Shown here in pieces: positions 1 to 64,000 of a DNA stretch of 64,000 nucleotides. The notes beneath the pieces are model-generated. The model ran no database searches. It was given only the letters and a program-made list of their open reading frames with translations, and was not told the origin of the DNA. A program made the position numbers and the translations under genes. Where the stretch lies: the NCBI RefSeq assembly GCF_009908265.2, contig NZ_JAAATX020000001.1, forward strand, positions 248,001 through 312,000, given 5' to 3'. Numbering within the stretch: position 1 is the stretch's first letter; every line of letters starts with the position of its first letter. Source of the stretch: Paragemmobacter amnigenus (GTDB lineage: Bacteria; Pseudomonadota; Alphaproteobacteria; Rhodobacterales; Rhodobacteraceae).

Positions 1-36
1 GCCTGCCACTGGTCGGCGGGGGGCGCGCATGGCTGA
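1..36 (+). CDS. Partial ABC transporter ATP-binding protein, C-terminal end only
   Basis: The first 33 bases read in frame as the last eleven residues of a protein ([11 protein letters not shown]) and stop at TGA 34-36. An Ala-Cys-His-Trp tail near the C-terminus is usual for the dipeptide/oligopeptide ABC ATPases (DppD/OppD type). The stop overlaps the start of the next ATPase gene by 8 bases, as expected for paired dppD-dppF genes. The rest of the gene lies before the window. The assignment is an inference from eleven residues plus context. Confidence 0.55.
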
Positions 37-1087
37 TGGGGCGATGAAATCCCCGCTGGTGCAGGTGCGCGGGCTGAAGATGCATTTCCCCATCCATGCC
101 GGGCTGCTGCGCCGCAAGGTGGGTGCGGTGAAGGCGGTGGATGGCGTGTCCTTCGACATCTTCGAGGGCGAGACGCTGGGTCTGGTGGGGGAATCCGGCT
201 GCGGCAAGTCCACCGTCGGGCGCGCGCTCCTCAGGCTTTACGAGTTGACCGAAGGCTCGGTCGTGATCGACGGCGAGGATATCGCCACGCTGGCCCCCGA
301 TGCCCTGCGGAAGAAACGGCCGACGATGCAGATGGTGTTTCAGGACCCGCAGGCCTCGCTCAACCCGCGCATGACGGTGGCGGCGATCATCGGGGAACCC
401 TTGGACGAACATACCGGCTGGGACGCCGCGAAGAAAACCGCGCGGGTCTATGAGCTGATGGATCAGGTCGGGCTGAACCGCCGTTTCGCCAACCGCTATC
501 CGCACGAGTTTTCCGGCGGGCAGCGGCAGCGGATCGGGATTGCCCGCGCGCTGGCGCTGAACCCGAAATTCATCGTCTGCGACGAACCCATCGCGGCGCT
601 GGACGTGTCCATCCAGGCGCAGGTGGTGAACCTGTTGGAGGATTTGCAGGACCGGCTGGGTCTGACCTATCTCTTCATCAGCCACGATCTGTCGATGGTG
701 CGCCATATCGCGGATCGCGTGGCGGTCATGTATCTGGGCCAGATCGCGGAACTGTCCCCGCGCGAGGCGCTTTATGCCCGCCCCCTGCATCCCTATGCCG
801 AGGCGCTGCTGTCGGCCGTGCCGGAACCCGACCCGACGATGGAATCGCGCCGCCAGCGCATCATCCTGAAGGGCGATGTCCCCTCGCCCGCCAATCCGCC
901 CAAGGGCTGCAACTTCTGCACGCGCTGCCCCAAGGTGATGGCGGTCTGCCGCGAGGTGGAGCCGCGTCTGGCGGAAGTGGAACCCGGGCGCTTTGTCGCC
1001 TGTCACCTGTTCGACAACAATGCCGGGGGGCAAGCATCCCCCGGTGCCGAGGTGCGCGAGCACAACCAACAAGGAGAGCAAAGATGA
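29..1087 (+). CDS. Dipeptide/oligopeptide-type ABC transporter ATP-binding protein (DppF/OppF family)
   Basis: This is the ATP-hydrolysing subunit of a peptide/nickel-type ABC importer, acting on the cytoplasmic face of the inner membrane. The Walker A motif GESGCGKST is at residues 54-62, the ABC signature FSGGQRQR at 161-168, and Walker B with FIVCDEP at about 181-187. The C-terminal part has the cysteine-rich oligopeptide-transporter extension (CNFCTRCP). At 352 aa it is of normal length. The gene overlaps the preceding ATPase end by 8 bases and the following binding-protein gene by 4 (ATGA), so the cluster is translationally coupled. The substrate cannot be read from the sequence. Confidence 0.9.
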
Positions 1088-2787
1088 ACTTCAGAACCGC
1101 CCTTCTGGGCGCGGCGGCGGCCTTCGTGCTGGCCCCTGCGGCCCATGCCGAACGGGGCGCCGATGGCGAGGTCAAGGTCTTCTACTATCAGGCCGTGTCC
1201 ACGCTGAACGCCTATCTGTCCTCGGGGACGAAGGACGTGGAAGCCGGATCGCTGGTGCTGGAGCCGCTGGCGGGCTTTGACCAGGACGGGCAGATGTTCC
1301 CGCGTCTGGCGGCGGAAATCCCGACAGTGGAAAACGGCGGCGTCTCGGCCGACCTGACCTCGATCACGTGGAAGCTCAAGGAAGGTCTGGTCTGGTCGGA
1401 CGGCACCCCCGTCACCAGCGCGGACGTCAAGTTCACCTGGGAATATTGCACCCATCCCGAGGGCGGCTGCGCACAGGGCGCGAAATACGAGGGCATCAAG
1501 TCCATCGACACGCCCGACGACCTGACCGTCGTCATCACCTTCGAGGGGCCGAAGCCCTATCCCTATCAGCCCTTCACCGGCGGCACCGCGCCGATCCTGC
1601 AGAAGGCGCAGTTCGAGGCCTGCCTTGGCGCCGCGGCGGCCAGCTGCGTGGAACAGAACTCCAAGCCCGTGGGCACCGGCCCCTTCATCGTCACCGATTT
1701 CAAGGTGAACGACGTGGTGACCTTCGAAGCCAACCCCAACTACCGTGATCCCGCGAAGCCCGCCTTCGCCAAGGTCACGCTGAAGGGCGGCGGCGACGCG
1801 CTGGCCGCGGCCTCGGCCGTGATGGAGACGGGCGAGTTCGACTATGCCTGGAACACCCAGATCAACCCCGAACAGCAGGCCCAGATGGAAGCCGGCGGCA
1901 AGGGCAGCTTTGTCAACGCCTTCGGCACGCTGGTCGAGCGGATCGAGATCAACATGACCAACCCCGATCCGGCCCTGCCGGAAGGCGAGCGGTCGACGGT
2001 CAAGCATCCGCACCCGATCCTGACCGACGCCAACGTCCGCAAGGCGCTGTCCATGGCGATCGACCGCCAGACGCTGGTCGATGTGGGCTATGGCGGCGCG
2101 GGCCGTCCGACCTGCAACCTCGTCCCCGCCCCGGCCTTCCAGGCGTCCGACAACACCGGCTGCCTGACGCAGGACATCGAAGGCGCCAAGGCCCTGCTGG
2201 AAGGCGCGGGCTGGACCGACAGCGATGGCGACGGCATCCGCGACAAGGACGGCAAGAAGCTGAGCCTCGTCTACCAGACCACGGTCAACCCCGTGCGTCA
2301 GGACTTCCAGGCCCTGATCAAGGGCTGGTGGAACGAGATCGGCGTCGAGGTGGAGTTGAAGGCGATCGACCCGTCGGTCTTCTTCGGCGGTGATGCGGCC
2401 TCGCCCGATACCTTCCAGAAGTTCTATGCCGACGTCGAGATGTACGCCAACAACTTCGACGGCACGGATGCCGAGCCCTACATGTCGCAATACCTCTGCG
2501 ACAAGATCCCGGGGCCCGAAAACCAGTGGCAGGGCGAGAACATCAACCGCTTCTGCGATCCGGCCTATGATGCCATGGTCAAGGAACTGTCGACCACGTC
2601 GGGCATCGACGCGCGCGGCGCGCTGGTGATGAAGCTGAACGACATGCTGACCAAGGACAGCAACATCGTCATCCCGCTGGTGGATCGCGGCCGCTTCTCG
2701 GCCAAGTCCAACACGCTGGACGGGTTCGTCATGAACTCGTGGGATACCGAGCTGTGGAACGCGCAGGACTGGACCCGCGCGAAGTGA
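1084..2787 (+). CDS. Periplasmic solute-binding protein of a peptide-type ABC importer (SBP family 5)
   Basis: This is the substrate-capturing periplasmic component of the importer encoded around it. The N-terminus [16 protein letters not shown] followed by APAAHA is a clear Sec signal peptide with cleavage after about residue 22. The mature part matches the family 5 extracellular binding proteins by length (567 aa) and by the block [20 protein letters not shown] with TGPFIV further on. The start ATG overlaps the ATPase stop (ATGA) and has an AAGGAGAG ribosome-binding site. Peptides, opines or other oligomers are all possible substrates. Confidence 0.9.
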
Positions 2788-2863
2788 TCTGACCTGAACC
2801 CGGGCGCGGCGGAACCGACCGCCGCGCCCTTCTTGCGGTCCCCTTTCCAGTCAGGCAGGCCCT

Positions 2864-3871
2864 ATGCTCTCCTTCACCCTCCGGCGGCTCTTGACGGCGA
2901 TTCCGACGCTGCTCCTCATCAGTCTGGTGATCTTCCTGCTGGTCGACCTCGCGCCGGGCAGCCCGATGTCGGACATTCCGCTGACCGTCCCGCCCGAGGT
3001 GCGCCAGAAGATGATCGCGGCCATGGGGGCCGACCAACCCGTCTTCGTGCGCTATCTGCTTTGGTTGAAACAGTTTTTCTGGGTGGAACCGCTTTATGGC
3101 ATCGACGCGCTGTTCGGCACGGATTTCGCGCAAGGCGCGCAGCGGATCATCAGCTGGCAGTCGAAAGCGCCCGTGTTCCAGATCATCGGCGAGCGCCTGC
3201 CCCAGACGCTGACCGTGGTGGGCACCGCCTATCTGATCGGCGTGCTGATCGCGCTGCCCATCGGCATCTATTCCGCCTATCGCCAGTATTCATGGTTCGA
3301 TCAGGCGGGCACCTTCTTTGCCATGGCGGGTTTCTCTGTCCCGACCTTCTTCACGGGCAATGTGCTGATCCTGATCTTTGCGGTGAACCTTGGCTGGTTC
3401 CCGACCATCTATGACACCAATCTGGAGGTCGTGGACTGGGCGTCGTTCAAGGCGATGCTGGCGCAGATGGCGCTGCCCGTCACGGTGCTGGCGCTGTTCA
3501 ACGCGGCCGAGATCAGCCGCTATACCCGTTCCTCGGTGCTGGAGAACCTCGGTCAGGACTATGTCCGCACCGCGCGGGCCAAGGGGATGGGCGAGGGCAA
3601 GGTGGTGCTGAAACACGTGCTGCGCAATTCGCTGATCCCCGTCGTCACCGTGATCGCGCTGGGTCTGCCCACCGTCTTTGGCGGGGCGATCGTGACCGAG
3701 CAGATCTTCAAGATCAACGGCATCGGCGCGGCGCTGATCGGGGCGATCCATGTGTCCGACCTGCCCACGGTGCAGACCGTGACCTTCATCTTCGCGGTGC
3801 TGATCGTGATGTTCAACCTGATCGCCGATATCCTGTACGGCATCCTCGACCCGCGGATCCGCTATGACTGA
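2864..3871 (+). CDS. ABC transporter permease, DppB/OppB type
   Basis: This is an inner-membrane permease subunit of the peptide-type importer. The 335-aa protein opens with a membrane segment (residues about 9-31) and the family-typical block ADQPVFVRYLLWLKQFF. About five further hydrophobic segments follow. The cytoplasmic coupling loop reads DYVRTARAKGMGEGKVVLKH, matching the binding-protein-dependent permease EAA motif. The gene lies 76 bases after the binding-protein gene and overlaps the next permease by 8 bases, so it belongs to the same operon. Confidence 0.9.
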   Translation: MLSFTLRRLLTAIPTLLLISLVIFLLVDLAPGSPMSDIPLTVPPEVRQKMIAAMGADQPVFVRYLLWLKQFFWVEPLYGIDALFGTDFAQGAQRIISWQSKAPVFQIIGERLPQTLTVVGTAYLIGVLIALPIGIYSAYRQYSWFDQAGTFFAMAGFSVPTFFTGNVLILIFAVNLGWFPTIYDTNLEVVDWASFKAMLAQMALPVTVLALFNAAEISRYTRSSVLENLGQDYVRTARAKGMGEGKVVLKHVLRNSLIPVVTVIALGLPTVFGGAIVTEQIFKINGIGAALIGAIHVSDLPTVQTVTFIFAVLIVMFNLIADILYGILDPRIRYD

Positions 3872-4787
3872 CACCACGATCCAGACCGACAAGCCGCGTG
3901 GCCCCTGGGGGGATGTCTGGGCGCAGTTCCGCAAGCACAAGGGCGCGATGGCCGCGCTGGTCATGCTGGGCACGCTGGCCGTGTTCTGCCTGATCGGGCC
4001 GCTGGTCTGGCGGATCGACCCGAATTTCATCGAGACCGACACGGTCAAGATGTTCAAGATGCGCAATCAGGGCCCGTCCTTCGCCCATCCGCTGGGCACC
4101 GACCAGCTGGGGCGGGACATGCTGGCGCGGATGATGTTCGGCGGGCGCATCTCGCTGGCCGTGGGGACGGTGGCGATGCTGGTCGCCATCTTCATCGGCA
4201 CGACCGTGGGGGTGCTGGCGGGCTATTTCCGGCGCATCGACGGGCTGCTGATGCGGCTGACCGACCTGTTCCTTGCCCTGCCCCTGCTGCCGCTGCTCTT
4301 GGTGATGATGTTCCTGTTCCGCGATACGGTGGCGGGCATCCTCGGCCCGCGGCTGGGAACCTTCCTGCTGATCGTCATGGCGATCGGGCTGACCAGCTGG
4401 ATGCACGCCGCCCGCATCGTGCGGGGCGAGGTGCTGGCGCTGAAGGAGCGTGAATTCGTGCTGGCCGCGCGGTCGATCGGCACGCCGTCGCGGCGGATCA
4501 TCATCCGCCACATCCTGCCCAACGTGCTGTCACCCGTGCTGGTGGCGGCGACGCTGGGGATTGCCGCGGCGATCATCACGGAATCGGTGCTGTCCTTCCT
4601 CGGCCTCGGCTTTCCGCCGGATTTCCCGACCTGGGGACGGCTGCTCTATGACGGGATCGCGGAAATCCGCACCTATCCCGAGCGGGTGATCTGGCCGGGC
4701 ATCGCGATCTCGCTGACGGTGCTGTCGGTGAACTATATCGGCGACGGCCTGCGCGACGCGCTGGACCCGCGCATCCGCGGGCGGTGA
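3864..4787 (+). CDS. ABC transporter permease, DppC/OppC type
   Basis: This is the second inner-membrane permease of the importer and partners the preceding gene product. It is 307 aa long. The N-terminus has the DppC-type block HPLGTDQLGRDMLARMMFGG, followed by several membrane segments. The EAA coupling loop REFVLAARSIGTPSRRIIIR is followed by HILPNVLSPVLVAATLGIA. The end PTWGRLLYDG and the terminal DALDPRIRGR are typical of the family. It is the last gene of the operon, and a hairpin follows at 4818-4839. Confidence 0.9.
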   Translation: MTDTTIQTDKPRGPWGDVWAQFRKHKGAMAALVMLGTLAVFCLIGPLVWRIDPNFIETDTVKMFKMRNQGPSFAHPLGTDQLGRDMLARMMFGGRISLAVGTVAMLVAIFIGTTVGVLAGYFRRIDGLLMRLTDLFLALPLLPLLLVMMFLFRDTVAGILGPRLGTFLLIVMAIGLTSWMHAARIVRGEVLALKEREFVLAARSIGTPSRRIIIRHILPNVLSPVLVAATLGIAAAIITESVLSFLGLGFPPDFPTWGRLLYDGIAEIRTYPERVIWPGIAISLTVLSVNYIGDGLRDALDPRIRGR

Positions 4788-4817
4788 GGGCAAATTAAGC
4801 GATAGCGTTTCGTCATC

Positions 4818-4839
4818 GCCCGTGGCCCAAGCCACGGGC
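4818..4839. terminator. Hairpin between convergent genes
   Basis: A perfect 9-bp stem (GCCCGTGGC / GCCACGGGC) with a CCAA loop lies 30 bases after the permease stop and 28 bases before the stop of the convergent DUF3422 gene. There is no clear T-run, so it could be an inefficient or Rho-assisted terminator for both sides. Confidence 0.55.
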
Positions 4840-4867
4840 GGCGGCCGTCCCGCCCTTTCGTTGCGAC

Positions 4868-6151
4868 CTAGTCGAAATGGTTGCGGATGCGCCGCACCAT
4901 CAGCCAGACGCCCAGCAGGACGGCAGGCGTCAGGATCGCCATCAGCGCCCCGTGCGACAGATGCGCCTTGTGGGCCAGCGGCTCCAGCGCATAGGCGGCA
5001 AGGTTGACGGCGTAATAGCTGATCGCCACGGTCGACAGCCCCTCGACCGTGCGTTGCAGGCGCAGTTGCAGATCGGCGCGGCGGTCCATGCTTTCCAGCA
5101 GTTTCTGGTTCTGGGCCGAGCGTTCCACATCGACCCGCGTCCGCAACAGTTCCGCCGCGCGTTCGGCCCGTTCCGCCATGCTCTTCAACCGCGCCTCGGC
5201 GGATTTCACCGTCCGCATGGCGGGGTCATAGCGGCGCATCATGAATTCGCCAAAGGTCTGGCGACCCTGGATGCGCGCCTCGCGCATCACCTCGATCCGC
5301 TGGTTCACGATGGCCTCATAGGCCGCCGTCGCGCCGAAGCGGAAGGAAAATTGCACGGCAAGGCTTTCCAGTTCCGACGAGATCGTCAGAAGCTCGTGCA
5401 GCGCCGCCTCGGGCGAGCGTTCGGTGGTGTCCAGCGCCGAGACGAGCGACATCAGCTGCGGGTCCAGCGTGTTGAGCCGCGCGGTCAACTGGCGCGAGCG
5501 CATCAGCCCCAGCATGGACATGGAGCGGTAGGTTTCCACCTCGCACAGGCGCTGCACGATGCGGCCGACGCGGCGGCTGCCGGTGCCGGGGCGGACGAAG
5601 ACGGCAAAGCGCATGTGGCCCGCCGGATCGATGCGGAAATCCCCCGCGACGATGGCCGCCCCGTCGACGACGCGGCTGACGGCAAGGCTTTCGGGGACGA
5701 ACCAGTCCTCCAGTTTCGCCATGACGGCATCGTCATCCTCGGGCATCTCCTCGACCCGGATCAGGACGGAACAGATGCGCTTGCCCGGCGCGGCGGCCAG
5801 CCAGTCGTCGGGAAAGACCTCGGCCTCGGCCGGATCGAAGGGGCGGTCCGACAGGCCGGGGGAAAAGGCGGAATAGGTGACGAACTCGGTATGGCTTTCC
5901 CATTTCAGGTCGGCCCGCCCGATGGGGCCCGAGAAGTGGGTGGCGTCAGGCTGCGGATGGGCCGATCCGTTGCGGTCCAGCAGCGCCAAAAGATGCGCGC
6001 GGTCGCGGGCGCGGTCGCGGTTGGCGGCGTCCACGGGTTCCTTGAAGGCCATGTAGACGGCATGGCAGGGCACATCCAGCGACGGGAAGGGCCGTGCGTG
6101 AAGCTCGTTCACGAGGGCATAGCGGAGCGGGTGGTCGTCGACGGGGGGCAT
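4868..6151 (-). CDS. DUF3422 family membrane-anchored protein
   Basis: I recognise this as a member of the uncharacterised DUF3422 family, whose biochemical role I do not know. The 427-aa protein begins HPLRYALVNELHARPFP, a characteristic family opening, and has a soluble N-terminal domain of about 230 residues. A long charged helical region at about 250-365 (many Arg/Glu/Leu, likely coiled coil) follows. The C-terminus has one or two membrane segments (AISYYAVNLAAYALEPL and GALMAILTPAVLLGVWLMV) and ends in a short basic tail. The layout suggests a membrane-tethered protein with a cytoplasmic coiled coil. It stands alone, convergent with the ABC importer. Confidence 0.8.
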   Translation of the reverse strand: MPPVDDHPLRYALVNELHARPFPSLDVPCHAVYMAFKEPVDAANRDRARDRAHLLALLDRNGSAHPQPDATHFSGPIGRADLKWESHTEFVTYSAFSPGLSDRPFDPAEAEVFPDDWLAAAPGKRICSVLIRVEEMPEDDDAVMAKLEDWFVPESLAVSRVVDGAAIVAGDFRIDPAGHMRFAVFVRPGTGSRRVGRIVQRLCEVETYRSMSMLGLMRSRQLTARLNTLDPQLMSLVSALDTTERSPEAALHELLTISSELESLAVQFSFRFGATAAYEAIVNQRIEVMREARIQGRQTFGEFMMRRYDPAMRTVKSAEARLKSMAERAERAAELLRTRVDVERSAQNQKLLESMDRRADLQLRLQRTVEGLSTVAISYYAVNLAAYALEPLAHKAHLSHGALMAILTPAVLLGVWLMVRRIRNHFD

Positions 6152-6327
6152 GGCGTTCCTGCGGGACTTTGAACCGAGGTAGGGCGTGGGGCGCTACGCT
6201 TCCAGTGAAATGGGCGTATGCGGGGGTATGCAATGCTGCTGTTGCAGAAAAACACCCTCCCGGAAGCGAAATGCCGGTCGAAACGCGTGCGGCGATGGCC
6301 GCACGCTTGGCGGTCGTCAAAGGAAAA

Positions 6328-6378
6328 GGCCCCGACCTTGCGGTCGGGGCCTCGTGGGATGGGCAAGGGTGCCCATCC
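6328..6378 (-). terminator. Tandem hairpins downstream of pntB
   Basis: Two perfect hairpins follow pntB on the minus strand. The first to be transcribed (6357-6378) has a 9-bp stem. The second (6328-6351) has a 10-bp stem GGCCCCGACC/GGTCGGGGCC with a TTGC loop and is followed on the minus strand by TTTTCCTTT. The second is a convincing Rho-independent terminator for pntAB. The rest of the 230-base gap (6152-6381) shows nothing else I can name. Confidence 0.85.
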
Positions 6379-6381
6379 TGC

Positions 6382-7815
6382 CTAGTCGATCATCGGCAGA
6401 AGCTGGTCGATGCTCTTCTTCGCGTCGCCATAGAACATCCGCGTGTTCTCCTTGAAGAAGAGCGGGTTCTCGATCCCCGAATAGCCCGTGCCCTGCCCCC
6501 GCTTGGAGACGAAGACCTGCTTGGCCTTCCAGCATTCCAGCACCGGCATGCCGGCGATGGGGCTGTTGGGGTCTTCCTGGGCTGCGGGGTTCACGATGTC
6601 GTTCGACCCGATCACGATGGCGACGTCGGTTTCGGGGAAGTCCTCGTTGATCTCGTCCATCTCCAGCACGATGTCGTAAGGCACCTTAGCCTCGGCCAGC
6701 AGCACGTTCATGTGGCCGGGCAGACGCCCTGCGACGGGGTGGATGGCGAAGCGGACGTTCTTGCCCTTGGCGCGCAGTTTCCGCGTCAGTTCCGACACCG
6801 ACTGCTGCGCCTGCGCCACGGCCATGCCGTAGCCCGGGATGATGATGACGCTGTCGGCATCGTTCAGCGCCGCCGCCACGCCTTCGGCGTCGATGGCGAT
6901 CTGTTCGCCGGTGACTTCCATCGCAGGGCCCGTGGTGCCGCCGAAGCCGCCGAGGATGACCGAAATGAAGGACCGGTTCATCGCCTTGCACATGATGTAG
7001 GACAGGATCGCACCCGAAGACCCCACCAGCGCGCCCACCACGATCAGCAGGTCATTGGACAGCGAAAAGCCGATCGCCGCCGCCGCCCAGCCGGAATAGC
7101 TGTTCAGCATCGACACGACGACGGGCATGTCCGCCCCGCCGATCCCCATGATCAGGTGATAGCCGATGAAGAGCGCGGCCAGCGTCATGACCAGAAGCGC
7201 CAGCGTCGACCCCGACTGGAGGTAGACGAACAGCAGCACCAGCGAGATGATCGCAGCCCCCGCGTTCAGCGCGTGCCCGCCGGGCAGCTTCTTGGCCTTG
7301 CCGTCCACCTTGCCCGCCAGCTTGCCGAAGGCGATGACGGAGCCGGTGAAGGTGACCGCCCCGATGAAGACGCCAAGGAAGGTTTCGACCCGCAGGATGG
7401 CCACCTCGACCGCCGTCTTTTCCGCGACCTTGGCGGCAAAGCCCGTCAGCGCCTGACGCGCGGCCTCGTCCATGCCCGCAATCGCGGTCAGCTCGATATG
7501 GGTGTTGAAGCCGATGAAGACCGCCGCAAGGCCCACGAGGCTGTGCATCGCGGCGACGAGTTGCGGCATCTCGGTCATCTGGACGCGCTGCGCCACATAC
7601 CAGCCGATCACGCCGCCGACGGCGACCATGACCAGCGAAATCAGCCAGTTCCCCGCGCCGGGGCCATAAAGCGTCGCCGCCACGGCCAGCGCCATGCCGA
7701 CGATCCCGTACCAGACAGCGCGTTTCGCGCTTTCCTGCCCCGACAACCCGCCCAGCGACTGGATGAAGAGGACGGCGGCGACCACATAGGCCGCAGTGGT
7801 GAATCCGTATTCCAT
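6382..7815 (-). CDS. pntB: NAD(P) transhydrogenase beta subunit
   Basis: This is the inner-membrane, NADP(H)-binding subunit of proton-translocating transhydrogenase, which uses the proton gradient to reduce NADP+ with NADH. The N-terminal half (about 1-280) is a chain of hydrophobic segments (domain II). The C-terminal domain III carries the NADP-binding sequence [20 protein letters not shown] and the later block [19 protein letters not shown]. It is 477 aa long, as expected. The gene lies 15 bases after pntA, so the two are cotranscribed. In phototrophs the enzyme is a main NADPH source. Confidence 0.96.
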
Positions 7816-7830
7816 TCTCGCGCGCTCCCC

Positions 7831-9402
7831 TTACGACTTCTGGAACATGGCGAGCATCCGCCGGGTGACCATGAAGCCACCGAAGATGTTTATCCCGGCC
7901 ATGAAGACCGACAGCGCGGCAAGGATCACGACCAGCCAGTTGCCCGACCCGATCTGCATCAGCGCGCCAAGGATGATGATCGACGAAATCGCGTTCGTGA
8001 CCGCCATCAGGGGCGTGTGCAGCGAATGCGACACGTTCCAGATCACCTGTACGCCGACATAGACCGACAGCACGAAGACGATGAAGTGCGACATGAAGCT
8101 TGCCGGCGCATAGAGACCGGCCAGCAGGATCAACCCGCCGCCGACCACCAGCATCGCCACCTGATCGCGCGTCTGTTTCTTGAACGCCGCCGCTTCCTGC
8201 GCCCGCTTCTCCTCGGGCGTCAGTTCCTTGGGCTTTTCCTTGGGCTTGGCCGCCGCAATCGCCGCGATCTTGGGCGGCGGCGGCGGATAGGTCACCGCCC
8301 CCTCATGCGCCACGGTCGCGCCGCGGATCACGTCATCCTCCATGTTGTGGTGGATCACGCCATCCTTCTTGGGCGTCAGGTCCGTCAGCATGTGGCGGAT
8401 GTTCGTCGCGTAAAGCGTCGAGGCCTGCGCCGCCATGCGCGACGGGAAATCGGTGTAGCCGACGATGGTCACGCCATTGTCGGTCACGATCTTCTGGTCG
8501 GGCACCGTGAGGTCGCAGTTGCCGCCGCGTTCCGCCGCAAGGTCCACGATGACCGAGCCGCGCTTCATCATCCCCACCATATCCTCGGTCCAGAGCTTCG
8601 GCGCGGGCCGGCCCGGGATCAGGGCGGTGGTGATGACGATGTCGATATCGGGGGCAAGCTCGCGGAACTTCGCCAGTTGCTTTTCGCGGAATTCGGGGGA
8701 CGAGGGGGCCGCATAGCCGCCCGTCGCCGCGCCATCCTGCGTCTGTTCGAATTCGAGGAAGACAAACTCCGCCCCCATCGATTCGATCTGTTCGGCCACT
8801 TCGGGACGCACGTCGAAGGCATAGGTGATGGCGCCCAGCGAGACCGACGTGCCGATGGCCGCCAGACCCGCAACCCCTGCCCCCACGATCAGAACCTTGG
8901 CGGGCGGGATCTTGCCCGCCGCCGTGACCTGACCCGTGAAGAAGCGGCCGAAGTTGTTGCCCGCCTCGATCACCGCGCGATAGCCCGCGATATTGGCCAT
9001 CGACGACAGCGCGTCCATCTTCTGCGCGCGGCTGATGCGGGGCACCATATCCATGGCGACGACCGTCGCGCCCTGCTTGGCGACCTGTTCCAGAAGTTCG
9101 GCATTCTGCGCCGGCCAGAAGAACGAGATCAGCGTCTGCCCCTGCTTCAGAAGCTTTGCCTCCGAAGCCTCGGGTCCGCGCACCTTGACCACCACATCGG
9201 CGGCGGCAAAGACGGCCTTGGCGTCCTTGACCACCTCTGCGCCCGCAGCCTGATAGGCGGCGTCGGTAAAGCCTGCCTTGGCCCCCGCGCCCGCCTCGAC
9301 CACCGCCGTATGGCCCAGCTTTGCCAGCGCCTGAACCGAGTCCGGCGTCATCGCGACGCGGTTCTCGCCCTCGAATATCTCTCTCGGTGCCCCGATCTTC
9401 AC
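7831..9402 (-). CDS. pntA: NAD(P) transhydrogenase alpha subunit
   Basis: This is the NAD(H)-binding subunit of transhydrogenase. Domain I (about 1-375) opens with [20 protein letters not shown] and contains the dinucleotide-binding motif [15 protein letters not shown] and the RQDLxx-type region around [15 protein letters not shown] charged, Pro- and Lys-rich linker ([18 protein letters not shown]) leads to C-terminal membrane segments of domain II. The 523-aa size shows the single-chain alpha form rather than the split alpha1/alpha2 form (pntAA/pntAB) seen in some alphaproteobacteria. Its promoter should lie in the AT-richer gap 9403-9532. Confidence 0.95.
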
Positions 9403-9532
9403 GCTCTCTCCCCCGATTTTCGCTGCGGGTGCAGCATAACGTCAACTCTTCGTGCGGACTTATCACCGCGCAAGATTATTTCAAAGGTCCAGCGAAAATT
9501 TTTCCGAACCTTTCGATTTTTCACCGTCATCG

Positions 9533-9970
9533 TCACAGCCAGCGCCGCGTCCGCGCGGCAAAGGCATCGAATTCCGCGCCAAAGGCGGCGCGCAGGCGGG
9601 CTTCCTCGGCGCGGATGAACCGTTCGCGCAGAAGGATCAGGAAGACGGGCAGCAGGGGCAGCGCCAGCGGCACGTCCAGCCACAGGATCGCCGCCAGAAG
9701 GAAACCGGCATCGGCCAGATAGATCGGATTGCGCGACAGGCCGAACACGCCCTGCGTCACCAGCACCTGCGGCGCGCGGTGCGGGATCACGGTGGTGCGC
9801 GCCCGCGCCATGGCCGCGACCGCCCCCGCCACCAGCGCGAGCCCCGCTGCGACCAGAACCGCGGCCAGCACATCGCCCGCCCGCCCGAACAGGGGCAGCG
9901 GCAGCGCTTGGCCGATGCCCCAGACCGCCGCCACGAAGGCGGCCAGCCAGAGCGGCGGCAGATCGATCAT
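9533..9970 (-). CDS. Small membrane protein, isoprenylcysteine-carboxylmethyltransferase-like family
   Basis: This is a 145-aa integral membrane protein with about four hydrophobic segments. The sequence VIPHRAPQVLVTQGVFGLSRNP followed by IY resembles the SAM-binding part of the ICMT/phospholipid-methyltransferase family (HP..L...G.F..SRNP.Y). The C-terminal LRERFIRAEEARLRAAFG matches the family's E-E-x-x-L end. The real start is ATG 9970; reading further upstream only adds intergenic sequence. The methyl acceptor is unknown. It lies upstream of pntA on the same strand, 130 bases away. Confidence 0.75.
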   Translation of the reverse strand: MIDLPPLWLAAFVAAVWGIGQALPLPLFGRAGDVLAAVLVAAGLALVAGAVAAMARARTTVIPHRAPQVLVTQGVFGLSRNPIYLADAGFLLAAILWLDVPLALPLLPVFLILLRERFIRAEEARLRAAFGAEFDAFAARTRRWL

Positions 9971-10156
9971 CTTCGGCACGTCGCAGGTCCCCGTGCGCCC
10001 CTCCCCAAGGGCGATGTCGCCTTTTCTGTCCCCACGCGCGGAATGACAAGGGCCGATCGTCCGTTTTCGACCCATTCTCTGCCGAATCCGCCCTGCGCCC
10101 CCGTTGTGCCTGCGCGCCGGACGCGGCAAGGATGGGGGCGCATGAAGGAGACGCCG

Positions 10157-11353
10157 ATGCCCACCGATTTCGACACCACCAAGGCGCAGTTCGTCCTGCC
10201 CGAGGGGATCATCTACCTTGACGGCAATTCGCTGGGTCCCCTGCCCAAGGCGGCGGCCGCGCGGGTGGCGCGGACGGTCGAGGCGGAATGGGGCCAGATG
10301 CTGATCACCGGCTGGAACAAGGCCGGATGGATGGACCAGCCCGCGCGGATCGGGGACCGGATCGGGCGGCTGATCGGGGCGGAACCCGGCACGGTGGTGA
10401 TGGGCGACACGCTGTCGATCAAGGTCTATCAGGCGTTGGCCTCGGCACTGGAGATGAACCCGACGCGCCGCGTGATCCTGTCGGATACGGGGAATTTCCC
10501 GTCCGACCTTTACATGGCCGACGGGTTGGTGCGGACGCTGGGCAATGGCTACAGCCTGCGGACGGTGGCACCGGAGGATGTGCTGGACGCAATCGACGAC
10601 ACGGTCGCCGTCACCATGATCACCGAGGTGGACTATCGCACCGGCCGCCGCCACGACATGGGCGCGATCACGGCCAAGGCCCATGCGATGGGCGCGCTGT
10701 CGGTCTGGGATCTGGCCCATTCGGCGGGGGCGCTGCCTGTGGACCTTGCCGGTGTCGGCGCCGATTTCGCGGTGGGCTGCACCTACAAATACCTGAACTC
10801 AGGCCCCGGCGGCCCCGCCTTCATCTATGTCGCCCCGCGCCATGCCGATGCCGCGCGCCCCGCGCTTTCGGGCTGGCTGGGGCACGAGGCCCCCTTTGCC
10901 TTCGACCTTGACTACCGCCCCGGGCGGGGGATCGAACGGATGCGCGTGGGCACCCCGCCCGTGCTGCAACTCGCAGCACTCGAGGCGGCGATGGACATCT
11001 GGGACGGGGTCGACATGGCCGACCTGCGCGCCCGCTCGCTTGCCCTGACCGACCGCTTCATCGCGGGGGTCGAAGGGGCCTGCCCCGACCTGACCCTTGC
11101 CACCCCGCGCGACCATGCGCGGCGCGGCTCGCAGGTCAGCTTCCGCCACCCCGAGGGCTATGCCATCATGCAGGCGCTGATCGCCGCAGGCGTGATCGGC
11201 GACTTCCGCGCCCCCGACATCCTGCGCTTCGGCTTCACCCCGCTCTATATCGGATTTGACGAGGTCGACCGTGCGGTGGACATCCTCGCACGCATCATGG
11301 CGACGGGCGCGTGGGACCGGCCCGAGTTCAAAACCCGCGCGAAGGTCACCTGA
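10157..11353 (+). CDS. kynU: Kynureninase
   Basis: This PLP enzyme cleaves kynurenine to anthranilate and alanine in tryptophan breakdown. The 398-aa protein has IYLDGNSLGPLPKAAA near the N-terminus, a kynureninase hallmark. The PLP-lysine region reads FAVGCTYKYLNSGPGGPAFI and the C-terminus has APDILRFGFTPLYIGFDEV. I chose ATG 10157 because AAGGAG at 10145-10150 is ideally spaced; an in-frame ATG at 10142 would place that site inside the gene. Tryptophan dioxygenase follows, so the pair converts tryptophan to anthranilate. The arylformamidase step (kynB) is not seen here. Confidence 0.95.
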   Translation: MPTDFDTTKAQFVLPEGIIYLDGNSLGPLPKAAAARVARTVEAEWGQMLITGWNKAGWMDQPARIGDRIGRLIGAEPGTVVMGDTLSIKVYQALASALEMNPTRRVILSDTGNFPSDLYMADGLVRTLGNGYSLRTVAPEDVLDAIDDTVAVTMITEVDYRTGRRHDMGAITAKAHAMGALSVWDLAHSAGALPVDLAGVGADFAVGCTYKYLNSGPGGPAFIYVAPRHADAARPALSGWLGHEAPFAFDLDYRPGRGIERMRVGTPPVLQLAALEAAMDIWDGVDMADLRARSLALTDRFIAGVEGACPDLTLATPRDHARRGSQVSFRHPEGYAIMQALIAAGVIGDFRAPDILRFGFTPLYIGFDEVDRAVDILARIMATGAWDRPEFKTRAKVT

Positions 11354-11362
11354 CAATGCCCC

Positions 11363-11425
11363 GAATTTTCTGCGAAAATTCCGCCCACAGGCCCTACCGT
11401 CGCGACGGTCGGGTCGGGGCGGGAT
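11363..11425. repeat. Palindromic repeat (TTC-loop-GAA family) between kynU and kynA
   Basis: A perfect palindrome GAATTTTC-TGC-GAAAATTC at 11363-11381 is identical to the first unit in the crtA tail (44833-44851). An imperfect relative (GGATCCTTC-GCG-GAAAGATC) lies at about 11421-11440, and a small CCGTCGCGACGG palindrome lies between them. The remainder of the 214-base gap to kynA shows no ORF I can support. The kynA ribosome-binding site (GAGGAAAAG) is at its end. Confidence 0.8.
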
Positions 11426-11567
11426 CCTTCGCGGAAAGATCATCCCTCCCCCCGCTCTGCCGTCCGGCTGGCTGGGTCGCGCTCTGGCGGCGGATGGGGC
11501 AGCTTTCGGTACTCGATGCAAAGGATACCGCCTTTCCCTGACCTGAAACCCACAGAGGAAAAGCGAC

Positions 11568-12443
11568 ATGACCGATACCAGACCCAAAGGCTGCCCGATG
11601 CACGCGGCACCCACCCCCTATGACCCCGCCACCGACGGCGCGCAGATGTCCTTCGACGGGCGCATGTCCTATGGCGACTACTTGTCCATCGACACCATCC
11701 TGACCGCCCAGCACTGCCGCACCGATGCCCATGACGAGATGCTGTTCATCATCCAGCACCAGACGTCGGAACTCTGGATGCGCCTTGCCCTGCACGAGAT
11801 CGACGCGGCGCGCAGCATGATCGCCGCCGACCGCGCGCGCGAGGCGTTCAAGATGCTGGCCCGCGTGTCGCGCATCTTCGAACAGCTCAATTCCGCATGG
11901 GACGTGCTGCGCACCATGACACCTTCGGACTATTCGCGCTTCCGCGACGGGCTGGGGCAGTCCTCGGGCTTCCAGTCGTGGCAATACCGGCTGATCGAAT
12001 ATGCGGTGGGCAACCGCAACGCGGCCATGCTGAAACCCCATGCCCACCGTCCCGACATCCTGTCGAAGTTGCAGGCCGAACTGGCGCGGCCCTCGCTCTA
12101 TGACGCGGCCCTTGCCCATGTGGCCCGCCTTGGCCTGCCGGTGCCGCAGGCGGTCCTGACGCGGGACGTGTCGCAGGCATGGGTGGCCGATGACGGGGTG
12201 CGGGCCATGTGGGAAGGCGTCTACCGCGCCCCCGAAACCCATTGGCAGGCCTATGAACTGGCCGAGAAGCTGGTGGATTTCGAGGATTACTTCCGCCGCT
12301 GGCGGTTCAACCACGTCACCACGGTCGAACGCGTGATCGGGTTCAAGCGCGGCACGGGCGGCACCTCGGGTGTGTCCTATCTGCGACGGATGCTGGAGGT
12401 TCAGCTGTTTCCCGAACTCTGGCAGGTGCGCACGACGCTTTGA
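11568..12443 (+). CDS. kynA: Tryptophan 2,3-dioxygenase
   Basis: This haem enzyme opens the indole ring of tryptophan to give N-formylkynurenine, the first step of the kynurenine route. The 291-aa protein has the family blocks [34 protein letters not shown] and the later [20 protein letters not shown] followed by [14 protein letters not shown]. The distal haem-pocket His is in the DEMLFI region's context and the proximal His in the RWRFNH block by family analogy. The start is preceded by GAGGAAAAG. It probably forms a unit with kynU, although 214 bases with palindromes separate them. Confidence 0.95.
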
Positions 12444-12457
12444 ATCTTTGACGGCAC

Positions 12458-12512
12458 GGCAGGCAAAGGCTAGCGTTAAGACATCGATGCCCTTTTGCCT
12501 GCCACCGGCAGG
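12458..12512 (+). promoter_or_regulatory. Two competing hairpins in the leader of the L,D-transpeptidase gene
   Basis: GGCAGGCAAA (12458-12467) is perfectly complementary to TTTGCCTGCC (12494-12503). The same CCTGCC segment (12498-12503) can instead pair with GGCAGG (12507-12512) across a 3-base loop. The two structures exclude each other. They lie 14 bases after the kynA stop and 22 bases before the next start. This may simply be a kynA terminator remnant or a leader control element. Confidence 0.4.
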
Positions 12513-12534
12513 AAACCCGACGGATAGACCCTTT

Positions 12535-13335
12535 ATGCGCGCCCTCTTCAGACTTCTGCTTGCCGGCTGCTGTGCCGCCCTGCTCTCTGCCTGTATGCCC
12601 GACCCCAAGATGGTCGAGGCGGGTCTCGCAAAGGCCCCCCCGCCGCAAGAGGTGGACGGGGCCTATCTGGCGACCAAGGACGCCAATATCGACATCCCCG
12701 CCTTGCCGGTGGAGGAGATCCCCGCCCAGTTCCGCCGCCAGTCGGTCTATTTCCCGACCGAAGAGGTGCCGGGCACCATCATCATCAACCCGTCCGAGCG
12801 GGTGCTGCATTACGTGACCGGCAAGAACCAGGCGATCCGCTATGGCATCTCGGTCGGTCGCGCGGGCTTTGAATGGTCGGGAACCGCCATCGTGTCGGAA
12901 AAGAAACCCTGGCCCACCTGGACCCCGCCGCCCGAGATGATCGCCCGCGACCCGAAACTGGCGAAGTGGAAGGACGGCCAGCCGGGCGGCCCGACCAACC
13001 CGCTGGGCGCGCGCGCGATCTATCTGACGACGAACGGGGTGGATTACGGCTACCGCATCCACGGCACGCCGGAATGGCGCTCGATCGGGCGCAATGCCTC
13101 GTCCGGCTGCATCCGGATGATCAATCAGGATGTGATCGACCTCTATTCCCGGATCAAGGGCGGCGAGAAGGTCGTGGTGCTGACGCGTGACGGCCAGTAT
13201 CCGACCCGTCTGGTCCTGCCACCGCCCCCGCCGAAGCCCAAGGTGGAACCCGTGGTGGCCCCCGAGCCGGTGATGCCGCCCCTGCCGGAGCTGCCGCCGC
13301 TCGACCCCGAGCTGGTCGCGCCGAAACCGGTCTGA
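12535..13335 (+). CDS. Lipoprotein L,D-transpeptidase (YkuD domain)
   Basis: This is predicted to act on peptidoglycan in the periplasm, forming L,D cross-links or attaching proteins to the wall. The N-terminus has a lipoprotein signal with lipobox LLSAC, giving lipidated Cys20. The YkuD domain spans about 70-210 and contains the conserved His176 (YRIHGTP) and the catalytic Cys192 in SSGCIRM. The C-terminal 50 residues are strongly Pro/Glu/Val-rich (PPPPKPKVEPVVAPEPV) and probably form an extended wall-spanning tail. ATG 12535 was chosen over upstream starts because only it gives the signal peptide. Confidence 0.88.
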   Translation: MRALFRLLLAGCCAALLSACMPDPKMVEAGLAKAPPPQEVDGAYLATKDANIDIPALPVEEIPAQFRRQSVYFPTEEVPGTIIINPSERVLHYVTGKNQAIRYGISVGRAGFEWSGTAIVSEKKPWPTWTPPPEMIARDPKLAKWKDGQPGGPTNPLGARAIYLTTNGVDYGYRIHGTPEWRSIGRNASSGCIRMINQDVIDLYSRIKGGEKVVVLTRDGQYPTRLVLPPPPPKPKVEPVVAPEPVMPPLPELPPLDPELVAPKPV

Positions 13336-13352
13336 CGCGGGACGCCATGAAG

Positions 13353-13387
13353 AAAGGGGCGCGCGGCCATCCACCGCGCGCCCCTTT
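13353..13387. terminator. Bidirectional terminator
   Basis: A perfect 14-bp stem AAAGGGGCGCGCGG/CCGCGCGCCCCTTT with a 7-base loop lies between the convergent transpeptidase and sugar-isomerase genes. The A/T ends give a short T-run on both strands, so it can serve both genes. Confidence 0.9.
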
Positions 13388-13404
13388 GTCTTGGCAAGCC
13401 GCCC

Positions 13405-14094
13405 TCAGGCCAGCCAGCGGTCGTAATCGCTGACCAGCAGATGGGTCGGCGCGACATCCTCGTCGATCTCCGAGAAACGGCCGATCTTCCTGGACACGAA
13501 GACATTGTCGGTCACGTCGTCATTGACCGTCGACACCTCGCCGATCAGCACATCGCCGCCCTCGCCCCAGAAGGCATGCCAGTCGCCCGGCAGCAGGGTC
13601 ACGCTTTCGCCCGGTGCCAGCAGGATCACCTCGCCGCCCTTGAACGCGCGCGCCACGCCGTCGCAATAGACCACGCCGCCTGCCGTTTCCGAAAAGCTGC
13701 CATCGGGGTTCGACCCGTTCAGACGCACGGCCAGCTTGGCCCCGCCGCGGTTGATGATGTCCTCGGCCTTGACCACATGGGTATGGCAGGGCGAATGCTG
13801 GTCCTTGCGCGAGATCAGCAGCTTTTCGGCATAGCACATGCCCCCGCCCCGCTGCAGGTCCGCCAGCCGCCCGTTGCGCAGGGTAAAGAGGAACAGCCCC
13901 AGCTCGTCAAAGGCCCCCTGCCCGTAATCGGTGATGTCCCAGCCCATGCGCGCGGTGATGATGTTGCCCGCCTGCGCCCGCCGCGCGCGGAACTCGTCGG
14001 GCGACCAATAGGCGAAGGGGGGCAGGACGAAACCGTAGTGGCGGATCATGTCATCCGCCGCCGCCATGATGTCGTTGATGCGCGAGCGTTTCAT
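13405..14094 (-). CDS. D-lyxose/D-mannose isomerase-like cupin protein
   Basis: This resembles the D-lyxose isomerase family of cupin-fold, metal-dependent ketol-isomerases (interconversion of D-lyxose/D-mannose with the ketose). The 229-aa sequence has the likely metal ligands in QHSPCHTHVVKAEDIINRGG and a later cupin block LLPGDWHAFWGEGGDVLIGE. The N-terminus MKRSRINDIMAAADDMIRHYG is typical. ATG 14094 has GGGAGGAA in front; longer forms run into intergenic repeats. I am fairly sure of the family, less of the substrate. Confidence 0.75.
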   Translation of the reverse strand: MKRSRINDIMAAADDMIRHYGFVLPPFAYWSPDEFRARRAQAGNIITARMGWDITDYGQGAFDELGLFLFTLRNGRLADLQRGGGMCYAEKLLISRKDQHSPCHTHVVKAEDIINRGGAKLAVRLNGSNPDGSFSETAGGVVYCDGVARAFKGGEVILLAPGESVTLLPGDWHAFWGEGGDVLIGEVSTVNDDVTDNVFVSRKIGRFSEIDEDVAPTHLLVSDYDRWLA

Positions 14095-14222
14095 CCGTTC
14101 CTCCCGACCTGAAACCGTTTTCATGACCCTAGCCCGCCCCCCGCGCGCGGGCAAGCCGCGCCGCACCGGACCCTGACGCCACAGGGGGGCCGTCTGCCCC
14201 CCAAGGCGCGTGCCGCGCCTTT

Positions 14223-14290
14223 CCCCCCGAGGATATTTCGGGACGGAAAATGCCCGCCCGCATTTTCTGTCCACAAATATCCTCGGGGGG
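14223..14290. repeat. Large nested palindrome (GGATATTT-type intergenic repeat)
   Basis: The outer arms are CCCCCCGAGGATATTT (14223-14238) and its exact complement at 14275-14290. An inner pair (14241-14253 with 14260-14272) contains GAAAATGC/GCATTTTC. The whole 68 bases fold into one long hairpin with a small internal loop. It lies in the 245-base gap between two minus-strand genes, which otherwise shows only GC-rich sequence. A shorter relative of one arm is found inside bchB (60753-60782). Confidence 0.85.
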
Positions 14291-14339
14291 TGAGGCCGCA
14301 GGCCGAGGGGGGGCGAGCCCCCCCCTGTCGCGGGTGCCC

Positions 14340-15134
14340 TCAGGCGCGGCGGGCGAGCGGGGTCGCGCCGTTGCGGTGGGCGGCATAGTCCGCCACCGCC
14401 GCGCCGAAGGCGGTGAAGAGAGGGCGCGAGACGGGATCGCCCGCCGCGTTCCATTCGGGGTGCCACTGCACCGACAGGGTGAAGCCCGGCGCGTCCTTGA
14501 CATAGATCGCCTCGGGCGTGCCGTCGGGGGCCTCGCCGTCGATCACCACGCGGGGGGCGGGGCGGGCGATGCCCTGACCGTGCAGCGTGTTGGTCATCAC
14601 CTCCTCTGCGCCCATCAGGCGGTGGAAGACGCCCCCTTTGGCGAAGCGGACGGGGTGGCGCAGGGCGAATTTCTCCTCGATCGTGCCGTCGGGGGGCATG
14701 CGGTGGTTCATCCGCCCCGGCAGATCGCGGATTTCCGGATGCAGCGTGCCGCCCAGCGCCACGTTCACCTCCTGGAACCCGCGGCAGATGCCGAGGAAGG
14801 GCTGCCCGCGATCGACGCAGGCGCGGATCAGCGGCAGGGTGATGGCGTCGCGGCAGCGGTCGAAGCAGCCATGGGCGGGGGTCTCCTCCTCGCCATATTC
14901 GGACGGGTGGACATTGGGGCGACCGCCCGTCAGCAGGAAGCCGTCGCAGAGGTCCAGCAGTTCGTCCACCGTCACGAAGCGCGGGTCCGACGGGATGATC
15001 AGCGGCAGGCAGCCCGCCACGCCGGCCACCGCTTCGGAATTCATGGTGCCTCCGGCATGGACGGGGTATTCCTGATTGATCAGGTTCATGTTGCCGATGA
15101 TGCCGACGACCGGTCGGCGGGCAGTCCGTGTCAT
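14340..15134 (-). CDS. Class I glutamine amidotransferase, gamma-glutamyl-GABA hydrolase type
   Basis: This is likely to hydrolyse gamma-glutamyl amides (PuuD family, polyamine/ethanolamine-type catabolism). The 264-aa protein has the nucleophile Cys117 in the elbow FLGICRGFQEVNVALGG and the His-Glu pair in SVQWHPEWNAAGDP, the class I triad. The start MTRTARRPVVGIIGNMN at 15134 matches family N-termini; an ATG at 15188 would add 18 poorly matching residues. It is divergent from the DUF305 gene and has no polyamine genes beside it, so the true substrate is uncertain. Confidence 0.82.
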   Translation of the reverse strand: MTRTARRPVVGIIGNMNLINQEYPVHAGGTMNSEAVAGVAGCLPLIIPSDPRFVTVDELLDLCDGFLLTGGRPNVHPSEYGEEETPAHGCFDRCRDAITLPLIRACVDRGQPFLGICRGFQEVNVALGGTLHPEIRDLPGRMNHRMPPDGTIEEKFALRHPVRFAKGGVFHRLMGAEEVMTNTLHGQGIARPAPRVVIDGEAPDGTPEAIYVKDAPGFTLSVQWHPEWNAAGDPVSRPLFTAFGAAVADYAAHRNGATPLARRA

Positions 15135-15284
15135 GTCAGGGTCACCCGTGATTTGCCCGCAGGATACGCAACATTCTTGCGCCGTCAAAGGGGCCTGCGG
15201 CCTGCGCCCTGTGCATCACCGCAGGCTGCGGGTGCGGATGGTGCATTTTCTGCCGCCATTGCCGCTTTTTCACGCCGAGGTGAT

Positions 15285-15309
15285 TTGCCTTCCCTCTGCG
15301 GGAAGGTCG
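15285..15309 (+). promoter_or_regulatory. Candidate CueR-type (MerR family) copper operator/promoter
   Basis: CCTTCCC-N5-GGGAAGG at about 15288-15306 closely resembles the CueR operator of E. coli copA (CCTTCC...GGAAGG). A -35-like TTGCCT (15285-15290) overlaps its left arm in the same way as in copA. The distance to an A/T-rich -10 candidate at about 15310-15316 is 19-20 bases, the long spacer used by MerR-type activators. It lies 45 bases before the DUF305 start. Confidence 0.55.
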
Positions 15310-15351
15310 CAATTGTTACCAGAACGGGAATCCCGCAACCGGAGAGACATC

Positions 15352-15711
15352 ATGAAAGCCGCCATCCTTGCCGCCGCCATCTGCCTTGTGGCCCCCCTGT
15401 CCGCCACGGCGCAGGAGGCCGACGCCCATTCCGGCCATGCAATGCATGGCGACGAAAGCCCCGCGACCATGGCCTTCATGGAGGCCAACGCAAGGATGCA
15501 TGGCGGAATGAACATCGAATTCACCGGCGATGCCGATGTGGATTTCGTGCGCGGCATGATCGCCCACCATCAGGGCGCGATCGACATGGCCCGCATCGTG
15601 CTGGAGCATGGCGACGACGCCGAGGTGAAGAAGCTGGCCGAAGAGATCATCGCCGCGCAGGAGGGCGAGATCGCATGGATGACCGAATGGCTTGAGAAGA
15701 ACGGGGGCTGA
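15352..15711 (+). CDS. Secreted DUF305 protein, possible copper-binding
   Basis: This is a small exported protein of the DUF305 family (ferritin-like helical bundle). MKAAILAAAICLVAPLSATA is a Sec signal peptide. The mature 99 residues are rich in His and Met (HSGHAMHGDE, ARMHGGM) and contain the family core FVRGMIAHHQGAIDMARIVL with His72-His73. DUF305 genes often accompany copper-resistance genes, and the His/Met content fits a copper ligand set. The CueR-like operator upstream supports copper induction. The start has GGAGAGA upstream. The function as a copper chaperone or buffer is inference. Confidence 0.82.
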   Translation: MKAAILAAAICLVAPLSATAQEADAHSGHAMHGDESPATMAFMEANARMHGGMNIEFTGDADVDFVRGMIAHHQGAIDMARIVLEHGDDAEVKKLAEEIIAAQEGEIAWMTEWLEKNGG

Positions 15712-15719
15712 TCCGCCCC

Positions 15720-16928
15720 CTACCCCGCCGCGCGGCCCACCACGGCCGCCGCGGCGGCCAGCCCGCCTGCGCCGAAGGGGATGTCCAGCGCGACCATCCC
15801 CGCCTCCATCACCGCCAGCGCGCCAAGGGTCATGTGGGCATTCACATGGCCCATATGCGCCACGCGCAGGAAGCCGTGATAGGCGGGGTCCGTATCGGCG
15901 GCCATGCCAAGGCCGATGCCCAGCGTGACGCCGCCCTTGTGTTCGGTCCATTCCCGCAGGCGCGTCGCATGGGGCGCGCCGAAGCGCGCCGCCGTCACCG
16001 ACCGGCCGCGATGGGCAGGGTCCGCCACGTTCAGCCCGATCGCCGGATTGCCCGCAGCCCAGCAGTCGAAGGCCGCCCAGACCGCGCGCGCCAGCGCATC
16101 ATGCCGTGCCCAGACCCGCTCCATCCCCTCTTCCTCGAGCAGCATGGTCAGGCTTTCGCGCAGACCGAAGAGGTGGTGGGTGGGCGCGGTCCCGTCCCAG
16201 TATTGCCAGAAGGCCGTGGCATCCGCGCGGGGCGTCCAGTCCCAGTAGGGCGTCCGCAGGTCCGCATCGCGGCAGCGCGCGCGGGCCTTTTCGGAAAACC
16301 AGACAAAGCCGACACCGGGGGGCACCATCAGCCCCTTCTGGCTGGCCGCGACCATCACGTCGACGCCCCAGTCATCCATCCGGAACTCGTCACAGCCCAG
16401 CGACGCGATGCAGTCCACCGCCAGCAGCGCGGGATGGCCCGCCGCATCCATCACCGCGCGCAGGCGGGGGATGTCGGTGCGGATGGTGCTGGCCGTGTCG
16501 ACATGGGTCGTCAGCACCGCCTTGTAGCGATGCGCCCTGTCAGCGCGCAGCGCGGCCTCGACACGGTCGAAATCAACGGGCGAGGATTTGCCGAAATCCA
16601 GCACCTCGACCTCGACCCCCAGCGCGCGGACGGAGTCGGCCCATGACAGGCCAAAGCGGCCCGTGGCAAGGACCAGCGCGCGGTCGCCGCGCGAAAACAG
16701 GTTCATGTTCGCCGCTTCCCAGACGCCATGGCCGTTGGCGATATACATCGCCACATTCTGCGTGGTCCCCGCCACCCGCCGCAGGTCGGGCCAGAGCGTT
16801 TCGACCATCTCGACCAGCGCGCCCTCGTAGATATTGGGCGCGGCGCGGTGCATGGCGGCCAGCACGCGGTCGGGCATCACCGAAGGGCCGGGAATGGCAA
16901 GGTATTGACGGCCGTTCGCAAGGGTCAT
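15720..16928 (-). CDS. Class V aminotransferase, alanine/serine-glyoxylate type
   Basis: This PLP enzyme transfers amino groups between alanine or serine and glyoxylate. The 402-aa protein has the family start YLAIPGPSVMPDRVLAAMHR, AMYIANGHGVWEAAN-type cofactor region, the aspartate block ALLAVDCIASLGCDEFRMD, and the PLP lysine in VAASQKGLMVPPGVGF. The C-terminal FLRVAHMGHVNAHMTLG is typical. In methylotroph-like alphaproteobacteria it serves the serine cycle, but none of those genes are beside it here, so a role in glyoxylate detoxification or purine/glycine metabolism is equally possible. Confidence 0.88.
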   Translation of the reverse strand: MTLANGRQYLAIPGPSVMPDRVLAAMHRAAPNIYEGALVEMVETLWPDLRRVAGTTQNVAMYIANGHGVWEAANMNLFSRGDRALVLATGRFGLSWADSVRALGVEVEVLDFGKSSPVDFDRVEAALRADRAHRYKAVLTTHVDTASTIRTDIPRLRAVMDAAGHPALLAVDCIASLGCDEFRMDDWGVDVMVAASQKGLMVPPGVGFVWFSEKARARCRDADLRTPYWDWTPRADATAFWQYWDGTAPTHHLFGLRESLTMLLEEEGMERVWARHDALARAVWAAFDCWAAGNPAIGLNVADPAHRGRSVTAARFGAPHATRLREWTEHKGGVTLGIGLGMAADTDPAYHGFLRVAHMGHVNAHMTLGALAVMEAGMVALDIPFGAGGLAAAAAVVGRAAG

Positions 16929-17088
16929 GGATGCCTCCGCAGATCAGACCCCAATGGCTATGCAAGCGGCGGGGGAAGGTCAACCGCGACCCGCGCGGCT
17001 TGCCCGTCCTGCCCTTTCGCGCTAACCAGCAGGCAGAGGTCCGCCCGACGGACCGCAGCCCGGACCGCAGCAAAGGCCGTTCCCACCC

Positions 17089-18882
17089 GTGACCGACCCG
17101 CAGGCCACAGCCCCCCATCCCATCGACACGACCGGCGACGGCGATCCGCGCTATGCCTCGCGGCCGCTGTTCCGCAGGCTGTGGGGCCGCTATCTGCGCC
17201 CGCATCTGTGGCTGATGGCGGTCACCTTCGTGGTGATGTCGGTCGAGGGGTCCACCCTCGGCCTGCTGTCCTGGATGATCGAGCCGCTCTTCGACCGTGT
17301 CTTCGCGCCGGGGGGATCGTCGGCGCTGGTCTGGGTGGGGCTGGCGATCTTCGGGCTTTTCGTGCTGCGGGCGGCGACGACGGTGATCTCGCGCTCGCTC
17401 TTGACGCTGGTGTCGGTCCGCATCGCCTCGGCCATGCAGGTGGACATGCTGGCCCATATCCTGCGGCAGGATGGCGGCTTCTTCCAGCGCCACCCGCCCG
17501 GCGCGCTGATGGACCGCGTGCAGGGCGATACCGGCGCGGTGCAGGGCATCTGGCATACGGTGGTGGTGGGCGCGGGGCGCGATCTGGTGGCGCTGGTGGG
17601 CCTTTTCGCCGTGGCGATCGGGATCGACTGGCGCTGGACGCTGGCAGCCCTTGTCGGCGCGCCGCTGCTGATCGTGCCGGCGCTGGTGCTGCAACGCTAT
17701 CTGCGGCGCAAGTCGGCGCAGATGCGCGATGCCGCCGCCGACCGGTCGACCCGTCTGGACGAGATCTTCCACGGCATCAACGCCATCAAGCTGAACCGGC
17801 AAGAGGCCTATCAGACCGGCCGCTTCGTCACCGTCGTCAACCACCTGAACCGCGTCTACCGCAAGGCCGTCGTGGCCGCCCAGACCATGCCCGCCATGAT
17901 CGACATCGTCACCGGCGCGGGCTTCTTCGCCGTCCTCATGCTGGGCGGGCGCGAGGTCGCGGCGGGCGAGCGCACAGTGGGCGAGTTCATGTCCTTCTTC
18001 ACCGCCATGACGCTGACCTTCCAGCCAATCCGGCGGCTGGGCGAGTTGGCGGGCACATGGCAGATCGCGGCGGCCAGCCTTGAACGCATCTTCCGCCTGC
18101 TGGACACCGACACGGCCGAGCCCCGCCCCGATCCGGGCGCCGCGCTGCCGCCGGGCGTGCCGGGGATCGACTTTGCCGATGTCCACTTCTCCTATCCCGG
18201 TGTTCCGGTCCTGAACGGGCTGAGCTTTTCGGCCCCTGCGGGCAAGATGACGGCCATCGTCGGCCCCTCGGGCGCGGGGAAGTCGACGGTGTTCCACCTG
18301 CTCACCGCATTGGCCGAACCGGATGCGGGCACGATCCGTGTGGGCGGGCAGGACGTGCGGGGGCTGTCCCTGCCGGCGCAAAGGTCGCTCTTCGCCACCG
18401 TGGCGCAGGATACGGCGCTGTTCGACGAATCCCTGCGCGAGAATGTGCTGATGGGGCGCGCCGACATCCCTGCGGACCGTCTGCCTGCGGTGATCCGCGC
18501 CGCCCATCTGGAGGATGTGGTGGCAGCCCTTCCTGCGGGCCTCGACAGCCCCGCAGGTCCGCGCGGATCGGCCCTGTCGGGCGGGCAGCGCCAGCGCGTC
18601 GCCATTGCCCGCGCGCTGGTGGCCGATGCGCCCGTGCTCCTGTTGGACGAGGCGACCTCGGCGCTCGACGCGCAGTCCGAGGCGGTGGTGGCCACCGCTC
18701 TGGCCGATCTGGCGCGGGGGCGCACGACGCTGGTGATCGCGCATCGCCTGTCCACCGTGCGCGAGGCGGACCTTATCATCGTGATGGACAGGGGCCGCGT
18801 GGTGGAACAGGGCACGCATGACGAATTGCTGGGCAAGGGCGGGCTTTACGCGGGCCTGCACGCATTGCAGTTCAAGGACTGA
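17089..18882 (+). CDS. ABC exporter, fused membrane and ATPase domains (MsbA-like)
   Basis: This is a half-size ABC exporter that would work as a homodimer in the inner membrane. The N-terminal transmembrane domain (about 25-325) has six hydrophobic segments. The ATPase domain has Walker A VGPSGAGKST, the signature ALSGGQRQRVAIARAL, Walker B PVLLLDEATSALDAQ and the H-loop IAHRLSTV. Size (597 aa) and layout match MsbA-type lipid or drug exporters. The start is GTG 17089, preceded by AAAGG at 17072-17076, since no ATG gives a full first segment. The cargo is unknown. It is divergent from the aminotransferase. Confidence 0.88.
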   Translation: MTDPQATAPHPIDTTGDGDPRYASRPLFRRLWGRYLRPHLWLMAVTFVVMSVEGSTLGLLSWMIEPLFDRVFAPGGSSALVWVGLAIFGLFVLRAATTVISRSLLTLVSVRIASAMQVDMLAHILRQDGGFFQRHPPGALMDRVQGDTGAVQGIWHTVVVGAGRDLVALVGLFAVAIGIDWRWTLAALVGAPLLIVPALVLQRYLRRKSAQMRDAAADRSTRLDEIFHGINAIKLNRQEAYQTGRFVTVVNHLNRVYRKAVVAAQTMPAMIDIVTGAGFFAVLMLGGREVAAGERTVGEFMSFFTAMTLTFQPIRRLGELAGTWQIAAASLERIFRLLDTDTAEPRPDPGAALPPGVPGIDFADVHFSYPGVPVLNGLSFSAPAGKMTAIVGPSGAGKSTVFHLLTALAEPDAGTIRVGGQDVRGLSLPAQRSLFATVAQDTALFDESLRENVLMGRADIPADRLPAVIRAAHLEDVVAALPAGLDSPAGPRGSALSGGQRQRVAIARALVADAPVLLLDEATSALDAQSEAVVATALADLARGRTTLVIAHRLSTVREADLIIVMDRGRVVEQGTHDELLGKGGLYAGLHALQFKD

Positions 18883-18912
18883 CGCCTATCTTCACGGCGG
18901 AAGGAGACAGCG

Positions 18913-19689
18913 ATGCAGGGCGAGGCGGCACAGGACCGGCGGGTGGTGGCGGTCGAGGGGGCGGATGGCCTGACCTTTCTTCAGGGGATGGTCACGAATG
19001 ACGTCCTGTCGCTGGGCAAGGGGCCGGGGCTGGTCTGGGCGGCGCTGCTGACGCCGCAGGGCAAGTATCTGGCCGATTTCCTGATCGCGCGGCTGGCGGA
19101 TGGCACGCTGCTGCTGGACCTGCCCGAAGGGCTGGCCGATGCCACGCTGCGGCGGCTGTCCATGTACCGCCTGCGCGCCGATGTGCGGCTGGTCCCGTCG
19201 CCCCTGCAGGTGCAGCGCGGGCTGGGTGATGCGCCTGCGGGTGCCCTGCCCGATCCGCGCCACCCCGCGCTTGGCTGGCGGGCCTACACGGAAAGCGCGG
19301 GCAGCGCCCCCGCCATCGACTGGGACGCCATCCGCGTGGCCCATGTCATCCCCGAGGCGGGGCGCGAGCTTGTGGTCGACGACAGCTACATCCTCGAGGC
19401 GGGGTTCGAACGGCTGCATGGCGTCGATTTCCGCAAGGGCTGCTATGTCGGGCAGGAGGTCACCGCCCGCATGAAACACAAGACAGAGCTGAAAAAGGGC
19501 CTCGTCCGCGTCCGCATCGCGGGTGACGCGCCCTTCGGGGCGGACATCACGGCGCAGGATGGCAAGGTGGCGGGCACGCTCTTCACCCGCGCGGGCGACC
19601 GCGCCATCGCCCATCTGCGGCTGGACCGTGCCACGGGGACGATGCAGGCCGGCGCGGCGCAGGTCTGGCTGGACGACACCACCGGCTGA
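18913..19689 (+). CDS. ygfZ: YgfZ/GcvT-like folate-binding protein
   Basis: This belongs to the tetrahydrofolate-binding YgfZ family, which helps maintain or assemble certain iron-sulfur proteins. The 258-aa chain has the opening FLQGMVTNDVLSLGKGPGLV and, near residue 180, the signature KGCYVGQEVTARMKHK with the conserved Cys. The start is preceded by GGAGACAG. It follows the ABC exporter by 30 bases and may be in one unit with it. A hairpin at 19702-19728 ends the region. Confidence 0.88.
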   Translation: MQGEAAQDRRVVAVEGADGLTFLQGMVTNDVLSLGKGPGLVWAALLTPQGKYLADFLIARLADGTLLLDLPEGLADATLRRLSMYRLRADVRLVPSPLQVQRGLGDAPAGALPDPRHPALGWRAYTESAGSAPAIDWDAIRVAHVIPEAGRELVVDDSYILEAGFERLHGVDFRKGCYVGQEVTARMKHKTELKKGLVRVRIAGDAPFGADITAQDGKVAGTLFTRAGDRAIAHLRLDRATGTMQAGAAQVWLDDTTG

Positions 19690-19701
19690 GCGGTCATGGA
19701 A

Positions 19702-19728
19702 CGGGCCCGCCCCGGCAGGGCGGGCCCG
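19702..19728. terminator. Hairpin between convergent genes
   Basis: A perfect 11-bp stem CGGGCCCGCCC/GGGCGGGCCCG with a 5-base loop lies 12 bases after ygfZ and 22 bases before the stop of the convergent exported protein. No T-run is evident. Confidence 0.65.
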
Positions 19729-19750
19729 GTGCCGCTTGGTGACGCCTGCG

Positions 19751-20344
19751 TCAGGGCGTGGTCGTGCCCGCGTTGATCTCGGTCTGCACGAATTGCGCCA
19801 CGGCCTGCGAGGAGGTGGTGGCAGAACAGACCGGCGTCAGGACGGTCGCCCCGCCCGATGCGGCAACACCGCTGTCGCCAGTGGCGCCGTCGCCCGTTTC
19901 GCCCGCGGCATCGCCGTCAGAGGCGGTACCGCCTGCCGCAGCGCCCGCGCCGTCACCCGTGGCGCTGCCGTCGCCATCGCCCGCGCCGTCACCCGTGCCA
20001 CCTGCCGTTTCGCCCGCCGTTTCGTCCGTCGTCGCGGCATCGTCGCCTGTCGTGGCCGTACCCGCCCCCGCGCCATCACCGCCGGTCGAGGTCGAGCTAT
20101 CGCCCCCCGTCCCGCCCGCGCCAGCGGCAAGGGTACTGGCCTCGACGCCACACGCCTCGGCTGCCACACCGATGGGCAGGTTCACAACCGTGGGCACGGT
20201 CGCCGCATCGATGCCCAGTTCCGTCGCGATATCGGCCTGGATCGCGGTCAGGTCCACGGCCACGCGCCCCGCCGCTTCCTGTGCAAGCGCCGCGCCTCCG
20301 ATGCCGCAGGTCATGGCCGCCGCGGCAAGCATCTTCCTGTTCAT
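19751..20344 (-). CDS. Exported low-complexity Gly/Thr/Ala/Asp-rich protein, unknown function
   Basis: I do not recognise this 197-aa protein. MNRKMLAAAAMTCGIGGAALA is a Sec signal peptide. Residues about 22-70 look like a small folded part (VAVDLTAIQADIATELGIDA) with a Cys in EACGVEAST. Residues about 72-165 are a long disordered stretch of Gly, Thr, Asp, Ala and Ser in repeats such as GDGA and GETAGGTGDG. The C-terminus regains complexity and has a second Cys (TPVCSATTSSQAVAQFVQTE). The two cysteines could form a disulfide bridging the ends around the linker. The composition suggests an acidic surface or periplasmic protein. The start has AAGGAGATC upstream. Confidence 0.7.
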   Translation of the reverse strand: MNRKMLAAAAMTCGIGGAALAQEAAGRVAVDLTAIQADIATELGIDAATVPTVVNLPIGVAAEACGVEASTLAAGAGGTGGDSSTSTGGDGAGAGTATTGDDAATTDETAGETAGGTGDGAGDGDGSATGDGAGAAAGGTASDGDAAGETGDGATGDSGVAASGGATVLTPVCSATTSSQAVAQFVQTEINAGTTTP

Positions 20345-20470
20345 GACGATCTCCTTCAGGGTTTGCCACCCGCCGCTCTGGGGCGGGCCGTGGTCAATCC
20401 GCAGAAGGCAAGGGCGTTCCCGCCCGGTATCGCGGGTGGCGATGTCCCGCCACCCTGCCCCGTCCCGCGC

Positions 20471-21034
20471 TCAGGCGCGTTCGGAATATTCCATCAGTTC
20501 GGTATGGATCCACACATCCTCGTCCGGCCCGATGAAGGGCGGGATCATGATGCGCACACCATTGTCGAGGATCGCGGGCTTGAAGCTGTTGGCGGCCGTC
20601 TGGCCCCTGACCACCGGTTCCGTCTCGGCGATGCGGCACTTCACCTTTTGCGGCAGGGTCACGGCCAGCGCCTCGTCGCCATAGTAACGGATCGTCGCGG
20701 TCATGCCGTCCTGCAGGAAGGGGCGGCGGTCGCCCAGCAGCTCGGCATCCAGCTCGATCTGTTCATAGGTCTCGCTGTCCATGAAGACCAGCCGCCCGTC
20801 GGTTTCATAAAGGAACTGCTGGTCCTTGTTCTCCAGCCGGACCTCCTCGACCTTGTCCTCGGACCGGAAGCGTTCGTTCAGCTTGCGCCCGTCGCGGAGG
20901 TTCTTCAGCTCCACCTGCGCGAAGGCCCCGCCCTTGCCGGGCTTCACATGGTTGGCCTTGACCGCGGCCCAGAGACCCCCGTCATGTTCCAGCACCATGC
21001 CGGGTTTGATTTCATTTCCGTTGATCTTGGGCAT
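20471..21034 (-). CDS. efp: Elongation factor P
   Basis: This translation factor relieves ribosome stalling at polyproline. The 187-aa protein has the standard three OB-like domains: [13 protein letters not shown] at the start, [20 protein letters not shown] with the loop lysine that is modified in many species, and the C-terminal signature region ending [19 protein letters not shown] 21034 was chosen; an in-frame TTG 6 bases upstream gives no better match. The gene is divergent from the small gene at 21260, across a 225-base AT-richer promoter region. Confidence 0.96.
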
Positions 21035-21259
21035 GGTCAAAAACCGTCCAGAATAAGGCGCAAAAGGTTGAAGATCGGTAACCGCCGCCTATATCCCGTG
21101 GGCTGCACCGTGGCAAGCCGACGATATATTGTACCGATACAGGAAAGTTATGCACACGACGCATGGCAGTCCTGTTAAAAGGGCAATACCGAATCGTGAC
21201 CAAATGGTCATATTCGCCGGACGCCAGAAAAGACAATAGAAGAACAGGAAAACGACGAG

Positions 21260-21586
21260 ATGGCCGATTTCGTTGATGGCACCGCCTTTAATTACGAGCA
21301 GGGCCAGCGGGCGCGCAAGCTTTTCGCTGCCGTGGTGCTCGCCGCGCTCGATGATGCGATCGCGGATGACAAGAAATACGGCAACGGGCCGGAGCAGATC
21401 GCCCGCTGGGCGCGGTCGCGCGACGGGCGCGAGGTGCTGTCCTGCGCCGGCATCGACCCGAACGAGCGGGTGGTGAAGGGGCTGATGGACTTCGTCGCCA
21501 AGGGCGTGCGGACCTCGGTCGCGCTGTCGCGCGAGGAATCCGAGCGTCGCCACGCGCTGGAAGCAGATCAGGCCGAAGCCGCCTGA
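21260..21586 (+). CDS. Small conserved-looking cytoplasmic protein, unknown function
   Basis: The 108-aa protein is soluble and mainly helical by composition, with FNYEQGQRARKLFAAVVLAA, then DDAIADDKKYGNGPEQIARW and REVLSCAGIDPNERVVKGLM. I recall similar small proteins in Rhodobacterales genomes (possibly the DUF6280 group) but no function. It has a single Cys. Codon use is like its neighbours. AGGAAAA at 21245-21251 is the likely ribosome-binding site. A strong terminator follows at 21616-21646, so it is probably a single-gene unit. Confidence 0.75.
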   Translation: MADFVDGTAFNYEQGQRARKLFAAVVLAALDDAIADDKKYGNGPEQIARWARSRDGREVLSCAGIDPNERVVKGLMDFVAKGVRTSVALSREESERRHALEADQAEAA

Positions 21587-21615
21587 CAGGCGCCCGTCAG
21601 GGCCTCAAAAACGAT

Positions 21616-21646
21616 AACGCGCCCTTGCGGGGCGCGTTTTGTTTTG
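21616..21646 (+). terminator. Rho-independent terminator
   Basis: A 9-bp stem AACGCGCCC/GGGCGCGTT with a 5-base loop is followed by TTGTTTT. It is placed 30 bases after the small gene at 21260-21586. Confidence 0.9.
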
Positions 21647-21675
21647 GCCGGATGGCGGGGAACGGCTTGGCCCGC

Positions 21676-22563
21676 CTATTCGAAATCCCGCACCGCCAGC
21701 GCACGGGCGATTTCCGACCGGACAAGTTTTCGCACATTCCGCGTGATCCGCTCGCCCAACGCGCCCTGCAATTCCTCGCGGATGATGTCGCGCACCAGAT
21801 CGCGCAGCATCTCCTCGTCGAAGGCGCGGTCGTCGTGATCGGCGGCGTCAAAGCGGGCAAAGACCGATTCCTCGACTGCGACAGCCTCGGCCTCCAGCTC
21901 GCGCCGGATCTCGGCCTCGGCGGCATCGGCCCAGCCCTGCCCCGTCAACGGCGGCTCGACCACGTCCGCCACCGTTTCGGCAGGCTCTTGCATATCGGGC
22001 ATGGCCTCCTCTGCGCCGTCGGCATCATGGACTGGGCTTTCGACCGCCCAGTCACCTGCCGCACCATCCTCGTCATGCGCTTCGGGCGGGGCGATCACCT
22101 CGGGGTCGCCGGGGACGGCCCAGACCTCTGCCTCCTCCGCCGACGCCTCCTGTGCCACCCCCTCGGGCGTGGCGGGAGGGGTCGACGCAGCGGCGCCGAA
22201 TTCGAACCAGTCATGCCGGCCCGACGCGCCGGGCGCGATCTCGGGATCCGCCTCGCCCTCGTCCAGCCCGCGCGCAACCTCGCCCATCACGGCATCCACC
22301 CGCCCCGCCCCGCGGCGGACCGACTGGAACGCTGCGGGTGCCTCTGGCGTCTCGCCTTGGGTGGCGGGGGTCGCAGCCCCTTCCGGCTCGGGCGCGATCC
22401 GCAACGCGGGCGTCAGGATCAGCTTGTCGGCCGCCGGAGCAGCCTCTGCCGCAGGAACAGCCGCCGCTGCCGTCTTTGCCCCCGGGCGCAGATCGTCCGA
22501 GACAAGGCGGCGGATGGAGGACAGGACATCCTCGATCTCGACGGAACTCAACCGCTCTGACAT
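21676..22563 (-). CDS. PopZ-like polar-organizing protein candidate (DUF2497-like)
   Basis: The 295-aa protein has the two-end layout of PopZ. A short N-terminal helix EIEDVLSSIRRLVSDDL resembles the PopZ start (EEILASIRRIISED). A long acidic, Pro/Ala/Glu-rich disordered middle (about 25-235) follows, and a C-terminal basic/acidic helix set LRDLVRDIIREELQGALGER then RNVRKLVRSEIARAL. In Caulobacter these ends bind partners and oligomerise at the cell pole and anchor the chromosome origin. Family membership is inferred from the layout and short motifs, so it remains tentative. It lies downstream of tolC on the same strand, separated by a terminator. Confidence 0.55.
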   Translation of the reverse strand: MSERLSSVEIEDVLSSIRRLVSDDLRPGAKTAAAAVPAAEAAPAADKLILTPALRIAPEPEGAATPATQGETPEAPAAFQSVRRGAGRVDAVMGEVARGLDEGEADPEIAPGASGRHDWFEFGAAASTPPATPEGVAQEASAEEAEVWAVPGDPEVIAPPEAHDEDGAAGDWAVESPVHDADGAEEAMPDMQEPAETVADVVEPPLTGQGWADAAEAEIRRELEAEAVAVEESVFARFDAADHDDRAFDEEMLRDLVRDIIREELQGALGERITRNVRKLVRSEIARALAVRDFE

Positions 22564-22639
22564 TTCGGGGCGGACCTCTCGGATTGCGTCTGGACCCTAT
22601 CTATCGCCCACAACCGTGGCGATATCAAGGAAATGGAAA

Positions 22640-22663
22640 CGGGCGCTGCCGCAACAGCGCCCG
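22640..22663 (-). terminator. Hairpin downstream of the tolC-type gene
   Basis: A 9-bp stem CGGGCGCTG/CAGCGCCCG with a 6-base loop lies 25 bases after the tolC-type stop on the minus strand and is followed there by TTTCC. It is a probable terminator. Confidence 0.7.
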
Positions 22664-22687
22664 CCTGTGTCGCCGGAAAAACAGCCG

Positions 22688-24049
22688 TCAGTCGCCGATC
22701 TTGTCGAGGATGCGCTGCAATTTCTTGCCCTGCGGGCTGGTGATCGGCGCGGTCTTGACCGCGTTGTAGTAAAGCGCGGGGTCATAGGTCGGCACGCCAA
22801 GGTTCAGATGCTCTACCGACAGCAGACCCATCGCCGACAGCAGGCTGTAGACGCCGATATAGCGCTGCGCCTCGGCCTGAAGCTTGGTCGCCCGCGCGTC
22901 GAGCAGTTCCTGTTCCGCGTTCAGCACGTCAAGCGTGGTGCGCGCGCCCAGCGTCGCCTCTTCCCGCACGCCGTCAAAGGCGGTCTGCGCGGCCTGCACC
23001 TGCAGCGTGCCCGCCTGGATCGAGGCACCCGCCACTTCCAGCGCGGCCCAGGCATTGCCGACAGTCTCGCCCACGGTGATGGTGGTCTGCAGCAGACCCG
23101 CCTGCGCGGCCTCTTTCTGCGCCAGCGCCGCACGATGGGCCGAAGACAGCGCGCCCCCCGCATAAAGCGTCTGGTTGAACGACAGCGAGGCCGTGTCGCG
23201 GCGCGCGTCGTTGCCGATATCCTCGGTGATGCCGCCTTCGAAGGTGACGGTCGGGCGCATCGCGGCCTTGGTGGCCTCAACCCCCAGCTCCGAGATCGTC
23301 ACCTGCCGCTGGGCGGCAAGGATGTCGGGATGGGTCCGCAGCGCGATCATCCGCGCCTCTTCCATGCTGCGCGCGGTCTTGGGCAGCGGCGGCAGGCCCG
23401 CCAGATTGCCCGGATAGTCGCCGACCACGGCCTTGTAACGCTCGCGCGCGACCTTGAAATCCCCCTCGGCCGCCGCCAGACCCGACCGCGCCGCCGCAAG
23501 ACGGGCCTCGGCGATGGCGACATCGGTGCGCGTCACCTCGCCCACATCGAACCGGTCCTGCGCGGCCTTCAACTCCTGCCCGATCAGACGGACGTTGGAC
23601 TGGCGCAGCGACACGATCTCGGCCTGAAGCCGCACGTCGACATAGGCGCTGACCGCAGAAAGCAGCACCTGCGCCTCGAGATCCTTCAGCGCCTCGCGCG
23701 TGGCCAGCACGGTTTCCTTGGCGATCTCGACCCCCAGCCGGTTGCGGCCGAAATCCAGCAGCGTCCATTGCAGCGCCAGCGTCATGGTCTTTTGCAGGCC
23801 ATCCGTCGCACGGTCGGGGTTGGTGTCGGTGTTCTGCGCCTGCGCCACGAAGTTGATCACCGGCCGCAGCCGCGCCACCGCCTGCGCCACATCCTCGTCC
23901 GCCGCGCGCAAGAGCGCCTCGTTCTGGTCAAGGAGCTTGGAATTCTTGTAGGCCGAGGCCAGCGCATCCGCCAGTGTCTCTGCCTGTGCCGCCGGGGCCG
24001 AAAAGCCCAGAACCGACACCGCGACTGCCGTCAAGAAAGCGCGCATCAT
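22688..24049 (-). CDS. tolC: TolC-family outer-membrane efflux/secretion protein
   Basis: This is the outer-membrane channel of tripartite efflux or type I secretion. MMRAFLTAVAVSVLGFSAPA with AQA is the signal peptide. The 453-aa protein carries the TolC internal repeat: two long alpha-helical stretches with patterns such as AQDRFDVGEVTRTDVAIAEA and FDGVREEATLGARTTLDVLN (the conserved G-x-x-T-x-x-D-V-L/A turn), and YAGGALSSAHRAALAQKEAA. Length and repeats match TolC from alphaproteobacteria. The Pcm-type gene precedes it on the same strand by 86 bases. Confidence 0.92.
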   Translation of the reverse strand: MMRAFLTAVAVSVLGFSAPAAQAETLADALASAYKNSKLLDQNEALLRAADEDVAQAVARLRPVINFVAQAQNTDTNPDRATDGLQKTMTLALQWTLLDFGRNRLGVEIAKETVLATREALKDLEAQVLLSAVSAYVDVRLQAEIVSLRQSNVRLIGQELKAAQDRFDVGEVTRTDVAIAEARLAAARSGLAAAEGDFKVARERYKAVVGDYPGNLAGLPPLPKTARSMEEARMIALRTHPDILAAQRQVTISELGVEATKAAMRPTVTFEGGITEDIGNDARRDTASLSFNQTLYAGGALSSAHRAALAQKEAAQAGLLQTTITVGETVGNAWAALEVAGASIQAGTLQVQAAQTAFDGVREEATLGARTTLDVLNAEQELLDARATKLQAEAQRYIGVYSLLSAMGLLSVEHLNLGVPTYDPALYYNAVKTAPITSPQGKKLQRILDKIGD

Positions 24050-24135
24050 ACCCTGCCTATCCTGTCGCAGACGGTCATTGCCGCCCGTTCCCTGTCACTG
24101 GTCCGGCGCGGTTTGTCCGCACCGGGACGAAATCC

Positions 24136-24789
24136 TTACAGACGGAAACCCTGCACCACCGAAAAACCGGGCAGCACTGGGGCTGCCGCGTTGAAGACCT
24201 GCCGCCACGAGACGGCACCGTCGATCTTGTAGCCCACGCGCACTACACCCAGCGCGCCCTCCATGAAGACCGCGCCGATGCGCCCGCCTTCCTTGAGCTG
24301 GTCCAGCAGCGCCTGCGGCACGACCTCCACCCCGCCCTGGATGGTGATTACGTCGAAGGGCGCGTGTTTCGCATCCCCCTCGGCCAGCTTGCCCACCACC
24401 ACGGCGGCATTGTCCACGCCCTCTGCCGACAGGGTGCGCTGCGCCTCGGCGGCCAGCGCCTCGTCCTCTTCGAGCGCGACGACCGCATCGGCCAGGCGCG
24501 CGATCACCGCCGTCGAATAGCCAAAGCCGCAGCCCAGATCGAGCACCAGTTCCGTCGGCTGCACATCCAGCGCATCCAGAAGTTTGGCCAGCGTCCGCGG
24601 CTCAAGCACCACGCGGCCGGGCGCGATCTCGATATTCTCGCCGACATAGGCCGCCTCGCGCTTGGACGAGGGCACGAAGGCCTCGCGCGGGACGGACAGC
24701 ATGGCCTCGATGATCGGGAACTTGGTCACGTCCGAGGGACGGACCTGCGTATCCACCATCATCACCCGCCGGGTCGGGAAGTCGATCAT
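24136..24789 (-). CDS. Protein-L-isoaspartate O-methyltransferase-family protein
   Basis: This SAM-dependent methyltransferase is of the Pcm type, whose members start repair of isoaspartyl residues in damaged proteins. The 217-aa protein has the SAM motif [20 protein letters not shown] and the family block [20 protein letters not shown] before it. The later [20 protein letters not shown] replaces the usual I.V.GA....P..L..QL. The catalytic Ser/Thr region of true Pcm (around the SQP motif) looks altered, so it may belong to a diverged subfamily commonly found upstream of tolC in Rhodobacterales. Confidence 0.8.
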
Positions 24790-24974
24790 CTTCTGAACTC
24801 TTCGGTGTGGTCTTCATCAAGGGTCTGTCTGCCACATCTGCCAAGGGGGGGCAACGGGCCAAAGGTCCGAAACGGCGTGTGCATCGCGCCTTGTCGTCGC
24901 AGCGCAACGCTCCTCGGGGCTTGCAAAACCGGCCCCGAAGGGCTTGTCTCTGCGGGCTGCAAAGGGAGGACCGC

Positions 24975-25820
24975 ATGAAACTGTTGCGCGTAGGGGAACC
25001 GGGGGCCGAGGTTCCGGCGATTGTCGATGGCACGGGCAAGATCCGCAGCCTTGCGGGCATCGTCCCCGATATCGCGGGCGCGACGCTCTCGCCCGAGGGT
25101 CTGGCGAAACTGCGCGCGGTCGACCCCGCCACGCTGCCCGAAATTCCGGCAGAGACCCGCATCGGCCCCTGCGTCGGCACTGTGGGCAAGTTCATCTGCA
25201 TCGGCCTGAACTATGCCGACCACGCCGCGGAATCGAATCTTCCCGTCCCGCCCGAGCCTGTGATCTTCCTCAAGGCCAATTCGGCAATCATCGGGCCGAA
25301 TGACGATGTCCTCATCCCGCGCGGGTCGAAAAAGACCGACTGGGAGGTGGAGCTGGGCGTGGTGATCGGCAAGAAGGCCAGCTACGTAACCGAGGCCGAA
25401 GCGATGGACCACGTCGCGGGCTATTGCGTGATCAACGACGTGTCCGAACGCGAATTCCAGATCGAACGCGCGGGCACATGGGACAAGGGCAAGGGCTGCG
25501 ACACCTTCGGCCCCATCGGCCCGTGGCTGGTCACGGCGGACGAGGTGCCGGACCCGCAAAACCTGTCCATGTGGCTGGAGGTGGACGGCCACCGCTATCA
25601 GGACGGCTCCACCCGCACGATGGTCTATGGCGTGCGCCATCTGGTCCATTACGTCAGCCAGTTCATGACGCTGCATCCGGGCGACGTGATCTCGACCGGC
25701 ACGCCGCCGGGCGTCGGGATGGGCCAGAAACCCGCGCCGGTCTATCTGAAAGGCGGCGAGGTGATGCGTCTGGGGATCGAAGGTCTGGGCGAACAGCGCC
25801 AGCGCGTCGGCCACGCCTGA
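24975..25820 (+). CDS. Fumarylacetoacetate hydrolase-family protein
   Basis: This metal-dependent hydrolase or decarboxylase works on a 2-keto acid or acylpyruvate (FAH superfamily). The 281-aa chain has the N-terminal domain MKLLRVGEPGAEVPAIVDGT and the catalytic domain with GKFICIGLNYADHAAES, the metal-binding DWEVELGVVIGKKASYVTEA, GYCVINDVSEREFQIER and the GDVISTGTPPGVG loop. AAAGGGAGGA precedes ATG 24975. The substrate is not clear; sugar-acid lactone pathways and aromatic meta-cleavage both use members of this size. It is divergent from the Pcm-type gene. Confidence 0.88.
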   Translation: MKLLRVGEPGAEVPAIVDGTGKIRSLAGIVPDIAGATLSPEGLAKLRAVDPATLPEIPAETRIGPCVGTVGKFICIGLNYADHAAESNLPVPPEPVIFLKANSAIIGPNDDVLIPRGSKKTDWEVELGVVIGKKASYVTEAEAMDHVAGYCVINDVSEREFQIERAGTWDKGKGCDTFGPIGPWLVTADEVPDPQNLSMWLEVDGHRYQDGSTRTMVYGVRHLVHYVSQFMTLHPGDVISTGTPPGVGMGQKPAPVYLKGGEVMRLGIEGLGEQRQRVGHA

Positions 25821-25826
25821 CAGGGG

Positions 25827-25962
25827 CGAAGGATTTTCTGGCGAAAATCCTTCGTCACGATCCCTCTCGCGAAGGATCGGGGCCATCCCGCCCCGATCCG
25901 CCGCAACACCCCGATTTTTCGCCAGAAAAATCGCCCGCAAAATTCTTCGCAGAAGAATTTTG
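25827..25962. repeat. Array of TTC-loop-GAA palindromes between convergent genes
   Basis: Five palindromes fill the gap between the FAH gene and dxs. They are 25827-25854 (12-bp stem, loop TGGC), 25858-25879 (imperfect), 25874-25899 (10-bp GGATCGGGGC stem), 25912-25933 (9-bp CGATTTTTC stem, loop GCCA) and 25938-25962 (11-bp CAAAATTCTTC stem, loop GCA). The outer two flank the two stop codons at 6 and 3 bases and so probably act as terminators. The arms differ, yet all but one keep the TTC-loop-GAA centre. Confidence 0.85.
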
Positions 25963-25965
25963 CCC

Positions 25966-27879
25966 TCAGACCACCCGCAGGCCCGGCTTGGCCACCACGC
26001 GCCCCAGCGCCTGCCGCACCGTCGCCGCGATGTCCTTCGCCGTCAGCCCCGCCCATTCATACATCTGCGCCGGGCTGCCCTGATCGATGAACCGGTCGGG
26101 CAGCGTCATGGTGCGGATCGCGCGGCCCCTCTCCAGCCCGCCCGAATTCGCCAGATGGTGCAGCACCAGCGCGCCGAAGCCCCCCGTCGCCCCCGTCTCC
26201 AGCGTGACCAGCGCGGGGTGATGCTCCACCAGCCGGTCCACCAGCGCGCAATCCAAGGGCTTCGCGAACCGCGCATCGGCCACCGTCACCGAAATCCCCT
26301 CGGCCTCCAGCAACTCCGCCGCCGCCAGCGCCTCGGCAAGATGCGCGCCATAGGACAGGATCGCGGCCCCCGTCCCCTCGCGCAGGACGCGGCCCTTGCC
26401 GATCTCCAGCGGCACGCCGCGCGTGGGCAGGTCCACCCCCATCCCCTCGCCCCGCGGATAGCGGAAGGCGATGGGGCCTTCGTCATGGGCAATCGCGGTC
26501 GCGACCATATGGACCAGATCCGCCTCGTCCCCCGCCGCCATGACGGTGAAGCCCGGCAGGTTGGCAAGGAAGCCGATGTCGAAGGCCCCCGCATGGGTCG
26601 CGCCGTCCTGCCCCACCAGCCCCGCGCGATCGATGGCAAAGCGCACGGGCAGCCCTTGCAGCGCCACGTCATGAACGATCTGGTCATAGCCGCGTTGCAG
26701 GAAAGTCGAATAGATCGCGCAGACCGGTTTCAGCCCCGATGCCGCCATCGCCGCCGCCATGGTCACCGCATGCTGTTCCGCAATCCCCACGTCGAAGACC
26801 CGCGAGGCAAAGCGCCGCGCCATGATGTCCAGCCCCGTTCCCGACGGCATGGCGGCGGTGATCGCCACCACGCGCGGGTCGCGCGCGGCCTCGTCGGTCA
26901 GGGCATTGCCGAAGACCGACGTATAGGCCGGCGCGTTCGACTTGGCCTTGGCCTGCTCGCCCGTCAGGGGATCGAATTTCGACACGCCGTGATATTTGTC
27001 CGCGCTGCTCTCGGCGGGGGCAAAGCCCTTGCCCTTCACCGTCACGGCATGGATCAGCACCGGCCCCGTCGCCCGCGCCCGCGCCGCGCGCAGGGTGGCC
27101 AGCACCTGCCCCATGTCATGCCCGTCGATGGGGCCGACATAGGAAAAGCCCAGCTCCTCGAACAGCGTCCCGCCGCCGGGCATCCCCGTCACCAACTGCC
27201 GCGCCCGCCGCGCGCCGTCGCGCATCGGGCCGGGAAGGTGGCTCTCGAACTCCTCCGCCGCCGCCTTGAACAGCGCAAGCGGACCCTTGGCCGCGATTTC
27301 GTTGAGGTATTTCGACAGCGCCCCCACCGGCGGGGCGATGGACATGTCATTGTCGTTCAGGATCACGAACATCCGGCTGCCGGTATGGCCTGCGTGGTTC
27401 ATCGCCTCGTATGCCATGCCCGCCGTGATCGCCCCGTCCCCGATCACCGCGATGGTGTCGCCCACGGGCATCCCCATCTCGCGCCCGATGGCATAGCCCA
27501 GCGCGGCCGAGATCGAGGTCGAGGAATGCGCCGCCCCGAACGGGTCATATTCGCTTTCCGACCGCTTGGTGAAACCGGAAATCCCGCCCCCCTGCCGCAG
27601 CGTGGCCATCGCCTCGCGCCGTCCGGTCAGGATCTTGTGCGGATAGCACTGGTGGCCCACATCCCAGATCAGCTTGTCGCGCGGCGTGTCGAAGACGGCA
27701 TGGATCGCCACCGTCAGCTCCACCACCCCCAGCGACGATCCCAGATGCCCGCCGGTGCGCGACACGGTGTTGATCACCTCGCGCCGCAATTCGTGGGCCA
27801 GACGGGCAAGGTCGCCATCCCCCATCCCCTTCAGATCGGCAGGTCCGGCGACGCGGTCCAGAAGCGGGGTCGGGGTCAT
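25966..27879 (-). CDS. dxs: 1-deoxy-D-xylulose-5-phosphate synthase
   Basis: This TPP enzyme condenses pyruvate and glyceraldehyde-3-phosphate, the first and often limiting step of the MEP isoprenoid route that feeds carotenoids and the phytyl tail. The 637-aa protein has the TPP motif [18 protein letters not shown] ending in VILNDN, HVDGHD-like [17 protein letters not shown], and the C-terminal block [20 protein letters not shown] 27879 is used: GGAGG stands 5 bases upstream, whereas an ATG at 27891 would contain that site. It sits just after the puf terminator, the same gene position as in R. sphaeroides. Confidence 0.96.
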
Positions 27880-27895
27880 GGTGGCCTCCATATGC

Positions 27896-27930
27896 AAAAA
27901 AGTGCCGTGTAGGGTTGACCCACACGGCAC
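27896..27930 (-). terminator. Rho-independent terminator at the end of the puf operon, before dxs
   Basis: On the minus strand a 9-bp stem GTGCCGTGT/ACACGGCAC, extended by GGG/CCC around a TTGA-type loop with a one-base bulge, is followed directly by TTTTTT. It ends 16 bases before the dxs start codon. It would stop most puf transcripts and also control how much dxs mRNA is made by read-through. Confidence 0.9.
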
Positions 27931-28011
27931 CAGGTCCCTGTCGCCAACAGGAAGGGAACCGGGCTGTGGTTGCGCCCCGGATCCGGGCCGGCGTATGGCC
28001 CGAACGTCGCG

Positions 28012-28039
28012 GGACCGGGCGGGTCGAACCGCCCGGTCC
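28012..28039 (-). repeat. mRNA-stabilising hairpin candidate downstream of pufX
   Basis: A perfect 11-bp stem GGACCGGGCGG/CCGCCCGGTCC with a 6-base loop lies 7 bases after the pufX stop on the minus strand and has no T-run. Together with the terminator at 27896-27930 it forms a tandem hairpin end. Such 3' hairpins protect puf mRNA in Rhodobacter. Confidence 0.7.
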
Positions 28040-28046
28040 GATGGTG

Positions 28047-28274
28047 TCAGGCGACCTGCGTCTCGGCAGGGGTCGTGATCAGGAAGGCATTGGGATCGGG
28101 CGCCTGCTTGCTTTCCTCGGGCAGCAGAAGGCCGATGCCCCAGACCGCGAAGAGGATCGCCGCGATGGACAGCAGGAAGAGTGCCGCCCAACCCGCGCCC
28201 GCCATCATCTGATAGAGGGCCCAGGACCGCAGTGCCGAACCGGGTTTCTGCTGGAGATAGTTGTCAGACATCAT
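28047..28274 (-). CDS. pufX: RC-LH1 core polypeptide PufX
   Basis: This single-helix membrane protein opens the LH1 ring so that quinol can leave the reaction centre. The 75-aa product aligns with R. sphaeroides PufX around [16 protein letters not shown] (PufX: LRLWVAFQMMKGAGWA). One membrane helix at about 27-50 and the LLPEE...QAPDPN segment follow (LP...QAP in PufX). PufX varies greatly between species, so the match and the position right after pufM together make the call. Two consecutive ATGs (28274, 28271) follow GAGGAG inside the end of pufM, so either may be used. Confidence 0.9.
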
Positions 28275-28281
28275 TCTCTCC

Positions 28282-29205
28282 TCAATCCAGCGGCGCGTAG
28301 CCGTGGTCCTGCGCCCAGACGTACCAGTTGTCCACGACCGTGCCGGTCAGCAGGATACCGATGCCGCCCGTCAGCGTGACCAGAACCGCGAACCACCAGG
28401 CCCAGCGGTGGATGCCTTCCATCGTGGCGTTGAAGCCCATGGTCCAGCGCCAGAAGAGGGCGGCGCGTTCCGAGGCCGTGCCACGGTCGGCGATCTGTTC
28501 CAGCTCGCGGTCCCCGCCGAAGCGCGACACCGCAAGGATGGTCGCCCCGTGCATCGCGAAGAGCAGGGCCGACCCGTAGAGGAAGACGATGCTCAGCGCG
28601 TGGAAGGGATTGTAGAACAGGTTGCCGTAGGTGAGGCTGAAGTTGTTGGTCCAGTCGAGGTGGCTGAAGATGCCGTAGGGCACCGCCTCCGACCACGACC
28701 CCATCAGGATCGGGCGGAACAGGCCAAGGACAAGGAACAGCCAGATCGCGCTGGCGAAGGCCCAGCTCACATGCTTGCCCATGCCCAGCGCCTGTGCCCG
28801 CAGATAGGTGCGGACCCACCACGCGCAGACCGACACGAGCAGGAAGAAGGACGCGATGATCCACAGCCCGCCTTCCGCGATGGGCGCGAAGCCCAGCCCG
28901 TATTCGGCCGAGGGCGGTTCCAGCGAGAACCAGAACAGGTCCCGCATGAAGACCGCCGGGTTGAAGCCGGCCTGGTACCAGAACCATGCCCCGCAGAGCA
29001 TGAACCACACCGCGCCCGACATCAGCGAGATCACGCCCATCGTGCCCAGATAGACCGGCCCCAGCTGCGCGTTGCCGAACCAGCCCGCCAGCGTCGAGAA
29101 GGACGCCCCGTTGGTCCGGTTGGACAGTTCCACCCCTTCGACCATGCCCATCTCGGGCGCGGCCTGCACCTGCACTTGCGTGAAGATGTTCTGATACTCA
29201 GCCAT
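28282..29205 (-). CDS. pufM: Photosynthetic reaction centre M subunit
   Basis: This integral membrane subunit, with PufL, holds the bacteriochlorophylls, bacteriopheophytins, carotenoid and quinone QA. The 307-aa sequence is nearly standard, with five helices. [20 protein letters not shown] and [20 protein letters not shown] carry the special-pair and iron-ligand His residues. [20 protein letters not shown] carries the region near QA, and [18 protein letters not shown] the last iron-ligand His. The short C-terminus ends DHGYAPLD; no cytochrome subunit gene (pufC) follows, so cytochrome c2 or a membrane cytochrome must donate electrons. It overlaps pufL by 8 bases. Confidence 0.98.
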
Positions 29206-30046
29206 TTACGCCTCCTGCGATGTCGGCCCACCACGGCAGCTGCAGCCACCAATCCCACCAGACAACCCACTGGTCGAACCAGATCGTGCCCGAGATGATG
29301 ATGCAGACCGCACTCCAGAACCCGGCGTTCAGGGCCAGAAGCAGCCCCAGACGGTGGATGCCCAGCGTGCCGACCGAATAGCCGATCAGGTCACGGAAAT
29401 AGGTATCCTCGTGATCCGGCGTCCGCATTTCCTTGCCCTTTTCGGGGTTGGCGGCGGACAGGATCAGCGCCCCGTGCAGCGACAGCGCCAGCGCGTTCGT
29501 GAAGAAGAACGACACGGCGATCATGTGGGCGGGGTTGTAGTGGAAGTTGCCGTAGGTGTAGCCGGTGTTGGACACCCAGTCGAGATGCGTCCAGATGCCA
29601 TAGGGAAAGCCGTATCCCCATGCGCCCATCATCAGCGGGCGGAACACCACCAGCGTGACATAGGCAAGGATGGCGACGCCAAAGGCCGCCGGGACATGGA
29701 AACCCATCCCCAGCTTGCGGCAGATCTCCACCTCGCGCAGGGCCCAGCTGACGAAGGCGCCGATGGCGCAGATCGTGATCAGCTGCCAAAGGCCCCCCTG
29801 CATCAGGGGCGCGAACCCGAGGCCCATTTCCACGGGCGGCGGGTCGATCGAAATGAGCCACGGGTTCCAGACCCCTTCCATGGCCGTGCCATAGAAGATC
29901 AGGATCGTGCCGAGCGCCGCGAAGAAGAATGTCGTGACGCCGAAGAAGCCGACGTAGAACGGTCCGACCCAGAAGTCGAACAGGTTCCCGCCGATGAGCG
30001 TGCCCCCCGGCACGCGATATTTCCGTTCGAAGCTGAGCAGTGCCAT
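29198..30046 (-). CDS. pufL: Photosynthetic reaction centre L subunit
   Basis: This partner of PufM carries the active electron branch and the QB site. It is 282 aa long, equal to R. sphaeroides L. It starts [20 protein letters not shown] and has five membrane helices. [20 protein letters not shown] and [20 protein letters not shown] contain the His ligands to the special pair and iron. [20 protein letters not shown] holds the QB-pocket carboxylates and [18 protein letters not shown] the QB Ser/His region. The ribosome-binding site GGAGAGGGAAG is strong. A 121-base hairpin-bearing spacer separates it from pufA. Confidence 0.98.
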
Positions 30047-30116
30047 GCTTCCCTCTCCGCTTTTGTTGCGACCGGCGGTTGGTCTTGTGCCGTCGGATTT
30101 GCCCGTTCGGGTCGCC

Positions 30117-30145
30117 GCGGGCGGAAGGGCAAGCCCTCCGCCCGC
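30117..30145 (-). promoter_or_regulatory. pufA-pufL intercistronic hairpin
   Basis: Within the 121-base pufA-pufL spacer, GCGGGCGGA pairs with TCCGCCCGC and an inner GGG with CCC around a CAAG loop, with one bulged base, making a 12-bp stem. In Rhodobacter a hairpin here protects the upstream pufBA mRNA after the pufLMX part decays, giving the high LH1:RC ratio. The position matches exactly. Confidence 0.85.
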
Positions 30146-30167
30146 AGCCAGTGCCTTTACGGCAACG

Positions 30168-30347
30168 TCACTCGGTCACGGCCGCCGGAGCGGCGCCACC
30201 GGCGGCGGCAGCGGTCTGGAACCAGTTGATGCCGTTGCTCAGAACCACCAGGTGGATCATCGCAGCGAGCAGGAACAGGAAGACGCCCTGCGCGACGAAG
30301 ACGCGACGGGGATCGAAGATGAGCCAGATCTTGTAGAACTTGGACAT
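30168..30347 (-). CDS. pufA: Light-harvesting 1 alpha polypeptide
   Basis: This is the LH1 antenna alpha chain of the ring around the reaction centre. The 59-aa product begins [20 protein letters not shown] and continues [20 protein letters not shown], nearly identical to R. sphaeroides PufA through the helix, including the bacteriochlorophyll-ligand His32 (AAMIHL). The C-terminus ([19 protein letters not shown]) differs from the R. sphaeroides tail and is Ala/Gly-rich. The gene follows pufB by 13 bases, with GGAGGATC as ribosome-binding site. Confidence 0.97.
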
Positions 30348-30360
30348 GTTTTGATCCTCC

Positions 30361-30510
30361 TCAGAACCACGGGCGCCAGATGTACGTGGCGATATGCGCG
30401 ACGACAGCGATGGCCACGAAGAGCCAGAGCCCGCTCATATACACCGAGTGCAGTTCCTGCGCCTGCTCGTCGGTCAGACCTGTGAAGCTCAGGTCGGTTT
30501 TATCAGCCAT
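30361..30510 (-). CDS. pufB: Light-harvesting 1 beta polypeptide
   Basis: This is the LH1 antenna beta chain. It is 49 aa, the same length as in R. sphaeroides, starting [20 protein letters not shown] and continuing [20 protein letters not shown] with the bacteriochlorophyll-ligand His (VVAHIA) and the typical IWRPWF end. ATG 30510 is the start; GGAGGA lies 5-10 bases upstream. The leader ORF described at 30489-30596 overlaps this start. Confidence 0.97.
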
Positions 30511-30596
30511 ACTATCCTCCGGATGGGCAGACTGACGCCGCAATCCCTGCGGCCAGGTTCACGGTCAGGCGGAATGCCTTTCCGAGTTTCCACCAC
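30489..30596 (-). other. Short ORF overlapping the pufB start (possible pufK counterpart)
   Basis: A 35-codon reading frame starts at tandem GTG codons (30596, 30593) in the pufQ-pufB spacer and stops at TGA 30489-30491, 19 bases inside pufB in another frame. R. sphaeroides has a short leader ORF named pufK before pufB that influences pufB translation; the position here is similar. No ribosome-binding site is convincing, so this may be chance. Confidence 0.25.
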
Positions 30597-30670
30597 CCCG
30601 CGCTGGTCTGCGGGAGGGCGAAGCGGTGACGGGTCGGGCGCAACCCGGAGAAGTCGTCTCTTCCGGCCTG

Positions 30671-30892
30671 TCAGGGCCGGAAGATGTTCGGCGTGATCGA
30701 CCCCGCCTCGCGCCAGGCGCGGGCAAGCGGTCCATGCACGGGAAGTCGGCGCTCCATCACCGTCTGGAGGATCCAGGCGGCAAGGGCGAAGGGGATCGCC
30801 ACAAGGAAGATCAGCGCGAAGTAGACGTAGAACTCGGCGCGCGGCGCGCGGTGGGCGTGATGCCCGCTTCCGCCTGCGGTATGATCGCTCAT
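30671..30892 (-). CDS. pufQ: PufQ, bacteriochlorophyll-related membrane protein
   Basis: The 73-aa protein has one membrane helix ([20 protein letters not shown]) and ends [20 protein letters not shown], a typical PufQ C-terminus. PufQ raises bacteriochlorophyll synthesis at a post-transcriptional level, perhaps as a pigment carrier. Its ATG overlaps the bchZ stop (ATGA), so pufQ is translationally tied to bchZ. The 160 bases after it, before pufB, contain the leader ORF at 30489-30596 and a small CCGCA/TGCGG hairpin. Confidence 0.92.
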
Positions 30893-32367
30893 GCAGTCCC
30901 TCCTTGTGTTGTCTTGGGTGGCGCGCCCCGCAGGGCTTCCACCGTTTCCTTGACCACCCGCTCCGCGCCCTGGTCGAGCGCGGCCTTCTCCGCCGCGTCA
31001 CGCAGGGTGCGCGCGGCAGAGATGCGGGTCAGCACCGGATGTTCGGAAACGATCCGGTCCAGTTCGGCCTGTGCATCGGCATCCCAGGGGAAGTCGCGGC
31101 GCAGGGTCGTGGGGGTTGCCGCCGCCGAGTCCATCTCGGACCCCAGCGGCAGGATGTGGAACAGCGCCTCGAACAGGCCGTTGCAGACCTCCTGCAGCAT
31201 CCACACGCATCCGGCATAGCCCATGAAGGGCGTGCCGGTATGGCGGCGGATGGCGGCACCGGGAAAGCTTGCCGCGATGAAATGCGGCTGCGGGCCATGT
31301 CCGGCCTTCAGCTCGGCCAGATACATCTTTTCGTTGATCGACCCCATCACCACCAGCGGACGATGCTGGCGGATCAGCGCGCGCACCTGTTCGTTGTTGG
31401 TCTTGGCCCCCGCCTGCCGCGCGACGGCAAAGGCGCAGGGCAGGCCCAGATCGGTTTCCAGATAGGCGCGGATGCCACGCGCATAGGTTTCATTCGCCAC
31501 GATGGCGAAATTCGCCGTGCCGAAGAAATCCTGCGTCACCGACCGCCACAGGTCCCAGACGGGCTTCAGCGTCGAATGCTTTTCCTGCGCGATGAAGGGC
31601 TCGGGGTCCAGCCCCAGCAGATCGCCCAGCTTGCGCAGGAATTTCGTCGTGCTGTCCAGCCCGATGGGCGCCTGCAGATAGGGCTTGCCCAGAACCTCGG
31701 CCAGCCCGCGCCCGAATTCGCGATACATGACGATGTTGACGTCAGCATTCACCAGATTGCGCATCTCGGCCAGATGCGCGCCCAGCGGCATGACCATGTT
31801 GACCTCGGCCCCGATCCCTTCGACCAGACGGCGGATCTCGTGCAGGTCCGACGCCATGTTGAAGGTGCCGTACATCGGGCCAAGGATGTTCACGCGCGGC
31901 CTGTCGCCCGCTTCACGCTTCTTCTCGACGGGCATCCGCCCCTTGGTCATGCCGAATTCGGTGAAGATCCATGTCATCGCGCGGTCCGCGCATTGCCATT
32001 GGTCCTCGTCGATGGTGCGGGGCAGAAAGCGCTGGATGTTCGTGCCCATCGGCGTGACGCCGCCGCCGATCATCTCGGCAATGGATCCCGTCACGACCAC
32101 CGCGGGCAGCGCAGGGTCAAGCGTCTTCCACGCCCGCTTCATCGCGCCTTCGGTGCCGTCGCGACCAAGTTCTTCCTCGCCCAGACCCGTCACCACGATG
32201 GGCAATTCATGCGGCGGCAGCGCGTCGGTGTAATGCAGGACGGAAGTCACCGGCAGGTTCTCGCAGCCCACGGGGCCGTCGATCACCACCTGCAACCCCT
32301 TGACGGCGCAGAAGGCATAGACCGCCCCCCAATATCCGCCCGCGCGATCATGGTCCTGGATCAGCAT
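30889..32367 (-). CDS. bchZ: Chlorophyllide a reductase subunit Z
   Basis: This is one half of the nitrogenase-like catalytic part (BchYZ) of chlorophyllide a reductase, which reduces the C7-C8 bond of ring B. The 492-aa protein opens [19 protein letters not shown], then [20 protein letters not shown] with a cluster-ligand Cys, and [23 protein letters not shown] 32367 is the true start. The frame continues upstream only through palindromic repeats and is not coding there. The puf promoter in Rhodobacter lies within the 3' part of bchZ. Confidence 0.96.
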
Positions 32368-32387
32368 CCCAGACCCTCCCCGCGCGC

Positions 32388-32500
32388 AGGATTTTTCTGC
32401 GAAAAATCCTGTCCCCGAATGTTCTGCGAACATTCGCCATCCCGGGCCACCCGATCCTTCGCAGAAGGATCGCTCCCAAGAATTTTCGCCGAAAATTCTT
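32388..32500. repeat. Array of four TTC-loop-GAA palindromes between bchY and bchZ
   Basis: The four units are 32388-32410 (AGGATTTTTC stem, loop TGC), 32416-32436 (CGAATGTTC, TGC), 32452-32472 (CGATCCTTC, GCA) and 32478-32500 (AAGAATTTTC, GCC). All stems are perfect, 9-10 bp. They fill the 142-base gap inside an otherwise tightly overlapping operon. Confidence 0.9.
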
Positions 32501-32509
32501 GCCCCCGGA

Positions 32510-34075
32510 TCATATCATCGCCTCCGCCGCAGCGGCCTTGGCGGCCTTTTCCAACTTCTTCTGATGCGCCGCCCGGAAATCCGGCCGCAGGTTCGGCGCG
32601 CCTTCCCAGATGCCCGCCGTATCGCCGGTGCCGACGCCTTCGAAAAACTCCTTCATCCCGTCCATGCGCGCCTTGTTCGCCATGGCGGCATTGACCACCT
32701 GCGCCAAGGACCCCGCCCCAGCCGGCCCCATCAGGGGCCGCGCCGAAATCAGGTTCGTGAAGTAAAGTGCCGGAATGGCCAGTTCCTTGGCCTTCTGCAC
32801 CACCGGGGTCGTCCCGATGGCAAGGTCAGGCCGGAACGCCTCTATCGCGGCGCAGTCATCCTCGAGGCTCGCGCGATACTTCACCGCCACGCCCTTGGAC
32901 TCGAGCCAGTCGCGATCCGCCTCGGACCATTCGTTCTTCGCGCAGGCCGTGCCCACATAGGCCAGATCCGCCCCGCTCTCGACCAAGAGCCGCGCGACCA
33001 GCAGTTCGGACCCTTCATAGCCCGACAGCGTGATCCGCCCCTTGACCGGATTCGCGGCCAGCGCGCCACGGATCGCGCCGCCAAAAGCGTTCTGCGCCGC
33101 CGCGACCTGCGCGGGGTTCACGCCATAAGCCTCGCCCATCGCCGCCAGCCAGGCCATCGTCCCGTCATATCCGACCGGCGCCGATCCCACGACCTTGCGC
33201 CCCGCTGCCTGAAACTCGCGGATCGCCGCCGTGTAGAAGGGATGGATCGCCGCCACCACACCGCAATCGAGCGCGGCATAAAGCTCGCGCCATTCGCGGC
33301 ACGGCACCACCGGCCCCGCGGCCAGCCCCATCGGCGCCAGCATCGCACCGATCATCATCGGATCCGCCGGGAACATCTCTCCCAGCAGCGCGACCGTCGG
33401 ACGATCCGACCGCCCGCGTTCCGGCGCGGCCACAGGCCCCGCCTCGATCTCGCGCCGGGCATAGTTCAGCATGGCACCGGCCAGCACGTCCTTGGCCTCG
33501 GCATGGGTCGGCACGCCGAAGCCCGGCACGTCGATCCCCACGATACGCACACCGTTGATCTCGTTCGGCAACAACTTCAGCGGCACGCCCGACGCGGTCG
33601 GAACGCAAAGGTTCGTCACCACCACCGCGTCATAACGCTCGGGGTCGGCCAGTTCATGCACCGCATCGCGGATGTCCTCGAACAGCTTGCCCGTCACCAG
33701 CGTCTCGGAATTGAACGGCACATAGCCCACCGACCGCCGCGCCCCGTAGAAATGGCTGACAAAGGTCAGGCCATAGACACAGCAGGCCGATCCCGACAGC
33801 ACCGTCGCCACCCGCCGCATCCGCAAACCCACGCGCAGCGACCCGAAAGCCGGGCACATGCTCTGCGGCTTGTCATGCGGACCTTGCGGGTAATCGGCGG
33901 CGTAACGGTCCAGCACCTCGGAATTCCCCGCCGCCCGCGCCGCAGCCTCCATCTCGGCAGCACCTGCATGGCACCCCATGCCATCCGCCACGACCGCCGC
34001 CGCACCCGCTTCGGGGCGCAGCCCCTCGGTCACGGGCGTTTCGGCGGTCTGGTCATAGCGGATCTCGCCAGCCAT
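32510..34075 (-). CDS. bchY: Chlorophyllide a reductase subunit Y
   Basis: This nitrogenase NifD/K-like subunit pairs with BchZ. The 521-aa chain has the cluster-binding region [20 protein letters not shown] with [20 protein letters not shown] and [20 protein letters not shown], containing conserved cysteines. [20 protein letters not shown] follows. ATG 34075 was chosen over the GTG immediately upstream (34078). The start overlaps the stop of a 23-codon ORF by one base (TGATG). Confidence 0.96.
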
Positions 34076-34146
34076 CACTTGGTCCCCTTCCGGGCCAGCG
34101 CGCGCAGCGCTTCTTCCATCTTTTCAAGGGCTTGCAGATCAAACAT
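34075..34146 (-). CDS. 23-residue ORF tiled between bchX and bchY
   Basis: ATG 34146 lies within the last codons of bchX (overlap 8 bases) and the frame stops at TGA 34075-34077, sharing one base with the bchY ATG. The product [20 protein letters not shown] ends GTK and would form an amphipathic, basic/acidic helix. It is out of frame with both neighbours. It may be a coupler that carries ribosomes from bchX to bchY, or a real micropeptide. I know of no named homologue. Confidence 0.4.
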   Translation of the reverse strand: MFDLQALEKMEEALRALARKGTK

Positions 34147-35140
34147 CGTCATAGACCACTTCCAGCGACTTCACCTCGCCCGCAAACTTGCCGCGCATGT
34201 CGGCGTCATTTGCAGGCTCCAGCACGAAATCGGCCCCCGTGGTTTCCGCATCGAACAGGCCCAGCAGACCGTCCTGCGTCAGGGGCTTGGGCCGCAGCGG
34301 CGGCGCCGCCGCCACATTCTCGGCCAGTTCGGTGAACAGCCCGCCCCATTGCGTCGCGTTGGTGCCGACGATCTGGTAATTGGCCGACTTGCGCCGCAGA
34401 TCATCGTCAGCGGGGATCGAAGCAAGGATCGGGATATTCACCGCCTGCGCAAAGGCCGCAGCCTCGCCCGTGCCGTCATCCTTGTTGATGACCATGCCCG
34501 CGACGCCCACATTGCCGCCCAGCTTGCGGAAATATTCCACCGCCGAACAGACGTTGTTCGCCACATAGAGCGATTGCAGGTCGTTCGACGCGACGACGAT
34601 GACCTTCTGCGCCATGTCCCGCGCGATGGGCAGGCCGAAGCCGCCACAGACCACATCGCCCAGGAAATCCAGCAGCACATAGTCGAAGTCCCAGTCGTGG
34701 AACCCCAGCTTTTCCAGCAGCTCGAAGCCGTGGATGATCCCCCGCCCGCCGCAGCCGCGACCGACCTCAGGTCCACCCAGCTCCATCGCAAAGACCCCGC
34801 CCCGCTTGAAGCAGACATCCCCGATCTTCACCTCTTCCCCCGCCAGCTTCTTGCGGGTCGATGTTTCGATGATCGTCGGGCAGGCCTTGCCGCCGAACAG
34901 AAGCGAGGTCGTGTCCGACTTGGGATCGCAGCCGATCAACAGCACGCGCTTGCCCATCTCGGCCATCATGTGGCTCAGGTTGGCCAGCGTGAAGCTCTTG
35001 CCAATCCCGCCCTTGCCGTAGATCGCGATGATCTGCGTCTTCTTGCTGGGCGGGTCCTGCGGCACCTCCAGCGACGGCTCCTCATGCGCCTCGTCGCGCA
35101 GGCGGGTGTCGAAATCCTTCAGGTTGGGAACGTCGTTCAT
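34139..35140 (-). CDS. bchX: Chlorophyllide a reductase iron protein subunit X
   Basis: This NifH-like ATP-dependent reductase delivers electrons to BchYZ. The 333-aa protein has the P-loop [10 protein letters not shown] (about 41-50), the 4Fe-4S ligand cysteines in the [10 protein letters not shown] and [14 protein letters not shown] blocks, and the switch [12 protein letters not shown]-type region ([15 protein letters not shown]). The length equals that of R. sphaeroides BchX. The ATG overlaps the bchC stop (ATGA), so the chain bchC-bchX is translationally coupled. Confidence 0.97.
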
Positions 35141-36081
35141 GCCGTGGCCTTCCAATCGAGGATCATTTTCAGACAGGCCGCATCACCGAAGGCCGTTGCA
35201 TAGGCCTCCGGCGCGTCGGATGCCGGGCGGGTATGGGTGATCAGACCGGACAGGGACAAAGCCCCGCTTTCGATCAGCGCGCGGGTGGCGACCAGATCGT
35301 CGGGCTGCCATTCGCTTGCGATGCGGATGCGCGCCTCCTTCATGAAGGCGGGCGGAAAGGCGAAAGAGACAGGCTCGGTATAGAACCCCGCCAGCACGAC
35401 CTCGCCCCCCTTGGCCAGCCGCATGACCAACTGGTCCAGCAGGCCCTTGGCACCCGAAGCGTCATAGATCGCCTTGTAATCGCGGCGCGGATCATCCTCC
35501 GGCGCGATGCAGGTATAGCCGTCCGCGCCTTCGCGGCGGATCGGGTTGGTTTCCCACACCGTCGGCGCGGGCGCACCGGCGGCCAGCGTCAGACGGGCCA
35601 GCAGACGGCCCAGCGTCCCATGCCCCACGATCAGATCGGGCAGCGCCGTGGCAAAGCCCGCCAGCGCATGACGCGCCGTCGCGGCCAGCGCCAGCAGCGC
35701 GCCTTCGGGCCCCATGCCGCCGTCGATGCGGGCCACACGATGCGCGGGCGTCACCAGATGGCGCGACGCGCCCCCGAACAGCCCCTTCACATCGCCGGTA
35801 AAGCAATTGGCACCGGGCACGAAGACATGCTCGCCCACGCGGAACCCGCTCTCGGCCCCCGCCTCGACCACGACACCCGCCGCCTCGTATCCGGGAACCA
35901 GCGGATAGCCCATGCCCGGGAAGGGCGGCATCGTGCCGGTGTAGAACAGCTTTTCGGTGCCGGTGGAAATGCCGGAATGGGAAATCTCGACCACCAGATC
36001 GCCCGCAGCGGGCGCAACAAGTCCCAGACTGTCCAGCGACAGCTCCCTAGGCCCTGACAAGATGACTGCGGTCGTTCTCAC
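35137..36081 (-). CDS. bchC: Bacteriochlorophyllide a dehydrogenase
   Basis: This oxidises the 3-hydroxyethyl group to the 3-acetyl group, the last ring step before esterification. The 314-aa protein is of the zinc-alcohol-dehydrogenase superfamily: [20 protein letters not shown]-like sequence at about 40 and [16 protein letters not shown], then a cofactor domain. It starts at GTG 36081 with AGGGGGAAAAGAC upstream. Two PpsR-type operators 8 bases apart lie 55-98 bases upstream, at the end of crtF. Confidence 0.95.
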
Positions 36082-36135
36082 GTCTTTTCCCCCTGCGCCG
36101 CGCCCCGGGATGGTCCCCCGAGTTCCGCGACTGGT

Positions 36136-36153
36136 TGTAAGTGTAGACTTACA
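36136..36153. promoter_or_regulatory. PpsR/CrtJ operator, bchC promoter site 1
   Basis: TGT-N12-ACA (TGTAAGTGTAGACTTACA), a nearly perfect palindrome, 55 bases before the bchC start. It is separated from site 2 by exactly 8 bases, the cooperative spacing known at the Rhodobacter bchC promoter. Confidence 0.9.
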
Positions 36154-36161
36154 GCTCGAAG

Positions 36162-36179
36162 TGTCAATTTAATTAGACA
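36162..36179. promoter_or_regulatory. PpsR/CrtJ operator, bchC promoter site 2
   Basis: TGT-N12-ACA (TGTCAATTTAATTAGACA). The crtF stop codon (36173-36175) lies inside this site, so the bchC promoter is embedded in the end of crtF as in other Rhodobacter clusters. Confidence 0.9.
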
Positions 36180-37330
36180 CTTTTTTGTGGGTCTGTGTTG
36201 AAACTGCGGGCCGCCGTAACCACCGAGGTCACATAGGGCCGGAAGCCTGCGATGGTTTTGACGTCCGAAAACCCTGCCTGCACAAGCATTCGGGCAATTT
36301 CCGCGCCCGACCGCGTGCGCCCCGTCTGCATGGCAAGGGTGTAAACAGAAAAGTACACATCTGTTGCCGGATCGGGGCTGTCGCCCCCCGACATCGGTTC
36401 CGACACCACGATTCGCCCTCCGGCGGGCAGCGCGTCATGCACCGCGCGCAAAAGGGCTGCGACCGTCGCGTCGGAATGGTCGTAGAGAACCCGCACCAGC
36501 GAGACGGCATCCGCCCCCCGCGGCAACGGATCGTCGCGGAAGGAACCCGCCACGATCTCCACCCGCCCCGCCATGCCCGCGGCGGCAAAGCGCGCGGTGG
36601 CGGCAGGCACCACGGCGGGCAGGTCGAACAGCGTCATCCGCAACGCCGGATGCGCGGTCCCCGCAGCGGCCAGAAAGGCCCCCGTCCCGCCGCCCACATC
36701 CATCAGATGCCGCACGCCGCGCAGATCGACCATCCGCAGCGTATCCGCCGCGACCAGCCCCTGACTGTCCGCCATCAGCGCCGAATAGCGCGCCGCCAGC
36801 TCCGGGTCCGCCGCGCCGCCCGCGCCAAAGACATAAGGCCAGAACCCCGCCAGCTCCGGCTGCGTCTCGCCACGGAAGAAGGCCACGGGGTCCGCCAGAT
36901 CGCGGTAAAGCACCGGATGATGCCGCACCATCGCCTCCAGCCCCGGCACGGTCAGGAAGGCCGCCCCCCGCACCGTCAGCCGCCACATCCCGCGCCGGCA
37001 GGCCATCAGGCCCAACCCCGCCCCCGCCTTGCACAGGATCGCCATCCGCTCTGCCGGAACACCCGCAGGCCCCGCCAGCGCCGAAAGCGGCACAGGCCCC
37101 TCGGCCAGACGGTGCAGCACCCGCAACTCCACCAGCGCAAGCAAAGCCTGCGACTGCACGAATCCCTGCACGATGTCGAACAGCGCCGCCCCCTCGGACC
37201 GCGCGATGTGCCGCAACCCCGGCACGCGGGCGCAAAAGGCATGGAACCGCGGCGACAGGCCCAGCCGCACGGCCCAAGGCTGCCGCCCCCGCCGCGCGGG
37301 TGGCACCGCCCCCGCGGCGGCGTCGCTCAT
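36173..37330 (-). CDS. crtF: Demethylspheroidene (hydroxyneurosporene-type) O-methyltransferase
   Basis: This SAM-dependent enzyme methylates the tertiary hydroxyl made by CrtC in the spheroidene route. The 385-aa protein has the SAM motif HLMDVGGGTGAFLAAAG at about 213-229 and the plant-OMT-like C-terminal block VLYDHSDATVAALLRAVHDA then GRIVVSEPMSGGDSPDPATD. ATG overlaps the crtE stop (ATGA). The stop codon lies within a PpsR operator for bchC. Transcription from crtE runs through into bchCXYZ-puf (superoperon). Confidence 0.95.
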   Translation of the reverse strand: MSDAAAGAVPPARRGRQPWAVRLGLSPRFHAFCARVPGLRHIARSEGAALFDIVQGFVQSQALLALVELRVLHRLAEGPVPLSALAGPAGVPAERMAILCKAGAGLGLMACRRGMWRLTVRGAAFLTVPGLEAMVRHHPVLYRDLADPVAFFRGETQPELAGFWPYVFGAGGAADPELAARYSALMADSQGLVAADTLRMVDLRGVRHLMDVGGGTGAFLAAAGTAHPALRMTLFDLPAVVPAATARFAAAGMAGRVEIVAGSFRDDPLPRGADAVSLVRVLYDHSDATVAALLRAVHDALPAGGRIVVSEPMSGGDSPDPATDVYFSVYTLAMQTGRTRSGAEIARMLVQAGFSDVKTIAGFRPYVTSVVTAARSFNTDPQKSV

Positions 37331-38232
37331 CCCCGCACCGGTTGCAGATCGACCGGCGTCATCCGCTCGGCATAGGCGCGCACCATGGCGGCCAGCATCG
37401 CCTCTCCCGGGCAGGACGGGATCGACGCGATCGCCCCACCCAGAATGTCCTTCAGATGGGACACCGCCCCCTGAACCCCCAGTTCCCGCACCGCCGAAGG
37501 CCGCGCATGGGCCGCATCCTGCCCCGCAGGCTTGCCCATCTCGGCCTCGGTCAAAAGCGCGTCCTTCAGATCATCCGCGACCTGGAAGGCCTCGCCGATC
37601 CGCGCGCCCAGTTCCTCCCACGGCTCGGGCTCCTGCCCTGCCGCGATGGCACCCATCTGCGTGGCGGCAATGAACAGCGCGCCGGTCTTGGCGCGGTGAT
37701 AGGCGGCCAGATTGACCTCTGCCTCGCTCTCCCAGCCCTGCCCCGCGCAGATGCCACCCGGCATCCCCGTGCGCTGCGCCAGCACGCGGATCAGATCGAC
37801 CGCGCGCTTCGGACTGTCCCCCGCCGCCCGCGCCAGCACCTCGAAGGCCAGCACGATCAGCGAATCCCCCGCCAGCACCGCCAGCGGCTGCCCATAGGCG
37901 CGGTGCACCGTGGGCCTTCCGCGCCGCAGATCGGCATCGTCGAAACAGGGCAGGTCGTCATGTACGAGGCTCGCGCAATGGATCAGCTCCAGCGCCCCCG
38001 CCGCCGCATCGGTCAGAAGCGGCCGGTCGTCGCCACAGGCCCGCGCCACGGAGACAAGGATGGTGGGACGTATCCGCGCGCCGCCCGGAAAGACCGAATG
38101 GTCCAGCGCCGCACGCAGCTTGGGCGGGGCCTCGGCATTGCCGGGCATCCCCTGCCCCAAGGCCAGCGCGGCGGCCACCGCCGCCTCGATCCGCACGTCC
38201 ATCCCGCCGACCGGCTTGCCGATTTGGCCCAT
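37327..38232 (-). CDS. crtE: Geranylgeranyl diphosphate synthase
   Basis: This prenyltransferase makes C20 GGPP for carotenoids and the bacteriochlorophyll tail. The 301-aa protein has the first Asp-rich motif in LVHDDLPCFDDADLRRGRPT and the second in FQVADDLKDALL. The second motif reads DDLKD, conserving the DDxxD pattern. The start ATG 38232 follows a promoter region shared with crtD that carries two PpsR-type sites. Confidence 0.96.
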   Translation of the reverse strand: MGQIGKPVGGMDVRIEAAVAAALALGQGMPGNAEAPPKLRAALDHSVFPGGARIRPTILVSVARACGDDRPLLTDAAAGALELIHCASLVHDDLPCFDDADLRRGRPTVHRAYGQPLAVLAGDSLIVLAFEVLARAAGDSPKRAVDLIRVLAQRTGMPGGICAGQGWESEAEVNLAAYHRAKTGALFIAATQMGAIAAGQEPEPWEELGARIGEAFQVADDLKDALLTEAEMGKPAGQDAAHARPSAVRELGVQGAVSHLKDILGGAIASIPSCPGEAMLAAMVRAYAERMTPVDLQPVRG

Positions 38233-38286
38233 GACCGCCCCTTTCGTGCTGTCCCTGCCCCGCAGTCTGTCACCGCGGCTGCAAAG

Positions 38287-38304
38287 TGTAAACTAAATCT
38301 TACA
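38287..38304. promoter_or_regulatory. PpsR/CrtJ operator between crtE and crtD, site 1
   Basis: TGT-N12-ACA (TGTAAACTAAATCTTACA) in the 124-base divergent region, 54 bases from crtE. Confidence 0.88.
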
Positions 38305-38310
38305 CATTGT

Positions 38311-38328
38311 TGTAATTCAGGATGGACA
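38311..38328. promoter_or_regulatory. PpsR/CrtJ operator between crtE and crtD, site 2
   Basis: TGT-N12-ACA (TGTAATTCAGGATGGACA), less symmetrical than site 1, 6 bases from it and 28 bases before crtD. Confidence 0.7.
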
Positions 38329-38356
38329 ACTTCAAGGGCTTCCCTACACTTCCCGC

Positions 38357-39916
38357 ATGGAACAGGACCGCATCATCGTGATCGGGGCAGGCATGGGCGG
38401 CCTTGCCGCCGCCATCCGCCTTGCCGCGGCGGGGTTCACGGTGACCGTTCTGGAAAGCGCCTCCACCCCCGGCGGCAAGGCCCGCGCCATCCCCTCGGCC
38501 GCCGGTCCGGTGGATACCGGCCCCACCGTCCTGACGATGCGCGGCGTGTTCGACGCGCTGTTCGCGCTGAATGGCGAAAGACTGGATGACCATGTCTCCC
38601 TCATCGCCCAGCCCGTTCTGGCCCGCCACCGGTGGCCCGGCTCCGACGCGCTGGACCTGACCACCGACCGCGCCGCCAATGCCGAGGCGATCCGCGCCTT
38701 CGCCGGCCCGCGCGAGGCTGACGCCTTCCTGCGCTTCGACCGTCTGGCCGAGGATCTGTTTACCGCCTTCGACGCCCCCGTCATGCAGGCGGCCCGCCCC
38801 GACCTGCCCGCCATCGCCCGCGCCGTGCTGGCGCGCCCGCGCCTCTGGCCCGCGCTGATCCCCGGCGTGACGCTGGAACGCCTGCTGCGCCACCATTTCC
38901 GCGACCCGCGCCTGATCCAGCTTTTCGCCCGCTACGCCACCTATGTCGGCGCCCGCCCCGCCCGCGCCCCCGCCGTCCTGTCGCTCATCTGGCGGGCCGA
39001 GGCGCGGGGGGTCTGGGCGGTGCAGGGCGGCATGCACAGCCTCGCCGCCGCCCTTGCCGCGCTGGCCGGACGCATGGGCGTGACTTTCCGCTACGACACC
39101 CACGTCACCCGCATCCAGCGCCAGAACGGCCGCGTCACGGGCGTGCAGACCGCCGATGGCCGCACCCTGCCCTGCGCCGCCTGCGTCTTCAACGGCGACC
39201 CCGCCGCCCTGACCGAAGGCCGCCTTGGCAGCGCCGCCGCCGCCGCGATCCCGCGCAGCGCCACCCATCCGCGCAGCCTCTCGGCCCTCGTCTGGGCCTT
39301 CGCCTCGCAGGCCACGGGGCCGGTCGCGCCCGACCTTCTGCACCACAACCTCTTCTTCACCGAAGACCCCGCCCGCGAATTCGGCCCCATAAGCGCAGGG
39401 AACCGCCCCGAGGCGCCCACGCTTTACCTCTGCGCCGAGGACCGCGCGCTTGGTCCCGCCACGGGACCGGAACGCTTCGAGATCATCCTGAACGCCCCCG
39501 CGGGCCTGCCCGCCCTGCGACCCGAGGATTTCCGCCAATGCCGACAGACGACCTTCGACCGCCTTTCCCGCATGGGCCTGACCCTGACACCGCCGGGACC
39601 GGAGGGGCTGACCACGCCCGCGACGCTCGACCGGCTGTTTCCGGCCTCGCAGGGGGCGATCTACGGACGCTCGCCCGAAGGGACGATGGCCACCTTCCGC
39701 CGCCCCGTGGCGCGGACCGCCCTGCCGGGGCTCTATCTGGCGGGGGGCGGCGCGCATCCGGGGGCGGGGGTGCCGATGGCAGCCCTCTCCGCCCTGCACG
39801 CGGCCGGGGCGATCATGCAGGACCGGATTTCCGCGTCGAGGTCGGCCCCGACGGCTATGCCTGGTGGTATCTCGACGGCATCTCGGATGACGGGCGGCGC
39901 GCGGTCTCGGTCATAG
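38357..39916 (+). CDS. crtD: Methoxyneurosporene/hydroxyneurosporene desaturase
   Basis: This FAD-dependent desaturase adds the C3-C4 double bond in spheroidene synthesis. The N-terminal dinucleotide motif IIVIGAGMGGLAAAIRLAAA is at about 6-25, and the C-terminal family motif reads GLYLAGGGAHPGAGVPMAAL (about 460-480). The frame runs to 519 aa, roughly 25 more than the usual CrtD. The last ~30 residues (ISASRSAPTAMPGG...) look like crtC read in the wrong frame. The family end should be near residue 488. See the crtC entry for the frame problem. Confidence 0.93.
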   Translation: MEQDRIIVIGAGMGGLAAAIRLAAAGFTVTVLESASTPGGKARAIPSAAGPVDTGPTVLTMRGVFDALFALNGERLDDHVSLIAQPVLARHRWPGSDALDLTTDRAANAEAIRAFAGPREADAFLRFDRLAEDLFTAFDAPVMQAARPDLPAIARAVLARPRLWPALIPGVTLERLLRHHFRDPRLIQLFARYATYVGARPARAPAVLSLIWRAEARGVWAVQGGMHSLAAALAALAGRMGVTFRYDTHVTRIQRQNGRVTGVQTADGRTLPCAACVFNGDPAALTEGRLGSAAAAAIPRSATHPRSLSALVWAFASQATGPVAPDLLHHNLFFTEDPAREFGPISAGNRPEAPTLYLCAEDRALGPATGPERFEIILNAPAGLPALRPEDFRQCRQTTFDRLSRMGLTLTPPGPEGLTTPATLDRLFPASQGAIYGRSPEGTMATFRRPVARTALPGLYLAGGGAHPGAGVPMAALSALHAAGAIMQDRISASRSAPTAMPGGISTASRMTGGARSRS

Positions 39917-40740
39917 GCTTCATCGGCTCGGTCTTCTCGCCGTGGTATGCGTGGTCAGGCCGCCGCAACCCGCAGAACCACGTCTGCCTGAACGTCGCCA
40001 CCTATGGCCCGGGCGGGCGCTTCACCATGACCGACCGCGGCACCGCCGCCCTGCGGCAGGAACGCGACACGCTGACCATCGGCCCCTCGCGCATGCATTG
40101 GACAGGGCGCGATCTGGTCATCGACATCGACGAGGTCTCCTCCCCCCCCATCATCTCCCGCGTGCGCGGGCAGATCATCCTCACCCCTGCCGCCGTCACG
40201 GGCGTGGAACTCGCGCTCCACCCCCGCCACCAGTGGCGCCCCTTCGCCCCCATCGCCCGCATCAGCGTGAACCTGACCCAAGGCCATGTCTGGGAAGGCC
40301 ACGGCTATTTCGACGCCAATTTCGGCTCCACCGCGCTGGAACGGGATTTCGATTTCTGGACATGGGGCCGCTTTCCCATGAAGGACCGCGCGCTCTGCCT
40401 TTACGACGCGACATGGTCCGACGGCACCCAGCAGGATTTCGCGCTGGAAGTCACCCCGTCAGGCGAGGCGCGCGAGATCACCGCGCCGCCCCGCACCGCC
40501 TTTGCCCGCACCGGCTGGCGCATCCGCCGCGAAACCCGCGCCGATCCGGGCACCCTGCCGCGGCAGGTGCTGCCCATGCTCGACGCCCCCTTCTATTCCC
40601 GCAGCGCGGTCGAGACGCGGATCGACGGCGAAGCGACCGTCGGCGTGCACGAGGCGCTCGACCTCACCCGCTTCCGCCAGCCGTGGCTGAAACCCATGCT
40701 CGCCGTCCGCGTGCCAAGGCGCGGCGGCTGGTCCTTCTAG
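39820..40740 (+). CDS. crtC: Acyclic carotenoid 1,2-hydratase, start unresolved
   Basis: This adds water to the C1-C2 double bond of neurosporene/lycopene. The CrtC-type region begins near DFRVEVGPDGYAWWYLDGIS and FIGSVFSPWYAWSG, and continues RNPQNHVCLNVATYGPGGRF, GQIILTP and HVWEGHGYFDANFGSTALE. It ends at TAG 40738-40740. The frame is open upstream to ATG 39538, which is deep in crtD and encodes nonsense. Between there and residue FTMTDRG no ATG, GTG or TTG exists in frame. The start given here is the first codon after the junction with crtD. A -1 shift near 39815-39820 would join crtD and crtC. Confidence 0.85.
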   Translation, partial: GPDFRVEVGPDGYAWWYLDGISDDGRRAVSVIGFIGSVFSPWYAWSGRRNPQNHVCLNVATYGPGGRFTMTDRGTAALRQERDTLTIGPSRMHWTGRDLVIDIDEVSSPPIISRVRGQIILTPAAVTGVELALHPRHQWRPFAPIARISVNLTQGHVWEGHGYFDANFGSTALERDFDFWTWGRFPMKDRALCLYDATWSDGTQQDFALEVTPSGEAREITAPPRTAFARTGWRIRRETRADPGTLPRQVLPMLDAPFYSRSAVETRIDGEATVGVHEALDLTRFRQPWLKPMLAVRVPRRGGWSF

Positions 40741-40850
40741 ACCGCGCCGTTGCGCAGAACGGCCCGCCACCGCCCGCCGCGTGCTGACAGCTTGCGGTAC
40801 AGCCTGCGGCACAGGTTACGGTACAGCCGGTTGCGCCCAACCCCCTGAAA

Positions 40851-41309
40851 TCACGCCACGACGTTGCGGTACCACACCGACCGGTTCAGCATCCCCGCCA
40901 CCGTCACCCATGCCAGATAGGGCACGAACAGCGCCCCCGCGATCCGGTCAACCTGCCAGAAGGCCACCATGGTCGCCGCCACCGCCAGCCACAAAAGGCC
41001 GATCACCACCAGCCCCGCCCCGATCCGGCGCAGCCCGAAAAAGACGGGCGTCCACAAGGTGTTAAGCGCGATCTGCACCGACCACAGCGCCAGCGCCTGC
41101 CCCGTGTCGGGCAGCATCGCCACCCGTGCCGCCGCGGCAGACATGCTCAGGTAAAGCACGGTCCAGGCCACCGGAAACAGCCAGTCCGGCGGGGTCCAGC
41201 GCGGTTTCGACAGGCCGCGATACCACTCGCCCGGCTGGAACATCGCCCCCGTCGCCGCCGCCGCCCCGCAGGCGGCCAGATAGGTCAGAAACAGCGCAAA
41301 ATATTCCAT
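40851..41309 (-). CDS. tspO: TspO, outer-membrane tryptophan-rich sensory protein
   Basis: This five-helix membrane protein binds porphyrins and in R. sphaeroides tunes photosynthesis gene expression in response to oxygen. The 152-aa product aligns with R. sphaeroides TspO: FALFLTYLAACGAAAATGAM, WYRGLSKPRWTPPDWLFPVA, QIALNTLWTPVFFGLRRIGA and ALFVPYLAWVTVAGMLN. ATG 41309 with GGAG upstream fits better than the TTG at 41330. It follows crtB by 102 bases, probably in the crtIB-tspO unit. The 110 bases beyond it, up to crtC, hold two imperfect copies of GCGGTACAGCC. Confidence 0.94.
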   Translation of the reverse strand: MEYFALFLTYLAACGAAAATGAMFQPGEWYRGLSKPRWTPPDWLFPVAWTVLYLSMSAAAARVAMLPDTGQALALWSVQIALNTLWTPVFFGLRRIGAGLVVIGLLWLAVAATMVAFWQVDRIAGALFVPYLAWVTVAGMLNRSVWYRNVVA

Positions 41310-41411
41310 CGCATCGCTCCGCTTGGCCAAGCGAACGATCTATAGCACCCGATGGTTCCGTCCAAGGGAAATCGCTGAAAAACGAAAGGCTTGCCAGTAT
41401 CGGCCCACAGA

Positions 41412-42416
41412 TCAGGCCACACCCCTGTCGCGCGCCTCGAGCTGGGCCAACACCGCCAGCAGCGCATCCGACCGCCCCTTGCGCCCCTCGCGCTGCGCCG
41501 CCGCGCGCACAAGGAAATCCACCTCGGCCACGGGTGCCGCATGCAGGACGGCAGGCACCGGCCGCACGGTGGACGCCACCGCCCGCCCCGTCGCCGCCGT
41601 CAGGCAGGCCAGCTTCACCCCCCGCGCCGTCCGCGCCCGCGCCGTGACCGAATCCCCCCGCGCACGGCGCACGCAACCGCCGATCGCGTCATAGATCAGC
41701 CGCGCCGCATAGATGCCCGGACGGCTGGACAGCGGCAGCGACGGCACCCCCGCCTCGGACCGCCGGTACAGCCCGTCCGCCACATCCAAAAGCCGCAGCG
41801 TCACCCGCGCCACCGCCGGATAGGCCTTTGGCCGCGCCAGAAATCCATCCGGATCAATGCCTTCCTCGCGCAGCCAGTCCATCGGCAGATAGAGCCGCCC
41901 CGCCCGCGCATCCTCGCCCACATCGCGCGCGATATTGGTCAACTGCATCGCCAGCCCCAGATCGCAGGCCCGCGCCAGCGCATCCGGATCGCGCACCCGC
42001 ATCAGCACGCACATCATCGCGCCCACCGCCGCCGCCACCCGCGCCGAATAGTCCAGCACCCCCGACAGCGTGTCATAGCGCCGCCCGACGGCATCCCAGG
42101 CGAATCCCTCCAACAGCGCCTCGGGCAGGGCGCGCGGCATGTCGAACCCTTCCACCACCGCCGCAAAGGCGCGGTCGGCGGGCGCATCCGCAGGCCTGCC
42201 GCGATAGACCAGATCCAGCCGGTCGCGCAGCGCCAGAACGGCGGCCCCCTTGTCCGCCCCCTCGTCCACCGCATCATCCGACATCCGGCAAAAGGCATAA
42301 AGCGCCAGCGCCGGATCGCGCACGGACCCCGGCAACAGACGCGACGCCGCGTGAAAGGACAGCGACCCCGTGCGGATCGCCTCGCGGCAATGCTCCATGT
42401 CGCGCGGGTCGATCAT
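41412..42416 (-). CDS. crtB: Phytoene synthase
   Basis: This joins two GGPP molecules to give phytoene. The 334-aa enzyme has the first Asp motif in FCRMSDDAVDEGADKGAAVL and the second in QLTNIARDVGEDARAGRLYL. The ATG overlaps the crtI stop (ATGA); longer forms read into crtI. It is the second gene of crtIB(tspO). Confidence 0.96.
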   Translation of the reverse strand: MIDPRDMEHCREAIRTGSLSFHAASRLLPGSVRDPALALYAFCRMSDDAVDEGADKGAAVLALRDRLDLVYRGRPADAPADRAFAAVVEGFDMPRALPEALLEGFAWDAVGRRYDTLSGVLDYSARVAAAVGAMMCVLMRVRDPDALARACDLGLAMQLTNIARDVGEDARAGRLYLPMDWLREEGIDPDGFLARPKAYPAVARVTLRLLDVADGLYRRSEAGVPSLPLSSRPGIYAARLIYDAIGGCVRRARGDSVTARARTARGVKLACLTAATGRAVASTVRPVPAVLHAAPVAEVDFLVRAAAQREGRKGRSDALLAVLAQLEARDRGVA

Positions 42417-43987
42417 TCCGCCGCCATCCTCAGTTCCGCCTTTTCCTTCAACATCCTGGGCGCATCGGGGACAAGCATCCCCAGAACTTCTGCCGTGCCC
42501 ACCACCCCCGGCAAACCGGCCCCGGGATGCGTCCCCGCCCCGGCAAGGAACAGACCCGGCACCTCTTCCGACACGTTGTGCGGCCGGAACCACGCCGATT
42601 GCAGGATGCGCGGCTCGATCGAAAATCCCGCACCGAACGGTGACAGGTAACGGTCGCGAAAGGTTTCGGGGGTAAAGACGGTCTCCTCGGTGATGCGCTC
42701 GCGGAATCCGGGGATCAGCCGCTCGTCCAGCATCTTCGCCATCTTGGCGCGATAGCGCGGCTCTTCCTCGGCCCAGTCGACCCCGTTGTCAAAGCCCAGA
42801 TGCGGCACGGGCGACAGCGCATAGAAGGTGTCGTCGCCCGCGGGCGCGCAGGACGGATCGGTCACGCTGGGCCGGTGGACATAAAGGCTCATGTCATCCG
42901 CGAGTTTTCCGCGGATGAAGATGTCCTTGATATGCTCGCGATAGCGCGGGCCCACGACGATGGAGTGATGGCCCACATCGCGCCACATGTCGCGCGTGCC
43001 CTTCGTGCCGAAATACCAGACATAGAGCCCCATGGACCACCGCGCACGATCCAGCCGCCGGTCGGTCCAGCGCTTCCTCGGCAGGTTCCGCAGCAGCCGC
43101 TTGTAGGTATGCCCCGCATCGGCATTGCTGACCACCAGCCCCGCCCGCATTACCTCTCCGCCCGTCAGGCGGACACCGCTCGCGCGGCCATTTTCCACAA
43201 TGATTTCATCGACTTCCGTGTTGTGGACGACCTCGCCCCCCTGCGCCGCGACAACCCGCGCCATGGCCTCGGCAATCGCCTGCACGCCGCCCATGGCGTA
43301 ATGGACGCCAAAGGCCTTCTCCAGATGGGACACAAGGATGTACATCGACGTCACGTTGAACGGATCGCCCCCGATGAACAGCGGATGGAAGGACAGCGCA
43401 AAGCGCAGCCGTTCGTCCCGGACCCGCCGCGCGGCATGGGCATAGACCGACCGGTCCGCCCGCATCATCCCGAAGGTCGGCAGCACCTTGATCAGGTCCA
43501 TAAGCTTGTGCATCGGCCGCCGGCCCAGATCCTCGTATCCGAACCAGTAGCGCGCCTCGCTGTCCTTCAGGAACCGCTCGTAACCCTTTGCGTCGGCTGG
43601 GGAAAGCCGCGCCACCTCGGCCTTCATCGCGGCCTCGTCCTGCCGCGCGGTGAAGGTCGATCCGTCATCGAAGCGGATCTCGTAGAACGGCTCCATCGGC
43701 ACCAGCCGCACATCGCGGTCGAAGTCCCGCCCGCAGGCCGCCCACAGGTCGCGCAAGCCCTGCGGCACCGTCACGATGGTCGGGCCAAGGTCAAAGCGGT
43801 GCCCGCCCTGCGTGATCGACGATCCCCGCCCGCCCACGCGGTCAAGCCGGTCGATCACCGTGACGCGCCACCCCTTGGCCCCCAGCCGCATGGCACTGGC
43901 AAGCCCGCCCAGCCCCGCGCCGATGACGATCGCATGATCTGCCTCTGGCAGGGCGGTAGCGGGGCGATGGCGCATGATCTTTTCCAT
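42413..43987 (-). CDS. crtI: Phytoene desaturase (neurosporene-forming type)
   Basis: This FAD enzyme desaturates phytoene stepwise, mainly to neurosporene in Rhodobacter. The dinucleotide motif AIVIGAGLGGLASAMRLGAK is at about 19-38, and the C-terminal FAD motif reads GLFLAGAGTHPGAGLPGVVG. The sequence is very close to R. sphaeroides CrtI throughout (for example HKLMDLIKVLPTFGMMRADR). ATG 43987 (524 aa) and ATG 43975 (520 aa) are both possible. A PpsR site lies 17 bases upstream. Confidence 0.97.
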   Translation of the reverse strand: MEKIMRHRPATALPEADHAIVIGAGLGGLASAMRLGAKGWRVTVIDRLDRVGGRGSSITQGGHRFDLGPTIVTVPQGLRDLWAACGRDFDRDVRLVPMEPFYEIRFDDGSTFTARQDEAAMKAEVARLSPADAKGYERFLKDSEARYWFGYEDLGRRPMHKLMDLIKVLPTFGMMRADRSVYAHAARRVRDERLRFALSFHPLFIGGDPFNVTSMYILVSHLEKAFGVHYAMGGVQAIAEAMARVVAAQGGEVVHNTEVDEIIVENGRASGVRLTGGEVMRAGLVVSNADAGHTYKRLLRNLPRKRWTDRRLDRARWSMGLYVWYFGTKGTRDMWRDVGHHSIVVGPRYREHIKDIFIRGKLADDMSLYVHRPSVTDPSCAPAGDDTFYALSPVPHLGFDNGVDWAEEEPRYRAKMAKMLDERLIPGFRERITEETVFTPETFRDRYLSPFGAGFSIEPRILQSAWFRPHNVSEEVPGLFLAGAGTHPGAGLPGVVGTAEVLGMLVPDAPRMLKEKAELRMAAE

Positions 43988-44003
43988 GGTGCTGATGATA
44001 GAG

Positions 44004-44021
44004 TGTCTAGTTTGATTTACA
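44004..44021. promoter_or_regulatory. PpsR/CrtJ operator before crtI
   Basis: TGT-N12-ACA (TGTCTAGTTTGATTTACA), 17 bases upstream of the crtI ATG in the crtI-crtA divergent region. Confidence 0.88.
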
Positions 44022-44079
44022 ATAACACAGAACAGAACGCCGCACCGTCGCGTTTTCCCTTCCCCTTGGCCGCACAAAC

Positions 44080-44097
44080 TGTCAGACTAAGTTTACA
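44080..44097. promoter_or_regulatory. PpsR/CrtJ operator before crtA
   Basis: TGT-N12-ACA (TGTCAGACTAAGTTTACA), 12 bases before the crtA ribosome-binding site and 58 bases from the crtI site, an arrangement that could allow looping. Confidence 0.88.
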
Positions 44098-44121
44098 CCC
44101 AACCAGCCGGAGGGTCGCGCC

Positions 44122-44976
44122 ATTTCCGTTACCAGCCTAAGCCTCTTCCGCTTCGACGGGTTCCTGCCGCGCCTCTGGGTGATCGGGCAGATGGGGGCTG
44201 CGCGGCTGGCGCTGCGGCGGGAACGGCGCGCGCGGTTCTGGAAACTCTGCGGCTCTGGCACGGGCGAGGGCTTCACCCCCCGCCCGAACTGGGGCGTCTG
44301 GGCCATCCTCGCCACCTGGCCGGACGAGGCGACGGCGCGCGCCGCCACGGCGCAAAGCCCGGTCTGGGCGCGCTGGCGCGCCCGCGCGGCGGAAAGCTGG
44401 ACGGTGTTCCTGTCCCCGCTCTCGGCCCGCGGCGCATGGGCGGGGGTCAATCCCTTCCTGCCCGACGTCCCCGCCCCCGCGCCCCAGGGTCCGCTGGCCG
44501 CCCTGACCCGCGCCACCGTCCGCCCTGCCCGCGCGCTGAAATTCTGGGACCGCGTCCCGTCGATTTCTGCCGTGATCGGCGCCGACCCCAACGTGGCCTT
44601 CAAGATCGGCATCGGCGAGGTGCCGCTCCTGCATCAGGTCACCTTCTCGATCTGGCCCGACACGGCCAGCATGGCCGCCTTCGCCCGCGGTGACGGCCCG
44701 CATGGCCGCGCGATCCGGGCCGTCCGCGACGGCAACTGGTTCGACGAAGAGCTCTATGCCCGCTTCGGCCTGCTGGGATCGGCGGGCACATGGGGCGGCA
44801 CGGACCCTTTGAACACCCTCGCGCAAGCGCATGAATTTTCTGCGAAAATTCCTGACCCCGATCCTTCTGCGAAGGATCGCGCCGCGACCACCCCAACCAC
44901 CAATCCCGAATTTTCGCAGAAAATTCGCCCCCAAGGATTTTCGCAGAAAATCCTTGCACTTACGGTGCCAAAATGA
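44122..44976 (+). CDS. crtA: Spheroidene monooxygenase, apparent ATT start and repeat-derived tail
   Basis: This oxidises spheroidene to spheroidenone with oxygen. The family N-terminus is plainly encoded (SVTSLSLFRFDGFLPRLWVI then GQMGAARLAL), and GGAGGG (44109-44114) stands 7 bases before the codon ATT at 44122, where an ATG is expected. No ATG, GTG or TTG is in frame upstream; the next candidate, GTG 44179, would delete the first strand. The core ends after about residue 237 (TWGGTDPLNTLAQAH). The last 47 residues (EFSAKIP..., EFSQKI..., GFSQKI...) are a translated palindrome array. The stop overlaps the bchI start (ATGA). Confidence 0.9.
   Translation: MSVTSLSLFRFDGFLPRLWVIGQMGAARLALRRERRARFWKLCGSGTGEGFTPRPNWGVWAILATWPDEATARAATAQSPVWARWRARAAESWTVFLSPLSARGAWAGVNPFLPDVPAPAPQGPLAALTRATVRPARALKFWDRVPSISAVIGADPNVAFKIGIGEVPLLHQVTFSIWPDTASMAAFARGDGPHGRAIRAVRDGNWFDEELYARFGLLGSAGTWGGTDPLNTLAQAHEFSAKIPDPDPSAKDRAATTPTTNPEFSQKIRPQGFSQKILALTVPK
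44833..44955. repeat. Array of four TTC-loop-GAA palindromes inside the crtA 3' end
   Basis: The four units are 44833-44851 (GAATTTTC stem, loop TGC), 44860-44878 (GATCCTTC, TGC), 44908-44926 (GAATTTTC, GCA) and 44933-44955 (AAGGATTTTC, GCA). All stems are perfect. The order of loops (TGC, TGC, GCA, GCA) mirrors the bchY-bchZ array. The open frame runs through all four units, so they are translated as the CrtA tail. Confidence 0.92.
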
Positions 44977-45977
44977 AGCAACCCTTCCCCTTCTCGGCCA
45001 TCGTCGGGCAAGAGGCCATGAAACAGGCCATGATCCTGACCGCGGTCGATCCCGCCATCGGCGGCGTCCTTGTCTTTGGTGATCGCGGCACGGGCAAATC
45101 CACCGCCGTCCGCGCGCTCGCCGCGCTCCTGCCGGAAATCGAGGCGGTCGAAGGCTGCCCCGTCAACGCGCCCACCCCCGCGCAGGTGCCCGACTGGGCG
45201 CAGGGCGCGACGGGGCGGATCGTCACCAAACCCACCCCCGTCGTGGACCTGCCGCTGGGCGTGACCGAAGACCGCGTCGTGGGCGCCCTCGACATCGAAC
45301 GCGCCCTGACGCGCGGCGAAAAGGCCTTTGAACCCGGCCTTCTGGCCCGCGCCAACCGCGGCTATCTCTACATCGACGAGGTCAACCTTCTGGAAGACCA
45401 CATCGTCGACCTCCTCCTCGACGTCGCCCAATCCGGCGAGAACGTGGTGGAACGCGAGGGGCTGTCGGTCCGACACCCCGCCCGTTTCGTGCTGGTGGGA
45501 TCGGGCAACCCCGAAGAGGGCGAATTGCGGCCCCAGCTTCTCGACCGGTTCGGCTTTTCCGTCGAAGTCACCTCGCCCCGCGACGTGGAAACCCGCGTCG
45601 AAGTCATCCGCCGCCGCGACGCCTACGAGACGAATTACGGTGCCTTCATGGAAACGTGGCGCCCGCAGGATGCCGCGCTGCGCGACCGCATCCTCGCCGC
45701 CCGCGCCGCCCTGCCCACGCTCAAGACCCCCAACACCGTGCTGCATGACTGCGCCAGCCTCTGCATCGCCATCGGCTCGGACGGGTTGCGCGGCGAACTC
45801 ACGCTGCTGCGCGCCGCCCGTGCGCTGGCCGCCTTCGAGGGGGACGATTCGGTGGGCCGCATCCATCTCAAGGCCGTCGCCCCCATGTGCCTGTCGCACC
45901 GCCTGCGCCGCGACCCGCTGGACGAGGCCGGATCGACCACCCGCGTCATCCGCGCCGTGGCCGAGGTGCTGCCCTGA
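44973..45977 (+). CDS. bchI: Magnesium chelatase ATPase subunit I
   Basis: This AAA+ subunit, with BchD, powers insertion of Mg2+ into protoporphyrin IX on BchH, the first committed step. The 334-aa protein has Walker A GDRGTGKST at about 36-44, Walker B in RGYLYIDEVNLLEDHIVDLL, and sensor regions around LVGSGNPEEGELRPQLLDRF. Its ATG overlaps the crtA stop, so it is coupled to crtA translation and driven by the PpsR-controlled crtA promoter. Confidence 0.97.
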   Translation: MKQPFPFSAIVGQEAMKQAMILTAVDPAIGGVLVFGDRGTGKSTAVRALAALLPEIEAVEGCPVNAPTPAQVPDWAQGATGRIVTKPTPVVDLPLGVTEDRVVGALDIERALTRGEKAFEPGLLARANRGYLYIDEVNLLEDHIVDLLLDVAQSGENVVEREGLSVRHPARFVLVGSGNPEEGELRPQLLDRFGFSVEVTSPRDVETRVEVIRRRDAYETNYGAFMETWRPQDAALRDRILAARAALPTLKTPNTVLHDCASLCIAIGSDGLRGELTLLRAARALAAFEGDDSVGRIHLKAVAPMCLSHRLRRDPLDEAGSTTRVIRAVAEVLP

Positions 45978-47653
45978 CCCCGGACGATCCCTGGGGCCGC
46001 GTGGAATGCGCGCTGGCCTGCCTCGCCCTCGATCCGCAGGGATTGCGGGGGCTGTGGCTGCGCGCGCGCTCCGGCCCCGTGCGCGACCGCGTGACGGCGG
46101 CGCTGGCGGCGATCCCGCTGCCGCAACGCCGCCTGCACCCCACGATCAGCGATGACGCGCTGTTCGGCGGGCTGGACCTTGCCGCGACGCTCGCCTCCGG
46201 TCAGCCGGTGATGCAGGCGGGTCTGCTGGCGCAGCCTGCCGCACTGGTGCTGACGATGGCGGAACGCTGCCCCGCGGGCCTTGCCGCGCGGCTGGCCACC
46301 GCGCTCGACACCCCCGCCCATGCCGTGATCGCGCTGGACGAAGGGGCCGAGGCCGACGAAACCCTCGCCCCCGCACTGGCCGACAGGCTGGCGCTGTTCC
46401 TCGACCTGACCGACATCGCGCTTGGCGACAGCCGCGACATCGCGCTGGACCCCGACCGTCTGGCACAGGCGCGCAGCCGCCTTGCCACGCTCATGCTTGC
46501 CCCCGACCAGCTCGACGCGCTCACCCGCGCGGGGGCGGAACTGGGCATCCCCTCGCTGCGCGCGCCCCTGCTGGCCGCCGCCACCGCCCGCGCCCATGCC
46601 GCATGGTCGGGCCGCGATGCGGTAACCGACGACGACCTGACCGCCGCCGCAACCCTCGTCTACGGCCACCGCGCCGCCCCCCAACCCGAACAGACCGAAG
46701 CGCAGGATCCCGAACCCCCGCCCCCCGACCAGACCCCCGATCAGGGCGAGGCGCAGTCCGAGGACCAGTCGCAATCCATCCCCGAAGAGATGCTGGTCGA
46801 AGCCGCCCTCGCCGCCCTGCCCCGCGACCTGCTGGAAGCCTTGGCCCAAGGCCGCGCCGCCCGCGCCGCGAAATCGGCGGGCGGGACGGGGGCCGAACAG
46901 GGCGGCAACCGACGTGGCCGCCCCCTGCCATCCCGCCCCGGCCGCCTGCAACCGGGCGCGCGCATCGACCTTGTCGCCACCCTGCGCGCCGCCGCCCCGT
47001 GGCAGCCGCTGCGCCGCAGTCAGACCCCTGACCGCGCCGCCGCCCTTCTGGTGCGCGCCTCGGACATCCGCCTCAAACGCTTCCGCGAAACCTCGGACCG
47101 CGTGCTGATCTTCGCCGTCGATGCCTCGGGCTCTGCCGCCTTCGCCAGACTGGCCGAGGCGAAGGGGGCCATCGAACTCCTGCTGGCGCAGGCCTATGCC
47201 CGGCGCGACCATGTCTCGCTTCTGGCCTTCAAGGGCTTTGCCGCGGAACTGCTGCTGCCGCCCACCCGCTCGCTCGTGCAGACGAAACGGCGGTTGGCGG
47301 GCGTGCCGGGGGGCGGCGGAACCCCCCTCGCCTCGGGCCTGCAACTGGCACTCGCCACTGCCGCGCAGGCGCGGGCGCGCGGGATGACGCCCACCATCGC
47401 CATCCTGACCGACGGGCGCGGCAACATCGCGCTGGACGGCACCGCCGACCGCGCAAGGGCCGAAGAGGAAGCCACCCTCCTTGCCCGCCAGATCCGCCTG
47501 TCGGCCACGCCTGCGCTGGTGATCGACGTGGCCAACCGCCCGCAACCCTCGCTGAAGACGCTCGCCCAGATCATGGACGCGCCCTATCTCGCCCTGCCCC
47601 GCGCCGATGCGCGCCGCCTCTCCGCTGCTTTGGGCGAGGCTCTGGAAAGCTGA
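45974..47653 (+). CDS. bchD: Magnesium chelatase subunit D, apparent CTG start
   Basis: This partner of BchI in the chelatase motor has an N-terminal AAA-like domain, an acidic Pro-rich linker (about 240-265, QTEAQDPEPPPPDQTPDQGE) and a C-terminal integrin-I (VWA) domain with the metal site VDASGSAAF at about 382-390 and DGRGN later. The family start TPDDPWGRVECALACLALDP follows the codon CTG 45974, which overlaps the bchI stop (CTGA). GAGG stands 7 bases upstream. The only other in-frame start, GTG 45887, lies within bchI and adds 29 nonsense residues. The 559-aa length fits the family. Confidence 0.95.
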   Translation: MTPDDPWGRVECALACLALDPQGLRGLWLRARSGPVRDRVTAALAAIPLPQRRLHPTISDDALFGGLDLAATLASGQPVMQAGLLAQPAALVLTMAERCPAGLAARLATALDTPAHAVIALDEGAEADETLAPALADRLALFLDLTDIALGDSRDIALDPDRLAQARSRLATLMLAPDQLDALTRAGAELGIPSLRAPLLAAATARAHAAWSGRDAVTDDDLTAAATLVYGHRAAPQPEQTEAQDPEPPPPDQTPDQGEAQSEDQSQSIPEEMLVEAALAALPRDLLEALAQGRAARAAKSAGGTGAEQGGNRRGRPLPSRPGRLQPGARIDLVATLRAAAPWQPLRRSQTPDRAAALLVRASDIRLKRFRETSDRVLIFAVDASGSAAFARLAEAKGAIELLLAQAYARRDHVSLLAFKGFAAELLLPPTRSLVQTKRRLAGVPGGGGTPLASGLQLALATAAQARARGMTPTIAILTDGRGNIALDGTADRARAEEEATLLARQIRLSATPALVIDVANRPQPSLKTLAQIMDAPYLALPRADARRLSAALGEALES

Positions 47654-47654
47654 C

Positions 47655-48518
47655 ATGGACTTCGACCGCATGCCCCCCGACTGGCCGTTCCGCGAACGGG
47701 CCCGCCGCGTGGCCTCCCGCCCGCATGACTGGTGCCTGATCGACGAGGGTGCGGGCCCTGCCCTCCTGCTTCTGCATGGCGCGGGCGGATCGGGGCACAG
47801 CTTCCGCCACCTGATCCCGCTTCTTGCACCCCGTTACCGCGTGATCGTCCCCGACCTTCCCGGTCAGGGCTTCACCCGCTCGGGCGCGCGCAGCCGCTAT
47901 GGCATCGACGCGATGGCCGAGGATCTGGTCACGCTCTGCACCACGCTGGACATCGCGCCGCTGGCCGCCATCGGCCATTCCGCAGGGGCGGCGCTGGCGC
48001 TGCGGCTGACCGATTTCATGCCTCTGGACGGTGTGGCAGGCATCAATGCGGCGCTTGGCGTCTTTGACGGCGCGGCGGGGGTGATGTTCCCGATCCTGGC
48101 CCGCGTTCTGGCCGTCACGCCCTTCATCCCGCATGTCGTGGCGCGCCTCTGGGGCAATCCGGCGACCGTCGCAAAGCTCCTCACCGCCACGGGATCGCCA
48201 CTGGATGCCGAAGGTCAGGCGCAATACCTGACGCTGGTGCGCGATGCGGCCCATGTCGACGGCACGCTGGGGATGATGGCGCAGTGGCGTCTGGACGATC
48301 TGATGACCCGCCTGCCTGAAATCGTCACGCCCACGCTGCTTGTCGCCTCGGGCGGCGATCTGGCCGTTCCGGCCCGCATCTCGCGCGAGGCCGCCGCGCG
48401 GATGCCCGCCGCCGACTATGCCGAAATCCCCCGCCACGGCCATCTGGTCCACGAAGAAGCCGCGCAAGAGGTGGCCGCCCTGCTCCTGCCATGGCTCGCC
48501 GCGCGCGCGGGCGGCTGA
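47655..48518 (+). CDS. bchO: Magnesium chelatase-associated alpha/beta hydrolase
   Basis: This 287-aa alpha/beta-hydrolase-fold protein is found with bchID in purple bacteria; it affects early bacteriochlorophyll synthesis but its reaction is not established. The oxyanion-hole region LLLLHGAGGSGHSFRHLIPL and the nucleophile elbow AIGHSAGAALAL (Ser) are plain, and the late DLAVPARIS and HGHLVHEEA blocks carry the likely acid and His. The ATG lies one base after the bchD stop. Confidence 0.93.
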   Translation: MDFDRMPPDWPFRERARRVASRPHDWCLIDEGAGPALLLLHGAGGSGHSFRHLIPLLAPRYRVIVPDLPGQGFTRSGARSRYGIDAMAEDLVTLCTTLDIAPLAAIGHSAGAALALRLTDFMPLDGVAGINAALGVFDGAAGVMFPILARVLAVTPFIPHVVARLWGNPATVAKLLTATGSPLDAEGQAQYLTLVRDAAHVDGTLGMMAQWRLDDLMTRLPEIVTPTLLVASGGDLAVPARISREAAARMPAADYAEIPRHGHLVHEEAAQEVAALLLPWLAARAGG

Positions 48519-48524
48519 CAGCGA

Positions 48525-49088
48525 TCAGCGCCCCGCGACCAGACTGCCGAAGATGCGGTCCATATGGTCTGCCAGATAGATCCGCAGCCACGGGGTAAAG
48601 CGTTCGGGCGCGCGCAGCACCTCGGCCGACAGGTCGTATAGATCGACCCAGCGCACGGCGGCGACCTCGTCGGGGTTCGGGCGCACGGTCATCCCCGCCC
48701 CCGCCTCGGCCACGAAGATGTCGACCAGCTCGTGCTCCACCAGCCCGCCGCCCACATCGGCACGGTATTCCACGCGGTCCGCAAAGGACGGGAACAGCCC
48801 CTCGATCCCCAATTCCTCGCGCAGACGGCGCACGGCGCAGGCGGCGGGATCCTCGTCCCAGCGCGGATGGGTGCAGCAGGTATTCGCCCACAGCCCCGGC
48901 GTGTGATACTTGGACAGCGCCCGCTGCTGGATCAGCACCCGCGTCCCGTCCAGAACGAAGACGGACACCGCCTTGTGGCGCAGCCCTTTGACATGCACCT
49001 CCAGCTTGCCAACGGGCTGCAACCGCCCGTCAACCCAGGCGGGGATCATCTCTTCGGTATCGGCGGGCAGGGTGACGGGCACAGTCAT
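48525..49088 (-). CDS. idi: Isopentenyl-diphosphate delta-isomerase, type I
   Basis: This interconverts IPP and DMAPP and so supplies precursors for GGPP. The 187-aa Nudix-type enzyme has the catalytic Cys in GLWANTCCTHPRWDEDPAAC, the Nudix-like RRLREELGIEG and the Glu in VEHELVDIFVAEAG. Its stop lies 6 bases from the convergent bchO stop, and its start is 4 bases after bchP, so it is the last gene of bchEJG-(PucC-like)-bchP-idi. R. capsulatus also has idi in this position. Confidence 0.95.
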   Translation of the reverse strand: MTVPVTLPADTEEMIPAWVDGRLQPVGKLEVHVKGLRHKAVSVFVLDGTRVLIQQRALSKYHTPGLWANTCCTHPRWDEDPAACAVRRLREELGIEGLFPSFADRVEYRADVGGGLVEHELVDIFVAEAGAGMTVRPNPDEVAAVRWVDLYDLSAEVLRAPERFTPWLRIYLADHMDRIFGSLVAGR

Positions 49089-49092
49089 GGCA

Positions 49093-50271
49093 TCAGGTCC
49101 AGACGGGCGAGACCAGCCGCAACAGATGCGCCATGTTCTTGATCCCGATCTTCACGTGGGCCATGGGCCGCGCCTTCACCAGTTTCTTGTTCATATAGGC
49201 CTCGAAGGTCAGCTTCTGCACATCCACGTCATGGCAGAGGCTGACGAACCTCTCGCGCCGCTCGTCGCTGCGATAATAGGCATCCTGCATGGACCGCAAG
49301 ACCCGGAACACGGTTCCATGTTCCCGCATGAACATCTTGCGCGCGATGCGTAAATCCGACGCACGCCCCGAGGCCAATGCCGCCTGCGCCGCCGTCGCCG
49401 CAACGCGCCCCCCCGCCATGGCGTAGAAGATCCCCTCGCCCGAGGACGGCGCCACCACCCCCGCCGCATCGCCGGCCAGCACCACGTCGCGCCCGTTGTC
49501 CCAGCGGTCCAGCGGTTTCAGCGGGATCGGCGCGCCCTCCTTGCGGATCGTCTCGCAATCGGTCAGGCCCGATGCCGCGCGCAGGTCCGCCGTGGCCTTC
49601 TTCAGGTCAACCCCGTCCAGCCCCGTGCCCATCCCCACGCTCGCCTGTCCCCCATGCGGAAAGACCCAGCCGTAGAAATCGGGGGAAATCCGCCCGTCAT
49701 AGATCACGTCGCAACGGTCGGGGTCGTAATCGGGCGACGGTTCGGGCGCCTTGATGATCTCGTGATAGGCGATGACGTAGGGAATCGTGCTGCCACCGGG
49801 CACTTCGGCCCGCGCCACGACCGACCGCGCGCCATCCGCGCCGATGACGATCTTCGTAGCCGACCGCCGCTCTGCGCCCGAAGACTTCTCGCGCCAGACG
49901 ACATGGGTGCCCTCCGCGTCCCGTTCCACGCGGACGAAGGTGCCCGTCAGACGCTCCGCCCCCGCCTTGCCCGCACGGTCGCGCAGGTATTCGTCGAAAT
50001 GCTCGCGGTCCACCATGCCGACATAACCGTTCTCGATCGGGATATCGACCATCCGCCCCGTGGGCGAGATCATCCGCGCCGTGGTGATCTTGGCCACGAT
50101 CTGCGCATCATCGATCTGGAAATCCCGGATCGCGCGCGGCGGGATCGCCCCGCCACAGGGCTTGATCCGCCCCGCCCGATCCAGAAGCGCGACCGACTTC
50201 CCCGCCCGCGCCAGATCCTCGGCCGCCGTGGCACCCGAAGGCCCGCCACCCACCACGAAGACGTCATACAT
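49093..50271 (-). CDS. bchP: Geranylgeranyl reductase
   Basis: This reduces the geranylgeranyl tail of bacteriochlorophyll to phytyl with NADPH. The 392-aa flavoprotein has the FAD motif FVVGGGPSGATAAEDLARAG at about 5-24 and the second FAD block DNGRDVVLAGDAAGVVAPSS. It also has the R-x-x-C-G region RIKPCGGAIPPRAIRDF. It lies 3 bases after the PucC-like gene and 4 before idi, in one operon. Confidence 0.96.
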   Translation of the reverse strand: MYDVFVVGGGPSGATAAEDLARAGKSVALLDRAGRIKPCGGAIPPRAIRDFQIDDAQIVAKITTARMISPTGRMVDIPIENGYVGMVDREHFDEYLRDRAGKAGAERLTGTFVRVERDAEGTHVVWREKSSGAERRSATKIVIGADGARSVVARAEVPGGSTIPYVIAYHEIIKAPEPSPDYDPDRCDVIYDGRISPDFYGWVFPHGGQASVGMGTGLDGVDLKKATADLRAASGLTDCETIRKEGAPIPLKPLDRWDNGRDVVLAGDAAGVVAPSSGEGIFYAMAGGRVAATAAQAALASGRASDLRIARKMFMREHGTVFRVLRSMQDAYYRSDERRERFVSLCHDVDVQKLTFEAYMNKKLVKARPMAHVKIGIKNMAHLLRLVSPVWT

Positions 50272-50274
50272 GGC

Positions 50275-51576
50275 CTATTCCCCCGGTATCAGTTGCGCAT
50301 CGGGAAGGCGGCGACCGCCCCTCCCCCCTGTCACGTTCCGTTCGATCACCCGCGCCGCGATCAGCGCCGACAGTGCAAAAATTCCGGCCTCGGCCAAAAA
50401 GACCGCGCCGAAGGCATCCTCCACCGGCATGACCAGCCGCAGCCCATCCACCGCCGCCGCCCCCACCAGCCCGCCGAACCCCGCCGCCAGCGCCTGCGCC
50501 GCACCCCAAAGGCCCATGCGCGTGCCTTCCCGCGCATCCCGCCCCTGCCCCGCCAGCGCCATCATCGACCCGATGGCCGCCACGGCGAACATCCCGTTGA
50601 AAAAGCCCAAGGCCACAACCGCAGGCACCAGCGCGCCCCCCGTCTGCCCCAGCCCCGCAATGACCATCAGCGACAGCGCCGATCCGCCACAGCCCGCCAT
50701 GACCCACATCCGCAGCGTGCCCCAGCGCAGCCCCGTCGCCGCGATCCCGACCAGCAGCATCCCCACGAATACGCCGCCATTCTGCGCGCCCGAAAGCTGC
50801 GTGCTCTCCCCCGGCGCAAAGCCGAAGACCAGCCCTGCATAGGGTTCAAGGATCAGCTCCTGCATGAAATAGGCGGTCATCGACAGGAAGATGAACAGGG
50901 TGAAGATGCGCGCGCGCCGCTCGGCCCAGACCTCGGCCATGCCTTGGCGAAAGGGCAACGTCTCCACCGCCCGCTCTGCCACCACGCGCCGCTCGATGCC
51001 CCAGACGGCGGCGGCGGTCAGCAGCACCGCGCCCCCCGTGACCACCCCCACGATCTCCAGCAAAAGCGCAGGCGTGTAAGGGTCCAGCAGCGCGCCGACG
51101 GTCCCCGCCGTCACGGCGATGCCCAAAATCATCATCAGCCACGTGATCGTCGCCGCCGCCGCCCGCCGCTCCGGCGCGGTCGCGGTGGCCAGCAGCGCCA
51201 GAAGCGACGTCCCCGACGCCCCCACCCCGACCCCGATCAGCGCATAGGCCAGAACCGACAGCGCCAACCCCGCCGCGAAACCGGACGGAAACAGCACGAC
51301 CGCCACCGCCGCAAGGAAGGCCCCCAAGGCCAGCGCCGCCATGCCCCCGATGATGAAAGCCGTGCGGTTCCCCTTGGTATCCGACCGGAACCCCCAGTTG
51401 GGCCGCGTGATCTGGATCCCGTAATGCAGCGCCACCAGCAGCCCCGGCAGCACGGCAGGCAGCGCCAGTTCCACCACCATCAGCCGGTTCAGCGTCGATG
51501 TGGTCAAGACCACCACCGCGCCCAGACACATCTGCACAAGGCCCAGCCGGATGATCTGGACCCAGCCCAGCTTCAT
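50275..51576 (-). CDS. PucC/LhaA-family membrane protein (ORF428 type)
   Basis: This is a twelve-helix major-facilitator-like protein of the bacteriochlorophyll-delivery (PucC) family. The 433-aa sequence opens IIRLGLVQMCLGAVVVLTTS and contains HYGIQITRPNWGFRSDTKGN, the loop typical of PucC/LhaA/ORF428 proteins. Its place between bchP and bchG matches ORF428 (bch2) of R. capsulatus. Related proteins help antenna assembly, perhaps by handing over pigment. The ATG overlaps the bchG stop (ATGA). Whether it transports anything is unknown. Confidence 0.9.
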   Translation of the reverse strand: MKLGWVQIIRLGLVQMCLGAVVVLTTSTLNRLMVVELALPAVLPGLLVALHYGIQITRPNWGFRSDTKGNRTAFIIGGMAALALGAFLAAVAVVLFPSGFAAGLALSVLAYALIGVGVGASGTSLLALLATATAPERRAAAATITWLMMILGIAVTAGTVGALLDPYTPALLLEIVGVVTGGAVLLTAAAVWGIERRVVAERAVETLPFRQGMAEVWAERRARIFTLFIFLSMTAYFMQELILEPYAGLVFGFAPGESTQLSGAQNGGVFVGMLLVGIAATGLRWGTLRMWVMAGCGGSALSLMVIAGLGQTGGALVPAVVALGFFNGMFAVAAIGSMMALAGQGRDAREGTRMGLWGAAQALAAGFGGLVGAAAVDGLRLVMPVEDAFGAVFLAEAGIFALSALIAARVIERNVTGGRGGRRLPDAQLIPGE

Positions 51577-52472
51577 GCCAGCCCCCGCAGCGCAAAGGCC
51601 GAAATCATCATGCCCGTGACATAAAGCACCACGCCCGTCCCGTTATACCACGGCGCCTTGCCCTTCGGGTCGCGGAACAGCACCCGCATCGCGGCGATCT
51701 GCACCACCAGCACCGCCAGCACGCCCAGCGCATGCAAAGGCTTGCCCCACAAAAGCAGCAGCGGGATCACCAGCGCCTGCGCCATGCCCATGACCGTGCA
51801 GGCGATCTTGGCCGCCACCTCCGGACCCAGCACCACGGGCAGCGACCGCACCCCGTGCTGCCGGTCACCCTCCAGCGCCTTGAAATCATTCAGCGTCATG
51901 ATCCCATGCGCGCCGAACGCATAGAGAGCCGCGATGATCACAACCTCGAACCTTGGCGCCGCCTGCAACAGGACCGCTGCCCCCGTGAACCACGGCAGCC
52001 CCTCATAGGACAGCCCCACCAGCCCCGGCCCCCACCAGCCCGACCGCTTCAGCCGCACAGGCTCGGCACTATAGGCCCATGCCGCGACGACACCCACGAC
52101 CGTCGACCAGAACCCCCAGGTCCCCAGCAAAGACCCGACCCACAGCGACAGCGCCGTCATCGCCAGCGCGATCCACAGCCCCCACCGCCCCGGAATCCGC
52201 CCCGACGGGATCGGCCGGTCGGGTTCGTTCACCGCGTCCACATGCCGGTCGCACCAGTCATTCGCGGCCTGCGACATGCCGCAGACGATCGGCCCCGCAA
52301 GCACCATCCCAAGAAGAACCATCCCCCAGTTGCCCGACAGCGGCACACCGGCCGAGACCGACCCGCAGAGATAGGCCCAGATCGGCGGGAACCACGTGAT
52401 CGGCTTGATCAGCCGCAGCATGGCGCGCGGTTCGGGAAGGCGGCGGGGCTGTATGGAATAACTGACAGTCAT
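51573..52472 (-). CDS. bchG: Bacteriochlorophyll synthase (geranylgeranyl/phytyl transferase)
   Basis: This UbiA-type membrane prenyltransferase esterifies bacteriochlorophyllide a. The 299-aa protein has the prenyl-diphosphate motif NDWCDRHVDAVNEPDRPIPS and the second Asp region MTLNDFKALEGDRQHGVRSL, in about eight membrane segments. It is 120 bases downstream of bchJ, and a PpsR-type site at 52516-52533 gives it the option of its own promoter. Confidence 0.96.
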   Translation of the reverse strand: MTVSYSIQPRRLPEPRAMLRLIKPITWFPPIWAYLCGSVSAGVPLSGNWGMVLLGMVLAGPIVCGMSQAANDWCDRHVDAVNEPDRPIPSGRIPGRWGLWIALAMTALSLWVGSLLGTWGFWSTVVGVVAAWAYSAEPVRLKRSGWWGPGLVGLSYEGLPWFTGAAVLLQAAPRFEVVIIAALYAFGAHGIMTLNDFKALEGDRQHGVRSLPVVLGPEVAAKIACTVMGMAQALVIPLLLLWGKPLHALGVLAVLVVQIAAMRVLFRDPKGKAPWYNGTGVVLYVTGMMISAFALRGLA

Positions 52473-52515
52473 GCCCCAACTACATAGCAGATTGCAGAGT
52501 CGGACAAGTGCAAAG

Positions 52516-52533
52516 TGTCAACTTTTTCTGACA
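52516..52533. promoter_or_regulatory. PpsR/CrtJ operator between bchJ and bchG
   Basis: TGT-N12-ACA (TGTCAACTTTTTCTGACA), embedded in a longer GTGTCA...TGACAC palindrome, 44 bases before the bchG start. The T-rich centre is AT-rich compared with its surroundings. Confidence 0.85.
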
Positions 52534-52592
52534 CTCCGGTTTCATCTCGGCCCAAATACCCGAAATCCGACGCCCTGCCCCCCGCGCAGGGC

Positions 52593-53201
52593 TCAGGCAT
52601 GGGGGAGCACCTCGAACCGGCAGACCGCATCCCCTGCCGCCGCGCAGGCCACCTCGCGCACCACGCAAGCCCGCCAGACCAGCCGCGCGAACAGCCGCTC
52701 GAACACCGCCGCGTGCCAGTCGCACATCGGATGGTCGCCGCGCAGCCCCGCCACCAGCGGGTTGCCCGCCACTTCAAAGGTCAGGGGCCGCCAACCCGCG
52801 ATCCGGAACGCCCCCGACCCCGCAAAGGTCCAGGAATGCCGCGCGATCGCCCCCGCCAGCACCCGCGCGCCCAAAGGCGCGGGCAGCGCGCGGATCGCCC
52901 ATTGCGCCGCGCGCGGGATGCGGTGGCGCAGGATGTAGCTGCCCGTCGCCAGACCCGCCAACCGCAACAGCCCCTCGGCCCGCTCCGGCACCGCCATCCG
53001 CAACGCCAGATGCACCGCCGCCGCATCCGCCTCGGGGATCATGCCCAGCGCGGGGTCCGGCACCGCCACCCCCGCCTCGGCCATGACCTGATCGCGCAAG
53101 GCGCGCCCCTCAACACGGTCCAGCACCGCGACAAGCTGGGTGATCGCGTTCGGCCCGATCCGCGCCTCGGACGCCGCGACGGGGACAAATCCCCCGTCCA
53201 C
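52593..53201 (-). CDS. bchJ: BchJ, V4R-domain protein linked to vinyl reduction
   Basis: This 202-aa protein with a V4R (4-vinyl reductase) small-molecule-binding domain was first named from R. capsulatus mutants affected in 8-vinyl reduction. It may assist rather than catalyse the step. Recognisable blocks are RIGPNAITQLVAVLDRVEGR, YILRHRIPRAAQWAIRALPA and the Cys-rich end GDHPMCDWHAAVFERLFARL. GTG 53201, one base after the bchE stop, is the probable start, with GAGGAGG 6 bases upstream; longer forms run into bchE. Confidence 0.9.
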   Translation of the reverse strand: MDGGFVPVAASEARIGPNAITQLVAVLDRVEGRALRDQVMAEAGVAVPDPALGMIPEADAAAVHLALRMAVPERAEGLLRLAGLATGSYILRHRIPRAAQWAIRALPAPLGARVLAGAIARHSWTFAGSGAFRIAGWRPLTFEVAGNPLVAGLRGDHPMCDWHAAVFERLFARLVWRACVVREVACAAAGDAVCRFEVLPHA

Positions 53202-53202
53202 C

Positions 53203-54858
53203 TCACGCCTCCTCGTCCATCTGCTGCTTGCCGCCGCCGCAGGCCGCAACCTCCGGCATCCTGAAGCTCTTACGCTCCTCTGCCCTCTCGGCCATCTGCG
53301 CCTTCACCGCATCGCGCCGTTCGGCCGCGCGGGCGGCACGGTCGGCGGCTGCCTCCCAATCCGCCATCTGCGCATCGGCAATCTTGCGGCTGTCGTCGAA
53401 ATGGAAATCGACCTTCTTCTTGGTCTGCGGCCCCCAATAGCCCGCCTTGCCAAGGTCATAGAAGGTCCGCCCCACCCCCGCCTTCAGAAATGCCTTGAGA
53501 CAGCCCAGAAGATAGCGCCGCCGGAACCCCGTCCCTCGCCACGGGTAATGGAACAGCGCCTTTCGCATGTAAAAGCGGCGGTAATTCTTCATCACCCCGT
53601 CCAACAATTCCCCCCGCGTCAGCGCGGCAGGCTTCATGATGGGCGTGACGAAATTGTATTTGCTGAAATCGAAAACCTCCACCTGATCCCGGATCTCCTG
53701 GAACAGCGGGGTAAAGGGCCAGGGCGTATACATCGACCAGTTGGCAAGGTCCGGCTGCCAGTCCCACGCCATCTGGAAGGTTTCCTCCAGCGTCTCGGCG
53801 GTCTCGTTGTCCAGACCCACGATGAACTGCGCCTCGGTGAAGATGTCGGCCTCGCGCAACAGGCGGATCGCCTCCTTGTTCTCGGCGACGGTCGTCTCCT
53901 TGTTGAACAGGTCCAGCTTCAACTGCGCCGCCGCTTCGGTGCCCAAGGACACATGCACCAGCCCCGCCTTGCGGTAGAATTTCAGCAGGTCGCGGTCGCG
54001 GTAGATGTCGGTGACGCGGGTGTTGATCCCCCATTTCACCCGCTCGTTCAGGCCGCGGTCGATCAGCTCCTGACAGAATTCGACGAATTTCTTCTTGTTG
54101 ATGGTGGGTTCCTCGTCGGCAAGGATGAAGAACCCCACCCCGTGATCGGTCACCAGACGCTCGATCTCGTCCGCCACCTTCTTCGGGTCGCGCACGCGGT
54201 AGTCGCGCCAGAACTTCCATTGCGAACAGAAGGAACAGGTGAAGGGACAGCCCCGCGCCATGTTGGGGATGGCGACCTTCACGCCCAGCGGGATGTAGAT
54301 GTACTTGTCCCAGTCAAGGATCGACCAGTCGGGATCGATGGCATCCAGATCCTTCACCGTCGACGCCGCCTGCGTCGCCACGATCTCGTCGCCCTCCTTG
54401 AAGGCCAGCCCCCTGATCTTGCGCCGCTCCGCAGGCCAGCGCCCGTCGCGCACCGCCTCCATCAGGTTGACGAGGATCTCTTCCCCCTCGCCCCGCACGA
54501 TCACATCGACCCATGGCGCCTCTTCCAGCACCTGACGGAACATGAAGGTGGCATGGATGCCGCCCAGCACACGCAAGGCATCGGGGCAGACTTCCTGCGC
54601 GATGCGGAGCGTCTCTTCTGCCTCGTAGATCGCGGGGGTGATCGCGGTCACCCCCACCACATCGGGGCGCAACGCCCCAAGCCGCGCGCGCAACTCGTCA
54701 TGACCGATGTGATGCGTCATCGCGTCGATGAAGTGGATGTCGTCAAACCCCGCCCGCCGCAGATGGCCGGTCAGATAGGCCACCCATGCCGGCGGCCAGT
54801 TGCCCGCGATCTCGGCCCCGCCAGAGTGGTAATTCGGGTGGATGAAAACGATCCGCAT
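53203..54858 (-). CDS. bchE: Anaerobic Mg-protoporphyrin IX monomethyl ester cyclase (radical SAM)
   Basis: This forms the isocyclic ring E without oxygen, using cobalamin and SAM. The 551-aa protein has an N-terminal B12-binding-like domain (about 1-140), then the radical-SAM cysteines 204, 208 and 211 in [15 protein letters not shown] charged helical C-terminus (about 495-540) ends in a short Gly/Lys tail with a Cys. ATG 54858 is the true start; the longer frame reads into the promoter. Two PpsR sites and an FNR-type site lie upstream, fitting induction only when oxygen is low. Confidence 0.97.
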
Positions 54859-54875
54859 CTTGTCCCCCTGCGATG

Positions 54876-54893
54876 TGTAAACGCAAGTTGACA
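54876..54893. promoter_or_regulatory. PpsR/CrtJ operator, bchE promoter site 1
   Basis: TGT-N12-ACA (TGTAAACGCAAGTTGACA), 18 bases before the bchE start, close enough to cover the start of transcription or the leader. Confidence 0.88.
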
Positions 54894-54912
54894 GTTTTTG
54901 ACCAACCCGACC

Positions 54913-54926
54913 TTGACGTATGTCAA
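54913..54926. promoter_or_regulatory. FNR/CRP-type palindrome before bchE
   Basis: TTGAC-GTAT-GTCAA is a perfect inverted repeat matching the FNR-type TTGA..N4..TCAA pattern and overlapping the second PpsR site by 6 bases. FnrL activation of the anaerobic cyclase would make sense. Other CRP/FNR-family regulators could also fit. Confidence 0.6.
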
Positions 54927-54938
54927 TTTTACAAGACA
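54921..54938. promoter_or_regulatory. PpsR/CrtJ operator, bchE promoter site 2
   Basis: TGT-N12-ACA (TGTCAATTTTACAAGACA), 27 bases beyond site 1 and overlapping the FNR-type palindrome. Confidence 0.85.
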
Positions 54939-55035
54939 CCGATCAGGGGAGCGCGATCAGGGAACGGCAGACCGGACAGCAGAGGTGACAGCCGTTGCGC
55001 CCCCGAAGGGCCACCCCGTCACGACCGGCGGCGCG

Positions 55036-56451
55036 CTATTCGCCGTCCTTGTTCAAAAGCCCGTATTTCCGGAGCTTTACATAAAGCGACTGGCGCGACA
55101 GGCTCAGCATCTCGGCCGCCGCGACGCGGTTGTTCCGCGTCAGTTCCAGAGCCGTCTCGATGCACATCTTCTCGATCACATCGGTGGTCTCGGCCACGAT
55201 GTCCTTCAACGTGCTGGACCCCACAAGCTCCATCACGTTCCTGACCCCGTCATCCGGCTGGCCAAAGGCCGGACGGCGCAGCGTCTCGGCGCGGCTCGCA
55301 TCGCGCACGACAAGGACCAGCACGGGGTTCGGACGGTCGTTCAGCCATGTGGCCGAAATCTCCACCGCGATCTGGCCCATGAAATCGGTGGTCAGCCGCG
55401 TCGCATAAAGCCGCAACTGCCCCGTCCGCTTCACATTGTCCAAGAGCACCCGCAGGTCCACCGCGCCGCGCGCCAGAAAATCGGTCAGCGACCGGCCACG
55501 GATCGCCGCGATATTGGCCGTGTCGGTCAGGTTCAGGAAGGCTTCGTTGGCCGCACGGATATTGCCGTCGCCATCGGTAAAGACGATGCCATCCACCCCT
55601 TCGTGATACAGCCGCGCCAGATTGTCGGCCAGTTCATCCGTGCCGGACTGTCCCGCCTCGGTCGTGTCAAGCTGGCAGAGCAGCACCCGTTCCCCCGCCG
55701 CGCGGAACACGGTCGGCGTAATGAACACCCGCTTCTGCGACCGCCGCGCGATCAGCTCGATCGGGGCAGAGCTTTCGGCCACCGCCAGATTGGCAAGGCT
55801 TTCAAGAAACTCGCCGCGACGCCGCCCCTCGAATTCCTGCGCGATGGCAGACCCCACCAGATCCGCCCGCTGCCCGCCCAGCAGTTGCGCCGCGGCGGGG
55901 TTGATGTCGGAAATCCGGCCCGTCGACATCGACACCATGATCACCGGATCGCGCGACACTTCCATCAGCACGCGATAGCGCGTGTCCAGCTCGCGCTGCG
56001 TCTCGTAATCCCGCTCCAGCGCCAGCTGCGCCTGCACGAGTTGCTGTTGCACCTCGGCGATGGGGCGCAGGTCGCGGCCCAGCATCAGGATGGAGTCATC
56101 CGTCCCGATCCGGTGCAGCGAATAGCGCACGGGAAATTCCCAGTTGGACTTGTCGGCATGGTTCAACTCGACCGCCGTCTCGCCATGGCGGGCGCCATGC
56201 ATCTCGGACAGGCGGGATTCGAACTTTCGCAGGCTGTCCTCGGTCAGCACATCCCTGAGATGGCCGCCCTCCCAGTCGGTCAACTGGCCAAAGCTGCGGT
56301 GATGGGGATTCACAAGGACCGAGATGATCCGCCGCGACGGCGCAACCAGCAATGCGATGTCCGACGCCGTCGCCAGAATCTCGCCCAACAGATCGGGCGC
56401 GATCAGCGGCAGCTTGCCACCATTGAGAAGATGTCGTCCGTCGGTCGTCAC
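55036..56451 (-). CDS. ppsR: PpsR/CrtJ, redox-responsive repressor of photosynthesis genes
   Basis: This DNA-binding repressor acts on TGT-N12-ACA sites under oxygen. The 471-aa protein has an N-terminal domain, a Gln/Leu-rich linker helix (EVQQQLVQAQLALERDYETQ at about 133-152), two PAS domains (about 160-270 and 275-390) and a Fis-type HTH at about 425-466 (NRVAAAEMLSLSRQSLYVKL). Cys259 and Cys430 correspond in position to the two redox cysteines of R. sphaeroides PpsR (251, 424), the second inside the HTH. The start is GTG 56451 with a weak GGATGAA upstream. It lies 52 bases after ppaA. Confidence 0.96.
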   Translation of the reverse strand: MTTDGRHLLNGGKLPLIAPDLLGEILATASDIALLVAPSRRIISVLVNPHHRSFGQLTDWEGGHLRDVLTEDSLRKFESRLSEMHGARHGETAVELNHADKSNWEFPVRYSLHRIGTDDSILMLGRDLRPIAEVQQQLVQAQLALERDYETQRELDTRYRVLMEVSRDPVIMVSMSTGRISDINPAAAQLLGGQRADLVGSAIAQEFEGRRRGEFLESLANLAVAESSAPIELIARRSQKRVFITPTVFRAAGERVLLCQLDTTEAGQSGTDELADNLARLYHEGVDGIVFTDGDGNIRAANEAFLNLTDTANIAAIRGRSLTDFLARGAVDLRVLLDNVKRTGQLRLYATRLTTDFMGQIAVEISATWLNDRPNPVLVLVVRDASRAETLRRPAFGQPDDGVRNVMELVGSSTLKDIVAETTDVIEKMCIETALELTRNNRVAAAEMLSLSRQSLYVKLRKYGLLNKDGE

Positions 56452-56503
56452 ACTTCATCCAATCCCGGATCGCGGCGCGGGGCCAGATCCGGCATTACCC
56501 CGA

Positions 56504-57403
56504 TCAACTCGGTGTCGCCTGATGGTCCCGAGCGACCGACACACCCATCATCGAAAGGGCCTGTCCGATATCGTTCGTCGCCATGTCGGCACCCGTCAAC
56601 CGCATCACATCCTCACTGGCGTGAAGGATGGCACCACCGATGGCCACCTTCAATTCGCCTTTGCTCGACTCTTTAAGCGTTTTTACAAGTTTCCGGCAAG
56701 TTTCAAGCCTGTCGTTACAGGCGGTGGACACAAGCGCGCCGTCGAATGTGCGCTCGGCAACATAGTGGGCCAGTTCGGGCAGACCCGGCGCGATCTTCAT
56801 CGACACCGAAATCCCCTCGCGCCGCAGCCATCCGGCAAGGACCATCGCCCCCAGCGTATGCTGCTCGCCCTGCGGCAGGACCAGCAGCAGCATCGGCCCG
56901 CTGACCCGCCCGTCACGATCGGCCGACCAGGTGGACCCGACCTCGCGCAGGATGGCCTGAAGACGCGCCACGCCCATCGTGACCTCGGCAAAGCTCAGGA
57001 CATCGTCCTCCCAGCCCTGCCCCAGACGCCGCGCGACCTCGGGAATATAGAGATCGGCCAGCATCGACGGCGTCACACGGGCGCGCCGCAGCTCGGGTTT
57101 CAACTCCTCGAAACAGGCCGGATCGGTCGAGGCGATCGTCGCCATGAACCGCAGCACCAGCGTTTCGCGCATTCCGGTTTCGGGCTGGCCATCACGCTGC
57201 ACCAGCCGCGCGACGACTTCGGCGGCAAACTTCGACACGCCGCCTGCGGGGCTCTCGCCCCAAGGCGCCGACCCAATCTGGATTTCCTGCTGCATTTCCG
57301 GCTCCGTGGCCCGGCAGACCCGCACGACCTTATCGCGCGCATCCCGCAGACGGCCAAAGTTACTGTCTGCCTTTGGTTCTAGATTGTCAAAACAAATTGA
57401 CAC
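56504..57403 (-). CDS. ppaA: PpaA/AerR, cobalamin-binding antirepressor
   Basis: This modulates PpsR/CrtJ; the R. capsulatus form AerR binds B12 and relieves repression. The frame from GTG 57403 gives 299 aa. A helical domain at about 75-155 is followed by a B12-binding fold with LLLVLPQGEQHTLGAMVLAG containing His182, the likely cobalt ligand. ATG 57295 (Met37) is a second possible start that removes a 36-residue N-terminus. R. capsulatus AerR is reported in long (GTG) and short (ATG) forms of this kind. A PpsR operator covers the GTG. Confidence 0.9.
   Translation of the reverse strand: MSICFDNLEPKADSNFGRLRDARDKVVRVCRATEPEMQQEIQIGSAPWGESPAGGVSKFAAEVVARLVQRDGQPETGMRETLVLRFMATIASTDPACFEELKPELRRARVTPSMLADLYIPEVARRLGQGWEDDVLSFAEVTMGVARLQAILREVGSTWSADRDGRVSGPMLLLVLPQGEQHTLGAMVLAGWLRREGISVSMKIAPGLPELAHYVAERTFDGALVSTACNDRLETCRKLVKTLKESSKGELKVAIGGAILHASEDVMRLTGADMATNDIGQALSMMGVSVARDHQATPS
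57385..57402. promoter_or_regulatory. PpsR/CrtJ operator over the ppaA GTG start
   Basis: TGT-N12-ACA (TGTCAAAACAAATTGACA), almost a perfect palindrome. Its last two bases are within the GTG start codon of long ppaA (57401-57403). Confidence 0.85.
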
Positions 57404-57528
57404 CCCTGATCCGCAGAAAAATCTTTCCGCACCGGATAACCCAGTAATTTAAGGCATAAGCGCCCCATTTCTTCACAGAAAGACAGCGCGACCCGCGTTT
57501 TGGGCTTGCGCGAGACAGGCGGCAAGTG

Positions 57529-60966
<3,438 letters not shown>

Positions 60967-60977
<11 letters not shown>

Positions 60978-63900
60978 CCGCCACCCCCTGACGGACGCGA
61001 CCAACGCGCCCCGCCGGGGCGATGGCACCTATCGTTTCGTGATCGTCACGCTGGACGCCCATGCCGCAGGCCCCGCCGCGCGCATCGCCCCTGCCCTTGC
61101 CAAGGATTTTCCGGGGATCGAGGTCACCGTCCACGCCGCCGCCGAATGGGCCGAAAACCCCGCAGCGCTGGCCCATGCCCGCGCCTGCGTCCGTGCCGCC
61201 GATTTCGTCGTGGCAAACCTGCTGTTCATCGAAGAGCACATCACCGCCATCATCGACGACCTGCGCGCCGTGCGCGACGGGCTGGACGGGTTTGTCGGCG
61301 TCATCGCCGATCCGCAGATCGTCAAGATGACGAAGATGGGCGATCTGGACATGGCCAAGCCCGCCTCGGCGGCCATGCAACTGCTGAAGAAGCTGCGCGG
61401 ATCGGGTGCGCCGTCGGGATCGTCGGGCGAAAAGCAGATGAAGATGCTGCGGCGGCTCCCGAAGATCCTGCGTTTCCTGCCCGGCAAGGCGCAGGACCTG
61501 CGGGCATGGTTCCTGTCGATGCAATACTGGCTGGGCGGGTCGGACGACAATATCGAACAGATGATCCGCTACCTCGTCTCGCGCTACTCGGCCAACCGCG
61601 ACTGGCAGGCGGTTTCGGCCAAACCCCCGGTCGACTATCCGGATGTCGGGCTCTATCACCCCGACCTCCCCGCGCGCATCACCACGAACGTGGCGGACCT
61701 CCCCCGCCCTGTGGGAGCGGTGTCGACCGTGGGTCTCCTCATGCTGCGGTCCTATATCCTCGCCTCCGACACCGCCCATTACGACGCGGTGATCCGGGCT
61801 TTCGAGGCGAAGGGGATCGCCGTCCTTCCGGCCTTTGCCGGTGGTCTGGACGGGCGGCCCGCGATCGACGCCTTCTTCAAGGGGCGCTGCGACGCGATGG
61901 TGTCGCTGACCGGCTTCTCGCTGGTGGGTGGCCCCGCCTATAACGACAGCCCCGCCGCCGTCGCCGCGCTGGAGGCGCTGGACGTCCCCTACATCGCCGC
62001 CCATCCGCTGGAATTCCAGACGCTGGGCCAATGGGGCGCATCGGGGGGCGGGCTGGGGCCGGTGGAAACCACCATGCTCATCGCGCTGCCGGAAATCGAC
62101 GGGGCGACCAACCCCACCGTTTTCGCCGGACGCCACGACCTGAACGGCTGCGCGGGCTGCAAGATGAACTGCAAGGCCGCGAGTGAACAGGCCATCACCA
62201 CCCGCGCCATGGCCCCCTGCTTTGAACGGATCGACGCGCTGGCCGACAAGACCGCCCGCCTCGCCGCCCTGCGCCGGTCGCAGGTGGCCGAACGCAAGGT
62301 GGCCGTGGTCCTTTACGGCTTCCCCCCGAACGCCGGTGCCGCTGGCACCGCCGCCTACCTTGGCGTCTTCGAAAGCCTCTTCAACACGCTGCACGCCATG
62401 GCCGCCGAAGGCTATGACCTCACACCCCCCGACACGCTGGACGACCTGCGCGAGGCGGTGATGGGCGGCTCGGCCCGCATCTATGGCCAGCCCGCCAATG
62501 TCCACACCATCATCCCCGCCGCCGAAGTGGTCGCGAAAACCCGCTGGCTGTCGGATGTCGAACGCGTCTGGGGCCCCGCCCCGGGGCGCATCCAGACCGA
62601 CGGGCGCGGCGTCATGGTCCTTGGCGCGCAATTCGGCAAGGTCTTCGTCGGCCTGCAACCGGTGTTCGGCTACGAGGGCGACCCGATGCGCCTTCTGTTC
62701 GAAAAGGGCTTCGCGCCGACCCATGCGATGATGACCTTCTACCGCTGGCTGCGCGACGATTTCGGCGCGGATGTGCTCCTCCATTTCGGGATGCACGGCG
62801 CGCTGGAATTCCTGCCGGGCAAGCAGGCGGGCGTGTCGGAAACCTGCTGGCCCGACCGGCTGATCGGCAACATGCCGAACGTCTATCTCTACGCTTCCAA
62901 CAACCCGTCCGAGGCGACGCTGGCCAAGCGCCGGTCGAACGCGGTGACGATCACCCACCTGACCCCGCCCTTGGCGCAATCCGGCCTCTACAAGGGGTTG
63001 CAGGACCTGAAAGACTCCCTCTCGCGCTGGCGCGCCGCCGCCGATGACGCGCCGGATCGCGCGGATCTGTGGGAGCTGATCGTGGAACAGGCCCGCACCG
63101 TGGACCTTGATGCGACAGACCCTGCCCAACTCTGGGTGAAACTGCTTGAAACCGAAGGCGCGCTGATCCCCGACGGCCTCCACGTCCTTGGCCGCCCGAT
63201 GGGGCCGCAAGAACGCCGCGACTACATCGACCTGATCGGCGCGACGGGGGCCGAGGCCGAGGCGCTGGATGCCAAGCTGCAGGCCCAGACCGAAATCCCC
63301 GCCATCCTGCGCGCCCTTGGTGGCCATTTCACCAGCCCCGTTCCGGGCGGCGACCTGATCCGCTCCACCGACATCCTGCCCACGGGCCGCAACATCCACG
63401 CCTTCGACCCGTTCCGGATGCCCACCGCCTTCGCCCTGAAGGACGGGGCGCAACAGGCCCAGCGTCTGCTGGACACCCACCCCACCCTGCCGCGCACCGT
63501 GGCCCTCGTCCTCTGGGGATCGGACAATATCAAATCCGACGGCGGCCCGCTGTCCCAAGCCCTTGCCCTGATGGGCGCAAAGCCGCGCTTTGACCATTAC
63601 GGCCGCCTCTGCGGCGCGGACCTGATCCCGCTGTCGGAACTGGGCCGTCCGCGCATCGACGTGGTGATGACGCTCTCGGGCATCTTCCGCGACCTGCTGC
63701 CCTTGCAAACCCGCATGCTGGCCGAGGCCGCATGGAAGGCCGCCGTGGCCGAGGAACCGCTGTCGCAGAACTTCATCCGCGCCCATGCGCTGGCCTATGC
63801 CGACGAGATGGGCGTCGACATGGAAACCGCCGCTCTGCGCGTCTTTTCCAATGCCGAAGGGGCCTATGGGTCCAACGTCAACATCATGGTTGGCAGCAGC

Positions 63901-64000
63901 GCCTTCGGCGAGGAAGACGAACTGGCCGATGCCTACGAGAACCGCAAGTCCTTTGCCTATGGCAGGAACGGCAAGCCCGTGCAGAACGCCGCGCTCCTGC
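60967..64000 (+). CDS. bchH: Magnesium chelatase subunit H, partial (3' end beyond window)
   Basis: This large porphyrin-binding subunit holds protoporphyrin IX while BchID insert Mg2+. The visible 1011 residues start [20 protein letters not shown], overlapping the bchB stop by 11 bases. Landmarks are [20 protein letters not shown], the Cys-rich loop [20 protein letters not shown] at about 390 (a possible cluster or metal site), and [20 protein letters not shown] with conserved His. Full BchH is about 1190 aa, so roughly 180 residues are missing because the window ends. Confidence 0.96.

Follow-up and report, generated by a model that had tools for sequence, protein, structure and literature searches.

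RAYT transposases are thought to move the bacterial repeats called REPINs, and the double-hairpin elements of Allomyces mitochondria are a system comparable to the one analysed here. Several further kinds of hairpin repeat have been described. The REP and BIME elements of the GTAG and CGTC super-families are short, multicopy extragenic palindromes that lie near stop codons, form inverted groups and are patchily distributed between species (PMC3733652). REP families include units whose stems and loops differ from one another as well as dimers that join two different units, and the unlike dimer partners have been proposed to escape the removal of long hairpins (PMC3733652). REPINs carry inverted hairpins either side of a spacer (PMC3116915). 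In the alphaproteobacterial genus Bradyrhizobium, Br-REP1 lies where the 3' UTRs of convergent genes overlap, and its abundance varies strongly between relatives (PMC5082802). In E. coli, REPs located 15 nt or less from a stop codon lower translation, and REPs shield mRNA ends (PMC12306157, PMC5082802). Mitochondrial hairpin and double-hairpin elements are dispersed, their types differing by complementary substitutions (PMC2800124), and the palindromic elements of Rickettsia, mentioned in PMC3733652, lie in-frame within proteins.

We analysed a window of 64,000 nucleotides (G000:C1:248001-312000) from the 4.14-Mb genome of Paragemmobacter amnigenus (G000), together with further stretches of this genome and of its relatives. 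Throughout, family A denotes hairpins with a TTC..GAA tip, F a hairpin with the loop TGC or TGGC, and R one with the loop GCA or GCCA, which is an F hairpin on the opposite strand. The arrays share with REP and BIME elements the short, multicopy extragenic palindromes, the location near stop codons, the inverted groups and the patchy distribution, but differ from them in a four-hairpin FFRR order, in having no terminal GTAG or CGTC tag that we could see, in the near absence of wobble pairs and in arms that change in matched pairs. They resemble REPINs in the inverted hairpins either side of a spacer (compare the two-hairpin F..R elements of the genomes G007, G014 and G017), although PF01797 was not found above the cut-off in the 19 genus genomes. 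The likeness to Br-REP1 extends to host class, placement and uneven abundance, but Br-REP1 has three palindromes and another sequence (CCGGAATCTCGAGATTCCGG), and the section on it in PMC5082802 does not report matched arm change. In sponge mitochondrial elements the stems are conserved and the loops vary (PMC2800124), whereas here the stems vary in matched pairs and the loops of G000 are nearly fixed. One array of the window (array 3) lies in-frame within a protein like the Rickettsia elements, but as a C-terminal extension only and in the one gene in which this was seen. The original prediction had set the arrays apart from ordinary REPs on account of varying arms with a fixed tip; this distinction is not supported, because varying stems and unlike dimers are already known from REP families (PMC3733652), as is proximity to stop codons. 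We found no published account of a four-stem unit, of matched change this strong, of two tip families that share a layout or of a missing RAYT, and the literature searched, in which subscription journals are mostly uncovered, yielded no description of such arrays in Rhodobacteraceae.

Hairpin arrays in a photosynthesis gene region

Pfam domain matches in the window place the arrays within a photosynthesis gene region, which also contains an FAA-hydrolase-like gene. The genes next to the arrays are as follows.

25966-28191, minus strand: dxs-like gene (Pfam)
30889-32367: nitrogenase-type reductase subunit, bchB-like, with a PCP_red domain (Pfam)
32510-34078, minus strand: nitrogenase-type reductase subunit (Pfam), bchN-like by gene order
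44179-44976, plus strand: open frame without a Pfam match that reads through array 3 in its entirety, its end falling on the bchI-like start; by position we take it to be crtA
44973-45977: bchI-like Mg-chelatase ATPase (Pfam)

The top matches of the bchI-like protein are mostly from Rhodobacteraceae, the nearest named one being the MAG Rhodobacter sp. CACIA14H1 with 96% identity.

A script listing of the window returned 12 perfect TTC-loop-GAA hairpins whose arms measure 8-12 (1 at 11363, 3 at 25827-25963, 4 at 32387-32501 and 4 at 44833-44956), in agreement with the at least eleven perfect palindromes that had been predicted at these four places. Two further TTC-type hairpins, each with one mismatch, were found by eye. 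Counting palindromes of any kind with arms of at least 8, the window holds 35, compared with 9-26 (mean 13.8) in 20 shuffles. The hairpins are listed below.

11363..11381: lone F hairpin GAATTTTC-TGC-GAAAATTC, 9 nt 3' of the plus-strand gene 10142-11353
11423..11441: degenerate R hairpin GATCCTTC-GCG-GAAAGATC, one mismatch, found by eye
25827..25854: array 1 H1 (F), CGAAGGATTTTC-TGGC
25858..25879: array 1 H2 (F), CGATCCCTC-TCGC-GAAGGATCG, one mismatch, found by eye
25912..25933: array 1 H3 (R), CGATTTTTC-GCCA
25937..25963: array 1 H4 (R), GCAAAATTCTTC-GCA, 3 nt off the end of the dxs-like gene
32387..32411: array 2 H1 (F), CAGGATTTTTC-TGC
32416..32436: array 2 H2 (F), CGAATGTTC-TGC
32452..32472: array 2 H3 (R), CGATCCTTC-GCA
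32477..32501: array 2 H4 (R), CAAGAATTTTC-GCC, 8 nt off the end of the bchN-like gene
44833..44851: array 3 H1 (F), GAATTTTC-TGC
44859..44879: array 3 H2 (F), CGATCCTTC-TGC
44907..44927: array 3 H3 (R), CGAATTTTC-GCA
44932..44956: array 3 H4 (R), CAAGGATTTTC-GCA

In all three arrays the order is fixed, with TGC-type hairpins first and GCA-type hairpins second, so that the layout is identical on both strands; the R hairpin at 11423 is probably the partner of the F hairpin at 11363. At gathering score, Rfam gave no matches in the window or in six array-bearing stretches (120 kb). Array 3 forms an in-frame C-terminal tail of the gene preceding bchI in G000, G013, G003 and G014, and a degraded form of it does so in G012 (orthologs L083, L085, L088, L089 and L096); in nine other species, the gene preceding bchI stops 40-133 nt short of bchI.

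The same anatomy was found beyond the window. A full unit consists of two F hairpins, a spacer and two R hairpins, with unlike stems, and all 20 family A arrays with at least three hairpins in 864 kb of G000 fit this scheme (FFRR in 14, FRR in 3 and FFR in 3). Arrays of at least two hairpins with any tip number 22 in 464 kb of G000 and 0 in one shuffle. What the many family A copies have in common is the tip and the position classes of the stems, the arms varying in matched pairs. The position classes are clearest in G133, a genome of another genus, in which six arrays in six stretches all fit one stem order, namely GGATTTTC, G(C/T)GTTTTC-like, (G)ATCTTTC and AAGTCTTC-like, four of them forward and two reverse; these stretches were picked by the 13-mer TTTTCTGCGAAAA, which biases them toward the two classes ending in TTTTC. 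All four stems are perfect in 4 of the 6 arrays; L355 is without the fourth, the first stem of L359 has a changed tip, and the fourth place of L357 holds GCCGGGCTTTC. Fourteen other stretches, from four genera, contain lone hairpins or F..R pairs. In G000 the first class (GGATTTTC) and the third class (GATCCTTC/GATCTTTC) are recognisable, and a rule based on these two assigns a direction to 13 of 20 arrays (8 forward, 5 reverse; 7 unassigned by the rule).

Identical arms are rare within one array, both in family A of G000 (3 of 102 pairs, 10.3 expected, P 0.0036) and in a second family, B, described below (4 of 78 pairs, 8.7 expected, P 0.031), and are absent between same-orientation hairpins of one array (0/34 in A, 0/26 in B). 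We considered whether the arms of one array are required to differ, but the deficit is weak once hairpins are shuffled within position (P 0.054 for A, 0.125 for B) and mostly reflects the position classes. Much of the arm variety thus arises because each unit carries four unlike stems, and the remainder is matched change. A mechanism that freely rebuilds arms is not supported, part of the variety being due to the four position-specific classes.

Two-hairpin F..R elements in G007, G014 and G017 have an outer CCAAC..GTTGG; in those with both stems visible, one is GAATTTTC and the other GATTTTTC. The interval between widely separated F and R hairpins in G007 (L194) was searched for cargo, and no convincing gene was seen. 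Inspection by eye of the flanks of 111 A hairpins revealed no shared unpaired GTAG or CGTC tag at the hairpin foot; a subset carries CCAAC.

Pairing and covariation of the stems

Among 113 TTC-type tips in 864 kb of G000, five arm pairs are formed in 101, four in 5, three in 1 and fewer in 6, whereas five shuffles of the same 864 kb gave 92 tips, none with more than three pairs (half of the 864 kb was picked near known matches, which affects the density of tips but not their pairing). The 106 tips with four or five pairs therefore exceed shuffled sequence, and the matched arm changes proposed in the original prediction do keep the stems paired. The five arm positions beside TTC are filled by TA, CG, AT and GC in mixed proportions, with one T.G and six mismatches in 535 cells (107 sites with at least three pairs).

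Because the 107 sites were selected by their tip and three pairs, orthologous places were also examined.

A2, bchI (9 species): 87.4% of cells paired; 14 changed on both sides, compared with 4.9 in shuffles
A3, 3' of gene L176:18786 (family B, 10 species): 86.8% of cells paired; 23 changed on both sides, compared with a shuffle mean of 8.2; helices 3 and 4 are poorly aligned in the decayed rows G005, G012, G017 and G010, which are kept in the count
A4, 3' of gene L174:11608 (7 species): 96.6% of cells paired; 8 changed on both sides, compared with 2.9; two of the four helices enter the count, as the remaining two could not be aligned across groups, with G014 omitted (G013, G007 and G011 hold family B at this locus)

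In all three alignments, none of 500 shuffles reached the observed paired fraction, both-side changes or covariation score, these counts being of cells, so that one inherited event is counted several times. Sliding the partner by 1-3 columns lowered all measures, except that A4 pair types were 6 at one slide compared with 5. The number of further pair types was not above shuffles, being reached by 77 (A3), 491 (A4) and 35 (A2) of 500. In A4, a change from TA to GC in three related species is a matched double transversion, and matched changes at several positions within single stems were seen at orthologous loci. At the bchI locus, part of the constraint may be coding. Overall, the arms covary in orthologous loci as had been predicted.

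Matched stem change is usually taken to indicate a functional RNA gene; in the present case it occurs in dozens of copies of a small repeat of one genome and at orthologous places in up to ten species, alongside species in which the repeat is decaying. This combination makes an old question, whether selection or arm-to-arm copying keeps REP-like palindromes perfect, testable by comparison. The near absence of G.U suggests DNA-level copying or strong selection, because a purely RNA-level role would tolerate G.U. A route for the former is described, in which template switching repairs stems and keeps the loop (PMC8794818), and the palindromes could maintain themselves neutrally if they form hairpins while being replicated and one arm is copied onto the other by template switching or mismatch repair, with no benefit to the host. 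The almost purely Watson-Crick pairs of G000 and the multi-position changes within one stem fit such a process; the strong preference for gene 3' ends (see below) does not, and neither does the comparison of G006 with G018, so that we regard it as unlikely. In five arrays of these two genomes, a close species pair, changes affect 9 of 281 stem sites, 4 of 50 loop sites and 7 of 343 other sites, and none of the nine stem changes is compensated (one of the nine is in a terminator stem beside an array). We see no constraint on stems in this lineage; either pairing upkeep is lineage-dependent or matched changes arise slowly. In numbers that are small throughout, the ratio of tips with five pairs to those with four or three is 38/3 in G000, 36/5 in G007, 8/0 in G003 and 15/1 in G014, but 3/4 in G013, 3/2 in G006 and 4/1 in G018.

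The loops behave differently within and between genomes. In the window, TGC or GCA forms the loop of 9 of the 12 perfect hairpins, the remaining three loops being TGGC, GCCA and GCC, and in 864 kb of G000, 94 of the 106 perfect stems of 8 bp that end in TTC and have a 3-4 loop carry TGC, GCA, TGGC or GCCA. The constant TGC/GCA tip of the original prediction is therefore nearly right for this genome, three loops of the window excepted, but selection on the tip is not supported as a general rule. At the L174:11608 locus, the 12 paired hairpins that G010, G008 and G002 keep include a single TGC loop, the loops of the other 11 being different, and G005 and G006 are mixed. The loops there, in the sense of the L174 gene, are as follows.

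G000: TGGC, TGC, GCCA, GCGA
G005: ACG, GGA, GTG; one hairpin imperfect
G010: GTCC, GGG, GGAT, GGA
G008: GTAC, CGG, TGT, GGG
G002: GGAC, GGG, TTC, TGC
G006: AGC, GCA, GCG; one hairpin with a broken tip

The TTC-loop-GAA tip is thus the mark of a family. Family B has the loop ACG (F) or CGT (R) between TG and CA and the layout of family A; its 24 arrays with at least three hairpins are FFRR in 14, FRR in 7, FFR in 2 and RFF in 1 (for example L164:13098-13200, L168:12696-12807, L169:6710-6818 and L180:13309-13423). A third family consists of double hairpins with the tip CT-TCGA-AG and unlike arms (L163:6246, L171:15492, L177:12470 and L180:476) and also occurs in the bchN-bchB gap of G012 and G016; other species carry GGATGGGCG or GGTGCGTG hairpins in the corresponding gaps. 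Loops of the GNA and GNNA type are stable in DNA. Most R-type loops fit this type, but four triloops that we tried gave the same modelled energy and family B is a misfit, and the idea was not relied on. The nearly fixed loop of G000 above varying arms, and the sense orientation of the F loop in 45 of the 47 A hairpins near stop codons, would also suit recognition of the loop by an RNA-binding protein, for which the stem would only present it. Such a target is very unlikely, given loops that change at one locus with the stems still paired, a family B of the same layout with another tip, and almost no G.U pairs.

Arrays at the 3' ends of genes

In 464 kb of G000, a sample not picked for matches apart from the window itself, hairpins of families A or B lie in 10 of 40 convergent gaps, compared with 7 of 182 codirectional gaps and none of 53 divergent gaps (Fisher P about 1e-4 for each comparison). 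By our own gene calls in stretches of 14 genomes, 64 family A elements are found in codirectional gaps (32), in convergent gaps (23), inside called genes (6), in divergent gaps (2) and at an edge (1), the same stretches, partly picked for matches, having 715 codirectional, 156 convergent and 214 divergent gaps of at least 30 bp. Among hairpins between -10 and 30 nt from a 3' end, 45 of 47 in family A and 22 of 24 in family B have the F loop on the sense strand, and 28 of the 47 stop-proximal A hairpins lie 10 nt or less from the stop codon. In convergent gene pairs, each gene ends in one hairpin pair. The sense bias at gene ends is largely due to the F..R layout, which forces it; of the lone A hairpins located in codirectional gaps, no more than 11 of 18 are sense-F, and some of the others are partners of hairpins more than 150 nt away.

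A location between convergent genes and close 3' of stop codons would be expected of bidirectional transcription terminators. We consider this role improbable, because the stems are A/T-rich and weak (-4 to -6 kcal/mol for 8-bp stems) with no T run 3' of the hairpins, T-run terminators are equally frequent at convergent ends with an array (8/52) and without one (19/124), and full arrays also occur in codirectional gaps, including the one that separates the bchN-like gene of the window from the bchB-like gene. In G003, a run of about 50 C lies close 3' of an F hairpin (L217:2540-2620) and may be an assembly artefact.

The reading to which we give roughly even credence is that of a four-stem REP-like unit in which pairing is kept as the hairpins 3' of the stop codon matter to the neighbouring genes, arm-to-arm copying being a likely source of the matched changes. 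The anatomy, the near-perfect pairing, the covariation in orthologs, the placement and the presence or absence between species are observed, whereas the RNA-level role, the way in which copies spread and the force that maintains pairing are inferred. The element would be a dispersed, structured repeat of REP/BIME kind, FFRR with unlike stems, close 3' of stop codons, and the matched changes of its stem letters would come about via selection on the hairpins, template switching during replication, or both. Its likeliest effect would be on mRNA 3' ends, where a two-sided hairpin barrier may shield or position the RNA end of the preceding gene. Several observations speak against this reading: the layout-forced sense bias; the near absence of G.T (1/535), which an RNA-only role would not demand; the canonical T-run terminator that adjoins the array at L212 and at L175; units that are oriented both ways relative to the preceding gene; stems that in G006 and G018 change as fast as their surroundings, none compensated; and further pair types no higher than in shuffles.

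Distribution, decay and spread between species

The 13-mer TTTTCTGCGAAAA occurs in 31 copies in G000 (reversed control 0) and in 0-109 copies across 19 genus genomes. An impression from 61 genomes that the repeat is limited to the genus was overturned by a larger family sample, in which 94 of 295 genomes contain the 13-mer, mostly in 1-4 copies (reversed control 0-2). Rich genomes are G119 (63), G112 (28), G133 (27), G315 (23), G257 (20), G207 (11) and G222 (9). Of the 19 genus genomes, 18 contain a 15-mer of family B, which also occurs in 2 of 42 others, once each. A 46-base query gave no match in a plasmid collection, and within 80 bchI loci of named genomes (3.5-9.5 kb each) we found no TTC-tip hairpin with arms of at least 7.

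Arrays are present at some orthologous sites and absent at others, and, of the features of a MITE, an inverted layout is present. The bchI site carries a whole or decayed array in G000, G013, G003, G001, G007, G006, G018, G005 and G014; G012 has a degraded one, G011 a remnant, and G008, G010, G002, G016 and G009 have none. The family B array of L181 is clear in 5 of 18 orthologous places (G000, G003, G007, G011 and G013). In the few places examined, we recognised neither a target duplication nor a clean empty site.

Sites with and without an array, the patchy amplification (0-109 copies within the genus, high counts in a few scattered genera), two-sided hairpin ends like those of REPINs and a tip nearly fixed within a genome would all suit a selfish single-strand DNA element, in which a putative enzyme recognises the hairpins by their tips (TGC/GCA or ACG/CGT) and moves the unit in the manner of RAYT and REPINs, gene 3' ends being the least harmful landing sites. 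We hold this to be doubtful, given the loops that change at one locus with the stems still paired, the missing target duplications and clean empty sites in the few places examined, and the lack of a Y1 transposase above cut-off in the 19 genus genomes. The RAYT-type transposase suggested originally was sought as PF01797, which was above cut-off in 0 of the 19 (one weak match below cut-off, in G008), with controls matching in 5 of 14 genomes; RAYT as the mover does not fit, and a tip-reading enzyme or protein of another kind may be involved.

With the four-stem unit that we favour, Rhodobacteraceae gain a REP-like system in which no RAYT was detected; it offers good natural material for studying the spread of such repeats and their effects on the preceding genes. 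More tentatively, the arrays may represent a distinct bacterial class, a polar unit made up of four differing stem-loops whose loops depend on the family (TGC/GCA or ACG/CGT); this unit would spread without RAYT, undergo matched double changes in its stems, act on the RNA ends of both neighbour genes and decay where a putative keeper is lost. Exact A hairpins were also observed in viral contigs, one in each of six stretches (L340-L345).
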